Source: Parelaphostrongylus tenuis | Taxonomy: Eukaryota; Nematoda; Chromadorea; Rhabditida; Metastrongylidae | Length of the DNA stretch: 64,000 nucleotides | Reading direction: 5' to 3' | NCBI GenBank assembly: GCA_019055375.1 | Contig: JAHQIW010007397.1 | Coordinates: 1-64,000, forward strand | Shown here: positions 1 through 64,000 of the stretch, in pieces | How positions within the stretch are numbered: position 1 is the stretch's first letter | How the letters are laid out: every line of letters begins with the position of its first letter | Notes under the pieces: generated by a model | The model's database searches: none | What the model saw: the letters and a program-made list of their open reading frames with translations, nothing else | What the model was told of the DNA's origin: nothing | Program-made: the position numbers and the translations under genes

Positions 1-2190
1 TGAGTCGTCGGCGCCTTCCACTCTTCACATAGTCTTATGCACATTTGATGCGGTCTAGTAGTTTCATGAGATGCCTCTTATTTGTTTTTCGTCAATTCAG
101 TGTAGAGAAATTATTTGAACAAATCACATACTACTAGCTGTTTTTTCCCAAAGGCCCTCTTTCATGATCCTTGCCAATATGCAACGACTTTTCACTATGA
201 AATTTCTCTGAGTTACACTGGTCACGATGGCTGAAAGGTTGACTCATTTATTTGTCTATAAGGGCTACTTTCTGCTAATCATGACATGACCATTAACTTC
301 TGCAATAACGGTCTGCCTGGTAACGTCTACACTAGCCTGCCACATACTTTTTATCAAAATTCGTTTTCAACAATCGATGGTAAAGTGTTATCTATCAGTC
401 TGCCGTACAACAAATGCTGCTCACAGCACGTATCTCGCGTATCAAAAAGCTCTGTCGCCAGCATCGGCGCCAAGCACGTGCTACACCTGTTTGCTCCACC
501 AACGCTTTCGCGAATCTCATGGTCCAACTAAGTCAAATCCACTTCACGCTATCGCATCGCTGTCAGTTTTATTTTCCCCTTCGAGTCGATGCTAACCACA
601 TTGGCATCCAATCGTCAACGAACACACACATCCATTCGAAATTTTGAGAGGGAAAAATGAGCAAGAACTTGTTTCAAATGCACTTTTAAGCGCGATTGGA
701 CTACGTCGAGCCGAAGCGAAATTTAAACTCCTGATTTTTGCGAGACAGAAGTGCTCAGACTATGTTGAGACTGTCTGAAAACGAGGAGCAGTGTGCGATT
801 TTTCACGCCGTCACATGAGACGATTTTAATTAGCAATTATTGCGTCTAAAATGCTAACTTTGAGCAAAAAATGGGTTCATTTGAAAATCATCATAATTAC
901 AACAAGACAACCCAAACTAGAAGTGAAATGGTCTAACCGTACCATGAAGATTTCAAAATTAGACGTTTTTTCAAACTGTTTTGAAGAAGTACGAACTTTT
1001 GCAGCTTGCTGAGTATAATAAACTTTTTTTTACACCACCTGTCATCACAATTTACTCCATAAATCCCAGCGTTTGTGCACTCAAATCGTTTACACGCATC
1101 CGTCCTCCACAAAGGTTCTCGCACATTTAACGTGCTGTTTCGGCTTCTGCCTTATGGACATGGTCCACTATAAATGTCCTAGAACGCCGATGAAGTCGAC
1201 TCTCCTTGTAATCTTAGAGGTAGACGAGCTGAGGCGTTTCCAGTTGACTGAATGCAAAAGTGTCAAGGGAAGGATTAGAACCAGCGTCTTGCTTATCTCC
1301 TTGTTTTATGATTCACAGTTTCACTAACCGATGTGATAATCCCCAGTAAACTATGCTCAATAAGGCTATAATGCCCTTCATGAAAAGGCTTTGTTTAAAT
1401 GTTAATGACGACAACTGTGGAACAAGCTGGAATAAGCTTTCGGCGCATCGAATCGTAAAGCTAAGTCGAGCCAAGTGGATGCCCATGCTTGGAATGGCAG
1501 CTGTCAAATAAATTCTTTTTATTGGATTTTAAATTATTTCGATTCAATGCTTCGAATAAAATGCAGCCCTTGATATTAATATCCAATAAATTTTAGCATT
1601 TTATTCATGCTATTACTTTCTTTATTACTTTGATATTATTGCTGGAGATACTATACATTATAGATAATAATAAATATCATGTCAAGAATTATTAGTAAAA
1701 ATCAGTTCTTATTCATTATAACCGTTTTCTCCATCTAATTCACTAGCAAATTCTTAGCATTCCTATTTATTTTTCTGATATTAATGAAAAAATAAAATCA
1801 GTAATCTTTTGATTCGTCATTTTATGCCATTGAGCATGTGACATGCCACATGCCTAACGAGATGTTTATTTGTATATTTCGGTTTTTGGAGGGCTTAGCC
1901 CGTCGCTCTTTTCCGAAGCATCGTCGACGTCTCATCGGCTTAAATGGGAGCGCTTTTAACATTTTTATGACGACGGTTTTTCTATGACCTAAAAGAGGAG
2001 AAGAATAAAAACAAAGCAGGATTTTCAATTTGATCGACTGAGTACTGTGTTCAGTTAATGTTCAGTGTTTAACTGGACGAAATGCGTATTAATGCGCATG
2101 AATTCTCTTTTTCATGAGAGAAGTAATACAAAACATTCTTACGCTAGTATCAAAAGCTATTACATTTTTTAAACACAAGAATGCTGAGAC
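1..2190. other. AT-rich sequence, no gene supported
   Basis: Only short overlapping frames on both strands. No splice-supported coding segment or recognised repeat. Confidence 0.6.
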
Positions 2191-2194
2191 ATGG

Positions 2195-2320
2195 AGTGAA
2201 ACACTCGGCTGGTGCAGTGGATAGGGAGTGAGCTCCCAAAAAGGGAATTCAAGGTTCGAAGATGATCAGAGGTTCCGAGTTTTTCTCACATCTCAGCATG
2301 TTTGTGATTATATTTCACAA
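2195..2320 (+). repeat. tRNA-like SINE, family A
   Basis: GGCTGGTGCAGTGGATAGGG and the B-box-like CAAGGTTCGAAGATG, then a tail TTTTTCTCACATCTCAGCAT, which recurs at 33.7 kb (inverse) and, degraded, at 28.8 kb. Confidence 0.5.
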
Positions 2321-2450
2321 AATACATGATATGTTGTTCGAGTCGTTGAGCAGTCGATGGCTTGCGGCATCTAATCGTTCATATAAACCTTGCCATTTCA
2401 TCGACTGCTTTTCAAAACTTCGTTTTGGAAAATTAAGCATGATCCGATAG

Positions 2451-2495
2451 ACTGTTCTTAAGACCTACCAAGATTTGGTAGGGCTTAAGAACAGT
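2451..2495. repeat. 45-nt near-perfect hairpin
   Basis: Arm CTGTTCTTAAG-A-CCTACCAA, loop GAT, arm TTGGTAGG-G-CTTAAGAACAG: 19 or more paired bases with one A/G mismatch. It could be a palindromic transposon junction or a small hairpin RNA. Confidence 0.7.
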
Positions 2496-2499
2496 GTAT

Positions 2500-4615
2500 T
2501 GAACTCAGTGGCTTACGTGCGTTTTAGCAGTTTCGCCTGCCTAGCATGAGCCACACGTCCCATTATAGGAATCAAGAACTACACAGTATGAAAAGCAAAC
2601 AGCATTAAATGTTGTCTGAGTTGTTGTATAGTCGGTGGCTAACGGCTTTACATGTTATATACAATCATGATATGAAAAAAAGGTGTTCAACAAGAGTTCA
2701 AACATGATGGCGATATCCTTGCTCTAGAAGATAACTACAAATAGATGGAACCTAGCCTCTTATTGCTCCTTTCTCCTTTCCTGAGATTGTGTGAACAAAG
2801 TGTGCAAGCGATTCCCGAAAAAGTAGGTGCTAGTTTGTAGCCCACCAATGATTCCGTGTTTTGCTCGTATCGCAGTTTCGATTGTAATTCACACCACACC
2901 GTGCCACGAAAAAGGGCCGACGCTAGGCAAAGTTGCAAATTGTTATTTTGACTGCGAAGCGTTTCAATAATTGGAGCTGTTGCAGCTTCATTGAGAATAC
3001 GTCACATGTCTACATCGTTTCGCTCTTCACCAATGATTCGGCATGAAGACATACTGCCCAAAAAGTAATTCCCCAATTACGAGCCTTTTTGTCTGTCACA
3101 CCTCATCACCGACCAAATCCCGACACTATAACACTCCGCCAGCGCCGACGAGGATTGCCGGCTTTCCGTGTGCTGCGGCTTGCGTCACATAGGTGTTCGG
3201 ATCGGATCTCGTGGCGACACCGCGAGGCACTTGAGGGTGTTGGCTCTCAAAAACGTAACCAACTGTTCTTTGTCCGAATGGCAGTGCTAGTATTACGTTT
3301 TCCGTCGTACTGACTAAGTGCTCCGGAAAAAGCCGTTAGTTTAAAGGTAATGATGTTACCTTGAATAAAGACTACATGAGTAGCTTCATTAGTCATTTAG
3401 GTTTAATGCGAGCTCCTTACTTTTGATTTCAGAGGACGTTTCTTTAAGAAATCACCTGTGACTTTACACAAATTCTGAAAGTGCTCAGATTTGATATAAG
3501 ATTCACTCTTTACTCCAAACCCTGCCCTGTAATTAGATCTTGAGAAAATTTTTCAAAACCAGCAATTTAGAGAGCAATATATTTTCTTTGATCATTGTGA
3601 TAGCATCTCTTAGAAAGCCCTGGCTTAAACTAGAGCGTCGATGGTTAGTGTTGGCTTCAAAACTACTTCGTTGCTTTCCTTGATAGTTCACTCATAACAG
3701 CGAGTTTTTACATTAGAAATCATAAGAAACCTCTTCGAAAAGTGGTTGACATTCTATCTCTTTAATTTCTCATCAATTTATAATCTTCTTTATGAAGATA
3801 CCTTAAGTTATGAAAGACGTGTTAATTAGCAAATTATTTAAAGTATCCTATTTTTGAATAGTTTTTCTCGAATATAAATAATTCGACTTATATTCTCATA
3901 GGAGCTGTGTTGACCAACCTAAACATTGCCATTATCAAGTATAAATTTTATTTCTATGCTCTTTTCTCAACTGGCTTGTTACATTGGTGGTCAAACAGAT
4001 GTCAGAAAAAATTCTGAAATTTTAGCTTTTTTACGCTAATCAATCGTACTTTTTTTGACTGAGCCTGTAGCAGAAGGTTGGTGATAAAAAATTTCGACTG
4101 GAGTTTCGATATCTTTGCCTTCCTCAAAGTCAATGATTTGACTAAATTGTCTACTACCATTTGTTCTCGATGTGGATTTATTTTCGTTGTCGATCAAGTC
4201 GAACTTTTTTCAGTGGAGTGCCACTCAAATGAAGAACCTCGCTCAGCGACGCCCTTATAAATCCAAGATGGATGGTTCGTGGGCTGATTGCCCGCCTATA
4301 GTGATAATACATACTTCTTTTTTCGGAACCATGAATCGTTTCGAACTACTATAAGGTTTAATGCTAGTTGTAATAAAAGTGATTCCTAGAAGATAGAATG
4401 CAAAGATAACAAGTGCGTATTATCGCTATTAGCGGGTAATTAGGATAAGCACCATCTATCCTTCGTATCAGAACATAGCAGAATGCGATTATTCATTCGA
4501 GTGGAATCAATCCTGAATAAGGTGATGAAGTCAGGAAGGTAGTCGAATAAATCCTTATTTTTGTCACGTGCTGCAGTTAATCAACATAAAGTATTCATAG
4601 TAATAATTGTATCGC
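2500..4615. other. No gene supported
   Basis: Includes a moderately GC-rich stretch (about 3,090-3,310) with an unrecognised open frame. I see no domain, and the rest is AT-rich. Confidence 0.5.
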
Positions 4616-4619
4616 TCGT

Positions 4620-5045
4620 TTTGAACGTTTTCATGAGACCACGCTCAAATTTCAATGTATCTGATAATTATTATTGAAGCCAACACGTCAAGTGGTCTGT
4701 TATGGGCACTTGTACAGCCCGATACACGTGTTTCGGCCTTGGCAGCCTAGTCAGTCGGCTAGGCCTTTCGTCTTTAGCCAGTACTCTCGGAGCAATCCAT
4801 ACCACCATGCATAGAGTAGGCAACGATGTACGATTTACACATGCCGTCAAGTGAAGTCATTAAATCGGCGGTGTTGTACACTTGATAGCTCTTGGTTGGT
4901 ATTTTTGAAAAATATTTCACCGTTCGTTTCGAGTGTTGTTTTAAGAAAATGCTTAAATGTTGGATCAAATAATAATTACCAGATAATTGAAATTTTGATC
5001 GTGGTATTAAGAGGATGCTCGAAACGAACGGTATTGAAATAAACA
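4620..5045. mobile_element. Foldback element, family F copy 1
   Basis: Shares CCCGATACACGTGTTTCG and flanking blocks with copies at 6.7-7.2 and 45.2-45.7 kb. An internal inverted repeat pairs CCGTTCGTTTCGAGTGTT (about 4,919) with GCTCGAAACGAACGG (about 5,017). No coding frame. Confidence 0.6.
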
Positions 5046-5241
5046 GCAAATGAAACTCCATTAGCAAGAAAACATAGAGCGAGGAATGTGCATTGCAGTG
5101 ATATATATCATTATCGAATTTAACCAAAGACTTATTCCAACATCAAGCGACAAATTTTAACACTGAATAAACCGTCATTACATTTGCATCTACCAGATAA
5201 CTTATATTTCATCAGTATTTATAATTCCGTTTGTTGTTACT

Positions 5242-5735
5242 ATTCTATTACGGCTGCGCCACTTGAGGCTTTCGGTAAAAGCGTAAAACGTATATTTTAT
5301 TTCTCATTTTGCTTGTTTTTGACGCCGTACCAGTCAAAATGAGATTTTCCTTCACATTTGAAGATTTCTCGCCTGATAAGAATTTTTTCTAAAAAAATGA
5401 TAGCCTTTAGATAGAGCAAATCTTTCTGATTAAAATTTGCTCTTTGAAAAGAACTCTTCAAAGCTCTGCAATTCGCACAAGAAGAAAGGGTTTTACACAT
5501 TTGAAACATCGCTGTTTTCCGCACCCTTTCAGAAGCAAGGTGTTTTCCAATAAATCTTCGAATGAAAAAAAACCTTATTTTGACTGGTATGGCACTAATA
5601 AGCTATTTGATAGATTAAACATGTCATCATGTCATTGGGATTCACTTGATCCGAGCTATCGATGAACTACAGAAACGTTTTGCAAGAGCAAAAAATACGT
5701 TTTTACCGAAGGCCTCAAGTGGCGCCGTAATAGAA
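5242..5735. mobile_element. MITE-like element with long terminal inverted repeats
   Basis: The left end TATTACGGCTGCGCCACTTG is inverted at the right end (CAAGTGGCGCCGTAATA, near 5,718-5,734), continuing into GAGGCYTTCGGTAAAA. A second inner inverted pair is built on GTACCAGTCAAAATGAGAT (5,328) and ATTTTGACTGGTATGGC (5,577). No coding frame. Confidence 0.7.
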
Positions 5736-5846
5736 CAGTACCTTTCCTTTTCTTGTCTTCATGACTATCTTCTGTTGATAACCACAATGTAATGTGAGTT
5801 ATGTGATAAGCTAAAAAATCGACTCTCTATAAACCTCGGTGTCAAT

Positions 5847-5903
5847 AATATATGTATATATATATATATGTATATATATATATGCATATATGTGTATACA
5901 TGT
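5847..5903. repeat. TA/TG microsatellite
   Basis: An alternating TATA/TGTA tract. Open frames across it in both strands are artefacts. Confidence 0.9.
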
Positions 5904-6189
5904 TTATATCGTCGACTTGTCATGTTTAGTTGACGCGAGGTTGGTAACGGCAGCTGTATTAGAAGTAACAATAGCAGTGGCTGTCGTGGTGACTCGCCTT
6001 CTCCAGAGTCTGGACGTATTGTTGCATTAAACTATTTGAATGATTCGGAGAAGCCTCACCCAACATTCGTCAATACTGTTACTACCATTACCGACCTCGT
6101 GTCAGCTAGGCAAGTCTAAGTCTTTACGATTTACTTGAATTGTGTAACGTTTGTTTATTCAAGGAGTTTTGACAATCAAGCAGAATTCG

Positions 6190-6570
6190 TTTTATTTAAC
6201 CGCTTCTAATGATGGAATGATGTTATAAATATACACAATAATGGTGACTGATGTGCAAAACTTTTACGTCATGCGGGACTCGAACACACAGGACTCGAAC
6301 TCGCATTTAACCCCTTTTGTAAGTACAGCGTGCTGACGCCCCCCCCCCCCCCCCCCCCCGGAGAAGGTGAAATACGGGTTCGAGTCCAGTTTGACATCAA
6401 AGCTTTGCACATCACTCAACATTATTGAGTTTAGCCTATTATTGCACAATGAAGAGCATTCTAGGTTTGAGCTTAACGTATGCCTGGGTAGCGCGCCGTA
6501 CCGGTGGACGGCGGTTCAATTCCCGTCTGAGCTTTAGAGCTTTGCATATCAGTGAGCACCCATAATATCA
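6190..6570. repeat. tRNA-like elements, family C relatives, with poly-C tract
   Basis: Contains GGGACTCGAACACACAGGAC (inverse orientation) and, further right, CAAAGCTTTGCACATCACTC and TGGGTAGCGCGCCGTACCGG with GGTTCAATTCCCGTC. A run of 21 C residues (6,339-6,359) interrupts the tRNA-like part. Left-hand ATTCGTTTTATTTAACCGCT resembles the terminal repeat of the 61.7 kb element. Confidence 0.5.
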
Positions 6571-6689
6571 TCATGATACTGCTACGAAAGCGCCAAAATA
6601 ATAAATCTGGCAAATTTTGAAGATAATTTGAGAAGTAATGAAACGGAAAATAGACGCGAAAGCTGAGAATTTTTTTGGTTTATAATAAT

Positions 6690-7210
6690 GTCATTGTTTG
6701 TTGACATTGTTATTGACATTCGGGCAGTTGCCCTTTCTCGTCTTTTGCTAATCTCTGTGGGTGCTCCAGTCCCCACAATAAGAGTCAACGACGACGTACG
6801 ATTTACACTCTATGTCCAGTAAAAAACTCACCAAACCCAGAGTGTTGTACACTCGAATGCTCGTGGCTAGTATATTCAATATATCATATCTTTTGTTTCG
6901 AGTGTTTTCTTAAGACCACAGCTCAAATTTTAATATGCCTGGTAATCATTATTTGAGCCACGCATGTCAGTGGTCTGTCAATGAGGGCTGACTTGTAGAG
7001 CCCGATACACGTGTTTCGATCTTGCGATCTCGTCAGTCGAGCAATTGCCCTTTCTCCCTAACGAGATCGCAAGATCGAAACACGTGTATCGCGCTCTATA
7101 AGTCAGCCCTCATTGACAGACCACTAACATGCGTGGCTCAAATAATGACTACCAGGCATGTTGAAATTTGAGCTGTGGTCTTAAGAAAACACTCGAAACA
7201 AAAGATAGGT
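6690..7210. mobile_element. Foldback element, family F copy 2 with ~150 bp arms
   Basis: Arms at about 6,890-7,035 and 7,058-7,206 are near-perfect reverse complements (for example GTTTCGAGTGTTTTCTTAAG and its complement), separated by about 23 nt. Outer parts match the other two copies. No transposase, so it is a non-autonomous foldback/MITE-like element. Confidence 0.75.
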
Positions 7211-7919
7211 TATTGACATTGTTGACACATCATGAGACATTGTTTGTTAGAATAGCTTGTACGTATCTGTACGTCGCTATGCCTCAAGCGGAGAGTCGGT
7301 CGAAAGCGTTTTCAAACCATTGTGAAATACAAACCATCGCTGGCATTCATTGGCCTCTATAGAGTGAGAAGGTTTGCCGCGTTGTGACCTGGTTTGTTCC
7401 AGGGCAAAGGCATTTCCTGGCATTGGCGATCGCTATTCTAAGTCAATGCTTTTCTGAAATTAGACTCGCCGTTGAATGATTTTTGCTTGGAGTCAGCATG
7501 CTCTCTTTATAATAAAAGATATTATTTATGACTATACTAGCTGTACCTCCTTTCACGTTTCATGGAAATTTCTTCTAATCCATGTATTAATTCTGTGGTT
7601 TATAATGAGCGACTACGAGCTTATTAAGTTGTTTATTTTACAATGGCTCGAATCGTGTTTGCGACAATCGCCTTTTCAGACAAAATTGTTTTTTTCCTGA
7701 AGGGATTGTGTTAACAGAGCTAACTCAAAAAAAGTTTTTATTATTAAAGCCATTTCCTACTTGTTTGTTCTTGTAGCTGCCCTTTTCACTGCAATCTGCA
7801 AAATTGATGTGTGAAATTGACTCCCTAATTTTATGAGATTGAACATCCTACAGTATTTTAGAACACCGATATTTATGAATCTCGACGTTTATCATTGATA
7901 TTCGCATTTCCTAGTATTT

Positions 7920-8060
7920 CTACTGCATTTTTAGCAGTGTTGTGACTATTCATATATTCCTAAGAGAAATGAGTGGTGAACAAAAACACTATCTCAGGCG
8001 GGAATCGAACCCGCGTTTCATACTGTCCGGGGACGCGGCTCTACTACGCTCTAGTTAATG
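7920..8060 (-). repeat. tRNA-like element, family D (half copy)
   Basis: The plus strand carries the flank CATTTTTAGCAGTGTTGTGA, GAGTGGTGAACAAAAACACT and the B-box complement GGGAATCGAACCCGCG. Only one arm is present. Confidence 0.5.
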
Positions 8061-8109
8061 ATCCATATAAGTACATCTTAAAGATTATTATTTCCTAGCT
8101 ATCGCGAGC

Positions 8110-11100
8110 TTGCTATTAGTCGTTTGTTTTCACATGGTGACGTTTTCTGTTTGAATGATTGCAATTGATAACAACCTTACGTGAGCTCGGAAAGGACAGT
8201 TCTTGTGGTTTATACTATCGTGTAGTATCTCAGAATATTGCCAGGATCATCATAACCATTGCGCAACATTTTGTCTGCAGGTATCGCTCTTGCCAATGGC
8301 CAAGTTTCTTACAGTATATTAGGTGCAGTAATTCGCGTAGTAGCTGGGAACCAACCAGAGGCGACAGACCTGCTTTGAAAGTTAGGCAGATGATGAAGCG
8401 TATGGCATTGAGTGAGTCTGGAGAATGCGCCAAGAATTCGAGTTTATCAAGCATCGTTCATTGCGATTAAATGCGGGTCTTGCTTTTACAATAAGTTATG
8501 ATGGTCTACTAGTGTAACATAATAATAACATCGTTTGCTGGCCTCGGTGGGATAAAAGTTCAGTGAATTCAGGCACAGAACCAAACTTATGGCCACGTGT
8601 GCAATACAGGAATTTACACCATTGCGCTGCAAAAATTGTTACATTCCTGCTTCGGTGGAAATTTGAATTTACGATGCATCGGACTGACTCTTGTCGCGTG
8701 TGTCGTGGCAATATTTTGCACGCGAACTAAGTATGTTTGTATGTATGCACACCATTTTCTGGACACTAACTCAGAAAGAATGTTATCAATAAGTTGGTTG
8801 CATTCTGTAATAAAGTAATGTACAATTACGTCCAACAAGAAATGTCTCAAGTCAGCTGTGTAGGAATCGATGTCTGTGAAATGATATTTAATCTAAAAGG
8901 TGATATGTTTCGACACGAGTTTCAATCGATTTGATCAGCTTTTATGGATGGGCTCTAATTCACAGTGCAGCTTAGAGCTTACAAATCTTATGCAGTTTCT
9001 CTGGTATTTATCGAGGTCACGGCATACCCTACAGGTCAAATTCATGTATTCAAAGCCTCACTGTTCTTTTGAAAGCCCTCAAATACTCAGACAGATTTTG
9101 ATTCTAGTATATTATATGGCTAGAGTGAGGGAGTGTAGCGCACTGTTCGAAGGATCCATGCTACACATATGTGGTCGTTGCTGCGATTCAGTGTCTTAGA
9201 CTCACCAAATTCTCCATTCCTTTGAGTTGGGCAAATCAATGTCGTCATTTTTCGTGAGTTTAAGATAGGAAGCCAGCCATATTTATTTCCAAGCGAAGTC
9301 GAATGCATGACGCATAACTCAAATGCGTTGAAATCTCAATTAGTGTTATTTATTCACTTCGCAATCTGTCGACCACCTAGTCTGTCAGTCTGCCGTTGTC
9401 TGCTGAAAACTGTATCCGTTATTTCCTTGACTTGTTTTTGAAAAGCGCATATTAACAACTGACGCCTACGATTTGAAACGTATCGAAGCCTCTGTGCACT
9501 TGGCATTCATTACCAATGTGTTTAAAAGAAATTTCGCTACACTATATAATATGACAAGAACCAGAGGTTTTCCCGTATCCATGTCTTCTCTGATTCGTCT
9601 CACTGCTAATTACGATAGCGTCTGTTGAGGTGTTTACTGAATAAGCGGCAGTTTATATTCAAATTGTCCATCAGATAAATAGTTCGGCGAATTTATCTGT
9701 TCGACTCGTATGCGATATCTAAGTGCACCAAAATCACTATAAATTATTCGCGGGGTGTGGTTAAGAAGGCGCGACGAATTCGCTCCCCAAGATAGCCGTT
9801 TTAATACTTGGTATCTGAAAAGTGAGCAAAAAGTAAAAGGAGAAATTGCAGGCCAGAAGGGCTGACCAATCCATTTGAAGGAAACAAACGTCCATAAATC
9901 TATAGTGTTCATCTCGACCGGACGCGTACTATTACCAATGTTGGAGTTGTTATTTTTAGTACTTCATACAACGTGTAGGGTTCAGGAAAAGAAACGGCAA
10001 TAGTGCGCAAAGAGAATTTTTCCAAAGAAAAAGCGAACGTTGTCGGAATACACAAACGTTCGAAACTTTCCGAATTCAGATAATCTACAATTAGGTTCTT
10101 TTCCGTTTGGTAGCTCGGAATGAAAAAACGATCCTTTTCACTGGACATGAAATTTTCATAAATGTGTCAGTAATCATTTGAAAACTTAATTCTCTGGCTA
10201 GTGCTGTACGTGGCGGTTTTTTGAAAGCCCCTTTTTAGAGCTGTATTGATTAAAAAATCATGTTTTACATCTGCTGCGCAGTTTTACTATTGATTCGCGG
10301 AACACGTAACCATATGAACTTGTAGAGGAAATCTTGTGGTATCAGAACCTACGTTTATCTTTTCAAAGAAAAAAAAAATTTCTAATCGACTATCAAAAAT
10401 TGCACTTCACACGTGTAACTATGCATCATAACTCATCGGCGACATCGATAGATCGCCGCTTTGAAATCGCGTATAGAACCCACGTGCCTCCATCCTAGAC
10501 AATGGATTAGCCAAAAAAAAACACGTGCTTGCGCATATAAATCAATTTCGTTTTCCCTGAAAAACTGCATGAAAACTGTCTTTTAAGGGAATAAGCACAA
10601 TGTTAGAATCGTTGATTCTTACACTATCGAACGAATACTAATAGTCTAGAGGAAGAGCTCTGTCCTGCGAGAAATATGAGCGTGTGAAACACAAAAGTTT
10701 TTGTTTCGCTGTAGCATTATAATAAGACCTTTTTGAAAAAACCGCTACTTCCGGCACTAGCTAGAGATTTATGCTTTCGAATGATTGCTAACACTCATAT
10801 AAACAATTTTTGTCCACAAGGGAATCTTTTTTCATCGCGTGTTACCTAATGAAAAATACCCGCAATTGCTTTTGATCACACTTCGCCAAATAATCGATGA
10901 GTCATCGCGAGCACAAATTCAAACGCACCTTGAGTTTGACTTACCCGAAGAATTTTTTCGCCCTTTTAAGTGGTCTATTCTCTTACTTTTTTGTGGAAAT
11001 TTGTGACTGAGAACTTCTTTTGCTCTTCGAAATTGAAATAGGTGTAGATTGGTATAAACTCTCTGCGTTATTCAGCTAACGAAGTCATTTACTCCAAAGT

Positions 11101-11920
11101 TCTTCTGCACAGTATTTTTTGAAGACAACAACATTTTTTCTACTTCGGGTGCTTCTCCTTGACAGAATGCCAACATGGTAGTAAGGGCTACCACAGAGTG
11201 GAAGCTTTGCAATTTGTTGAAATCTGATCTGAGTGGCCCTGCCCTAGCTTCACAGTGCTTCAGAGCCCTAGCTACCCTTCACTCACTCTCGTTCGCTTAT
11301 CTCAGCCTTTGATCTCGTGCCTCATACTTTTACACTCTCATCGTTTATTTTTCTCTCTTATATAAATCGTTGGCTTCTCTCATAGTAGCAAAAAAAGCAA
11401 CCACACTTTCTCAATGTCAATGTCATCACTTACTCTTTCATATGTTCAGTAATTTTGCGTAATACGCTCTTCTTTCGCCCTTTGGGAAGAGCGTGCTTTT
11501 TGATTTTCTCTAGAGTATTAGTAGCCATTCATCAGCTTAAACCATGAACATTTCAATATTGTATTTTATTTGTCAAAAAACCTTTTTTGTGCTGTAGCAC
11601 TGCAAATAAAACTATGTTTTCCAGTGCGTATTTTTTGCTGGACGAAGCTATTTCCTCAGACTGTTAGCAGTCATTTGATAGCTTCTATTTCAGGGGTTTT
11701 TGGTTCCTAAAAAAGGACTTCTAAACGCATTATAGCAGGGAAATGAAAACTGGATTTTGCACTAAGCGCGCATCTTTGCTTCGGTATGGGATTTCGCAAC
11801 ATTGGGACAAAGCTACTACGCTTTTTAGAATGTGACGATTATTTGCAAAGGCCAATGTTCCTTTTTTTTTGTTACAGTCTTCAAAAGTGTCTTTCAAAAA
11901 TCAAACACATCTTTTTGATA
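8110..11920. other. No gene supported except the weak candidate near 9.6-10.1 kb
   Basis: Scattered short frames on both strands, none with convincing splice chains. 11,265-11,480 is pyrimidine-rich (CTCTC-type) without clear function. Confidence 0.5.
9634..10148 (-). other. Weak candidate small gene (two open frames, unrecognised)
   Basis: From an ATG at 10148 the minus strand reads MSSEKDRFFIPSYQTEKNL, then IVDYLNSESFERLC, open to 9909, with a GTAATA donor after KITTPTL. About 125 nt further an excellent acceptor (CACTTTTCAG) opens a frame reading YQVLKRLSWGANSSRLLNHT and ending FEYKLPLIQ at a stop near 9634. The phases do not fit between this donor and that frame, and I recognise no domain. 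It may be a short real gene, a decayed element or chance. Confidence 0.25.
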
Positions 11921-11924
11921 TATC

Positions 11925-12150
11925 TTCATCATCCAATATCCAATATCTGTATCCGTCAGCGTGACTGGGTTCAACGTCGAAACCGACTACCTGGGCCAAA
12001 TCGTTGACGGTTGGTTGCTGACAGATAGATGCGTTGAAGCGTAGAACACACGCTTCCGTATAGAGTGAGATGCGGGTTCGAGTTTTGTTGACGCGAAGGT
12101 TTTGCGCAGCACTCTACATTACTGGATATATCTATAACATCGCACCACCG
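11925..12150 (+). repeat. tRNA-like SINE, family C
   Basis: Blocks CGTCAGCGTGACTGGGTTCA, GGTTGGTTGCTGACAGATAG and GATGCGGGTTCGAG, then GCGCAGCACTCTACATTACT. These align in order with the copies at 12.2, 23.7, 43.2 and 62.0 kb. Confidence 0.6.
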
Positions 12151-12175
12151 CTAAAAGGGGTCAAATAAAAAATAG

Positions 12176-12440
12176 TTTTGTTTGATCATCCAATACCCAA
12201 TATCAAAATCTGTCAGCGTGGCTGTGCTCAATGACGATGCCGACTACCTGCAAACCGTTGGCGATTGGTTGCTACCAGATAATGCGTTGTGGCGTACAAA
12301 GAGTGATGGCAAAACGGACATCAGTAGTGCAACAGGTTAAGGCACGCGCTTTCGAATAGCGTGAGACGCGGGTTCAATTCACTGCTGATGCGAAAGTTTT
12401 CCACAGTACTCTCCATAACTGAGCATATCTACAGCCAAGT
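12176..12440 (+). repeat. tRNA-like SINE, family C
   Basis: A second copy about 30 bp downstream of the first, same orientation: CTGTCAGCGTGGCTGTGCTC, GGTTGCTACCAGATAATGCG, then AGTAGTGCAACAGGTTAAGG and CGCGGGTTCAATTCACTG. Confidence 0.6.
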
Positions 12441-13139
12441 ATATCGGTGAAAGTCTTGAGATTCAAGCCATTGGATGATTCCTAGAAGTCGAAAAAAATT
12501 GGTTAGACGCGTTTTTCCCAAGAGGTCAAAAGAGAATGAAAGTAACGGAAGTGATTCAGGTTTACGAAATCCAATTTTCTTTTGCTTACCACTGCGCACT
12601 GTAAAGCCTTTTCAAAAACAAAGTATACCACTGAAATTGAGGAAATTAGCTATGGGAAGATCACTGATAGTCCAAGAAAAATGCTATGTCCAACGAAAAG
12701 TGCTTGGGTATAAAGCAAAATTTATTTTTTACTATAAGAACACAATTAAAAAGACTATTCTGAAAATAAAGCACACCAATAGAATTTTCGTGATTTAAGC
12801 TATCGAATAACTATCAAAACCCTAAACCTAGGCAAAAAGCATGTTTCTCACAAGAGATTGAAGCTTGAGGGGATAATGAAAAAGTACCAAACGTTCTCAT
12901 ATTTGATAAACACCACTGGGCTAGATATTGAACGGATGCGAAAGTAATGGCGGTTTTGAATGTGAGTTATCAAATGATAATTATTAAGCTCGAGCATATC
13001 TTTATTCATCAGAATGGAGGCCATTACATTCAGCACATTCTCATCGACGCAAGTTTGTTTATTCCTGTAACTCTAAAATTGGTGCCTTGAAAATCACGAA
13101 CTCCTAAAAGACATCTTCTGTGTCCTGCTGGTTGTGGAA

Positions 13140-13680
13140 GCGTTTTTTCTATAAGAATTTGTCGAGATGCCTAAAGCAATGAAGGATGAGGCAAAACTCT
13201 GAAGCTCAAATCGTTCAATTTCCGAAGCGTTCGTTGGGCCACATGTAGCTGCCGACTGGGTGTAATTAAACCGTCATCAATTTTGCACCAACCTTTTTCA
13301 CTCTCCCAATTTGCTTCAAATAGTGAACGACCGTAAGTAGTCGATAATGAGTTTCTCTGCAGCATATCACGTAATCTTAAGAAAATCAACTTTGATTATC
13401 GCTATGAATTGTCGTTGTTAACTTCCTAGGTGGGGCACAACGTTCCTCATCTACAAGGCTCTTCTCTCCTTTATGGAACTTCTTGGACCATAGATACTCC
13501 GGCTCGTTGGCAAATTCTCGCCTAAATGCATTGTTGATGTTGCGAGTTGTCTCTGCTGCTTCATGACCAATTTCGAACCACAATCCGAAACCGCTATTAC
13601 TTCTAAATCGACCAACATATTTTTTCGTCTTAAATAAAAGTGAAATACGCGACAAGTAAAATTTCATTGGCAATAATAAT
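13140..13680 (-). mobile_element. Mariner-like transposase N-terminal remnant
   Basis: The minus strand reads GHEAAETTRNINNAFRREFA, then KKFHKGEKSLVDEERCAPP, the helix-turn-helix region of mariner transposases, followed after frameshifts by HYLKQIGRVKKVG. The catalytic region is absent. Confidence 0.65.
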
Positions 13681-13689
13681 AAAACGAAA

Positions 13690-16600
13690 GATACACATTA
13701 AAGTGATATATAATACGATAAACTTTTTCAAGAATTTACTCCAATATTGAACCGCAAATTTGAATAACGCACAGACCGCCATTACTTTTGCACCGACCGA
13801 ATGCTGATGTTAGGAAGGTTTTCGTGCATTTTCAAAATATCTTCCGAAGTTTAGACGATGACATAATGTGTAAACGTTACATTGCCTTGTCCAGAATGCA
13901 GATAAGCTTCTTACTTGTATGAAATGGGCAAGAGCTCTCATCGATAAGAAGCTAAAGTTTATTTTTTGACTATCATTTGCAGGTCTTAATTCGAATTCTT
14001 GCTATTGCTATTATTCACATACATATGTACCATTTCTTTTGGTCGCTATAAGTATACATCACATTTATCGATGCCCATTCACCAATCTAATCTATCTTCA
14101 TACATTTTTAGGTAGATTATTCTGTAAGACATCAGATACGGTCATCAATCTTTTCGAATCCCTGAGAAGTTAGGAACATCATCAAGCCTTAAAAACTGAG
14201 TTTGCAGTGACGGTTTATTTATCAATGTTGAAAAAGCCGGAGTGGGTTTTCGCTCTGCGTTTCAGCAGTCTAGGGACACAGATCTGTAAATATTCTAGAA
14301 AAGAGATTTTTGCTAATGATATCGTTCTATCAAGTTTTTCTGATTACGTTAGCGCGGAATTTGAGCCAGGCAGAGGTAACCGCGGTGCACTTCTCGTCTG
14401 TTACCCTCAAGAGAGATAGAAAATTAGCGATACTCTAAGATATCCAGGTTCTTGTTGATGAATTTGCTTGTTTTTCAATGTTTTCTCGGAATGTTTTTTC
14501 AGAATGACCGATACTATTGTTCATTAACTTCAAAGATACGAGCAGCTTGTTTTTAAAAGAGCTGCCGAATCACAGCCTTTCTTTCTTTGCATTCGTTGCG
14601 TTCTATCCGTCATTGCAAAGAACTCGCGTTTGCCGCGTGAGGTTTTTCGGACATGTTTCTCCGACAAGTATAATACTAGTTGTTGAGCCCTCGATTCTCA
14701 TAGGGCTTCTTTGGTGCGAGACGGTGCGCGACTATTTGAGAGCTGCAATGCTCTTGCCATTCTGGCGCTAAACAGAATTAAGAATGTATTCAGGGATTAT
14801 CTGAATTCGAAATTGAACAAAATACTGAAACATCACCATCTTTCCGAACTGATGGCGTGAAAGTTGTCAATATATCAAAGGTAACCAAAATCTCAGCCAC
14901 TGAGTACGGTTAAAATTCTCCTCCTCTTTTCCACTAGAGGACACGATTTGGTTTGGTTTAAAAACAAGGCAAACATCGATCGGGATAATATTCAGGATTG
15001 TTGTGACAGTATTTTACGTTGGTGGATTTTTGACCACACCGAGTGTTAACTCCTGAATCCCTCGAAATCGATGAACTTTATTTACGAGCCAGGGAGCTTG
15101 TCAGGCAGTTCGTCAAGTTCTACTCTTTTGGGTCCTCTGAAAAGGATGAAATCCTCGCTGTGTTTAGGCACGTGTTTGAAGACCCAAGCGCGACATTCTC
15201 AAAGACTTTGACACTTGTCACATTTGATCCGTTCCCTCGCATCCACTTTGTGAGGAGCTCTTCAAACTTTTTTCTGCTCTCAATTTTGACTGTTGCTCGA
15301 GGATTTTTTGCCTCTTCCTGACTGTCGTAGAATGTAGGCTTAATCGATTCCATCTTGAACCTTTGAATAGATGTTCTGAAGAGTTCCTAGTTGGGATAAA
15401 GATATCTGATTGTACTTAGACAAGTTCGATACCGATTTTACGACTTCAATAGGATGAAAGGCATAATGAGATCGAACTAAGACCTGGTAGGGTTTGGCCG
15501 ATGAGCGCCATCACATCACACTGTCACTACTCTAGTCTTTACCTCCAAGATATCATGCGTCTTTTCACAACTATAATCTTGCCTTGAATTTCGTTCCGCA
15601 GTATCTACACAATTTTCATTTCTTTCCCCATTTCTGGCCTCCTTCTAATCCAAGAATCGCACCAACTCTGTATTATTAAAGAGCGTTCTCATTTCATTTC
15701 ACGTTACTTGAGCGCAAAGCTTCTTAACTTTGAGTTTGGTCGTGTTTTTCTCTCCATTGCCTTACTCCCACTTCATCTGTGTCAATAGTACCTTGTTTAC
15801 TGATAAGCCAATAAGTTATCAAGTAAGTTGAGCACACAGTTAGTTTACATACACGAGCTAACAATTCGTGGTGAGGTCAACTAGAACTCAGTGTGAGTGC
15901 TTCAGCAAAAATTCAATTAAGAACCGTTCTATTTTGTTACCACAGTTTCTTTTCCTATGGTGTATTGAACCAAGCGGATTAGGTAACACTCACCGTTGGA
16001 AATGAGTCTGCATTTGTAACACGAATCGCAAGTCCAGAACAATGGTGTCATCCAGGATGATGAGTTCAGCGTCCATGGAATAACAATCTGCCAAATTCTT
16101 CTTACCCAAATGGCTTTCTAGTACAGCAGAGGTAGCAATGTCTCAATTAACTTTTTACTACCCATCACATTATTGTTGTTTATCTTTTCATAGCTGTTAT
16201 CTCTAATGCTAATAAGAAAATTGAAATTCTAGTTTCGCTCACTGAGGTGTGACGCAAAATAAGAAATTGCCTTTTAAAATGCGATAGCGAAGTCCTTTTC
16301 TGAATAGCTAAGCAGTCAAAATTATCAAATGAACATATATATAGTCTCTGAGGATGTTTTCAGCCTTCTTCTCGAGGTTTAATTACATAACACCTTCTCT
16401 TTGGGACCAACGTAATTCTATCCAGGTGATTTATAATTTTCTTACAACTCGACGCTTCTTCAATACGCTATTTCCTAGACTTTTTTTATGTTTCTACTTC
16501 AAAAGTGTATAGTTTTTGGCACATTTCTTCAGTTTGCTGGCATTTATTGTTTTGGAAACTATATTTTTTTTATTATGTTTGAGAAATAAATGAGTTTCTT

Positions 16601-19600
16601 GAACTGTTCTCTCATTCACATGTCACATCGTGTTTCCTACCCAGTAATAGCCCTTTCTTAATAGCTCTGAACTTTCAAGCACTACCACTCTATTACATCC
16701 TAATCTCCTTGCTTTCGTTTCTATCAAACAGCCGTCCCAGCATTCCTTCCGGACCACCTGAGCCGCACACTTTGTAGCTACTTTGCGCTTACTAAGAATT
16801 TCGTGCATTCGTCCGTGCATCCATGCAATATGAAACAATTCATGCCATCTAGCCCATGCTTTAATTTGAAGGGGCAGTTAAAGATTTCTGGCCGTATCAA
16901 AACGTAAAGTCTGAGCCAAATAATAGCCGACGATTTTTAGATCGCTCAACTATCTAAAGTAACGAAGACGAAGCTATTTCGTAAGGAGGCTTTCTCTGTC
17001 GCTCGTCGATATAATTTACGTGCAATATTCGTTTATTCGTAAAGACTCAATCAACTACCTTAAGAAAACTTGGGTGAAAATTTAGTATAATCTGATAGAA
17101 CGTTTTGAACCTTTCAAAGGTTTGGTAAAGGCATCTCTTGTTGTATACGTACGTTTCGGCGTATTCTTGCACGTGTCATTAGTACCACACGCCTTTGGAT
17201 CACCCCTACAACTACATTCTATCAGATTTTATTCAGAAGCGTACTTTGAAAAACCATTCAAAATGTTGTGAATTCTTGAAAATTACTAACATAAATGCAG
17301 CAAATACAAACTTGTCAATAGTTTTCATAGACTTAGATAGTCCATATGACGGTGGGTAAGCTGATCTATAATGAATTAATGACATAATATAGCTTGTTGC
17401 TTTTTTGAACGCATTTTCTGCCGTCACTTTCTTTCGTCTTTCAAAAATGAGTTTGGGAGCAATAAAGTGGAAGAAAGATATATCATGTGCTCGAAAAAAA
17501 TCGAAATTCGTCAGAATGAGAGAGCTTTATGCTGTGGCAACAATCGTAATACATTCTCTCTTGATTAGTATCGATCACTACAATCTGCTAAGTATTCGTT
17601 GAAAGTTGAAAGCATCTATTATTTTAGCATCAAATGTATTGCGTCGAATGCATTCGCGGCTTTATTAAACCTTTTTGGGGACACATGTGGCAAATACAGT
17701 ACACGGACCTATTTGTAGCCTCTTCGCCGGGCGCAGATTATTCACTGGACCTTTATCTACGCATATCCTGGAAAGATAGTTTCCTACGAGCAGCGTAAGA
17801 TTATTTACTTCAGCAGAAGAAGTTGGTCGGCTCTTTATCAGAGTTTCATGATAAACTTGAGAGAAAAATTGCTTTTACTTCGAAATGGGGAAGATAGTTC
17901 TTTTAAAATAATGATGTTGCCGGTGTTCGTTCGAACCAGAACTTTTGTGTTCACATTTCACACCATATCTGTGAATTCTGTCAGATCTAATTGCAGTTTT
18001 ATCATTTGGTTGTTCTATTGAAAAGTTAGCATAGACACTAACCACGGGTGTTTCTATTTGAGTACATTCAGAAAAGTGCCATTGATAGATTTTGTCTTGA
18101 CCAACGACATTGTTTTTCCATTCTTACCAATAACAGTTTCGCTTCAGAATTCACACACCATTGAAAATGACGATTCGAATGTTCTGAAGCTGTGCAAAAA
18201 TAGATAATTAATATCTAACATCACGATCTCGATCAGTCTCTGTAATTGAAGAGTGCCCATCTTTGATCGCCCTGATTTGAAATAGGATACCTTGCTTTTC
18301 TTATCGCTCTTTTTACTGCCTTATTTCGCCGTTGTTCATCTTGACATCCTATAGTATGAATTTTCTGATTTGAATGCAATATTGGAGTACACTGGTTAAA
18401 AAAAAAGTTATTCCACGTCATTCCTATTCTAATTTCAGTATCATTACTGAGTTGATGCAAACCGGCTTTAATAACAGTTTTCCTCGTCTTCCAGTGAGAG
18501 TCAATGGTGCTTGGAATCGCATGACAAAAGCGCTTTTCCAAATTTCACTTCTAGTTGCTCTTTTCAGTGGTATTTTCACTTGTTCAAAACTTTGTAATGT
18601 TATTTTTATACAAAGTGTAATTATGAATTAAATCGTGCATTTAGCCTCTAATGTCGGGTGATACATATAGGGAGATGGCACTCAATAATCGCATAAAAGT
18701 CTGGATCTCCTAATTTTTCATCCATCTGTAAAATAGCGCTTTTTATCTTCTCGATTTTCGTATAATGCGGGCACTTAATCTCGGACTTTGTTTTTGAGAT
18801 TGTACTAAAGACTCAGAATCCCTTCGTGTTTTGATTGATGCATGATCGATAGTAAAACCAATGCTATCTCTTTGTAGGCGCCCAAATATGGCGAGGCCCA
18901 AAGGCCTCTCTGCGCCACTTGACAAGCCGGATTCATCTGTTGTGGTGCCGTTCAGAAACACCGAACTCTTCCACGTAGTCATGGAGGTTAGCACCGTTTT
19001 AATTCCATAATCACGGTATGGGGCGTAGGAATACCTTAGCCTGGTTGTCCTCAAGTGCAAAGAGATTTGTCTTGATCAACAATCTATGACATTCGTGAAG
19101 AAAACATACTCCTCCAGCAGCGGTTGGAACAGCATGCGTGGATGTTTGATGATCTTTGAAGTAATGAATGTGTGGAAACAAAGCGAGCACTAGAAGTGCT
19201 GAGAGTAGCAGAGTAAAATATGAAGACGGTTTGTGTAAGATAGATAAAACAAGATATGTGATCAGATTTTGGCATAGGCACAGTAGTTCAATTGCCACTC
19301 AGCTATTTCGTCTGCGATTTCGACTGCGTCGGAGTCCATGAAGCTCCAATCACTCGAAAATTCTTCAACTGCCTTCATTCTGTTTCACGTTGAAGCCAAA
19401 TAAGTGAACAATAAACTTTACTAAGCTCTCAGATTCAATAAGTATAGTTTTCCTCTCAATGTGATTGATGGGGTATGTAGCGCAGCGGTTAGAGATGTCC
19501 TGCAAGATATGTGTCATTCGTTCGTTTCACAACTGCAAAGACCAATTCCTCCATCACTCTGTTTCTTTACAATTCAAAGCACGACACTCGTCGTAATTTC

Positions 19601-20055
19601 GTAAAGTCAGACAGCAGAATCAATTACTCTCTTCGATGGAATTGTGAACTTCATCACATAGAAAATTAATGATTCACCAAAGCCATGCAACATACTAGCG
19701 ATGACGCTTCACACAGTCACGACCGCAGCAAATTTCGCATGGCTACCCAGAACTCAAATTCTGCCACTAGTGCGAGATGGAAATTCGCGTTAAAATCAGA
19801 ATTCATTTAACAATCAGTAAAGGAGCCTTGTGGTGATTTGTTGAGATTGTCGTTCTATTTTTCGCTTCACAAAAGGCTATAGCAAAAAAGACTCAAGGAG
19901 CCGTGAAAAATAATTGCCAGGACCTACTTTCTATTAACCTCGCTATAGAAACAACAACTCAGCGTTTCTCTAGAGAAGCAGAAGCAAGGTTCCTATAAAC
20001 AGAATTATTTGAGCAAACTTCATTACAGAATACGATTTAATCAAGTGAAATAATG
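13690..20055. other. Long stretch without recognisable genes
   Basis: Open frames up to about 105 codons (for example near 15.0-15.35 and 18.2-19.3 kb) overlap on opposite strands and match no family I know. A short inverted pair (CTGATAGAA at about 17,093 and TTCTATCAG at about 17,218) is the only structure noticed. 19,470-19,500 has a tRNA-like fragment (TAGCGCAGCGGTTAGAGATG). Confidence 0.5.
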
Positions 20056-20059
20056 GCTG

Positions 20060-20800
20060 GCATTTCAGCGGTATCGCCATCCTCAGAGCCTGGAATAGTC
20101 AAGCTGATTTGCAAGCTACTCCGTCAAAAACTTTTCTAACCTACGGAAATCACTGCGATAAACAGTTTTTTTTTTCATTTGCACAAGAAATTGTCTTTTT
20201 TTTGGAACACCCACTGCTTAGTTGTTTTAGGTCTTCCAGTTATTCATCGAGACAAGCCGCACAGACCTTTGCATAAGATATGAATGAGCCTTTCTCAGGT
20301 CAAAGAGAATGAGCCTGAGCTATGGTGCAAGGTCAAACGTTATTACGAACCATTCCTCCTTGCACTTCATCACCGGATTTTTCGCATTTGTCCAGAAAGC
20401 CTCGGAAGCCTTTAGCACACAAGAGAAGTTTTGAAAAAACTGCACAACTTGCCCAAACGGTAGAGACGGCGACTATATGAGAACTGGTCGCTATACCCAA
20501 TCTCTTGTAAGGCATATGAAGAGGAATACATAGGCGAAATGGGTAGATCACTCTTCGTCAGAGCTTCTAACAGTTGGGAAATGTGACGCAAAACAAAGCA
20601 TAACGGGACGGAAGATATTTGATGTAAAATTCAGCATCTTCACATAGAAGTGAACAACATCCATACGAAAAACTCTTGAAGCTTTTGTAATAAATGTGCA
20701 GAAGCCAAAGATGCACCGCAAGGAGGAGTGTCTTGTAATCGCGCGTGACCTCGTATCATACCTCAGGCTAATTTTCTCTGACCCATGAGGCGCATTCCTA
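20060..20800 (+). mobile_element. Decayed Penelope-like element fragment
   Basis: The translation recovers CTTCPNGRDGDY, EEYIGEMGRSLFVRAS and KEECLVIARDLVSYLRLIF across frameshifts, the same order as in the intact copy at 62.9-63.7 kb. A TCAGAGCCTGGAATAG block at 20,086-20,101, in the inverse orientation, resembles the left arm of that element. Frames are broken several times. Confidence 0.65.
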
Positions 20801-20804
20801 CCTT

Positions 20805-22655
20805 CGACAGGACTCTAAACGGCTTGTTTCCAATGGTTAATTAGGAACAACTAAACGCCGCGTGCTTCAGAAGAGAAACTGATTAATATTGATTTTTCTG
20901 TGTTGAAGTTAAACGGAAGAAATTGATTATTTTGATTTTCCTGGGTTTTGAAAGTATTTGGACGATTGCCACATTGCAACCAGCTTGACTTTCCAAGGCG
21001 CTCCAGCTTAACGTCAACCATTTTTCACTGTATTGAATGATGGTATTCTGTATTGGATTGTGTGCGTTACATTCTACGAAGACAACCCCTCTTTTGCGTA
21101 TCAAAAGGGACTTGAAAAATTGTTTGAAGTGCCATGCGCACCAAAGTCTATGCATACGGGCCATGCAAGGCATGAACATTACGAACACTATAGTGTTCAT
21201 ACGGTTGCCAATGTGTAGTTGTCGTTAATGGAATGGGCGATGATTGGTTGAGACTGAAAAATTAGTGAAAAATAACTTTCACACTTACTGCGATTCGTAC
21301 TAGTTTGCCTAAGAAGTATAAAAATTAGCTAAACTCAAAATTGATAGCCGCTTTTTTTCAAAGTTGTATTCTGCTCTTCCTTCCTTTTTTCGCTTTCTCT
21401 GCAGGATTCTGAGAAATTCTTGGCGTAGTATAAAAGAAAATATTCTAAACACTGAGAATTTCAGTTGTTTTTTCTAATCTACAGGAACACTGCATAAGAC
21501 ATTGTCAACTCAAAGTTGAGTAGCCAGAATCTTATGAGTTGATTTTTAAGAATTAGCGACATTTATTGTCAGCTAGGTTTCTTTTGAAATGTAATTTGAA
21601 TTGTCTGTGAGCGACGATTTTAGAAGTTTAGACGATTGCAGATAAGGAAATGTTTTTAAAAATTCCCTATATATTTCATGTCAACTTTGGCAGAATCTCA
21701 AGAGAAATGAGGCGAAGAGAGGTTTTGAGTAAGTGGCAAGCAATATGACGTCATTTCAGCCCACTGAAGATTTCTTTAAAAGTTTCGTAGTAGAGTTGAA
21801 ACAGAAAGGAAATGAAAATCAACTCCTTTCTATAGACATTACACAGAGGATTTGGGAATGCTGTTAGCACACGTAATACATAAGCAAGCCAGGCACTGGA
21901 AGCTTATGCAAGCGTTTCTGTCCTTCTATACGTTTTGAGCTACGCTGCTAGAAAAAAGCACATAACAAAGCGAATCAACTAATAAAACATAGTTGTCGCT
22001 ATCACGCTGCTCATCTTTCACATTCAGAAAGGGCAGCTGCAGGAAGCATGTTTTGAACGTAAGCCGGCATGTGTAGTGAGAAAAGTGTGGAGAAGGGAGG
22101 GGGCACACTGAGTCGCGTAATATAGACGACTTAGATCGGTTACCCGAACAAAAATGGTGGACCAGAACTGCAATTGGAATTGAAATGAGAACTTTTGTTG
22201 CCTAGTGATAACAATCATCTTCAGTTAAGCCATATTGAATTCAAGAGCGTCCCAGTTTATTGGTAAACTGTTGGAAGGTTGTTAAATCTCTCGCCGTGGC
22301 TGAGCTGACAACTCGAAGACGTAGTCATCAGCAGAGAGCTAGTGAACCGAATCAGATTCCGGTAGTATGTCAATTTTTCAAAGCTAAATCAACTGCGATG
22401 GATCATTACACTTAGAAAGGATTGTTTTCTGATTTGACCGTGTACAGAACAGTCTTTGACGTGTTGCCCAGTGAAGGTTGCCCACCATACTATTTCATTT
22501 ATAGGTCATTTGTTTCTCGTCATGTAGCATTTGGATTAGTAAACTCTTGCAAGGAAAAAGATCAGTACATCTGCTGCTTTGTGCAGCACTACTGTCTTGA
22601 CGAACATCTCCAAAATATTACTTTTCTTAAACTACTCAAATTTCTCGATGATCTG
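20805..22655. other. No gene supported
   Basis: Contains a 16-bp perfect palindrome GAACACTATAGTGTTC at 21,183-21,198 and short frames only. Confidence 0.5.
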
Positions 22656-22659
22656 TGCA

Positions 22660-22835
22660 CTGAACTATTTCGAATTTCTAAGAGAATTAAGCGGTGAGCA
22701 AAAATACGGCCCCGTGGGGAATCAAACCGGCGTTTCATCCAACGGGCCGTGTTTTTGCTCACTACTCAAATCTCTTAGGTATATATGTAACATAATAACA
22801 CTGCGAAAAAAGCAGTAAAAATACTAGAATTTCGG
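22660..22835. repeat. Palindromic tRNA-like element, family D
   Basis: CTAAGAGAATTAAGCGGTGA on the left pairs loosely with TGCTCACTACTCAAATCTCT on the right, around a tRNA-like core (GGGGAATCAAACCGGCG). The right flank ACACTGCGAAAAAAGCAGT matches the flank of the 26.2 kb copy. Confidence 0.55.
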
Positions 22836-23689
22836 AGTGTGATGATTTCAATTCCTCAAATTTTTATTTTTTTCCATATTTCCTGTCCTGCCACTTCCAA
22901 AAAATAGCAGCGAATAAAAGTCAAGACAGTATGATTCGTACTACAGCTTTGACTCTAACTAGTTAAACACCGATTTGTGCTTCCCATATTAACACCTCTG
23001 ACGGGCAATTTCTGACAACAGCGATAGAGTTATTGTATGATTACGAGAAAGACAAAGCAAATGTGGTGCAGTGAATTGCATTTGAACCCTAAGAAAGGGT
23101 TATCGCGGGTTCGAAGCTTAATTGAGCTTCTGTGTCATGTGAGTACCGATGAAGCTATCTTAGATGCGTTGAAACATCCCATATTGGGCGCGTTGACCTA
23201 CCTTCGACGCAACAGGAGCTGCGCTTTGATGAGAACTCTTTAATTTTGGAAATTTGTGCAAATTTGGAATGTGCGACGCTATATCTCGAATCGTTTCAAC
23301 GGCCTGAATCATTTATTCACTGTTCTGCTTGAAAATAATTCATTTTTGAAAAACTCTCTGCGCATATTTTCCAGGATATAATGTTGTCCAAAAACGGTGC
23401 ATTTTTGCACTCTTTATTTTCAAATTGCGTTCCCATGAAGTTCTGTAGAAGTTTTCTACGCTTGCTCGCGGGCATTTTTTTCGCTTTCCATGACTCGTTT
23501 CTGAGAGAGATCAGTTTTCTGATTTTCACTTTTAGTATTTTCAGTAGTTTCAGAAAATATAATTCTACATTGCAAATTTTAAGCGAAATGTTTTTTTCAT
23601 GAAGTATATCTAAAATGCGTGAGACCAAACGTGGAGCACTGTGTCCGTAATAAGATCAGTTTTCCGCAGCCGTCCATCGTTTCTTAGTG

Positions 23690-23945
23690 GGTATTCGTTG
23701 TCGAATCGAATATCTGAAAACATAAGTGGGTTCAATGTCGACGACGAATACACATGTCAAACCGCTGACGGTTGGCTGTTGACAGATAAGATGTTCTAGC
23801 GTAGAAAGAGTGGTGTGCAAAACGAGCGCCAGTGGTGGAGCGGTTCAGCACGGGCACCCGAATAGGCTGAAATCTGGGTTCAAATCCAATTTGACGTAAA
23901 CGTTTTTGCGCACACTCTACATTATTGAGTGGTTATCAATAATAA
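23690..23945 (+). repeat. tRNA-like SINE, family C
   Basis: TTCAATGTCGACGACGAATA, GGTTGGCTGTTGACAGATAA and AGTGGTGGAGCGGTTCAGC, then CTGGGTTCAAATCCAATTTG and CACACTCTACATTATTGAG. Same block order as the other copies. Confidence 0.6.
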
Positions 23946-24167
23946 GATTCACTAGTGGGTAAGACTGTGCCTGGAAGTCTTAATGTTAACGTTCTAGTAG
24001 AATGAGTGTTACGCAACAGAGCGAAGTGAAGGGAACTATATTATCGCACACAGTGGAAAATTAGCATAATATATAAGCTGCATTTTTGGTTTTTTATTCT
24101 GTTTTTTACGTTAGAGTACTTTCGCTGTGTTTACTGAATTGTACGATTCCAGGTTCTCTCGTCGTCG

Positions 24168-24302
24168 ATGGAGAATGCGACATCCAGCGACCCCGATTCC
24201 GTGAGCGCTTCCGAATTTCTGTACGGAAACGAATCACGTTTGGTGGCCATCATTGTTGTCGGTGCTGTGTTCGCAATCGTGACGATTATCGGCAACCTAA
24301 TG
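24168..24302 (+). CDS. gar-3: gar-3 exon: N-terminus and start of TM1
   Basis: Encodes 45 residues starting [11 protein letters not shown], with an N-glycosylation site (NAT), then the hydrophobic [20 protein letters not shown] of TM1. It ends in phase 0 before a GTGCGT donor. The acceptor-like TTCCAG just upstream (AG at 24151-24152) could be a cis acceptor from an upstream coding exon or a spliced-leader site. The open frame continues five codons upstream of the ATG, so the true start is uncertain. Confidence 0.85.
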
Positions 24303-27300
24303 GTGCGTTTTTAACTTCGTGTTTGGTGAAAAGCCGGAAAAAAAATTGATGTCTGTTTACACAAGCAGTTCATAAAGACAAACATAAATAAAATGATCAG
24401 AGGCAATGTCTCTGTCTATTAATAATTCGAGACAAGCATGAATAACTTATTCTGGACATTTGTTTGCCTTGTTCTCGCGACATAACTTTTAAAAAATTCT
24501 CGTAATCTATTGTTGAAGGTGATGGTCAGTTTCAAAATAGACAAGCAGCTGCAGACTATCAGCAATTACTTTCTGTTCAGTCTAGCTATGGCCGATATTG
24601 CAATAGGTGAGTTTAGAGCAGTCATTTATCGGTTATCCGAGAACATCTAGCAACAGTTTTATTTAACATCTTTATATTAAACCGGAAAGGAGGAGAGGGT
24701 GTGGTTGAATGGTTGTGACAGTCGTCGCGGGGCATATCCCCAACCCTCTCCTTTCCGACACTCTCCGGCAGTCAACAAAGAACGCCACATCCAGGCTGTC
24801 TCCGAGATTGCAAGGCGTAAAATAAAAATAGATTGTGCAACATCCGATATCAGTATTATGCGAGTCTTCAAATTTCTTGACGTAGCTCCCATACGCTTCA
24901 TTCACGTGAATCTTCGCTTCAGCGTGTGTGTTGTAACATACATATAATCTTTGATTCATTTCCGCTTCGTGGAAATCACCAAGACTTCCGTCCGTCTATT
25001 TTCAGCAAATACATAGTAAATTTGTATGTGTGGATAGCAGCGCTGACTTGACACATCAAAAGGCACTATAAGGCATTGTAGAGACCCACATATGCGCGCA
25101 GTCGCCGCCATAGATACTTTGTGCGCTGAAAACATGCCGCATTTAAGAACTGGTAATCATCTATATCTTTCTCACTTCATTCAAACCTCTCGATTACTAC
25201 AACATGTTCAGGTATGATTTCGATACCTCTGTGGACGTACTACACAGCAATGCGAACGTGGGGAATCGGCTACACAATGTGTCAGTTCTGGCTGTGCGTC
25301 GACTACCTCATGTGTAACGCTTCAGTGTTGAATCTTCTATTGATCTCATTCGATCGCTATTTCTCCGTCACTCGACCGCTCTCCTATCGACCGAGGTAAG
25401 TCTATATGAAATAGTGGAGAATATTCCTATATGAGCTGGATGTGAGCAACATCCAGAAAGCTCTTACCTATTGATTGAAGCATGTAAAGTTGATCAGTGT
25501 ACTCGACTTCGCTCCGATAATACAAAATCTGAATGCTACAATGGGGTGATACCGAAAATTAAAGAACTTGTGTGTATGTAAATTTTGCTGAGATAAAATG
25601 TACAGAAGAAAGAAGTAACGTAGACGTAGTCGTACTCTCAATGCAGTTTTGTTGAAAGTTCTTCTTTCATGGAGTTAAAAGAATGATTGAGCGTCACACA
25701 GAGTAAAGATATACATGCATATTCCCAATTCCCTCCAAAGATTTTGCAATTCAACTGGGACGCATCTCGGACTTTGTAGCCTCAGTTCCCATCGATGGCG
25801 TAACCTAGCAGTCGTTACGTTATTGTAACAGCTAACTTTTAGATAAAGGATAGAAAAGGATAAAGCTCTTGGCGTTGATCAATCCCTGAGGGATGCGCCA
25901 TGCATTCGACTTCAATTTTTAACTTCGTTTGAGGTGATTGAATGCACATCTGGCCTTTACAATGACTCGCGGTGGCCTCCCGCTGAACCGAGTCAGTGCT
26001 GCTTATCCTCCCAGACAAGTCTGAGACCTGGCTGGTACCAATTTACCGACCCCGGAGTGATGGATGGCTTGGTGAGCCATGAGCGCGAGATCGAACCACT
26101 GACCTCGTGTGCGACGGAGGGCACCTCTAACCACTGCGCCACATGCGCTCAACTTTTAGATATACCTAATAAAATTCAGTGGTGAGCAATGTCGACCTTA
26201 GATGGGAATTGAAACCGCGTTTAACCCATATCGGGGACGGTCTATGATAAAGACAATGGAGAATGAGCGTTAGCGAAGCGGTGCCTTGGTGGTACGGTGA
26301 TAGCACACGCCCCGGTGTGGGTGGAACGCGGGTTCAACTTCCGATCGAGGGGTCAGATTTTTGCTCACCACTAAATTCTATTAGGTCTATTGGAAATGTC
26401 GTCACACTGTGAAAAAGCGGTGAAAACACGAGAAATCTCGAGCACAACTTCTAGATTTCATAAATAAGCTTTACAAACTCACAGAATTTCGTTCAAATGG
26501 ATGTTACACGGGTGACAAGAGTAGAGCACATTTTCGTGTTTTCATTCGCAACTGAAGTACGTTTGGAAACGTGCTGGGCTGTCTCATAATTTATTTCGCA
26601 CTGTTGTTTCATTCATTTTCTTTTACTTCAAATCAACTGATTGCCAAGAGGCTGTGGTATGTCGGAAAATGTTCTACTACCACTTGGATACGGCCGTAGC
26701 ACCGCTCTTCACCATCTGAATGAAATTATCTACTGCAAAGTAATAGTTTACTTAACACCTCATTCAATCGCCATCCACTTAACATGCAAAGTCGACTCGC
26801 CACATTTTGGAGAAACCAAGCTAAACCACTATACCACATCCATCGTATAGCGTGATATTGCTCCACGACTGCAACCAGATTAAAAGTGACCACACCGACT
26901 TCTTTGGTTGCCGGTTTTGATCTTGCTGGGAGAAAAGCATCAAATCTCTGTGCAGCAAGTGGGTGCATATCGCTGGTCACGATGGTGACTATGTTGTTGA
27001 TCAACTGATCTATTCAAACGAACTACATATGAGTTAATGAAAGTGTCAAAATGCGGAAGAAAGTATGGGACATTCAAATGCTAAATGATACTTCTTCGAG
27101 TTGTAAAGACAACTATGGACTTAAATGAAGTTTCATGATAAAAATTAATATGCTTCACGGACGCCCACGGGGTACCTCAGGATGCAATCTACTCAGCCAA
27201 ACATTTACATTATTAAACAGATAAAATTATTATGTAAGCATTAAATCGTATAAAGAAAACCTCATTTATATATTCAACGTTTTGTTGCTTTTCTATGGTC

Positions 27301-30300
27301 CACCAGATATTTTGATTCAATATGAATCCAGAACGCTTCTGGAGTTTTTCGTGCTAAGATCTTATGCTGCTGGGCGAGGAGAGCTACTTTCGATTCAAAA
27401 TCTTCTCGGCGTGTGTCTGTGTCCTATGTGCGCCTAGTGGAGTGTTCGGTTTAGTTTTGAGTTTATCAGTTAGTGTTCTTATTTTGTACGGGCACAGAGC
27501 GATCTACTCATTTCGTCCTTGGATTCCTCTTCTTACACATCAGAAGAAATTAGGTTTGTACCTGAGCTCTTATATTAGCCCTCAGAAACCAATTTCAACC
27601 TGTTTTACCGGGCAGCACATATAAGCATTACGTCTATCCAGGATGTATAGTCTGTTTAATTTTACTTTGCTTTCTAACGATATTATGATTCTATAATTAT
27701 GAATGTAAATGCACTAAGTGTATGCAAAGCATTTGACCCTAGGTCGGAGTTAATTGCAAGTTTCACCCGTACCGCGGGCGAATGTTTTGCATATACTTAA
27801 TACTCTTAGATGTACATAAGGTACATATCGAGTACATAGACGGATGGTGTGGAATGCCACCAAATAAAAGAGTTCACAAGTTGTACGAACATTAAAACCT
27901 TGGCAAAAAAGAATCAGAAACAGAGGGAGAAAAAAGGCAAAACGCAAAAAACCGAAAGAAACATATTCAACAAAAAAAAGTAAAAGAAAAAGTAATGTAT
28001 TGATGTTGCTGAATCTTAAGGAAAGGAAATACAAGTACATCAGGAGGTGAGGGAGAACAGACTTCTTTCGTAGAAGAGTAATATTCCATCTAATAACGTT
28101 ATTCGTGATCAGACTGCCATTATTCCAGAAGAACAACTCGGAAAGCGTTGGTTATGATCGCTTGCACGTACATCATCTCCATGATACTTTGGCCCCCATG
28201 GATCATCAGCTGGCCTTACATTGAGGGTAGGTGATTAATCAGTATAGTAACTTATTTACTAGGTCTTCTTTTTATGTTCGTTGTTTTATGTTGTGCCCAT
28301 CAGATATTACTGTTTGTGGTCTACCAAAGAGAGCTTACACATTGATATGTTCCGTAAGACTTGATCATAGCCGCGTCGTTGCACTGCACAATAAGGGTTT
28401 GACTGATTGGTACCACCCTGAGTGGACAAGAACACAATTTCGTGAATCAGTAAGCCTTCATAAATCATTGTATAGATGGATTATGCCACTATTAATTTTA
28501 TAACGTTCATTTGATCCAAGTCTATTATGTGATATTTTTTGAATAAAGACAAATTATGAGAACGTATGCCTCTACAAGACAGTTGTAATTTCCAATGATG
28601 TAGAGTGGTGTGCAGAAAAGTTTGCGTCAGTTGGGATGCAAAGAACCCACATTTCAACTGGGGTTTCATGCCAGTTTGCGCTCTCTGGGCCCAAACCGTT
28701 CCGGGTGATCTCTGAGAACCATTGTATTGGTTGAAATACGACTGGGTAATGGGTTTCGATAGTGTCGTATGAACACACGGTGCCTCGGAAAGGCATAATG
28801 GCGGTTCGAGTCCATGACACAAAAACAGCAGATTCTAAATTTCGTTCCTATCTCAGCATTCCTATGATTATAGTACAGTCGAACCAAACATCGATGACTG
28901 AAGAAACCTCACAATTTAGTCAATATGTAGCTCTCAAACGCGCACTTCCGCGATTGATGTACATTCTCTTCAGTGTGAGAATACCAAGCTACCCTTTCTC
29001 CATTAATTCCCTAACGAATGTGTCCACAATTCACAAATACCAGTTGCCTTGTATGTTATCTAATATATACGGAAGACAATTAGATTTTTATACCTACACC
29101 TAACTTAAATAAGGCCCTCGAGTGTTAATATCCACTTATATTTTGCACTTGCAGGGAAATTCACTGTCGAACCAGGTTCTTGTGTAGTGCAGTTTCTGGA
29201 GACGAATCCTTATGTGACGGTTGGAACGGCAGTGGCTGCTTTCTACCTTCCTGTTTCCATCATGATCGTACTGTACTCGAGAGTTTATTGGGAGACTCGT
29301 AAGCGGCGAAGAGAATTTGGAAAATTACAAGCATCACAGGTCATTATGATTCTACGTGCAAATTACTCCCAATTTTCTAGCATGGGACATTCTTAGGAAA
29401 GATCTCACGAATTGGAGCTTTCAATGGTGGTGTTATAGTAGTACTGTATACCGCTATTGTTAGCTACCTAAAGGGTTATCTTTCCGTCCATGATGAGAAT
29501 TCGAATGAAACTCGACTGCACAAGGTGGAAATCTTGGTGACTCTCCCATTTTAGTATTCAAATTACTCGACTGACTCGACTTGTACACGTAGATCATTCA
29601 CACCAAAGACGAAAAACAAGGTAAATCCCATAGCAACCCTCCCTCGATTTTTGTCATGTCAATCTTTCCCTATGCTAGTCGTAGTAGAATGTTTGAAAAG
29701 AGGAATATTTCGCCTTCAGCCTCCACAGCGGTCACTACCTCGGAACACTTCAGGAATTCCCTAGCAGGAAGTAATGGAAAGGAGGGCGTGAAGAAGAACG
29801 TGTGGAGCTCAAATAAAAAGAAAACGTAAGATATTTCCAAGGTTTAAAGTAAAAATCACCTGGTTTGTGGCAAAGCAGCTATAAAAGTTTTGTTTCGCAT
29901 ACAAATTAGGATTGTTTTCACCGGACTGGGTGATGAAATTGGAAGCTCTTAAGCGTACTTTTCTGCGTCATTTCCAGATGGTTTTACAGATCGCAAGGTA
30001 TAAGAAGTCGGGTCAATTGGTTGAAAATATCTAACGCTCGATCGCATTCGTCATCGGAAGAGAGCTCAGAGGTATTTGCTTGAATCAAAGAATAAAAAAA
30101 GCGAACGAATGTTGTGAAAATTAATGCACAAAGTGTCCTGTTAATACATAACTTGAATGGCCTACGACCTTTCGCCTCTTTTAGCTTATTTTTTCCATTT
30201 CCGTGGCTGCACTAATTGTAGCGTTAGTCTGATCGTACATAACGAAGTTTTCAAGTTTCCTTCACGACCTTTAGAGAGTCGAGCTCAACTACTGAGTATT

Positions 30301-33300
30301 ATCAACCCGTTTACCCAAGATGGATACTGTAGTGTTCATAGCGTTTTGATTTTTACGATTATGTGTACCGTTTTCGGTACATGCTTTAATTCATTCATCA
30401 AAACTTTGCCCTCCTAAGTCTGCCCTTTCCTGGCTCAAAATTCTTTTCTTAAGCAAAGCAATAAAGTCCGATTTACACATTAGAACGGGGACTTTAAGAA
30501 ATTACTTTGCCACGCCTTTATGGATTTAAGATTACTGAATACTGAGATAAGTACTGGTCTCGGTACGCGCAGTGACACTTCCCAATGAATGGCGAACCGT
30601 GATTAGATGGTACAGAATGGGTCGACCTATTTGGGACGGTGTCCATCTCCAAAGTCACACGCATATTTGGAAGCTTCTGTCGTTGCACAGAGCTTTTGAA
30701 TTTGACTTTTAGTGATTATTTAATGACTTGAGAAACTAACTTTTTCAGAAACAGTGTTGGTTTCGAAACTGTCAAGAATCGAGCTGTCGAAAATTTGAAA
30801 ATTCAGCGAAAACCATTCACAGTCCGAAGCCGAGCGAACAATGAAAACCTGTAGGAAACATAATTCCATTTCCGCTACCACAGCACACCAAGGGGATTTT
30901 TCAGAAGCGAAGTCTTGAAGTTGTTGAGATTTAAGCTTTCGAATACTAATCAAAACTAACGGGAAACTCTGCGCTGCGTTAAAGGCCCTTGAAAAATTGT
31001 GTATCTTCAAAGATATAAGCCGTCTTGCACGAATCTAAGTTCTCTTTTTTGGTACAAATTCTCTTTTGTTAACAAAAAAATTGAAGCGAATAATGCGACG
31101 ATCGTTTTGAAAAACTAGTTTCACCTTTCCTGCTTCATGATTGCCAATATTGAAAAAATGCGCATTTCAATTTTGCGCCAATGATACGATTTGAGTTTTG
31201 GCCAACCACGCTGTGAATGGGCGCGGCGGCATGGGTTTTCTGATTTTGAATGAACGAATTAAAGTTACATTTTATTTCCGCACTCGGAGCTAGCTATCTA
31301 ACTCCTAAGCTCATGTACCGAGCTGTTTCTCTCGTACGTGTTGAAGCTCATGAGCACTGAATTACCTTGCTTTCTTAGAGAGTACTATACCTCAACCATT
31401 CTGTACCTATCTTTTCTATGAATGCCTTTTAGTCATAAAAATATCTCAATTTTTTTTCGTCTTTTTATGGCATAAGGCAAAAAGCAACTACCGCATTCAA
31501 ACCCATTTGTGGCAATAATGAGAGATTAAGTGACTGTCGCTATATATCCAGCAGCATTGACTACTGTTGCTTCATAATGATCTTCAAATTTACCTACCCG
31601 TAGACTGCAATAGGGGCGCCGTGGCCGAGTGGTTGTGTTGCTCTTCGCGACGCGCGTGGGATGAATCTCCACCCTTATTACTCTTAGGAAGTAAACTTAG
31701 AACGCCTACTGGAGCCCACAGCCAGGCTATCCTCGATATTGCAAAGACAGGCGTTCAACTAGTATACTACGACGCTCAAGAAGAAGAGGAAACGGAGTGA
31801 ATGATAAAAATACTGAGCTCCGCACATTGAAAAAAAAAACTTGAAGACGGATCAAAATAATAAAATAATAAGAAGGGATCAGACTAGGGAAACGCCTACA
31901 GTTTCGTTCTAACGGATATAAGCAGCCGGCATAAGTCAACTAAATAAAATTTCTTTAGCAACGAACTTTACAAAGATTTCTCTCTACCAAAAAAATATGA
32001 TATTAACCGTCGGTTAAGCAGTGATGTTCATAGGAGATGATCTCTGGTAAAATGCAAATGGAAAACAGCACTCTAAGTGGTTCAGTACAGTTACGCAATG
32101 ATCTGCCGACTTTTGATACATATACGGTCAGTGAAATTCCAATAAAACATGTTTTATTGTCCTTATGAAAAACCAGTCTGCCCACCGAGAATCGAGTTGT
32201 TTAGGTTTTGATCGAGTTGAGCGACGAAGGCATCCGTCCTAGCGTCCGTCTGAGCCGGTCTTGTTCTTCGCAGCAGTAAGTGTTACGCTGAATTTAAAGC
32301 TCGAAATTTCTTTCATTGAATGTGGATGTATGTGAAATTTAAATTTCCAATTCGATATGTTATGTTATGCGCTCATGATATGTTTGCACTGATACCAGCT
32401 GAAGTTTGCTCTGTGAAATTGACGAAATTATGAAAAAAAAATCAAAGGCTTCTTTGTAAGAGTTTATTTCGTGGGCGAAGAACTATTCAGAATTAATGAA
32501 TGCATAAATTATCCGGTGTTTGTCATAGTGTTACGCAATAGACCACCTAATGCCGGAAGCACCTTTGCTGTAAACTAAGTTTTTTCTCATTGGAGTTCTA
32601 CACCAAAATTATGGAAGAGTCGTCAGGAAAACTCAAAATATGCGCAAAAAGAAAACGTAACCAACCGAAAGAACTAGCAGCGTTAAAAGATTGAATAACA
32701 TTGTCAAAAAGTGGCGGAGACATTTTTTTTTTGGTTGTGTGTATTAACCGACTTGAGCGGAGATCCATTCACAACCAGTGGGCCGAAAGATTAGGCGTCA
32801 AATTGCGTCAACCCCACCTATTTTGGCGTCCATCACTATAGTCAAACCATGGACGCTTAAGTCATTATATCGAGAATTATTTGGCAATTAGTCTAGAGTT
32901 TTATGTCCGTCTTCCTGGTTGTTCGTAAATTAATGTCGACGTGAACCTGAATTAAGGTTTTGGTTTATGCCTACTTGACATGAGCTCTAGAAAGCGCAAT
33001 GATAACTATTGTAAACTACGGAATGTTGTCAGCGAGAAACGAATTTTCTTCCACTAGTTGTGCATAATCCTGGAGTATTGCAGGCAATATAGCCGTTTGA
33101 TGTAATTTCGACTCCAATATGATCTTGAGAGCATTTCTCGCGTAGGAAACTGTGACGATGCTTGTAGTAAATGGTAGTCGGTAGGGCAAGAGGTCTGTCG
33201 AGTGCTATGGAAAAGGCTTAATTTCATAGCTCAGCTAATCCAACTTTTACAAAGTCTGTTTTACAAAATGTGAAAACGCGTTTTCGTGGGTGACGATTGA

Positions 33301-36300
33301 TCTCTTTCTGTTAACCAATGCGGAGCACAGATGTGGAGTTTAATGCATTTTGTCGACGTACCGAATTTCCTTATCCGCTGTAATGGTCGCATTAAGGTTC
33401 AGGAAGCTATGATAGATTACATCAGCTACACATCACTAACAAAAAATGTGCAACAGCGTCCTTTGATGCACTTCCGGCTTTGAACCCTGTTTGGGAGCTT
33501 TGTCGCAGCCCAAGAATTGAGATGATCGTAACTGAGTGTAGTGGAGAATCCACTTCTTGTCGTACGTTACAATATGGTGAAAAAACGGGTCGTCTCGATT
33601 GCGCAGATAGAGTGGTGGCAATATCTCAAAGCAGCAAATTTTGTTGATTAGAATTTCAGCTTTTATTTACTACCTATTCTTCATTAATGGCAGGGTACGA
33701 ATCAAAGTGGAGCCACAAGAATGCTGAGATATGAGAAAAACCCAAACTTAATATCCTTGAACCCACGACAACCTAACTCAGGAACTCACGAGCCTCCCAC
33801 TCAACCATCGTGACATTTGCTTTGCCTTTCTGTCAGCAGCGTCCTGACCGTGACATTGTTATCAACAATGACCCATTCTTGTGGATGGATTTCTGTGACA
33901 GTCAGTTAATCTAAGGTGCACGTGTCCTCTCGAAGCTTCTACTACGTTAGGATTCATTTTCTCTCACACTTTCAAAAGCGTAGACTCACTTAGACAAGAA
34001 CTTATCTTTATATCTTCGTGCAAGTGCCTCTAATGAAGTAGATAGATGATGGCGGAACGCGACTCTCTTGTCGCACGAGAATACAGTCTAGACACACAAT
34101 TTTGATCAACGTGTATATCAACTCCATTTCCTTTCTCAGTGGACAGTGTGCTTTCATAAAGCACGGTTCTTGACTGTTTCCTTTCTTTTTTGTTTTTTTT
34201 TCGCCCATTAAGGGTTATATGAGTTTCTGAAAACTATCCATCACACAGTAGTTGGAACCACATCAACTTACAATATTGTGGCAAGAATTTCAAAAGCTAG
34301 TATCCGGTAGGATCTCGGCTGTGCAAGTCTAACATTTCTCATTTAAAGAGTGGATTATGAACTAGATCACTTCTTTCATGATTAGTTATTCCGTTTTTAC
34401 ATTTGTGCACTTCCTTCACAGCGATTTCTGAGTATTATGCACTAGGGCTCATAAAATTGCATCAAATTTTTGCATTGAAATAGAAGAATTCGGAGAAGTA
34501 CGATTTTTGCCATCAAAATTCCTTCGATCATGAAGCATCGCATTTGTTGATCTGCTCACTACTAGAAATCCTTCTTTATTCATTTTCGGGAGGTGATTGG
34601 GAATGTTTTGCAATGATTTTTCAGTTATTCTGAAGACTGTTCGTCGTACAATTTCTGTTCACAAGACCGATGGTAGTGTTCTTATTAATACCAATCAAAA
34701 AGTTCAATTTTTTCGAAAGAAAGAGGACCTCTGTCACGAGAAAATTTTGTTTCCAGAGAAACAGGGTCTCGGCATGGCTTTCGCAGCAACTCTAATCCAC
34801 AACAAACTCCAAAACTCAGTCCCCATGGAAGTTCGAAAGGTGCGTAACGCTCTTTTCCAGCCTCTGTACAGCTCCATGTTGCAATTTTAGGCGGTGCCTC
34901 GCCAATGAAAAATGGCCGTCTGTCTAAAACGTCTCATTCCGATTCTGCAAATGATCGAAAGAGTGACAAGGAGAAGAAGAAAAACGATCGAAAACAAGAA
35001 AGCAAAGCGGCAAAAACTTTATCAGCTATTCTAGCCGCATTCATCGTCACTTGGACTCCATATAACGGTATATTGTCTTTGTCAAAAGTAGAGCTCCTTT
35101 TAAACGGGCCCGTAAGATCAAAAAAGTGTTTAACAATGTTACAAAAATTGAGATAAATTGATAAAAATCATCACACGGCCAGATAATGGAAAAGCACAGT
35201 TGAATTATTGTGAAATCAGTTCAAGCCATATTTCAACCAAACATTGTAGCTTATAGCCTTCCAGTTACTCAATCATCTGTATGTACCTTATGGTGCTGTC
35301 ATGTTGTTGACATGTGCAACGTATTGGCTGGAGTTAACCTGAAGTGCCATTGACTGGTTCGATCACGTGACAAACCAAATTTCCATTCCTCTGAGTGAAA
35401 AAAGCCATCAAACTTTTCTGTCAAAGATATTGCTTGAAAACAGTGGTAGCCCACCAGAGATCATAGTATGGATCAGATATCTCTTTATTCAAAACTGGAA
35501 GCATCATTGGGAGCGAATTCATAACGAATCCTCAATGGAACATCAACACCGACTAGCTTGTCTTTGTCCTCGATTCTTCTCGTTATGTGAGCTTCGTTCC
35601 GCTGGTAAAGTCATGGCAATACTCGAGGTTTGCAATAGGATTTCAATTCACGAGGCGTCGTTCTGCAAATAACATCATTTAAAGGAACTAGCGAGTAGCC
35701 GAGGTGAAGACGTGGAAGCGCTTTGATCCGGCTACATCAAAATTCTCTGGAAAATGAAGCCCGGCCAGCTTTCAACTTTTGAACTATCACTGGAAGATAA
35801 CATGAAAAATCGTCACGCCACCTTGGTCGTTCTTTATCCTCATAGAAGACAGACAGAAGACCAATTGGCTGAATTTGAAGATGTATAGGTCTCTCTCGTT
35901 CGTATATAAACTCACTGGTGGTGAATTCTTCTGATTAAGGGGCTTCAATTCCCACAAGTAAAGTGTGAAAACTTGACTTAGTCTGATTACGAGGACTAAC
36001 GGTAGGTTTTTCTGATGTTCAGGGCTAATATTCTCTTATTCCTTCTACATCTGAAGTTTTCTTCACTCTTGCAGCAGCATAACGAACTTCTGAAGAAAGA
36101 AACGTCAAGACAATTACTTAAACTGTCTGGCAGATTATTGAGTCACGCACATCTTGGTGCTATAAAGTACTTGGAACGAAGCTGTAGATGGTCTCCATTG
36201 CGCTCTAGAATGTAGCTTTTATTTCACCTTAGCAGAGAGGTTACTTTGGTTGTAGCCTCGAAACATTACGGATGCTTTTCGCAACCTTTAAGGCAAGCTT

Positions 36301-38253
36301 TCTTTCTGACTTTTCCCTTAAGTAGTTCTTCTGAGGATCCAGTTCAATGAGCTTCTTCTGCCATTCGAACATCCCAATTTACTCTCTTACTGATGTTGTC
36401 AGTTGAGCAGCTAAATGCCAATGTTGGTTTAGATCTTATAAAACGCAAATATACGAAATCGTTAGTAATCAGATTACAGAGGAGTTCATAAACGTGGTCG
36501 TGTTAACGAGAACGGAGACATATTCCTCCCCTGATAACATAATCGACGTTTGATAACTGTTGTGGTCTCATCTAGGCCATTCTGAGAAGATTATACAGAT
36601 TCTGCGCCTCCACTAGCAGACCCTTGGTAGAGGATTTGGATGACACTGTGGTGTGTCATTACCACGGATCGTCATCATAGTTCTTTAGATTTGAGCAGTT
36701 GGAAAAATCTGATTTTTCAGTCGTCTATCCTTGCTGATCCACACAACGCCACCATATCAAGATTTTTCAATATTAAGAGAATGATAAAAAACCTTCTTTG
36801 TTGCTTTTTAAAGACAACTTCTCATAAGGCTTCGCCTCGTTGATTTGTTTTTATCGGCTATACTCTTGGCTAAAATTACATTTGTTTTATTCTCAGTACT
36901 TCTTATTTCTGGTCCATTTTCTAGCATTCACTATCCATAGAGCTTCAATTTTTTGTGTGTGCAACTTTGGCTGCAAGAAGAGGTGGACAACCGAAAAAGT
37001 TTTCTTTTCGGCTGTGATTATCTTTGAATGCTATCAGACTCAGCCCACTATTGAATCTTGCACTAATCGTTCAGACCGTATCCAAGTTGACTAGATGGAG
37101 AAAGCTTATCCCAGGGAAACTTGATGTCAAAATCTCGAAGCATTGAAAGCCTTGGTGAACTCAGGACGGAGCATGATTAGCGCCTTGGCGGAATAAAATA
37201 ACGAGATCACTATCATTGAGCCACTCGCTTCATATAGTGTTAGGTTGTCCCTCCTTAATCTCTTTCGCACTACTGTTTTATTTTTGTCTATTTTGAATCG
37301 GGTTATTGACAAATGGGTGCGTGGTATGTTGGAGAATGTTCTAGTAGCCTTGGTCATCGCACCGTAGCATCATCTTTCGCCATCTAAATGAAATGCACTG
37401 CAAAAATGGTGAAAGTAAAGTAATATTTTGATAAACATTTCGTGCATGTTTGCAGTATTTTATGAGCACCTTTTTCTGGGATTGATAGTGCACGTTCGTT
37501 TGGAAACTGCTTGACAACAAGCAGGCAAACGGCGACTTTTACAAGGAACAACTCCGAAAGCTGGCCGCAACACTGGAAGAGAATCGTCAAGGAAACGTCG
37601 ATTAGCGACATTTTCGAGAAACTGGGCTGGACCATGATACTATAATCACCGTATATATCGAAATATCACCTCATTCGTGCCCTAAAGCAGCATCTCTGGG
37701 CGAAAAAATCTAAAGACTAGAGTCAGCTAAAAGTGACCTCATCGTCTTCTTTGATCGTCAGGCTCATTCTTTTTATTACAAAAGCACTTAATCTTTGTTC
37801 AGCAAATGGTTGCATAATACGATGATGATCACAGTGTCGAATAATTGATTTCTACAAATAAATTACGATTTTATAAACCAAAGTCGAAAAGCGGAAGGAA
37901 TCATGGGTAAACTCAAAATGTACTTTCTATATAACCTTCTTCTAGAAAACTTTTCAGTCATTGTGTGCTACGAGGCATTCTTTCCGAATAGTGTACCAAA
38001 TTATATATTCACAGCAAGCTACTTTTTGTGTTATATCAACTCTACCATCAACCCACTCTGCTATGCACTTTGTAATGCCAGGTTTGTGAGTTTTTCTATT
38101 GTCATCCTATCCACATTCACCCGTTAAAAGAAACCAGTTTATTTTCTCCATACAATTTTCAGGTTTCGTCACACTTATCGTCGTATTTTGAAATGTAAAT
38201 TTGGCGCTGAACGACCGAATGTCTTCACTAGTGCATATGTGAGACGCCAATAG
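24168..38253 (+). CDS. gar-3: Muscarinic acetylcholine receptor, gar-3 ortholog (multi-exon, third loop incomplete)
   Basis: Class A G-protein-coupled receptor for acetylcholine in the plasma membrane; nematode GAR-3 is the muscarinic receptor closest to vertebrate M1/M3/M5 and couples to Gq. Supported exons: 24168-24302, 24519-24606, 25212-25395, 28129-28226, 29155-29339, about 29679-29825, 29978-30071, 34757-34839, 34891-35067, 37958-38081, 38163-38253. Splice phases match from TM1 through TM5 and again from the end of loop 3 to the stop. Hallmarks are the TM3 Asp in [22 protein letters not shown] after TM3, WPPW in TM4, FxWTPYN-like TM6 (FIVTWTPYN) and NPLCY in TM7. The tail ends YVRRQ. 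The residues around TM1-TM2 ([20 protein letters not shown]) match my memory of C. elegans GAR-3 almost exactly. I infer that 24168 is the start or lies just inside the N-terminus; an upstream exon is possible because an acceptor-like AG precedes it at 24152. Roughly 100 residues of loop 3 are not located. The neighbour on the minus strand is convergent. Confidence 0.9.
24519..24606 (+). CDS. gar-3: gar-3 exon: end of TM1, first loop, TM2
   Basis: Phase-0 start at [17 protein letters not shown], then [13 protein letters not shown] of TM2, ending in phase 1 before GTGAGT. The ADIAIG motif carries the conserved TM2 aspartate of class A receptors. Confidence 0.92.
24690..24825 (+). repeat. tRNA-derived SINE, family B
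   Basis: Head GTGTGGTTGAATGGTTGTGA resembles the 5' half of a Ser/Leu-type tRNA. The body contains CATCCAGGCTGTCTCCGAGA and TTGCAAGGCG, as in the other three family B copies. It lies in a gar-3 intron. Confidence 0.65.
25212..25395 (+). CDS. gar-3: gar-3 exon: TM2 end, TM3 and DRY motif
   Basis: Starts in phase 1 and ends in phase 2 before GTAAGT. It contains the conserved first-loop tryptophan (RTWGIG), the disulfide cysteine (YTMCQFW), the ligand-binding aspartate in CVDYL and the [15 protein letters not shown] second-loop motif typical of Gq-coupled muscarinic receptors. Confidence 0.95.
26040..26155 (-). repeat. tRNA-like repeat, family E
   Basis: TGGCTTGGTGAGCCATGAGC, GAGATCGAACCACTGACCTC and CCTCTAACCACTGCGCC form an inverse tRNA-like unit. 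A related copy is at about 56,475-56,560 (GGCTTGGTGAGCCACGGGCA). Confidence 0.45.
26165..26440. repeat. Palindromic tRNA-like element, family D
   Basis: Outer arms pair: CCTAATAAAATTCAGTGGTG on the left with CACCACTAAATTCTATTAGG on the right. Each side carries a tRNA-like half (inverse ATTGAAACCGCG on the left, GGAACGCGGGTTCAACTTCC on the right). It lies in a gar-3 intron. Confidence 0.65.
26590..27010 (+). mobile_element. Mariner-like remnant
   Basis: Shares with the 37.3-37.9 kb copy the TATGTYGGARAATGTTCTA block and a 3' part reading [19 protein letters not shown], the end of a mariner transposase. Very decayed. It lies in a gar-3 intron. Confidence 0.5.
28129..28226 (+). CDS. gar-3: gar-3 exon: TM4
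   Basis: After ATTCCAG, the frame completes an Arg codon and reads [15 protein letters not shown], then [18 protein letters not shown]. It ends in phase 1 before GTAGGT. The 2.7 kb intron on its left carries a tRNA-like foldback element and a mariner remnant. Confidence 0.93.
28590..28690 (-). repeat. tRNA-like SINE fragment, family C
   Basis: AATGATGTAGAGTGGTGTGC and GTTTGCGTCAGTTGGGAT are inverse-orientation tail and B-box regions shared with the 50.0 kb copy. It lies in a gar-3 intron. Confidence 0.5.
28760..28880 (+). repeat. tRNA-like SINE fragment, family A relative
   Basis: GGCGGTTCGAGTCCATGACA, then a CGTTCCTATCTCAGCATTCC tail like that at 2.2 kb. Related inverse sequences occur at about 59,230 and 60,110 (GTCATGGACTCCAACA). 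Confidence 0.45.
29155..29339 (+). CDS. gar-3: gar-3 exon: second extracellular loop, TM5, start of third loop
   Basis: Encodes [14 protein letters not shown] (the loop cysteine pairing with the TM3 cysteine), then [20 protein letters not shown] of TM5 and a basic stretch ending GKLQASQ. It starts in phase 1 and ends in phase 0 at a weak GTCATT donor. The open frame runs on about 55 nt past the donor, so a longer splice form is possible. Confidence 0.92.
29555..29620 (+). CDS. Possible gar-3 third-loop exon
   Basis: A short open segment between CATTTTAG and GTAAAT, phase 0 on both sides. It encodes a Ser/Thr/Lys-rich peptide ([20 protein letters not shown]), as expected for the cytoplasmic loop. 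It does not join in phase to the next supported exon (29679-29825), so it may be alternative or spurious. Confidence 0.35.
29679..29825 (+). CDS. gar-3: gar-3 third-loop exon, start uncertain
   Basis: The open frame gives [15 protein letters not shown], then EHFRNS and a Lys-rich end (SSNKKKT), finishing in phase 2 at GTAAGA and joining cleanly to the next exon at TWFYRSQ. The left edge may be 29679 (after GCTAG) or 29720 (after CCTTCAG). Neither fits the phase of the candidate exon upstream. Confidence 0.6.
29978..30071 (+). CDS. gar-3: gar-3 third-loop exon with serine cluster
   Basis: Follows TTTCCAG in phase 2 and ends in phase 0 before GTATTT. The peptide ends in [12 protein letters not shown], closely matching the SNSSSEDSSE acidic-serine cluster I recall from the C. 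elegans GAR-3 third loop, a likely phosphorylation region. Confidence 0.75.
31610..31760 (+). repeat. tRNA-derived SINE, family B
   Basis: GCCGTGGCCGAGTGGTTGTG contains a good A-box, followed by CTTCGCGACGCGCGTGGGAT and the body CAGCCAGGCTATCCTCGATA with TTGCAAAGACAGGCGTTC. The open frame across it is incidental. Confidence 0.7.
33250..33660 (-). mobile_element. Mariner-like transposase remnant
   Basis: The minus-strand frame gives [20 protein letters not shown], then [15 protein letters not shown], matching the first catalytic Asp block of mariner transposases (IVT.DEKWI.Y). It is a remnant in the long third-loop intron region of gar-3. Confidence 0.65.
33710..33830 (-). repeat. tRNA-like SINE, family A
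   Basis: The inverse strand reads CGATGGTTGAGTGGGAGGCT, GTCGTGGGTTCAAGGATAT and the tail TTTTCTCATATCTCAGCATT. Confidence 0.5.
34757..34839 (+). CDS. gar-3: gar-3 exon: distal third loop
   Basis: After TTTCCAG, in phase 2, the frame reads [19 protein letters not shown], then LSPHGSSKG, ending in phase 1 at GTGCGT. This matches the phase-1 start of the following TM6 exon. A longer open frame overlapping it (34597-34890) is a different reading frame and is not the receptor. Confidence 0.7.
34891..35067 (+). CDS. gar-3: gar-3 exon: end of third loop and TM6
   Basis: Encodes [12 protein letters not shown], a strongly basic stretch ([17 protein letters not shown]) and TM6 with [11 protein letters not shown]. 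The [13 protein letters not shown] segment is the G-protein coupling region at the base of TM6 and is near-identical in nematode GAR-3. It starts in phase 1 and ends in phase 1. Confidence 0.95.
35070..37285 (+). other. gar-3 intron before TM7, mostly unrecognised
   Basis: Two open stretches (35,367-35,672 and about 35,757-35,890) match no family I recognise. No repeat identified until the mariner remnant at 37.3 kb. Confidence 0.5.
37290..37865 (+). mobile_element. Mariner-like transposase remnant
   Basis: Broken frames read [20 protein letters not shown] and [14 protein letters not shown], then [14 protein letters not shown], matching the C-terminal half of mariner transposases. It is related to the copy at 26.6-27.0 kb and lies directly before the TM7 exon of gar-3. 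Confidence 0.55.
37958..38081 (+). CDS. gar-3: gar-3 exon: third extracellular loop and TM7
   Basis: After CTTTTCAG the frame reads [15 protein letters not shown], then [20 protein letters not shown] with the NPxxY motif of TM7. It starts in phase 1 and ends in phase 2. The preceding 2.9 kb intron contains a mariner remnant. CYEAFF stands where CWEAFF is usual. Confidence 0.95.
38163..38253 (+). CDS. gar-3: gar-3 last exon, C-terminal tail
   Basis: After ATTTTCAG the frame reads [19 protein letters not shown] and ends SAYVRRQ at a TAG. The short basic tail with a Cys near the membrane is typical of muscarinic receptors (helix 8 and a palmitoylation-like Cys). I did not find a clear AATAAA close downstream. 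Confidence 0.95.
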
Positions 38254-38464
38254 ATCCTGCCTGCCGAGTTATTTTCAAAAACTTTTCGGTGCTCACCTCA
38301 GTGCTTAGTGTCAGTTTTACAATCGGTTACGAGAGAAACACTTCAGATCTCTGAACAACCTCAAATACTAGGTTTCCAGACTTTTCTTAGATGTTTGTAG
38401 GTGGTTATGAAGTTAACTAGAGTGCGAAAGCAAAAGTTTCTACGGAACCGATATCCGTGCCCAC

Positions 38465-39830
38465 ATATGCGGGGTGCTCAAAAAGTTATGATAATTTTCA
38501 TTTTGCCAGTTTTTTGCATTGATGTAATATTTTTTTACCAATAGATAATTTTACTGAATTCGTCATTCACTTTCGCTCTAGAATCTACTTTATTTTTTCA
38601 TCTATTTTCAGTTGGGCTCAAGTTATGGATCGTGATAATCAACGAATCCTAGTAGTTGAGTTGCACAAGATCCTCGCACCCGTTTCCGCTATATTGGTCC
38701 CAAGCGCGTGTCCAAGTCGAACCACTCCATAATCGCCATAATCGACGTTAACCTTCCAGAGAGAGTCAGGAGAAGTTCTCAGTAGCAACAATCATAGGCC
38801 ACAGTCATTTTCTCGGCCTCTGTTTTAACTTTTCATTGATGGTCTGGGTCATCATTTGTGCCACTGGAAAAGCGCCGTTGATCTTCATCAACGGAAACGT
38901 TAAAATAAACGCTGCCACCTACCAGCAGCAATCTTTACGGAGCGTACTAGAACGTTGGGGTACTCAACACTTTGGCGCCGACGGATTTACTTTTCAACAG
39001 GACTGAGGTCTTGCGCGTTCGGTCCGTAAACGATTGCCATATGTCTAGAGTAGTTTCCAGGCTTTTTGGCGGCAAGGATATTTGGCCGTCAAATCCACTA
39101 ATCTTAACCGGATGGGTTACTACGTCTGGTATTCTGTATTCTGTATTCTGTTCGTCCCGTTGATCGTCGAGTGACTCGAGCGGGTACCAGCAACTCTTCC
39201 ATTTTTCCCTATCGCGCGCAAGAGTAGCCCAGTGGGTCCTCCTTGCTCTAGGAATTCGCTGAGCATCATATCTTTCTTCCATCGCTTTCGTGAAGAAATC
39301 GGACCAACGGGTCAGTGGTCTTCCTTTAGAGCGCTTGACGTCCCGAGGAATCCAGTCGGTAACGGCTCTCGTCCATCGGTTGTCGTTGAAGCGCATCACG
39401 TGTCCGGCCCACCTTATTTTCGATATCTTGGCATGTAGAACAGCGTCTCCGATTTTCGATCGTTGACGTAGGTCGGAAGTTCGGATCCTTTGTCTCATTT
39501 GCGAAATACGAGACACTCCTAGCATCGACCTTTCGACTGCGCGTTCGATAACGGCAAGTGATCTTTCATCCTGCTTACGTAGCGACCAGGTTTCTGCTGC
39601 ATACGTTAGGGCAGGGATAATTGTCGAGTCGAAAAGGTGGGCACGGAGTCGGATGTTCTTTGTCCTACTGGAGAAACATACAGGAAGAATAATTTTCGGC
39701 TACTCGCTACACTAACATAGAGCGCTTAGAACGGCTTTGACACGTCTTTGCGAGGAAACTACGGTGGGAAACATGGGCGAGGATCTTGTGTAACTTAACT
39801 ACTACGATTCTTTGATTTTCTAGGTCCGTA
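38465..39830 (+). mobile_element. Tc1/mariner-superfamily transposon remnant, interrupted by an RTE insertion
   Basis: A terminal-repeat-like GGGGTGCTCAAAAAGTTATG occurs near 38,471. Transposase-like coding follows with an N-terminal MDRDNQRILVVELHKI (from 38,624), then SLMVWVIICATGKAPL, KINAATYQQQSLRSVLE, HFGADGFTFQQD (second catalytic Asp region) and a degraded end near GYYVW at 39,130. Homology resumes at about 39,690 with SATRYTNIERLERL. Stops and shifts show it is dead. It lies just downstream of gar-3. Confidence 0.7.
39131..39675 (-). mobile_element. RTE-type non-LTR retrotransposon 3' fragment
   Basis: On the minus strand the frame reads [93 protein letters not shown] and [11 protein letters not shown], the C-terminal end of RTE reverse transcriptases. 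It is 5' truncated and ends in a tandem ATACAGA-type tail (39,131-39,151). The coding frame is intact over about 190 codons, so the copy is younger than the transposon it interrupts. Confidence 0.85.
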
Positions 39831-40317
39831 GCTTAAGCATCTCTAAGAACAGACAAATGAATAAAACAGATTCTGGACCAAACAAACAACAAGTTCAACA
39901 AAATTATAAGCATTAACCACTAAGTACATTATCAATACTAAAACATCAAAATGAAATTCATCACAACTTCTTACGTGCACTGTAGATATGCTTTGTGCGT
40001 CAGATTTATCCAAATGATTCGAACACTTCAGACAGATAGATGGCTAAAGTCATAATCTCATAAGTCCTTGTATTGGCAGGCTCGAAATCAGATTTTTTTC
40101 TAATTCTGTACTTAAGTGAAAATAATCATGCTGTCGGTATCGGTGAATGGTTGACTAAATTTTACAGGTAGTGATCCTGTAAACAGTGGGGCAATTCTAC
40201 CTCGTAACCGTTCGTAAAATTGATAAAAATTCAGCTCAAAAGAAAACATGGAAACGGGTTTTTCAAATGTTTATCCGCAATGATCTATCTTTATTTTTGA
40301 CTCCTCGTTAAATTATG

Positions 40318-40323
40318 TTTATT
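40318..40323 (-). promoter_or_regulatory. Polyadenylation signal AATAAA
   Basis: AATAAA on the minus strand about 90 nt after the proposed stop of the FN3 receptor. It supports the gene ending near 40.3 kb rather than continuing through gar-3. Confidence 0.45.
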
Positions 40324-40412
40324 TCCGTTTTTTTTTGACTTTTCAAATGTGTTGTATAATTTATGACAAAGTTGTATTGTCACTGCACGTACACCGTGTG
40401 CTGTCTAGCAGC

Positions 40413-40440
40413 TCAACATCTTTTCGGGCCCGTCAAATCT
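40413..40440 (-). CDS. FN3 receptor, probable terminal exon
   Basis: A CGTTTCAG acceptor is followed by EDLTGPKRC and TGA, joining in phase 2 to the exon ending ARMRFLNE. An AATAAA lies about 90 nt downstream. The tiny size makes this an inference from splice signal, phase and polyadenylation signal. Confidence 0.5.
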
Positions 40441-43400
40441 CTGAAACGACAAGAGTGAATTGCTCAGATTCTCTTTCAGTTTGTATACACCATAGTTTAT
40501 TTGATAAAAATTGTCTATCAAATCAAAATAAAGAGCCGACAAATTGTGTGTTGTGGAAAAACGGAGAGAAACGATGTAGTACGTTTTGGTACGAGAATAC
40601 TTCTCATCCTGATTGAGTTGTCGATTCTATGACACAAAAACAGAGAGAATGACAGCTAAGGTTGTGTTAGAGCACTTCAAAGGAAGATCTACACAACCAC
40701 TGCGTTGATTCTTCGATATGTACAACTGTGTGCACTCATCCATCAAATTTTCGTTATGCTTCGGGCCAAAAATGACAGATAATCAAATAATTGGTACAAA
40801 TAAATAGAATAGTCAAAGCTTTTTGCATAAACTATGTGTCAGATTGATCATCTAGAAATGTGTGTGCTTGCGAATAAGCATTTTGTTACTAGCAACCTGA
40901 GAGGTGAAAGAATACGAACGAAGGTACATGAGTTCGGGAAATGGAAATGATCTGAATTGTGTATTACTCGTTCAGAAATCGCATCCTTGCTTCGATATCG
41001 GCCGCTTTGAACTCTCGTCGTTCGACTTTTCTGTATTCTCTTGTTGTCGATTGAGTGTTTGGTGAATCATTGTTGTAGTACATTATAGATGCTTCCTTGG
41101 TTTGATTAGGATTTTCTGAAAATCTTTACACAAAATTCAGTAAAAAATATGCAAACAGTAACAAGAGGTAGGTTTGTGAGATAATTTAGTACATTCCAGA
41201 ATATTTGCTTCTCATGAATCTCTTCGCATTTCGGTTTTTTTTTCGACTTTTTATTGGGAAAAGTCAATCAATTAACAATATAATCACTATCGTGATAAAT
41301 GGTATGACGAATTGCTGGGCAAAAAATTGGATATTTTCCTCTCAGAATGAAGGAGGCTAGCGATCAAAGAAGACGGTGATGTCACTTTTGAGGTGTTGTA
41401 CTCTTTGAACTTTCCTCCAGCAGATGCTGCATCAGGGCGTTGAAGTAATGATAATACGATGAAACAATACTAGGGCTGAACGGTGGATGTGATACGTGGT
41501 TCAGCTCGATTTCTCCAAAATGTGGTGATTCGACTTTGTCATGTGAGATCGACTGTAATCCTGGATGAGGGTCACACTAAATCGTTTCGGACGTTTCTCT
41601 CGAGCTACTGCAACCAACTCGGAGTTATTTCCCATAGACGTCGACATTGATTGTCTGCTTGTTGTCGATCTGTTCGCAAACAGCATGCCTTGCCAATCCC
41701 AGAGAACCAATCATAACAAAGAGCAAAATCCTCGATCATGTTATTTAGCCTTTGGTTGAGCTGGCGGGTATTTGCCGCGAGGCGGACAATAGATGTAGCA
41801 CGTGTGGCTGTCGTAATAGACTAACTAAACAAATGACTCATCGCCAGTAATGATCAACTTGAGAAAATCCTGGTCTCTGCAGAGGCAGCAGAGACTTTTG
41901 CTGATGGTCACCCATGCAGTGTGGCCACGGTCGGTCATTGCATGAGGTGTCCAACAAAACAATACCTTGCGGTAGCCCCTTTATTTTAGATGGCGAGCAA
42001 TGGTTCTATAATGCGATGACTAGAGCTACTACAAGATTTTCCAGAAAATAGCAGCCCATTGGCAATAACTCGATTTGAAAGAGAAATGGAAAAACCCTTG
42101 AAACAGTAGTATGTAAGAGTTATGGGAAACCCTTATAGTAACAGCGTCTCAATGTAAACACTTGCTAATAAGTAAATTTCTTCAAATATCTCATTTGATC
42201 CGTCTCAAAACTTCTTTCTCCATTGTGCCAATCCCAGTATTTTTAGTACTCAGTTCGTTCTTTCGTCCTGTTCTTGAACGTTGTAAAATACTAGTTGAAG
42301 ATGTCTTCTTGCAATCTTGAAAATAGCCTGGCTGAAGCGTACCATAGGGAGTTATTTATTGACTGGTGGAGAGTGTTAGAATATAGGTGAGGATGAGCCC
42401 GCGCCGCGTCACGGCGCGCATTACAACCACTCGACCACGACCCCACTCCCCCCCCCCCCCAACAATATTTATGCTATGTTATTCATTATATTCATTTTGC
42501 AGGGTATAGTTATCCTGAACTCTACTTATCGAATCCTATAAATCAAACAACCATGGATGATGAAGTGTTCAGTTGATGTAACAATTCTTGAAAGTCTTGA
42601 AACTGGCCCATGTTGGCTGAACTAACCCACGCGATCATAGCGGACTCTAGTCTTAGATCATTGCGAGCTCCCTAAACCGCAGCGTTACCCGATTCAGTGG
42701 ACTCAGTTTGCTTCCAGAAGGGTCTAAGTTCACACGGAAGACACAGAGAAGCGTACTTTTGTAGTGCTGACTCCTTCCTTTCATCGGAAAGCAACCGAGG
42801 AAAGTAGTTTGGATTCTAATGTAATATAAGGTTGTTTTAGTTAGCCTTAGAGATGTCTTGCATAAAGTTATGAACAATCAGGTGACAAGTTGATTTTTTG
42901 TAGCGTATTGGGTTGTTAAACATCAACTTGGTTCAAGCATAGAAAGGTCTTTTCCTAATCTACAAAAATTATTTGTTTTACCTCCTTTTTAACAAAACTA
43001 GGTGTACGATTAATATTAGAGAATCCTTAGATGTGCAAAATCCTGAACATCAAGGCGAGAGTTGAACCACGTTTACCACAGGAAGCGCGTCAAACATAAT
43101 ACTGTCAAGGCTATGTTATAACACCACAGCGCAGCTATAAAAGCGATAAATAAATAATCATTGTAAATTATGTATATATATATATATATATATATCCATT
43201 AGTTCTCAGCTTTATTAGGTTTGATGCCCATGTGGTTGTCAGAACAAGCTCGTTGACGACTGGTTGCTGACAGCTTTGATATCTTAAATCGCAGAGAGAG
43301 TGATGGCAAATCTCAAAGGGCCTCCGCAGTGCAGTGGTGGGCACGCACAATCAGTAATGGTGAAGCGAAAGTTAAATTCCTGCATGAGGCTGATTTTTTC

Positions 43401-46400
43401 GTATATTACTCAAAACTTTGGGATATATGATCACCTCTTTTGAACTTGATAAACTATGTTTGAAAATCACTCGCGAGTCTCACCGCAAAACCGACGAAGT
43501 CCACACGAGACCATAATACAAAAACAGAATACAAGAGCAGCAAAGCAAAGCACAAGGACTGACTTGATCCAGAGAGGAATATGCGAGATGAATTCGCGAA
43601 GTGGCATATCACACTCGAATGTACCTGAATTGAGCTACTTGTCTTAGAATTAGTCAACGACCTACATCCAGTGACTATTTATTACCTTCTTCAGTGAAAC
43701 CGCAGGTTTTCAGTCGTGGTTCTAGAATTTCGTTCTCAACTTGTGATATCGGCACCAGTGTCCATCTGGGGTCGCTTTGGCTTTCTTTCAGCGGATAATT
43801 CAGATATCCACCATGGGCCACTCCGTCACCTAATCTGAACATCTGTTGCCGAAAAATTCTATAGTTGTCCATAAATTGTCTGATAGCATCTTATCTAGTC
43901 ACTTTCCTCAAACCAATGAGAAATAACGATAGGATGCAATAAGTCTGGTGCATAAGTTCATCCCCTCAACAGTCACCTGAAATCAATATTTTGCTGAACT
44001 TGCTCTGGAGTTAATGATGCTGTGATGTAGTAAGGTGTGTTGTCGTAATCTGATGCAGCTTTATCGGCTAGCTTTGCAATGTCTATGGAAGAAAAATCAG
44101 ACTTTCGGCTGTCCACCACCACCAAATATCGCCTATAAAAGCACTCAATCCTATATGTCCAGTTTGAAAATGTACGGTACTCACTCACCAAACTCCTGGC
44201 GCGACAGGCACTTTCGCACTTGATATGTCTACTTCACGCATAAACTCTGGATCTCCTATGTGATCGACAAAATGCAGTGGAGGATTTATTGAGCAGACTC
44301 TTTCAAGAAGGTTCCAAGGTCTAAACCAGTTCTCTTTACAATGTATTTATGAAGTGAAAATCAAAAACGCGACGCAGTTTCCGGGTGGGGTCAATATTTT
44401 CCATAGCACTCAATATTAGATATAAAATAAAAAGAACCACAGAAAAAATCCTGCCTAACTGATGTCGCTGTTGTCCTAAAATCTTACACGGGATCAGACC
44501 GCCACTTCCGAGCACAATTCCATTTTTGCAAAAGAGAGCAAAAGCCGCTGAGGAAAAATGAGATCTCAAAACAACGAGAAATTAGGTTTTTTTTAAAAAA
44601 TCATTGGTTTGACATAGCTACTAGAGCTAGCGCGAGGTTGGTAGGTATTGTTGTCGTTGTCATACATTTACCTTGATGCTAAGGTTTATAGAAAGTCGGT
44701 TTTTCGAACCATCAGTCGAATTTTGAGAAGATGCTATCTACAGCAACGAAGACAAAGATTAGCAATAGCTCATTAAATATCTTTACACTAACGCTATAAA
44801 GCCGAAAATCCGGAAATTCCAAGAGACGTTTGTCTCCATATCTTGAACTGATACGCCAACGTGGAATCGCCTGTGCCGCAACAAACCGACAAGTGACGTC
44901 CGAACTTGCACAGCGTTTTAGAAAAACATGAGAAAGGATTTAAAGAGGAGGAGCAGTAGTCATTGCTAAGCTAAGCATGTTGGAAAGCATTTGCCGTCTC
45001 ATCGAAACTTCGCTATATAAAAACTAAGGTGATCGCACTTCAACTCTCAAACGGAGATCCACTAGCTTTCCTTCATAAATCCAACATGTTATTTCATGGG
45101 TAATAGTAGAACAACACCTTCTTTGGAAAAGATAAGATCTAAACACTTGGAGAACCTTCTGTCATCTCGTAATACACTGGGGTGACTCTTTATGTATACC
45201 AGATTATCATTTTTTGAGTCACACATGTCATGTAGTCTGTTAAAAAAGGGTGACTTATAAAGCTCGATACACGTGTTTCGACCTTACAGTCTTGTCAGTC
45301 GGACAGTTACCCTTTCTCGTCTTTTGCCAATCCTGTGTGGGTGCTCCAGTCCCCACACTAAGAGTTTGCGACGATAAACGTTTTACACTCTATGTCCAGT
45401 GAAATTATCTCAGAACACGGAGTGTTGTACTTTCGATTGCTCTTGGCTGATATATTCAACATATCATATCTTTAGTTTCGAGTGTTTTCTTAGGACCACA
45501 GCTCAAATTTCAATATGCCAAATAATCATGTTTGAGCCACGTATGTCATGTGGTCTGTTAAAAAGGGCGACTTATAGAGTCTGGGGACTAGAGCACCCAC
45601 ACAGGATTAGCAAAAGACGAGAAAAAGTAACTGCGCGAGTGACAAGACTGTAAGGTTGAAAAACGTGTATCGGGCTCTTGCGTGGCTCAAAAATGACTAT
45701 TTCGCATAATGGAAGTTTTATCGGCTTCTGCGGCCCAAAGTCTGATGGTATAGCGCTCAATTTTGTTTCAAGAGGTCGTAGACCCAACCGTCGCTTTGGC
45801 CTAGACTTTCGTGATAGTTACGTGGTAAATTCAAGCTCAAGGCCATTTCAGCTTTAAGTAGAATATATGAAGCATTTTAACATCGCAGTATTGGATATGA
45901 TGCTACATTTTCGAACAGAATGAACTCTGGAATTAGCTTTAAGGAATCCTGCAACGCAGAGTAAGCACACATCAAAGTAAAATACAACTCTGAATTTTCG
46001 AAGAGGTTATGACAAAGACTACTGACCGTCTGACGATGGTAGTCCACTTATTCCATAAACCATCAACTTTCGCTCGTACCTAAGATACACAACTTGAAGC
46101 CATAGAATGAGATAGGATAGCTTTCATCAATGTTGCTAATTTTTCAGGACTTTCACACCATACCAGTACAAAATCAAATATAATTTTTGCATCCGAAGTT
46201 CCATGACAATCTCCAACTTTATTTTCCATTTGAAGTTCCATGATACATGAACATTTCAACGAAATTCTTACATCAATCCTCAACAAGAGAAGAGCCCGGT
46301 TTTTTTTAGCCTTTCAATGCCGGAGATAAACTACTTTATTATTTTTCTCGCACTTATAAAAAAAGCGTAAGTAGAAGGAGATTCGTGCCTAGTATGTGTG

Positions 46401-49400
46401 AAATGAAGGGTAAGCGAAACAAATTCATGATTGAACTAACTCAAACGGCCTAAAGTTGCTGAGCTAGACAGACAAAAATCTGCGCGATTTCAAGATTTTC
46501 GATGCTGTACTCTGTAGCGTTCCTATGCAGCTATTTGCCAATAACACCGTATATTGCCGTCTGAACTTTTTTCGAATCAGCTATTAATTGCTCCCCCTAA
46601 TATAATTGAACGTAGCGAGCTTATGAATCAGTCGCTTTCTTTTGGATCATTCCACCTACTTAGCAACTGTTAGCTTTGCTGAGAAGGTTGATGTCTAAAA
46701 ATGCAGTCGATCTTACCCATTGGACATAGTTCGTATGGTCTATTACCACAAGAATTAGTCTAATATAAATTCTTTTAGAGAGATTTTGCGTGTATTGCTG
46801 AACCAGTTTCGGTCATTATGGATTCACACTGAGAATCATCACCACATACGCCAACAACCTACAGCATTCTTTGCAATTGCAGGCTGAAATGTGGGGTCGG
46901 GTGAATCTGATCCATTATTACCATTATTAGCTATAGCATTATACTAGAATTTTTGAAGCAGTGGCTTCCGCACCATCGTACCCTGAATACTTCCCAAAGA
47001 CTCATTGCAGGCATCATACCGGACCTTTAATTAAGTACAGGTTTGTTTTAAGTGTATGTCTAACTATCTATCCATCATTTAAAGGTGCATCACACATCAT
47101 CGTGAGTGATCGGCTCGAAGTCACTTGTATGACTAGTGTCAAGGAACATCATTACTTTTTTGAGTTCAATAATGAGATGCCACGCTCTGTTAGGTCAAAA
47201 CAAATTCACACTAATTTAAAAACTGTAGAAATTGCTCCTCAAAAATAAGAAATTGTCAACGAAAACCTCAAAAGTATACTCTCGTGGTCGTCTGGGCAAG
47301 TTGAATATCAGTGCGCACATCCACTCGCAAGCATACTTTGGACAGCTGAAATCAATGCGATTGTTCTGCGACTTGATATTACATGTTTAGCTTAATCAAA
47401 GACAGTCTGGAAAAGAAGACACAGCCACAAGACAGTTGATTCCCATTGTCCTCCGAGGGCAGACAGTTGCCATCAAGTATTAGTCTGCTGAACTAGAGGA
47501 AGTGGTGTGCTCACAACAATCGATTCTCGTTGTACTCGCCCGTCTCCACAGATCCATTGTCCACGGAAGTGTAACGAAACTGGAAATTTTTGGTTACTGT
47601 AGTCTTGAACAACACATGTGAATCAACGGCGCTTCAGGAAACACACTTAAAAACGAAAATTCAAAAAAACGAAAAGTGCCAGTTTTGCGTCATGCATTTA
47701 TTTGACTATAACGGGTCCACGATAAAGAAACAGGCAAAGAATAAATGGATTCACAGATCGATATCCGTGCGTTTCTTTTGAGAAAAGCCTGACTGCTATT
47801 TCGGCGAAGAGGTGAAATAATTGTTTTAAAATTGTTTTTCTCTGGAAATATGAATGGACAAACAATTGAGCACTCATAAAAATAATTTCAAACTTTTCTT
47901 GTGAATTCAAGATAGTTTCTATTCAAGCAGTTGGTATACGACACGTTTTACCTTCCGCGCTATCGCAAGTGCTATGATTAACATCCAGAGTTTGAAGGAA
48001 AATTCTGGGAAATATTGACAGAGTATATAGGTAATTAGCTCTACCTCAACTGAACAATTATACTGACCTGATACTGGACATCGCCAAGGTTTTTGAGGGG
48101 ATGGAAGACTATGGAAGCTGCAGTGTCTGTCTCGACGACGATGCGAGGTTCGGACACAACATATTCACCTTGCGTGAGTGTTGAAAAAACACCCCATGCA
48201 GTCTTGCGAACTATGGGATCACTCCATTTCAGTGGATGGGACTTTGAAGTCTGAATCAACACAATAAATGCTTTACAAAAAAAAAGCCATCGGATTTTTA
48301 TATTTTATAAAAAATGCTACAGTTCTAGTGTAACTACTATCAGAAGGTCATCTGAGATAGGGTGCGGAATAAAAGAACAAAATTGATTGAGTAAGGTACA
48401 GATAGACTTCCACTTCACTGGGAGATACTCATATCAACACGTGATCCTCAGCTCATTCTACATCTATTGCTTTCCTATCCTTTTTTCCGCAAACAATCTC
48501 TCTGAAGGTTAATTGTCAAGAGCATTTTTACGTCTACGAGTATTCATATGACCTTATATAGTCCGCAGTTGGAAAGCATTTGATATGATAATAAGTTGAG
48601 GAAAAAGTTCTGAGAAAATGCTTGTAAGACATTTATTTATGCACCTGTTACACCTGAACAAAAACAAAACTAATATATATATATATATATATATATGTAC
48701 ATATATATAAGATATGTAACTAATATATGATACAATATTAATTAATAAAAATTAATATAATAAACTTCGCCCCAAGCCAGATAGATGCGTTCACTTGTCA
48801 CCCTTGCAATTGAACTCTACAGCCATTCGTGCACCATCAACAACCTATTTGCTCGCTTGGTGATTCCACGTTGAAATAAGTAGATAAACTATATATCAAT
48901 CAACGCGGGAAAAGACGCGCTTTCGAGTGAACCCAAAAACACAAATAATGGCTAACACCCAGAAACGTTACAAGCTTTCCTCAGAACTTTTTCTCCAATC
49001 CTTTGTCAGCAACTATCCCGCCGCTTTTCTTTCACATAGCTCTAACAAAACATGCTCTCCTACTCTTAGTGTCCGTTCTAGCCTTCTTCTTGTTCATCTT
49101 TTAATGAGCTCTCTTAACGTACAAGAGTCCCATCAGCAGCGCTTTCGAAGAGTATTATTGAGAATCTTGAAGATAAAATGACCTCCATAGTTAGTGAATC
49201 GCGTAGCACGCCTTTTTGTTGTAAGTATCGTTTACATTTCAAAAGGCACCGTAAAATCATTTTGTGGGCATTACAATGAGTATTTAATGTAATTATCGCA
49301 CAACTCATCTACACAAAATAGTGACGTGATAAGGATTCAGTCGTAAGGGCGAACGCAGAATTTTGGTTCTGTGCCAGTAAACGGTTTTTCTAGAAAGCCA

Positions 49401-52139
49401 AAACATGGTCTGAATCGGTTCGGTTCTTCTAAGAAGTAATTCTGTCTCGTTGAATTCTATGTCCAAGAAACGCTCTAAGTGGGCATATGATGTAATTGAA
49501 CAACCTCCCACTGGAACTTAATTTAACTGCGACAAGTTTTCACTGATTGCATCTAACAACCATGTCAGCCGGTAGCTACACAAGTACTTTCGATCATAAC
49601 GGTTGCACAAAAATCGATAACTTGAGAATTCCCCATTGATTGAAAACTTCTCTTTGTACAAATGATAAGACATGTTTTCAAAAGACGTGTGATTCGAGGC
49701 TTCCGAATCGAAAGCGATCTATTTTTGGTCATAAAGATGCGTTTCTTCCCATTATTCTGATATTCTTTTGAGACTGAAGTGGTGAACTTGTGGGTGATTT
49801 TTTCCAAGGGATGATTCTCAAGTTCAATCACATCGAATATTATCTCGTTTTGCAGATACTCGCTCTGTAAGCTGTGTGGACGGCTGCAGCGTGATGAGAT
49901 GCTCAATCATGCACACGTCCGAGTTAGCCAAGTCATTCAACTCAGATCGGTGAGTAACTAACTGATATAATAAAAACCTTATTTAAACCCAATAATGTAG
50001 AATGGTGTGCAAAGGATCTGCGTCAGCTGGGATCAAACCCACATTTCAGCCTATTCGGTGGAGCGTGCTTAACCGCTGGACTACCGAATCTTATTTAAAT
50101 CACCAGCAGGAGACATCGCTTTTTGTTGAAAAGGTTAGGTACGCACGTTTACCTCTAAGATAGTTAATGGAATCGAATATTGCCCATTTCAAGACTGAAG
50201 GGATAGTGAGAGCATTATTTCCATAACAAAGCAAAAGTAGCGAAGCCATTTAATTTGTCAGAAATTTTTGTTTTTCCCTTTTGCAGGGAGAACACTGAAA
50301 ACGAAGCGATTGCGGCTTCAAAAATTGCCTAAAATGGTTGAAGAGAATGTCTCAGTTATTCAGAACACAAAACAGTCTTGATCGGTAGCAGGCCGTGTTG
50401 TTTAGGCAATATCAATGGCATACCGTGCGCCCAAAGACTTGTTCTCACTGTCCGTAGACCACACTGTGCAGTATGTGAGACTGGTTTATTGCTGCTTGAC
50501 CTACCTGCTAACTTTCTTTAAGTCCCAAGGCTGTCTGTCTACCTAGAATCTTACGAATTCATCATTATCCTCTGATGCTTGAAGATAGGAGCCCAGGTTT
50601 TCTGCATCATGATTGAGTCGTCACCAGAGCCCCAATAACTTCAGGCATTGATTCACTATTGAACGACTTTCACATAAGAATTTACACTTCTTCAAAATTT
50701 CGGAGCCTCCGCAAAGAAAATGTGGTTCTGACTGTGAACGACAGCTCGCAGTTTTGCAAAAAAGAAACACTCCTCCTTCATGATGACGTATCACAATACA
50801 GGTTTCTGCCCGAAAGGTTCCAACTAATGTTAGATAAATGACAAGGTCTCAAGCAATGTTTAATGGAAAATGTTTTGACACGTGAAAATGAAGAGGAATC
50901 TATATTATGCAAGCCATAAAGATTGACCAGATTGACCACTGATTTGCATGATAAGTGAAAATTATCTCGAGAGTTGTCCTTCTATAAATGAAGTTCGCGC
51001 GAAGCTGTTATCATTTTCAAAAGCGATACTAACGTCTCTACGACTTCGCCTTTCTCAGAGCCTAAACATACAATATCCCACCATATCTGACGACTCGGCT
51101 AATATTTCGTATATGTGGTGAAAACTGATTCAGGTAATTCAAAAGCTTAGCAGTCAACTTACGAACCCGCCGCTAAACTACTTATATGCGGCCACCGGTG
51201 TTGTCACACAATGATGAGGCACTATAGCAGATCTCTACAAGATATGTAGTGATGAAGACGCTGGCGATACGCGCAGACCATTCAATACCCGCATAGAGAA
51301 ACACCTAGATGAAAATTCGAAAAAAAAGGAACAAGTGCTTTTTCGGATGTGCTTAAGGCAGAAGGCACGAAAAGCGCGGGCGCGAGAACCTCTGGACACC
51401 TTTTGAGGTACTTTCAAAAGTTCAAGAATGAATAAAGGGGAAGAAAATCCTAATACAACAGAAGAACTGAGCATTATATTGGCCTCGTTTTCAAGTCCGC
51501 AAAAGATTTAATTTTTCAAAGTGTGTGGCAATAAATCGGTGACCTCTCCCCTGTCTAAGTAGTTTAGCAGTTTTCCATTTGATAGGTAGACTTTCAGACT
51601 GTATTTGCGCTAGCTTTCCACTACGTATACGAAGTATTAACCGAATAACTGAGTATAATATAATGTAGTACACAGGCTCTGAGGAACACAGAATCGTTGA
51701 ATCGTTGGCGCCGTTTTCGAACAAGACACCAACGTTGCAAAAGGTTCCTCTAAAATAGGAAATTTTGTGAGATAATACGCAAATGACCATATCCATGATT
51801 GGTATTACTCTTCAAACATTCAACTAGTGAACTAAGCGTTAGGATCACCTCGGCGACTGTCGTGATGGAGACGTTGTATGTGGACGCAGGATGAAGATTT
51901 CGAATAATAAACTCTGGCGCAGTGCCTATTTCGCCGACACCCATGTTCATGATTTCCTTCTCGACATTGTCTGGTGAATGCAGAGTCTTTGCGGCAATCT
52001 GTAATGATCCGTTTGAAACATTCTCTTGAGGTACGTCTCTACAAAAACCACTAAGAATGCTATTATACAAAATTATATACATACATATATGAATATATAA
52101 ATATATATATATATATATGAACTCTAAAGGTCATAAATA

Positions 52140-52182
<43 letters not shown>

Positions 52183-55100
52183 GTCCACCTTTTCAACTCA
52201 ACGATTATCCCTGCCCTAACGTAAGCAGCAGAAACCTGGTCGCTACGTAAGCAGGATGAAAGATCACTTGGCGTTATTGAATGCGCAGTCGAAAGGTCGA
52301 TGCTAGGAGTATCCCGTATCTTGCAAATGAGAGAAAGGATCAGAAGTTCCGACCTACCTCAACGATCGAAAATCACAGACGCCGTTCTACACGCCAGGAT
52401 ATCGAAAATAAGGTGGGTCGGACATGTGATGCATTTCAACGACAACCGATGGACGAGAGCCGTTACCTCTGGATTGCTCGAGACATCAAGCGCTCTACAG
52501 GAAGACCACCGACCCGTCGGCCCGATTTTTTCACGAAAGCTATAGAAGAAAGATATGATGCTCAGCGTATCCCCAGAGCGAGGAAGACCCACTGGGCTAC
52601 TCTTGCACGCGCTAGGGAAAAATGGAAGTGTTGCTGGTACCCGCTCGAGTCACTCGACGATCAGCGGAACGACAGGTGATACAGGTGATATAAATTTATT
52701 TACTTATTTATTTATTTATTTATTTATTCACTTATTTATATGATACGATCTATTTATTCACATCACTCGTCATCACAATTTTTATTGTGAGGGTCCCAGC
52801 ACTTCTAGCATTCGATTCGTTTTTCGTCTTCTTCATGAATGACCTAGAATTTTAGTAGAGCATCTCTCTTTGCAATCTCGAGGATATCCTGGTTCCATAG
52901 GGCGTTCTTCTTGACTGCCATAGAATGTTGGGAGTTTAAGCCCGGCTCCACACGCATCGCGACGAGCATCACAACCACTGGGCCACAGAGCCCATATTAT
53001 ATATATATATATATATATATAAAATATTATATATGATATATTACATATATAATTATTCATTTATTCATTTACTTATTTCTGACTTCAGATGTGTGTTATA
53101 TGAAATTAACCAGATCTTCAAAACTTTTGATTGATGAATCCTTTGTATAGGAGCATAGACACAGAATTATTGGTGCTTAGACAATATGCGCCCCTTAAAC
53201 TATTTGTCACTGAAAAGTCTGTTAGAGTTGAAATTAAAATACTTCAGACAAGTAGAAGAGTCTGAAGCAATTTCTATAAGAAAAGGAAATCCTGTAATCA
53301 TCTGTACTATCTTCAGGTATCTTCATCCTACTAAACAATAGTCCACCATGATAACGAAAAGATCAGTTTTTTATATTGTACCGTGAACTTAGATGTAGGT
53401 GCGGGCAACCAGTGTGCATCCCATCTCACAGTTAAGGCGTTCGGTGTTTTCATTCGTAACTTCAGAACATAGCCGTCTTCGTTCCTCAGGAGTGTTGAAA
53501 ATACAGCCCATCCCGTAGCTCCGTAACCGTTACTTGTTCCTGCCTACAAAGGCTCATGTAATTGGAAAAAAAACGAGGACGGTGAAACTAAATAAAACGG
53601 ATATTTTGACGCTGTGAGAATTCACGAAAGTGTGGTAAAGGTACATTGATTATAGCCGCTGATTACGCGGAATATCATGTATTGCAAGACGATTAAAGAT
53701 CGTCTACATAAAAGAAATACATTACCTGAATCGTGATGTTGTAGACAGAGCCTGGAGTAAGTTTGTCAATCAAGTACGTGGTCCTCGGTATGGGAACAGT
53801 AAAGGAAAACTTCTTTGTTAGCACTTTTGATGACGGAAGAAACTCGTAGACATTAACCTTAAGGCTTTATCTTGAAGTATATTGTACGAAGTGTAGAAAA
53901 CCGTTAAATAGTGATTGCTTTACAAGATATTTGGAGAGTTGTCCAAAAAAAGCCACTTTTTGACTTTACTTCTCAAAAATCCTGTTGACAACTTTTCGTA
54001 AAGATTTTTGCTTGAAAAAACGGATATCTCAATGGTGTCTAATATGGGCGTCTTCTCATTTCCTTAGAATTACAAATGCCTTAGCGTAACACTGATGATG
54101 CGGTCGTTAATAAGATTATCAGGAAAGTAATAGACGTGTATGACGTACAGAGGAATCATGGTTACATAGGTTGCGTTTGGCTTCCTCCAGTAAGACTGGG
54201 AAGATTCAAAGAACAGCTTCCAACATTTTCACACGATATCTGATACATCCGACTTTGGTTACAAACCTCGACATCACTGATCAAAATATGTTGTGTTAGG
54301 AACCACTCTTAGAATCCTACACAGGCTGTCAATAAATACCCTAAACTTAATGACATCTGAGTCTCTTAACAACCCAGCTAATGCCTTGTACTCATTCTAA
54401 ATATCTATTTGTCGTGCCAAACGTAGCTATTTCAAGCCTTCTTCTCTTCTTATGCGCATCCTTGTAGCTTTCGTCACATTCAAAAACTTGGGATTCATTC
54501 ATTATCTTATACCAGCTATTCAGTGGTGGTATCACCTATTGAAAAGAAAACAGTCAAAAATTCCTAAGACACAGACATCCAACTCAATTTATAAATAGAA
54601 TCCAATAGGACTAGCTTTGGTCAAACGGCAAATATAGATTTTACTAAGATGGCAGGACTTGAACGAAGGTAGATCAAGATTAGTTCCTGAAATGACCACG
54701 TTTACTTTCCTTATCATCAGTCCAAGCGTTTTTCACAGTCACTGAAGCCTAGGGTGATCTCCTAAATACGCAGATATTAGTGCAGGATACAAAGCTCCTA
54801 GACACGGCTGCTGAAAATCGCATCAAGACGAAAAACGTGGGGAACATATTTTATAAATATCTCTTCTCTGTTAATTTCGAAAGCAGAATATATAATGGTC
54901 AATCATGTCTGCCATCTCTTCTCGGCTCTTCACCACACAAACATAGCACATCAAGTTGATTCGAGTATGGTAAATGGCTAGCTGCGTGTACTCAGAGTAG
55001 GACACGAGATCAGGAAATGATGATCAAAGCAAATATAATTATGGACGAAGCAGATTATGGATAAAAAGAACGAGACAACGAACCAGTGCGAAATATGTTG

Positions 55101-57413
55101 ACGACCATATAATGCGATAAAACATATGTGATCTGCTTTTTTATTAATAGTAGTTAACTGTAGTTATCACTCGTTATATGTGAATTGAAAGGAACAGAGC
55201 AATTTTGTTAAGTAAGCATAGATTTCTCAAAAATTATGAGCCAACCAAGTGTTGATTGATGACGACGTTATGGCTGCTCTCTTGAAAGGCCGGCGTAGTC
55301 CACGAGATTTCTAAGGAAGTATTAGTCTTGTCGAGTAGATTGAGATCGGTCGGTGCAGGCAACCATTTGAGAGCTGGAAAAAAATGAAGCATGTACAGCG
55401 AAAACAAAGCTAAGTCGATTACATAGAACAGTAAGAAAGACTTCCTTTTGAATAGTGCGCATAACTTTCCAAGCTTTAACAATTTCATTTTTTTGATTAT
55501 TTACAGCATTGACACAGTAATTTTTGATCACATAATCCTGAAATTTGAGCAAGGATCAATGTTCCGACCTATCTCAGCGAACAATAATAAGAGACGCCGT
55601 TCAACACACCGGGCTAACCTAGGTCAGTGAGGTCAACATAGTAATGCATTCTAACGACAAACGATGGGCAAGAGCAGTTAGGGACCAGACTCCTCATATA
55701 TCAACACACAGCAGAAGGACCATCGACCCGAAGTTTTGATTTCCTCAAATTGTGTCTAGAAAGAATATATGATGTTCTAAGATTCTCTATAGCGACGACA
55801 ACCCACTGAAATACTCTTGCATGCGATAGGAAAATATCGAACGTCTACTGAGGGCCCACAAGAGTTACTCGACAATCAACGGGACAACAAATGATAAGAA
55901 TGATTCCTCAAGGTATACTGGCTTGCCAAAACAACCGTAATCGCTTAGCCATTCCAGAACCCGCTACAGCTTGGAAACAATACTAACTGCACTACAGCGA
56001 ATCTCCTTTCAGGCAAAATTCTTGGTGGAAACCACACCTGATCAACACCTATGCAAATGGCTAAAAAGGCGCACTTCTCAGCCAGGCCGCAGGCGAACAG
56101 GCAGGATCCTTCCATGACTTCAATGTAGTGTTGGAATCTTTTCCTTAAACGTAATGTCAGGTTGTGTGCAATATAATAATTACCAGAAGAACTATCGTCA
56201 ATAACATAGAGAGCTCTCGTTGTCACAGTGGTAATAAATACAGTGAAAATCTATTAGCGCCGTGTACCTCGAAAATGAATGATAGAAAAATGATGCTCTT
56301 GGCGTGATCACTCCTCGAAGGATAGGTTATTGCATTCATCTCGACGAGCGCCGTTTAGAAATGACAAGATGCATTCGCGCTCTGTTAACATCGCTTGCTA
56401 TGCCTTAATGTTGTATGTATGGACTGCTGTCTTTCCAGAAGAGTCTGCTACAACATTGCTAATCGCAGGAGATGAAAGGCTTGGTGAGCCACGGGCACGG
56501 TATCGAACCCAGGATCAAGAGTTTTTGCAGGATACCTCTGACTATTAAACTGCACGCCCACTTCTCGATAATAATACGATCAATCTCCAATAATAATGGC
56601 AAAAATTAGGACAATATTACTAAAAGTGATGATCAACTCGTAATTGCTTAAAATGATATGTTTCACCTGCTAGGTTTGTAGTGAAAACGTTGCTCGCGTA
56701 CCACAGGCTCACATCTTCCTAAAAACTGACTGGTTACCGATTTCGTTCAACACATAACGACATACGCATGTTTTTCCGTCTCAGCTCTCACTCTACAATC
56801 TCTCGTCCCCTTTTTTTTGAATCTTTGTTCTGACGCAGTTTTAGAGCTAATCAGCCGTATTTGTCCTATGTGAAAGTGACTGCGATTTTCCTTTACTGAC
56901 GCTAATGAAATATGCAATAACTTTCAAGAAAACTTCAAGCAACGTCGTATTTATCCCACACCAACCTAATAAGACACACTCACATCGAATGTCTCGACGG
57001 AGGCTCGATACGTGGTGTTGCCGGCGAGATTCAGGAATGTATACTTTCGCGAATTACGTCCGACATTCACAGACACGGAGGATTTTGATCCATGATGCGA
57101 AGCTGAAGTGCTTTAAGACTTATAGCTGTTTCAAGCTAATGGTAGAACTACAATTAGATTTTTTGGCGACAATTTTTCAAATCGTGGATTTTCCAACTAC
57201 TAAGTGTATGGCTTGGTGGTAGTAGATTTCGATAATTTCAACAAAAGTTATCTGAATAATTCTGAGCGAACGTTCAATATAACTCGCTTCGTATAACAGA
57301 GATAACCAGGCGCTGCTTGGTCGTCTGATTGGCGACGTCTGGTGGTAGCCTCCAAGTGATTGTTGCTTCGTCATTACGAATATCCATTATCTCAATTGGA
57401 TCAGCCTCCAAAA
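40413..57413 (-). CDS. FN3-repeat single-pass receptor with short cytoplasmic tail (5' end not identified)
   Basis: A large cell-surface protein read leftwards. Seven 3' exons chain with matching phases: 44547-44490, 44320-44189, 44132-43977, 43858-43686, 43624-43484, 41115-40968, 40440-40413. They encode a membrane-proximal domain ([42 protein letters not shown]), a TM helix ([20 protein letters not shown]) and a tail of about 65 residues. The YYITASL...LGDG..GGY.N.PL pattern resembles the region before the membrane in PTPRB/PTP10D/DEP-1-class phosphatases. Upstream exons at 46.1-57.4 kb encode separate FN3 pieces; some junctions between them do not match in phase, so exons are missing from my model. 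No phosphatase or kinase domain was found. Alternatives: a non-catalytic FN3 receptor such as myotactin (LET-805), a catalytic receptor truncated here, or an R3 phosphatase whose domain lies elsewhere. It is convergent with gar-3. Confidence 0.75.
40968..41115 (-). CDS. FN3 receptor, cytoplasmic juxtamembrane exon
   Basis: After TTTTCAG it reads [20 protein letters not shown], then [20 protein letters not shown] and MRFLNE, ending in phase 2 at GTAATA. The composition is hydrophilic with several tyrosines (YY, EY), as expected for a short signalling or anchoring tail. It is separated from the TM exon by a 2.4 kb intron carrying a mariner remnant and a SINE. Confidence 0.75.
41340..42010 (-). 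mobile_element. Mariner-like transposase remnant
   Basis: The minus strand gives [27 protein letters not shown] and [20 protein letters not shown], then [17 protein letters not shown], in mariner order (first catalytic Asp in ITGDE). Several stops. It lies in the intron between the TM and tail exons of the FN3 receptor. Confidence 0.65.
42301..42447 (-). repeat. tRNA-derived SINE, family B
   Basis: On the minus strand: GGGGTCGTGGTCGAGTGGTT, GCGCGCCGTGACGCGGCGCG and CAGCCAGGCTATTTTCAAGA, then TTGCAAGAAGACATC. It lies in the FN3 receptor intron and is followed on the plus strand by a 13-C tract. Confidence 0.7.
43170..43196. repeat. TA microsatellite
   Basis: A pure TA tract next to a family C SINE. 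Confidence 0.9.
43195..43420 (+). repeat. tRNA-like SINE, family C
   Basis: CTGGTTGCTGACAGCTTTGA, GCAGAGAGAGTGATGGCAAA and GCAGTGCAGTGGTGGGCACG align with the 62.0 kb copy. It begins just after a TA microsatellite and lies in the FN3 receptor intron. Confidence 0.5.
43484..43624 (-). CDS. FN3 receptor, transmembrane exon
   Basis: A TTCAG acceptor in phase 1, then [20 protein letters not shown], the hydrophobic helix [20 protein letters not shown] and the basic stop-transfer GLRRFCG. It ends in phase 1 at GTGAGA. One long hydrophobic segment followed by Arg residues indicates a type I single-pass topology. Confidence 0.85.
43686..43858 (-). CDS. FN3 receptor, membrane-proximal domain exon
   Basis: Encodes [20 protein letters not shown], then [19 protein letters not shown] and CGFTEEG. 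The F.LGDG..GGY.N.PL motif matches the membrane-proximal domain of R3 receptor phosphatases. Phases match both neighbours (2 in, 1 out). Confidence 0.85.
43977..44132 (-). CDS. FN3 receptor, membrane-proximal domain exon
   Basis: Encodes [19 protein letters not shown], then [23 protein letters not shown] and YYITASL are hallmark strands of the phosphatase-type membrane-proximal domain. Acceptor CTTTTATAG, donor GTGACT, both in phase. Confidence 0.85.
44189..44320 (-). CDS. FN3 receptor, exon before the membrane-proximal domain
   Basis: Encodes [20 protein letters not shown], then [20 protein letters not shown] and PGVW. It begins after TGGTTTAG in phase 2 and ends in phase 2 at GTGAGT. It chains with both neighbours. 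Confidence 0.75.
44490..44547 (-). CDS. FN3 receptor, small extracellular exon
   Basis: A TTCCTCAG acceptor, then [19 protein letters not shown], ending in phase 2 at GTGTAA. The join to the next exon gives [11 protein letters not shown]. It is only 58 nt, so support is mainly phase and splice signals. Confidence 0.6.
45190..45710. mobile_element. Foldback element, family F copy 3
   Basis: Shares with copy 2 the blocks GGGTGCTCCAGTCCCCACA and AGTTTCGAGTGTTTTCTTAG, and CTCGATACACGTGTTTCGAC with one change. It contains two inverted half-copies. It lies in an intron of the FN3 receptor. Confidence 0.65.
46091..46278 (-). CDS. Candidate FN3 receptor exon with cysteines
   Basis: Open frame reading [20 protein letters not shown], then [20 protein letters not shown] and [19 protein letters not shown]. 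With a GTGTAT donor it ends in phase 1, which fits the next exon. The acceptor is weak and the domain is not recognised. It may be a separate extracellular domain or a false exon. Confidence 0.35.
48068..48250 (-). CDS. FN3 receptor exon, fibronectin type III segment
   Basis: Phase 0 on both sides. It contains [20 protein letters not shown] and [13 protein letters not shown]. The WGVFSTL strand recurs in the 53.4 kb exon (GWAVFSTLL), suggesting tandem related FN3 domains. Donor GTCAGT. Confidence 0.7.
48671..48712. repeat. TA microsatellite
   Basis: A TA tract with one GTAC interruption, in an FN3 receptor intron. Confidence 0.9.
49800..49930 (-). other. Weak candidate FN3 exon
   Basis: One frame reads [20 protein letters not shown], which resembles the F-G strands of an FN3 domain, within the interval where exons of the receptor are missing. 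Splice signals are poor. Confidence 0.25.
49990..50095 (-). repeat. tRNA-like SINE fragment, family C
   Basis: In inverse orientation: AATGTAGAATGGTGTGCAAA, the B-box GGGATCAAACCCACATTTCA and the A-box region GCTTAACCGCTGGACTACCG. It lies in an FN3 receptor intron. Confidence 0.55.
50990..51410 (+). mobile_element. Decayed Penelope-like element fragment
   Basis: A TTCGCCTTTCTCAGAGCCT block (about 51,045-51,064) resembles the inverted 3' end of the other copies. At about 51,230-51,410 the reading [15 protein letters not shown], then [11 protein letters not shown], resembles the GIY-YIG region (PLYARTEEHL). It lies in an intron of the FN3 receptor. Confidence 0.5.
51849..52038 (-). CDS. FN3 receptor exon, end of an FN3 domain
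   Basis: Encodes [20 protein letters not shown], then [20 protein letters not shown] and [12 protein letters not shown]. The [12 protein letters not shown] motif is the classic F-strand of FN3 domains (L.P.T.Y.V.I). Donor GTGATC in phase 0. Confidence 0.75.
52078..52178. repeat. TA-rich microsatellite
   Basis: An interrupted TA tract directly at the truncated 5' end of the RTE copy. Confidence 0.9.
52178..52741 (+). mobile_element. RTE-type retrotransposon 3' fragment
   Basis: Same family as the copy at 39.1-39.7 kb, on the opposite strand. It reads [19 protein letters not shown] and [19 protein letters not shown], then after a frameshift near 52,470 [18 protein letters not shown] and [14 protein letters not shown]. 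It is flanked on the left by a TA microsatellite and ends in a TTTA-repeat tail (52,693-52,741). It sits in an intron of the FN3 receptor. Confidence 0.85.
52862..52996 (-). repeat. tRNA-derived SINE, family B
   Basis: On the minus strand: GGGCTCTGTGGCCCAGTGGT, GATGCTCGTCGCGATGCGTG and CAGGATATCCTCGAGATTGC, then AAAGAGAGATGCTC. A TA microsatellite abuts its head. Confidence 0.7.
52995..53051. repeat. TA microsatellite
   Basis: A TA tract at the head of a family B SINE. Confidence 0.9.
53382..53543 (-). CDS. FN3 receptor exon, FN3 segment
   Basis: Encodes [20 protein letters not shown], then [18 protein letters not shown] and TSKFT. It starts one FN3 domain with LTVRWDAHW (the tryptophan strand). 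Phase 0 matches the preceding exon. The frame stays open past the proposed donor as VQYKK, which is also FN3-like, so the 3' edge is uncertain. Confidence 0.7.
53726..53863 (-). CDS. FN3 receptor exon, FN3 segment
   Basis: Encodes [19 protein letters not shown], then [20 protein letters not shown] and [14 protein letters not shown] is the FN3 F-strand. Phase 0 donor GTAATG. The left (5') edge is uncertain by a few codons. Confidence 0.7.
55246..55373 (-). CDS. FN3 receptor exon, start of an FN3 domain
   Basis: A TTTTCCAG acceptor, then [20 protein letters not shown] and [23 protein letters not shown]......SLEISW.TP is the canonical A-C strand pattern of FN3. It ends in phase 0. Confidence 0.75.
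55545..55895 (+). mobile_element. Heavily decayed RTE fragment
   Basis: Aligns by eye with the 52.3-52.7 kb copy: blocks such as GTTCCGACCTATCTCAGCGA, ACGACAAACGATGGGCAAGA and GAGTTACTCGACAATCAACG occur in the same order and spacing. No open frame remains. It lies in an FN3 receptor intron. Confidence 0.7.
55945..56226 (-). other. Open segment with clustered cysteines, possible FN3 receptor exon
   Basis: The reading includes [20 protein letters not shown] and [11 protein letters not shown] before a GTGTGG. It lies between two supported FN3 exons whose phases do not match each other, so a coding exon is expected in this interval. I cannot fix its boundaries. Confidence 0.3.
56475..56560 (-). 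repeat. tRNA-like repeat, family E
   Basis: GGCTTGGTGAGCCACGGGCA, TATCGAACCCAGGATC and CCTCTGACTATTAAACTGCA align with the 26.0 kb copy. Confidence 0.45.
56984..57102 (-). CDS. FN3 receptor exon, end of an FN3 domain
   Basis: Frame reads [20 protein letters not shown], then [19 protein letters not shown], with the FN3 F-strand ([11 protein letters not shown]) and a GTGAGT donor. The acceptor could be 57102 or a few bases upstream. The latter would match the phase of the exon at 57284-57413. Confidence 0.7.
57284..57413 (-). CDS. FN3 receptor exon, start of an FN3 domain (most 5' exon seen)
   Basis: After TTTCCAG it reads [19 protein letters not shown], then [30 protein letters not shown] is a clear FN3 B-C strand. 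The GTTATA donor is weak. Exons further 5' were not identified in 57.4-64 kb. Confidence 0.75.
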
Positions 57414-57806
57414 CTGGAAACGGAACAAATTATAGCAGAAAAGACCAAAGATTCTCCCTAATAAAACACGTCACTACGACTAACATCGGCAAATCACTCA
57501 CCTAAGAAACTAAAAAGTTGATTTCTGTCATACCTAATGCTGGCAGATACTCAAAATTGTACGCATCCAAAGTGACTAGTAAATCCTTACAACAATATCA
57601 GCACCATTAATATATTTTCGACAAGGTCTAATTTCCTTCACTGCCTCAGAGGCACCTAATTTCATGTCGTGACGGACCTACTGGTTTCTACGACAACTTA
57701 TTTTGAGTGCTTTTCTGCAGCTTTTATATCTATCAGTTCCGCACAATGACTATAATTCGTGCTATCGACCGCTTTTTTACAGACCCGATCAAAACGATGA
57801 GGGAGG

Positions 57807-57854
57807 GTGCTACTGATGAGTCCCAAAAGGACGAAATAGGCGCCTATATAGCAC
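57807..57854 (+). ncRNA. Hammerhead ribozyme (type I-like, minimal stem III)
   Basis: The invariant core is complete. Stem I is GTGCTA (57807-57812) with TAGCAC (57849-57854), six perfect pairs. Box CTGATGA is at 57813-57819. Stem II is GTCC (57820-57823), loop CAAAA and GGAC (57829-57832). GAAA follows at 57833-57836. Stem III is a very short palindromic hairpin (57836-57847). The predicted cleavage is after the ATA triplet at 57846-57848. A further outer helix (GGG at 57801-57803 with CCT at 57859-57861) is possible. It lies antisense to the FN3 receptor, upstream of its most 5' exon found. Minimal stem III forms are known from metazoan retroelements. Activity is inferred, not shown. Confidence 0.85.
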
Positions 57855-57899
57855 TAGACCTATCGGCTCAAAACATGTAATATACTATAATTCGTCATA

Positions 57900-59200
57900 G
57901 GAATTTGAATCGGAATAATGCATTGTGAACTTGCTGTACGACAGGTTGCATTTTTATTTCTATGTAATGAGTGAAAACTCCATAGAAGTCATACCAACCA
58001 CAATGCCTTTTTAGCTCCAATAGAGCTCATAGCCTGGCGAATGTGTTGAAGATGGTCACGTAGAAGGACGGGCCAAAGAAGGAATGCGACGGCACCCCTA
58101 ATATATTACTGCCTCCCAGTTTCTGACCGAGCTCATTAGTGCGGAGCAGTGGCGCTTGAAACAAAGTTCTTTCTTCAGTTAGTCTGTGAAGTTGAGAAAA
58201 AGTCCAGTATTTCCATCCAGATAACCAGCTACAGAAGGATTCAAGCTGTTGAAGAGCCTGGTAAGATGCTCGCTGTCGCTATTTGGCAAAAGCGGCGGAG
58301 AAAACGTTCTAATCCAGGAATACCAAACTCCTCGTCCTTCATGAGCTAGTGGGATACACTGAGCAGTTCTAGTATACGAGTACGACTAGTATACGAGTAC
58401 GACGAATGGAATCTACCGACACTTGTCTGAAGCTACTGGAATTAACACGGATCAAATGCTTTGAGACAGAATGTTCTACAAAATTCGTGGAAAATATTTC
58501 TGTATAGGCTTTCATAGTGTGTTTATGGCGATCCTAGTTTCCTCTTATTAACATTATCAGCTATTCAATACATATCATAGGACAGATAACATATTTCAAC
58601 TTGTAGAGTATCTGAATGTTCGAAACATCGATGCACGAGCTATTTTTAGCGCGACGTTTCTTCAGAACAAAAATATAATAGAAGAAAAACAGTAAAAACT
58701 CACTCACAATCAGATGAATCTGTAGAGACATGTAGAAAGCTGTAGAAAATAATCAATATCGTCGCTATCATAGTCAATCAACGTGTTGAATGAAGATATT
58801 GGAAGTGAAGTGAAAGTGGACGTACGGCGACTACCTAAACTTGCAAGGACAACCCGCCAGCGTAACCGACCAGCCGCCCGGTCGCCAACATGCAGTGAAC
58901 AGTCAGCCATTACTCTTCCAAGCAAAAAACTCGTCTACCTTAGAGATTTCTACCTATTTGACTAATCAAAGTGGTTCATACCAAACGGTATCGTCTCAAT
59001 GAAAAAATCGCGCAACAATCTTTCACACTTGAGGAATCGTAAAATTAACGTAAAAATGATTCAATCACTGATTCAAACGTGATAGGTTGACTATCAGTGG
59101 AAAGAATGAATTGTCACTGCTTTAAAATAATTATATACTGCCTAGCTTTCATTTTAATGCCAGGGATGACGTGAATTGTAACAAACGAATGCCAATGTAA
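57900..59200. other. No gene supported
   Basis: Short frames only. If the FN3 receptor continues upstream, its 5' exons here were not identified. Confidence 0.4.
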
Positions 59201-59529
59201 GAGCAAGAGTTGGAAAGTGAGCTTTCCGTGTCATGGATCCGAACGTCTTTTTGGGGCAATGCCTGCCCGCCCAACACCATCGCAACCTTCGTTCTGCTTC
59301 TCTCTTAGCCATATTTCAACCGTAATTGGTGACTTCCACTAATCACCCGACACGGGATTGATCTAGTGTGCACAAATCGGTATTGGACCTCAGTTATTAG
59401 GTCTCCAACTAGGTTTCCGAGCTTGATCCAGAAAATAAAAAATTTTTCCACAAGAACAAATTTTTCTTTCAACTATTTTGTGCAAAAATTTCTTGAGTAT
59501 CGTTTGGTATATTTTTGCGCATACTTATA

Positions 59530-59890
59530 CAACAATGCAGCCGTCACGGGAAGTCACTCGCAACTTACTGCTTTACGAGTCTCAATTGGTACACAATTTT
59601 CAACCTCAATTTGACAGCAGCAATCATGCAGCAGGCCGCTTGAGCGATATGAGCTGATAGCACTTGGATCAACCACCGTATTCGCCAGATCTGTCTCCGT
59701 CCGATTTCCATCTCTTCAAGTCATTGGAGCACTGGTTGGACAAGAAAAAATTTTGAGGCATCACTTATTTGCGACGAGAATTGACTAGTTGGTAGAATCG
59801 AAGAATAATGAGTTTTATGAGTGCGGAGTCATTTACTGCCGGAGCGTTGGCAGAATTGCATCCACACAGATGAAGAATACTTTAATTAAT
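59530..59890 (+). mobile_element. Mariner-like transposase C-terminal remnant
   Basis: Reads LDQPPYSPDLSPSDFHLFK, then SLEHWLDKKKF, the third catalytic Asp motif (YSPDLSPSD) of mariner transposases. Stops follow soon after. Confidence 0.75.
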
Positions 59891-60889
59891 GTTATTTGAT
59901 GCTTCCGATTACTTGGAAAAATAAGTTTTGAATTCTTGGACCAGTTCGGAAACTTAATTGGAGATCCAATAAGCTGCGCCCGTGCTCGAAATCACAATTT
60001 CGACATTTTTATTCACTGCTTAATTCATGTTTCAGCGGTAGGGTGCGACGTAAGCACAACCACAAGATTGCTGGGACATGAGCGAAACTTGTAATCTAAC
60101 GTTTCTGTGTCATGGACTCCAACAGTACCATGCCTTTCCGGTGCGGTGTTCCGATCGCATCTCATCATCCTTGAAGTGCGAATACAAAGTGAATAACGTT
60201 TTTTTCAATAATTGGGAAATAGAATCATAACTGAAATCAACTCACAAATAAGCAGGCCTGGCGTGAGTAAAATAACAATGGTAACACTGGTCTTCCGTAA
60301 CATTACATTTCATGACCTCGACAAGACATTGTATCACACTTCGCGGATCCCAGTACTTCATCCACTCAATTTGTTTTCTCGCAACCACGATCCACAAAGC
60401 TATTCGACCTTCTCGTGTGTGGCTTCGGCTACCACTAAACGATTCCTTCCTCTAGGTTAGAAATACCATCAAATGCCGGTTCACTCGATTCTCTTCAGGA
60501 ACGTGAAACAGTTGTGCCACTTGGATTAGATGAAATGAGCTATTCTCAAACAGGTCTAGTACCGATTTCCCGATCTCGGAGGGACAGAAGACTTGCTCCG
60601 TTTGGGTAAGGTCGAGCTAAGATTTAGGCAGATTTGATCTTACGCTGAATGTACAGGATCGCTGCCACTGTGCCATCCGTTCCTTGTACTTTCGCAACAT
60701 AAAAAAAAATTACAATCATGAATAGCGCAATGCGAAGGATATGTCAGCTCATTTATGCGTGACAAAAGGAAGTAATACAAATCTAGAGCCTTGGTGGTAT
60801 ACACCATGTAAACATCTATTACTAATTTTAACGGTTACCTCTCTTTTCTCCACCCACACACTTAATAATTATGACGATTACTTCGCTTT

Positions 60890-61020
60890 TATGGACACTG
60901 ACGGCGTAGTGGTAGTATGCGCTCCCGATATGGGGGGAAGTACGGGTTCAACTACCAGCTGAAGTCAAAATTTGGATAGCACTCAGCGTCTTTGATTAAT
61001 AATTAACGCAATCATAGTGA
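60890..61020 (+). repeat. tRNA-like SINE fragment, family C
   Basis: GGCGTAGTGGTAGTATGCGC (A-box-like) and TACGGGTTCAACTACCAGCT (B-box-like), followed by a GGATAGCACTCAGCG tail. Confidence 0.5.
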
Positions 61021-61324
61021 AAAGATGTTTAGTGTTACTGAACGTTTCCACCAATACTACATTTCATTTCTTCGAATCTTCTTTGATTCTGACTCAGTTC
61101 CTTCAAGGCCCTTCAGATGACTTCGTGATTCACTTGGGCACTTGATAGTATCATAATGACAAGCTGAAAAACGGCACAAGAGCAGCGAAAGATTCGAAAA
61201 TCGCTGTGTATTTGATATTGGGACGCATAAAGAAGAAAATACTTGGATAATTGTATGGTTGGACGGTCCTTCTTCACAAATTGTGCGGTCTCAAATGACA
61301 ATGTGCTGATCTAGTTCTTTCATT

Positions 61325-61670
61325 CCCTGGCGTCCCTAGGTAAGCTTGAGCGGGGCTTCCACACGCCGTCACCACATTATAGCAGTCGCCGGCCCTCGTG
61401 GATCAGAGGGAGATTACCACCTTGCGAGTAGTAGCTACCAAGACGGCGATCATTCTTGGTACGGTTTACTCCTAGCTGGGCTTTGCAAGTGGAAACGTCG
61501 GACTCCTTCTCAACATGGGTGGCCTTGCTGGGGTACTGAACCTCTTGTGCACCTCGCAGTCCGACACCAAAGAACACCTCTCGGCCACGATGAGACGGTC
61601 ATCTGGGAAAGAAGGAAATGTAGAAGAATACAAAAAACAATCGCTTCTTCTGCCCATACCATCTCTTAAC
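61325..61670. other. GC-richer open segment, unrecognised
   Basis: A locally GC-rich stretch open in several frames on both strands (the longest 107 codons from 61,346). No domain recognised. It could be part of a mobile element or a conserved exon. Confidence 0.3.
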
Positions 61671-61736
61671 CTGATATGAACACTATACTGTCCGTATATG
61701 GGTTTGAACATAGTTCGTGTTAGCTATATAAGGCTC

Positions 61737-62007
61737 AACTAGAATTCTTTTTATTAACCGCTCTTATCGGTGGTATGACGTTACGAGTAAACATTTAATA
61801 CTGTTGAGTGATATGCAAAACCTTGAACGTCTGATGGGATTCGAACCGAGGCGGTAGTACAACGGTTAGCAGGCGCTCCGGAAAGAGTGGAACAAAGGTT
61901 CGAATACCGCCCGACGCTCATAGTTTTGAATATCACTTAGCAATACTGGATATATATTCGTAACATCATGCCACCGCTAAAAGCGGTTAATAAAAAGAAT
62001 TCTAATT
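61737..62007. mobile_element. Terminal-inverted-repeat element carrying a tRNA-like core
   Basis: Ends are inverted copies: AGAATTCTTTTTATTAACCG at 61,741-61,760 and its complement near 61,984-62,003. The inner arms also pair (GTGATATGCAAAACCTTGAA with its degraded complement). The centre holds a tRNA-like stretch with GGCGGTAGTACAACGGTTAG and the B-box-like GGTTCGAATACC. Confidence 0.7.
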
Positions 62008-62014
62008 GATAATA

Positions 62015-62265
62015 CATATATCCGATATCTATCAGCGTTACTGGGCTCAATGTCGATCTCGACTCGCCAGGCCGAACCGTTAACCTTTGGGTGCTGACAG
62101 AGTGACGATTGTGTTGTAGAAAGAGTGATGGCAGAGCTTGCGCCGGTAGTGCAATGGTTAAAACGCGCAGCCGGAAAGGGTGAAATACGGGTTCGATACC
62201 CGCTGTCCGACGTTCAGGGTCTCGCATATCACTCAACAATATTTGATATATATAAGGGTCATTTC
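62015..62265 (+). repeat. tRNA-like SINE, family C
   Basis: The head resembles other family C copies (TATCAGCGTTACTGGGCTCA), followed by an A-box-like GCCGGTAGTGCAATGGTTAA, the B-box-like GGGTTCGATACCC and a tail (CATATCACTCAACAATATT). The predicted acceptor stem does not pair, so I do not call it a functional tRNA. Confidence 0.65.
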
Positions 62266-62471
62266 CCTTTGATACTTCATATTGGCACGTAAAGCTTTTA
62301 CATTTTATTTTTTCTAAACACTGATAGCTTATTGATATCAGAACGTTGTAGAAAAATCGAACCAGAGTAGCTATTTTCTTGTGATAATTTACAAAGTGAC
62401 TTTTTTCGGGAAAAGTTCATCGAGTGGTAATTTGAATAGCAATTTACTCTTAATTAACTTCAATTCCTATT

Positions 62472-63940
62472 TTCTTCTTTAAGCAAAACACGAGGTGTTA
62501 CATCAAACTTTATTTCACAGCTAACGTTTCGGCAGTTCGCCTTCTTCAGAGCCTGGAAAGGTCAAATTGTCCGCAATCAAAACAGTCAAACACCTCCATT
62601 ACTCCTTTAGAATTAATCACCAAACCTAGATTTCACCCGTATCATGCACAAAATCAACTCTCAACATACTCACCGCTTTTTATATGGTTCCATGGAATGA
62701 TTCAAATGGAGATTACCGGAAGGAGAGACACATAGGCCCGTAATGTACCCTACCCATCAAAACTACAGTCTTATATACTGACTCAAATCACGTGTGATAA
62801 CGAGGCATTCATCCCTGCGGTTTATAGTTGGATTGGTGGTATTAATCCAAAGTGCTTCAAGAATTTCTCGCGGTGATGTTTTTTGCTCTTGCGCAAGGGT
62901 GGTGACTTTGATCTCAAAATTCTCTCCGTTGTGCTTACAACGTCGAGTTTTTGGTCTTCCAATGTATGTACCGGGGAGGAGCAGAGAGTAGGATCCGTGA
63001 AACTGGCTCGGGAAATAGCCACTTCTAATGAGTTTGAACTTTTAATCCCTCGGATCAGGTTTAGAGGAAAGAGTACGCCTCCAAACGAAAACTCGAATGA
63101 AAGGAAAGTCCCGTTCATCCTCCCGCTCTTTTCAAATAAGATTAGTACAGGTATAAAACGCTGTTTGAAAAGAGCGGGTTTAGAGCAATCGGTGGCCATT
63201 ATAGAAATATCACCGAATACTCTAAGACGCCAACTAGTTCGCAACCGATTATATGACCGTCTCTGCATAATGAAAGATTGTAAAATATGTCCTAACGGCA
63301 GAGACGGTGATTGCATGAGCGTAGGTACAGTCTACCTCATCTCTTGCAAAGCGTGTAGCGATAAATATATTGGCGAAACGGATAGGCCGCTCTATGCCCG
63401 CACAGAAGAACACCTAGCTGATAAGCGTCTTAAAAGACGGAACACCCCGCTAGGAACGCATAGAGCACAGAAGCACGACGGAGTTGATTTTGAAATCGAA
63501 GTCACCATCCTTGCACAAGAGCAAAAAACATCACCGCGAGAAATTCTTGAAGCACTTTGGATTAATACCACCAATCCAACTATAAACCGCAGGGATGAAT
63601 GCCTCGTTATCACACGTGATTTGAGTCAGTATATAAGACTGTTATTTTTGATGGGTATGGTGCATTACGAGCCTATGTGATCTCCTTCCAGTGATTCCCA
63701 CTTGGATCATTCGGTGCGACACACATAAAAAGCGGTGAGTATGTTGAGTGTTGATTTTGTGCTTGATGTGATTGAAATCTAGGTCTGGTGATTTTCTTCA
63801 AGGGAGTTATAAAGGTATTTGGTTTATTGGATTGCAGACAATTTGACCTTTCCAGGCTCTGAAGAAGGCGAACTGCCGAAACGTCGGCTGTGAGTAATGT
63901 TTGATGTATCACCTAGTGTTTTGCTTAAAGAAAAAAATCA
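62472..63940 (+). mobile_element. Penelope-like element 3' part with inverted 3' end copy
   Basis: A forward segment (about 62,945-63,940) encodes the C-terminus of a Penelope-like polyprotein with a GIY-YIG endonuclease. To its left (about 62,472-62,944) lies an inverted copy of the same 3' end, giving two arms of about 450 bp. Matching pieces include the TTTGACCTTTCCAGGCTCTG block and the terminal AGTGTTTTGCTTAAAG on the right, with their complements on the left. Inverted 5' copies of this kind are typical of Penelope-like insertions. The reverse transcriptase core is not seen. Confidence 0.8.
62945..63680 (+). CDS. Penelope-like element GIY-YIG endonuclease C-terminus (5' truncated)
   Basis: An open frame runs from 62883 to 63680, but its first part reads through the inverted arm, so element coding starts near 62,945. 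Key features are the Cys-rich linker CKICPNGRDGDC, the GIY-YIG signature VYLISCKACSDKYIGETDR, PLYARTEEHL, the LGTHRAQKHDG segment and the C-terminal ILEALWINTTNPTINRRDEC. In Penelope-like elements this domain follows the reverse transcriptase and nicks the target. Here the reverse transcriptase is missing, so the copy is not autonomous. The frame is intact, suggesting a fairly recent insertion. Confidence 0.8.
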
Positions 63941-64000
63941 GGAATTATATTGAAGCATGCGAAGCTTAATAGACAGTCGGCCTTGGGAATTGTTTAATTC

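What the first reader, a model, noticed from the sequence alone, without database searches (positions are those of the whole stretch)
57807..57854. Hammerhead ribozyme with complete conserved core in a nematode genome
All invariant elements are present in order: CTGATGA, a 4-bp stem II with CAAAA loop, GAAA, a minimal palindromic stem III, an ATA cleavage triplet and a perfect 6-bp stem I. Chance occurrence of this whole arrangement is very unlikely. Minimal stem III hammerheads are known from metazoan retroelements, where they often act as dimers. I do not recognise its host sequence here. It is antisense to the FN3 receptor transcript, so it may belong to an unrecognised non-autonomous retroelement or a recently exapted ribozyme.
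Basis: partly seen in the sequence, partly recalled or inferred. Interest (0 to 1): 0.88.

Follow-up and report, generated by a model that had tools for sequence, protein, structure and literature searches.

The report
Nematode hammerhead retrozyme with Penelope-type ends
A genuine self-cleaving RNA motif (by sequence and structure) sits in a nematode genome; it belongs to a family of tiny non-coding jumping elements whose inserted copies carry the same unusual two-ended scars as a protein-coding Penelope-like element in the same genome, which suggests what machinery moves them.

Summary
The hammerhead at 57,807-57,854 (+) is real: RF00163 27.7 bits, E 3.5e-4 in 1.7 kb, below the gathering score of 34. 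A structural descriptor finds it and one more in the window, none in 100 shuffles. It sits in a 123-bp insertion between 12-bp target-site duplications, one of many dispersed copies of a non-coding, tandemly repeating unit of about 282 nt: a metazoan-type retrozyme in a nematode. Of 68 loci read (5 duplicates dropped), 50 copies are head-to-head inverted, with variable inner joins; outer ends fall at two places about 48 nt apart, and 39 of 40 copies with both ends typed have one 'short' and one 'long' end. An abundant Penelope-like element (PLE) of the same genome, also in the window, shows the same in 5 of 5 pairs read at both ends. Best reading: PLE protein moves the retrozyme by target-primed reverse transcription from both target strands at two internal RNA sites. 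Shown: ribozyme structure and insertion architecture. Inferred: cleavage, RNA circles, PLE mobilisation. Retrozymes, head-to-head PLE copies and PLE tails are already published; the combination looks like a new variant of a known kind.

The parts
57807..57854 (+). Hammerhead ribozyme (type I topology); predicted cleavage between 57848 and 57849
   Evidence: RF00163 27.7 bits; descriptor hit, none in 100 shuffles; compensatory changes in homologues
57761..57883 (+). The whole inserted retrozyme copy (123 bp): a long-end arm (57761-57798, inverted) joined to a short-end arm (57799-57883) that carries the ribozyme
   Evidence: Homology to the unit ends here and the TSDs begin
57749..57760 (.). 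Left target-site duplication ACTATAATTCGT
   Evidence: 12-bp perfect direct repeat, spacing 135
57884..57895 (.). Right target-site duplication ACTATAATTCGT
   Evidence: 12-bp perfect direct repeat, spacing 135
57761..57798 (-). Long-end arm: inverted tail segment of the unit
   Evidence: Mapping on the 282-nt unit
57849..57883 (+). Sequence 3' of the cleavage site up to the short end (5' arm of the conserved tail hairpin)
   Evidence: Sequence; unit alignment
62462..63994 (+). Penelope-like element in the same window, head-to-head, of the candidate mobiliser family; limits approximate; reading frame 62877-63680 with a GIY-YIG domain
   Evidence: PF01541 E 1.7e-7; long end (+109) on the right and short end (+61) on the left; positions
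7000..7042 (-). Second hammerhead of the window, from a second retrozyme family with a similar tail hairpin
   Evidence: Descriptor hit, sequence, tail alignment; not reported by Rfam at E<=3

Best explanation
The ribozyme belongs to a non-coding, non-autonomous retroelement (a metazoan-type retrozyme) of a probably strongylid nematode. Transcripts of tandem units are cut by the hammerhead (inferred), giving monomers or circles of about 282 nt (inferred). A Penelope-like element protein (GIY-YIG nuclease plus reverse transcriptase) binds the RNA just 3' of the cleavage site, cuts the two target strands some 9-14 bp apart, and primes one cDNA from each cut strand at two internal RNA sites about 48 nt apart (inferred from the fixed outer ends). 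The two cDNAs are joined at a variable place, which gives a head-to-head insertion with one short and one long end between target-site duplications (the architecture is shown; the steps are inferred). The window copy is a very short product of this, 123 bp long.
For: Dispersed copies. Tandem units of about 282 nt, e.g. L028, L074, L084. Of 68 loci, 5 duplicates dropped, 50 copies are head-to-head and none tail-to-tail; of the 40 with both outer ends typed, 39 have one short (38-57, median 46) and one long (84-105, median 94) end, binomial p 7e-11 against equal chance. Identical words of >=10 nt are shared by the two flanks in 20 of 50 copies against 0.6% of mispaired flanks, >=8 nt in 28 of 50 against 2.8%. 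The 50 inner joins fall at 38 distinct places, and joins at similar places differ in letters in most cases (L004 and L007 look alike). The PLE: one frame tested (L035) has RVT_1 and GIY-YIG; 150 copies scored, the limit, of 20594 candidates. Of 33 PLE ends read in 30 loci, 18 lie at 55-73 and 14 at 103-122 after its hammerhead-like motif, 1 at 41 (five of the 18 have the same flank and are probably one insertion); 5 of 5 head-to-head pairs read at both ends are one short, one long. In 8 of 10 further pairs fetched as 196-bp windows the long end is seen on one side and no tail on the other. A purified PLE cuts and extends both target strands and starts RT at two adjacent internal RNA sites (PMC11167929, text parts 1 and 2 of 4 and passages). 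A rotifer PLE paper describes head-to-head inverted pLTRs with a 'tail' optionally at one of them (PMC3846280, passages). Ribozyme pairs: 96.7% of cells paired against 89.5% shuffled, 0 of 500 as high.
Against: No RNA data: cleavage, circles and transcription are untested. The retrozyme tail is not similar in letters (by eye) to the tail of the PLE examined, and the end spacings differ somewhat (about 48 against about 43 nt), so another PLE family could be the partner; weaker GIY-YIG traces occur near some retrozyme loci. L060 has two short ends; 10 of 50 head-to-head copies have at least one untyped end, and 17 further segments are single-armed (11 short, 3 long, 3 other). 14 of 50 head-to-head copies share no flanking word of 7 nt or more, and some shared words are AT repeats. 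The window's own PLE (L029) shows no clear duplication by eye. In one search two of five covariation measures do not clearly exceed the shuffles (24 and 322 of 500 as high). The tail hairpin shows only weak covariation: 89.0% of cells paired against 86.3% shuffled, 17 of 500 as high. The anole PLE paper saw no difference of RT start site between the two strands, which does not by itself predict one short and one long end per insertion; it also found ribozyme cleavage unnecessary for insertion in vitro.
Confidence: 0.75

Rival explanations
1. The repeats are solo or truncated pLTRs of an autonomous PLE family not yet seen here, not an independent retrozyme.
For: Similar geometry to PLE ends: ribozyme, then two end sites 40-50 nt apart; PLEs carry hammerheads (PMC11167929).
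Against: In the 68 retrozyme loci the mapped copies consist of unit sequence, apart from up to 46 nt at inner joins, with unit-to-unit tandem junctions; the longest open frame over three joined units is 62 codons. GIY-YIG matches lie in 7 of the 68 loci (L014, L019, L020, L026, L066, L067, L081), at differing distances and strands; in L081 the unit has its own 12-bp TSD.
Confidence: 0.17
2. A DNA transposon or MITE with terminal inverted repeats that happens to contain a ribozyme.
For: Inverted outer parts and target-site duplications.
Against: The two ends differ (short and long) rather than being identical inverted termini, inner joins vary (38 places in 50), units occur as tandem multimers, and single-armed truncated copies exist.
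Confidence: 0.02
3. Chance hammerhead-like sequence or an inert satellite repeat.
For: Rfam score below the gathering cut-off for this copy; free fold of the region not unusual.
Against: None of 100 shuffles contains the descriptor; homologues covary in stems; copies are dispersed with TSDs.
Confidence: 0.03
4. The window copy was exapted as a functional antisense ribozyme of a host gene.
For: Its core is intact.
Against: Ordinary insertion structure; its loop II (CAAAA) is shared by another copy (L017); a host transcript is not established.
Confidence: 0.03

Closest known systems
Metazoan non-LTR retrozymes (Cervera and de la Pena 2020, PMC7229834; passages)
   Same: Type I hammerhead, non-coding tandem units of about 150-450 bp, GC below 50% (here 44%), TSD longer than 4 bp, PLEs in the same genome.
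   Different: Most copies read here are head-to-head inverted with one short and one long end; the passages seen describe tandem repeats, and the words 'nematod' and 'inverted' do not occur in that paper's main text.
Penelope-like elements with hammerheads and tails (Frangieh et al. 2024, PMC11167929, text parts 1-2 and passages; A. vaga Penelope, PMC3846280, passages)
   Same: Head-to-head inverted copies, TSD, a tail of similar length at one end (31 bp in the rotifer, 30-40 bp as stated for Penelope), ribozyme upstream of the end sites.
   Different: No ORF in the retrozyme; the unit repeats on itself; tail letters are not those of the PLE examined.
Plant LTR retrozymes (PMC4918200; listing and abstract start only)
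   Same: Non-autonomous, hammerhead.
   Different: Type III hammerheads, LTRs, PBS and PPT, 4-bp TSD (as described in passages of PMC7229834 and PMC7761336); here the hammerhead is type I and the TSD 12 bp; LTR, PBS and PPT were not searched for.
Schistosoma hammerhead satellites / W-elements (PMC8490949, passages only)
   Same: Repeated units in a parasitic worm, a possible TSD at one element.
   Different: Flatworm; satellite-like; no short/long end rule in the passages seen.

Membership tests
Hammerhead ribozyme, type I (RF00163) | Conserved core CUGANGA..GAAA..NUH with three stems | tested here: met
Hammerhead ribozyme, type I (RF00163) | Score at or above the Rfam gathering threshold (34 bits) | tested here: not met
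   27.7 bits for the window copy; family copy L004 reaches 35.5 and 20 of 69 genome matches exceed the cut-off
Hammerhead ribozyme, type I (RF00163) | Self-cleavage | not testable with these tools
   needs in vitro transcription
Metazoan non-LTR retrozyme | Tandem units of about 150-450 bp each with a type I hammerhead, GC below 50% | tested here: met
   unit of L028: 282 nt, GC 44%; tandem in L028, L074, L084; the window copy itself holds less than one unit
Metazoan non-LTR retrozyme | No protein-coding capacity | tested here: met
   longest open frame 62 codons over three joined units
Metazoan non-LTR retrozyme | Target-site duplications longer than 4 bp when present | tested here: met
   12 bp in the window; word of >=10 nt shared in 20 of 50 copies
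Metazoan non-LTR retrozyme | Expressed as small circular RNA | not testable with these tools
   no RNA reads; only a circular fold z-score of -2.7 for one unit
Penelope-like element (as a member) | ORF with RT and GIY-YIG domains | tested here: not met
   the mapped insertions are unit sequence; the unit is non-coding
Penelope-like element (works like) | Head-to-head inverted insertions with a tail at one end and TSD | tested here: met
   39 of 40 typed copies, TSD-like words of >=8 nt in 28 of 50; the PLE itself 5 of 5
Penelope-like element (works like) | Mobilised by PLE protein | not testable with these tools
   inferred from shared insertion architecture

The most novel reading that the evidence does not exclude
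Animal retrozymes are moved in trans by PLE proteins that prime both cut target strands at two different internal sites of the template RNA, one site per strand, so that a complete insertion keeps one short and one long end; a tail hairpin shared by otherwise different hammerhead families of this genome is the recognition signal. Genomic copies would thereby record the two-strand priming that the papers read here show only in vitro.
Probability: 0.5. Interest if true: 0.8.

Novelty: new variant of a known kind. Interest (0 to 1): 0.62.

Why it matters
A review leaves open which autonomous element moves animal retrozymes: it says that the repeats show no conserved motif that would identify it, while naming PLEs/Terminons as likely candidates (PMC7761336, passages). 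The insertion scars found here - TSD, head-to-head arms, one short and one long end, at a spacing close to that of a co-resident PLE - point to PLEs and give a directly testable prediction. They also suggest a rule for PLE integration (two strands, two internal start sites, one of each per insertion) from many insertions with different joins. In nine full-text searches of the held library I saw no title or abstract start describing natural retrozymes in nematodes; most subscription journals are not held, and the key PLE-hammerhead paper (doi 10.1093/molbev/msu232) could not be read.

Tried and rejected
Exaptation: dropped, because the copy has an ordinary TSD-flanked insertion structure. DNA transposon/MITE: dropped, because ends are non-identical and inner joins vary. 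An inherited inverted master copy for joins near unit positions 52/233: considered because 8 copies, the window's own included, share that region; their letters at the join mostly differ, so a hot spot is likelier, but the window copy was the query, which biases this subset. A 'one lap' stop of the cDNA at the short-end site: weak statistics (12 of 71 arms stop at 45-70 against 6.5 expected, p 0.037), and the search terms select for arms with certain parts, so it is not claimed. A tail shared in letters between the retrozyme and the PLE examined: not seen by eye. Gene context: FN3 exons only sub-threshold. The exact genome count of the main family failed because the search machine was busy, as did the third family's; the second family's exact 32-mer core has 893 copies. 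Rfam reported neither the PLE's own hammerhead-like motif in L029 (E<=1) nor the window's second hammerhead (E<=3); those two rest on sequence and descriptor only. Rfam microRNA matches, mostly in AT-rich repeats and all below gathering scores, were taken as noise.

Rows dropped before counts: L013, L018, L062, L064 and L086 as duplicates or the same place fetched twice (L013 judged by its shared inner join and AT-rich flanks; L022, with the same join, was kept). Head-to-head was decided from the first and last mapped segment; the three rows of L075 may be one interrupted insertion. In one search only two-segment head-to-head copies were used. In one search the PLE loci L029-L058 and four duplicates were left out. 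In one search the pair of L048 was not counted because its plus end is cut by the locus end; L103/L104 (tail to 92, partner not recognisable) and L107/L108 were not counted.

Full report
Observation. The sequence at 57,807-57,854 (+) reads as a complete hammerhead: 6-bp stem I, CUGAUGA, 4-bp stem II with loop CAAAA, GAAA, a 4-bp stem III closed by GCGC, and the triplet AUA, with cleavage expected between 57,848 and 57,849. Rfam's Hammerhead_1 model matches all 45 positions at 27.7 bits, E 3.5e-4 for 1.7 kb, below its gathering score of 34. A strict structural descriptor, written after seeing the motif, finds this and one other motif in the 64-kb window and none in 100 dinucleotide-preserving shuffles. 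A free fold of 146 nt around it is not unusual (z -0.38).

It is an insertion. The 123 bp from 57,761 to 57,883 are bounded by a perfect 12-bp direct repeat, ACTATAATTCGT, at 57,749-57,760 and 57,884-57,895. A search of the genome with this region gives 104 matches with 40 of 1,674 first-look candidates scored, so the copy number is a lower bound. A search with another part of the unit gives 53 matches, 40 of 2,439 candidates scored.

The unit. Copies such as L028, L074 and L084 show direct tandem repeats of about 282 nt, numbered here from the cleavage site. The unit of L028 has 44% GC, no open frame longer than 62 codons over three joined units, and a circular fold with z -2.7. Of 69 matches of RF00163 reported in the genome (74 of 119,811 candidates scored), 20 exceed the cut-off, and the 20 fetched loci (L059-L078) all align to this unit, some at only about 72% identity. 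Among 100 hammerheads picked by a descriptor in the fetched loci, paired exchanges occur in all three stems, e.g. stem III pair U-A to C-G (81 and 12 cases); in stem II, and for most of stem I, they lie between families rather than within the main one. On 15 aligned ribozymes (14 distinct) 96.7% of cells pair against 89.5% in shuffles; three of five measures exceed all 500 shuffles, but the number of pairs with a change on both sides (24 of 500 as high) and the number of pair types (322 of 500) do not; every slid register is far lower in paired cells.

Architecture of the copies. In 68 retrozyme loci, after five duplicates were left out, 50 copies are head-to-head (an inverted arm followed by a direct arm), 17 segments are single-armed (11 short, 3 long, 3 other ends), and none is tail-to-tail. 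Forty of the 50 have both outer ends typed: short ends lie at 38-57 (median 46) and long ends at 84-105 (median 94) after the cleavage site. Thirty-nine of these 40 have one of each; the exception is L060, a divergent copy with two short ends. Ten have at least one untyped end. If ends were chosen independently and equally often, 39 of 40 would have p 7e-11. The flanks share an identical word of 8 nt or more in 28 of 50 copies against 2.8% of mispaired flanks, and of 10 nt or more in 20 of 50 against 0.6%; 14 of 50 share no word of 7 nt or more, and some shared words are low-complexity AT repeats. Inner joins fall at 38 different places in 50 copies, and those near the window copy's own join mostly differ in letters. 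The copies are therefore best read as mostly independent insertions.

The candidate mobiliser. The same window holds a Penelope-like element at about 62,462-63,994, with a GIY-YIG domain (E 1.7e-7). A relative in the genome (L035, the one frame tested) has RVT_1 and GIY-YIG on one frame; 150 copies were scored, the limit, of 20,594 first-look candidates. The best protein hit (74% identical) has no name; the next ones are from the strongylids Ancylostoma, Necator and Haemonchus, and the genome carries 20 exact SL1-type spliced-leader sites against 0 for the control, so a strongylid nematode is likely. Of 33 PLE ends read in 30 loci, 18 lie at 55-73 and 14 at 103-122 nt after a hammerhead-like motif, and 1 at 41; five of the 18 have the same flanking sequence and are probably one insertion. 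In all 5 head-to-head pairs that could be read at both ends (L029, L034, L054, L045/L046, L049/L050) one end is short and one is long; by eye four of the five show a shared flanking word, L029 does not clearly. In 8 of 10 further pairs, fetched as 196-bp windows, the long end is seen on one side and no tail on the other, from which the short end is inferred; for two of the eight the short end was already visible (L058, L053). Two pairs could not be interpreted. The PLE's long tail translates as MPRLIDSRSWELLEEVP, which looks like the start of its frame; the rotifer PLE pLTR and tail likewise cover the first amino acids of the ORF (PMC3846280, passages).

Reading. The published anole PLE protein cuts and extends both DNA strands and starts cDNA at two adjacent internal sites of its RNA, which correspond to the genomic 'tail'; no difference of start site between the strands was seen, and ribozyme cleavage was not needed for insertion in vitro (PMC11167929, text parts 1 and 2 of 4 plus passages). 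The rotifer PLE paper describes head-to-head inverted pLTRs with the tail optionally on one of them and proposes self-priming (PMC3846280, passages). The retrozyme copies carry the same signature without an ORF, so I infer that a PLE protein moves them in trans, and that the two outer ends are the two cDNA start sites, one per target strand. A hairpin GACC..GGCTCAAA..TTATCAGAT..TTTGAGC..GGTC next to the ends recurs, in part or whole, in the main family, in a second hammerhead family (L009, L034 and the window at 6870-7000 and 4610-4720) and beside a degenerate hammerhead-like motif in L104. It may be the recognition signal, but covariation in it is weak: 89.0% of cells paired against 86.3% in shuffles, 17 of 500 as high. 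The PLE examined does not share its letters, so the partner may be another PLE family; this is the weakest link.

What is shown and what is inferred. Shown: hammerhead sequence and its conservation, dispersed copies, tandem units, TSDs, head-to-head arms, the one-short-one-long pattern, and the same pattern in the PLE. Inferred: cleavage, circular RNA, the use of PLE protein, one start site per strand. Not established: any role of this copy in a host gene; fn3 matches nearby are sub-threshold.

Known or new. Animal retrozymes, PLE head-to-head copies and PLE tails are published. In nine searches of the held library I saw no title or abstract start on natural retrozymes in nematodes, and the word stem 'nematod' does not occur in the main texts of PMC7229834, PMC7761336 and PMC3088659; the library lacks most subscription journals. 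The head-to-head retrozyme with PLE-type ends is a new variant of a known kind and speaks to the open question of what moves animal retrozymes.

Noticed in passing
window 7000-7042 (-), within about 6890-7200: A second complete hammerhead from a different retrozyme family, itself in a head-to-head copy. A related exact 32-mer ribozyme core has 893 copies in the genome; among the first 100 places listed, the 9 close opposite-strand pairs seen by eye are all minus-then-plus, and C314 has three in tandem 319-320 bp apart.
   Followed up: partly
L074 (961 -, 1189 +) and L073 (1770 -): A third hammerhead family with a 5-bp stem II (GGAGG/CCTCC) and stem I GGGTCA/TGACCC; the L073 copy is degenerate.
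   Followed up: no
L034, L117/L118: PLE copies appear to be inserted in the loop of the second retrozyme family's tail hairpin.
   Followed up: no
window 62462-63994: Head-to-head Penelope-like element with a minimal hammerhead-like motif (CTGAAGA..GGC..GCC..GAAA) at 62527-62549 (-) and 63859-63881 (+); the L029 copy of this stretch was not scored by Rfam.
   Followed up: partly
window about 4640-4800 (-) and 4960-5035 (-): Degenerate remains of the second retrozyme family, with a recognisable tail hairpin.
   Followed up: no
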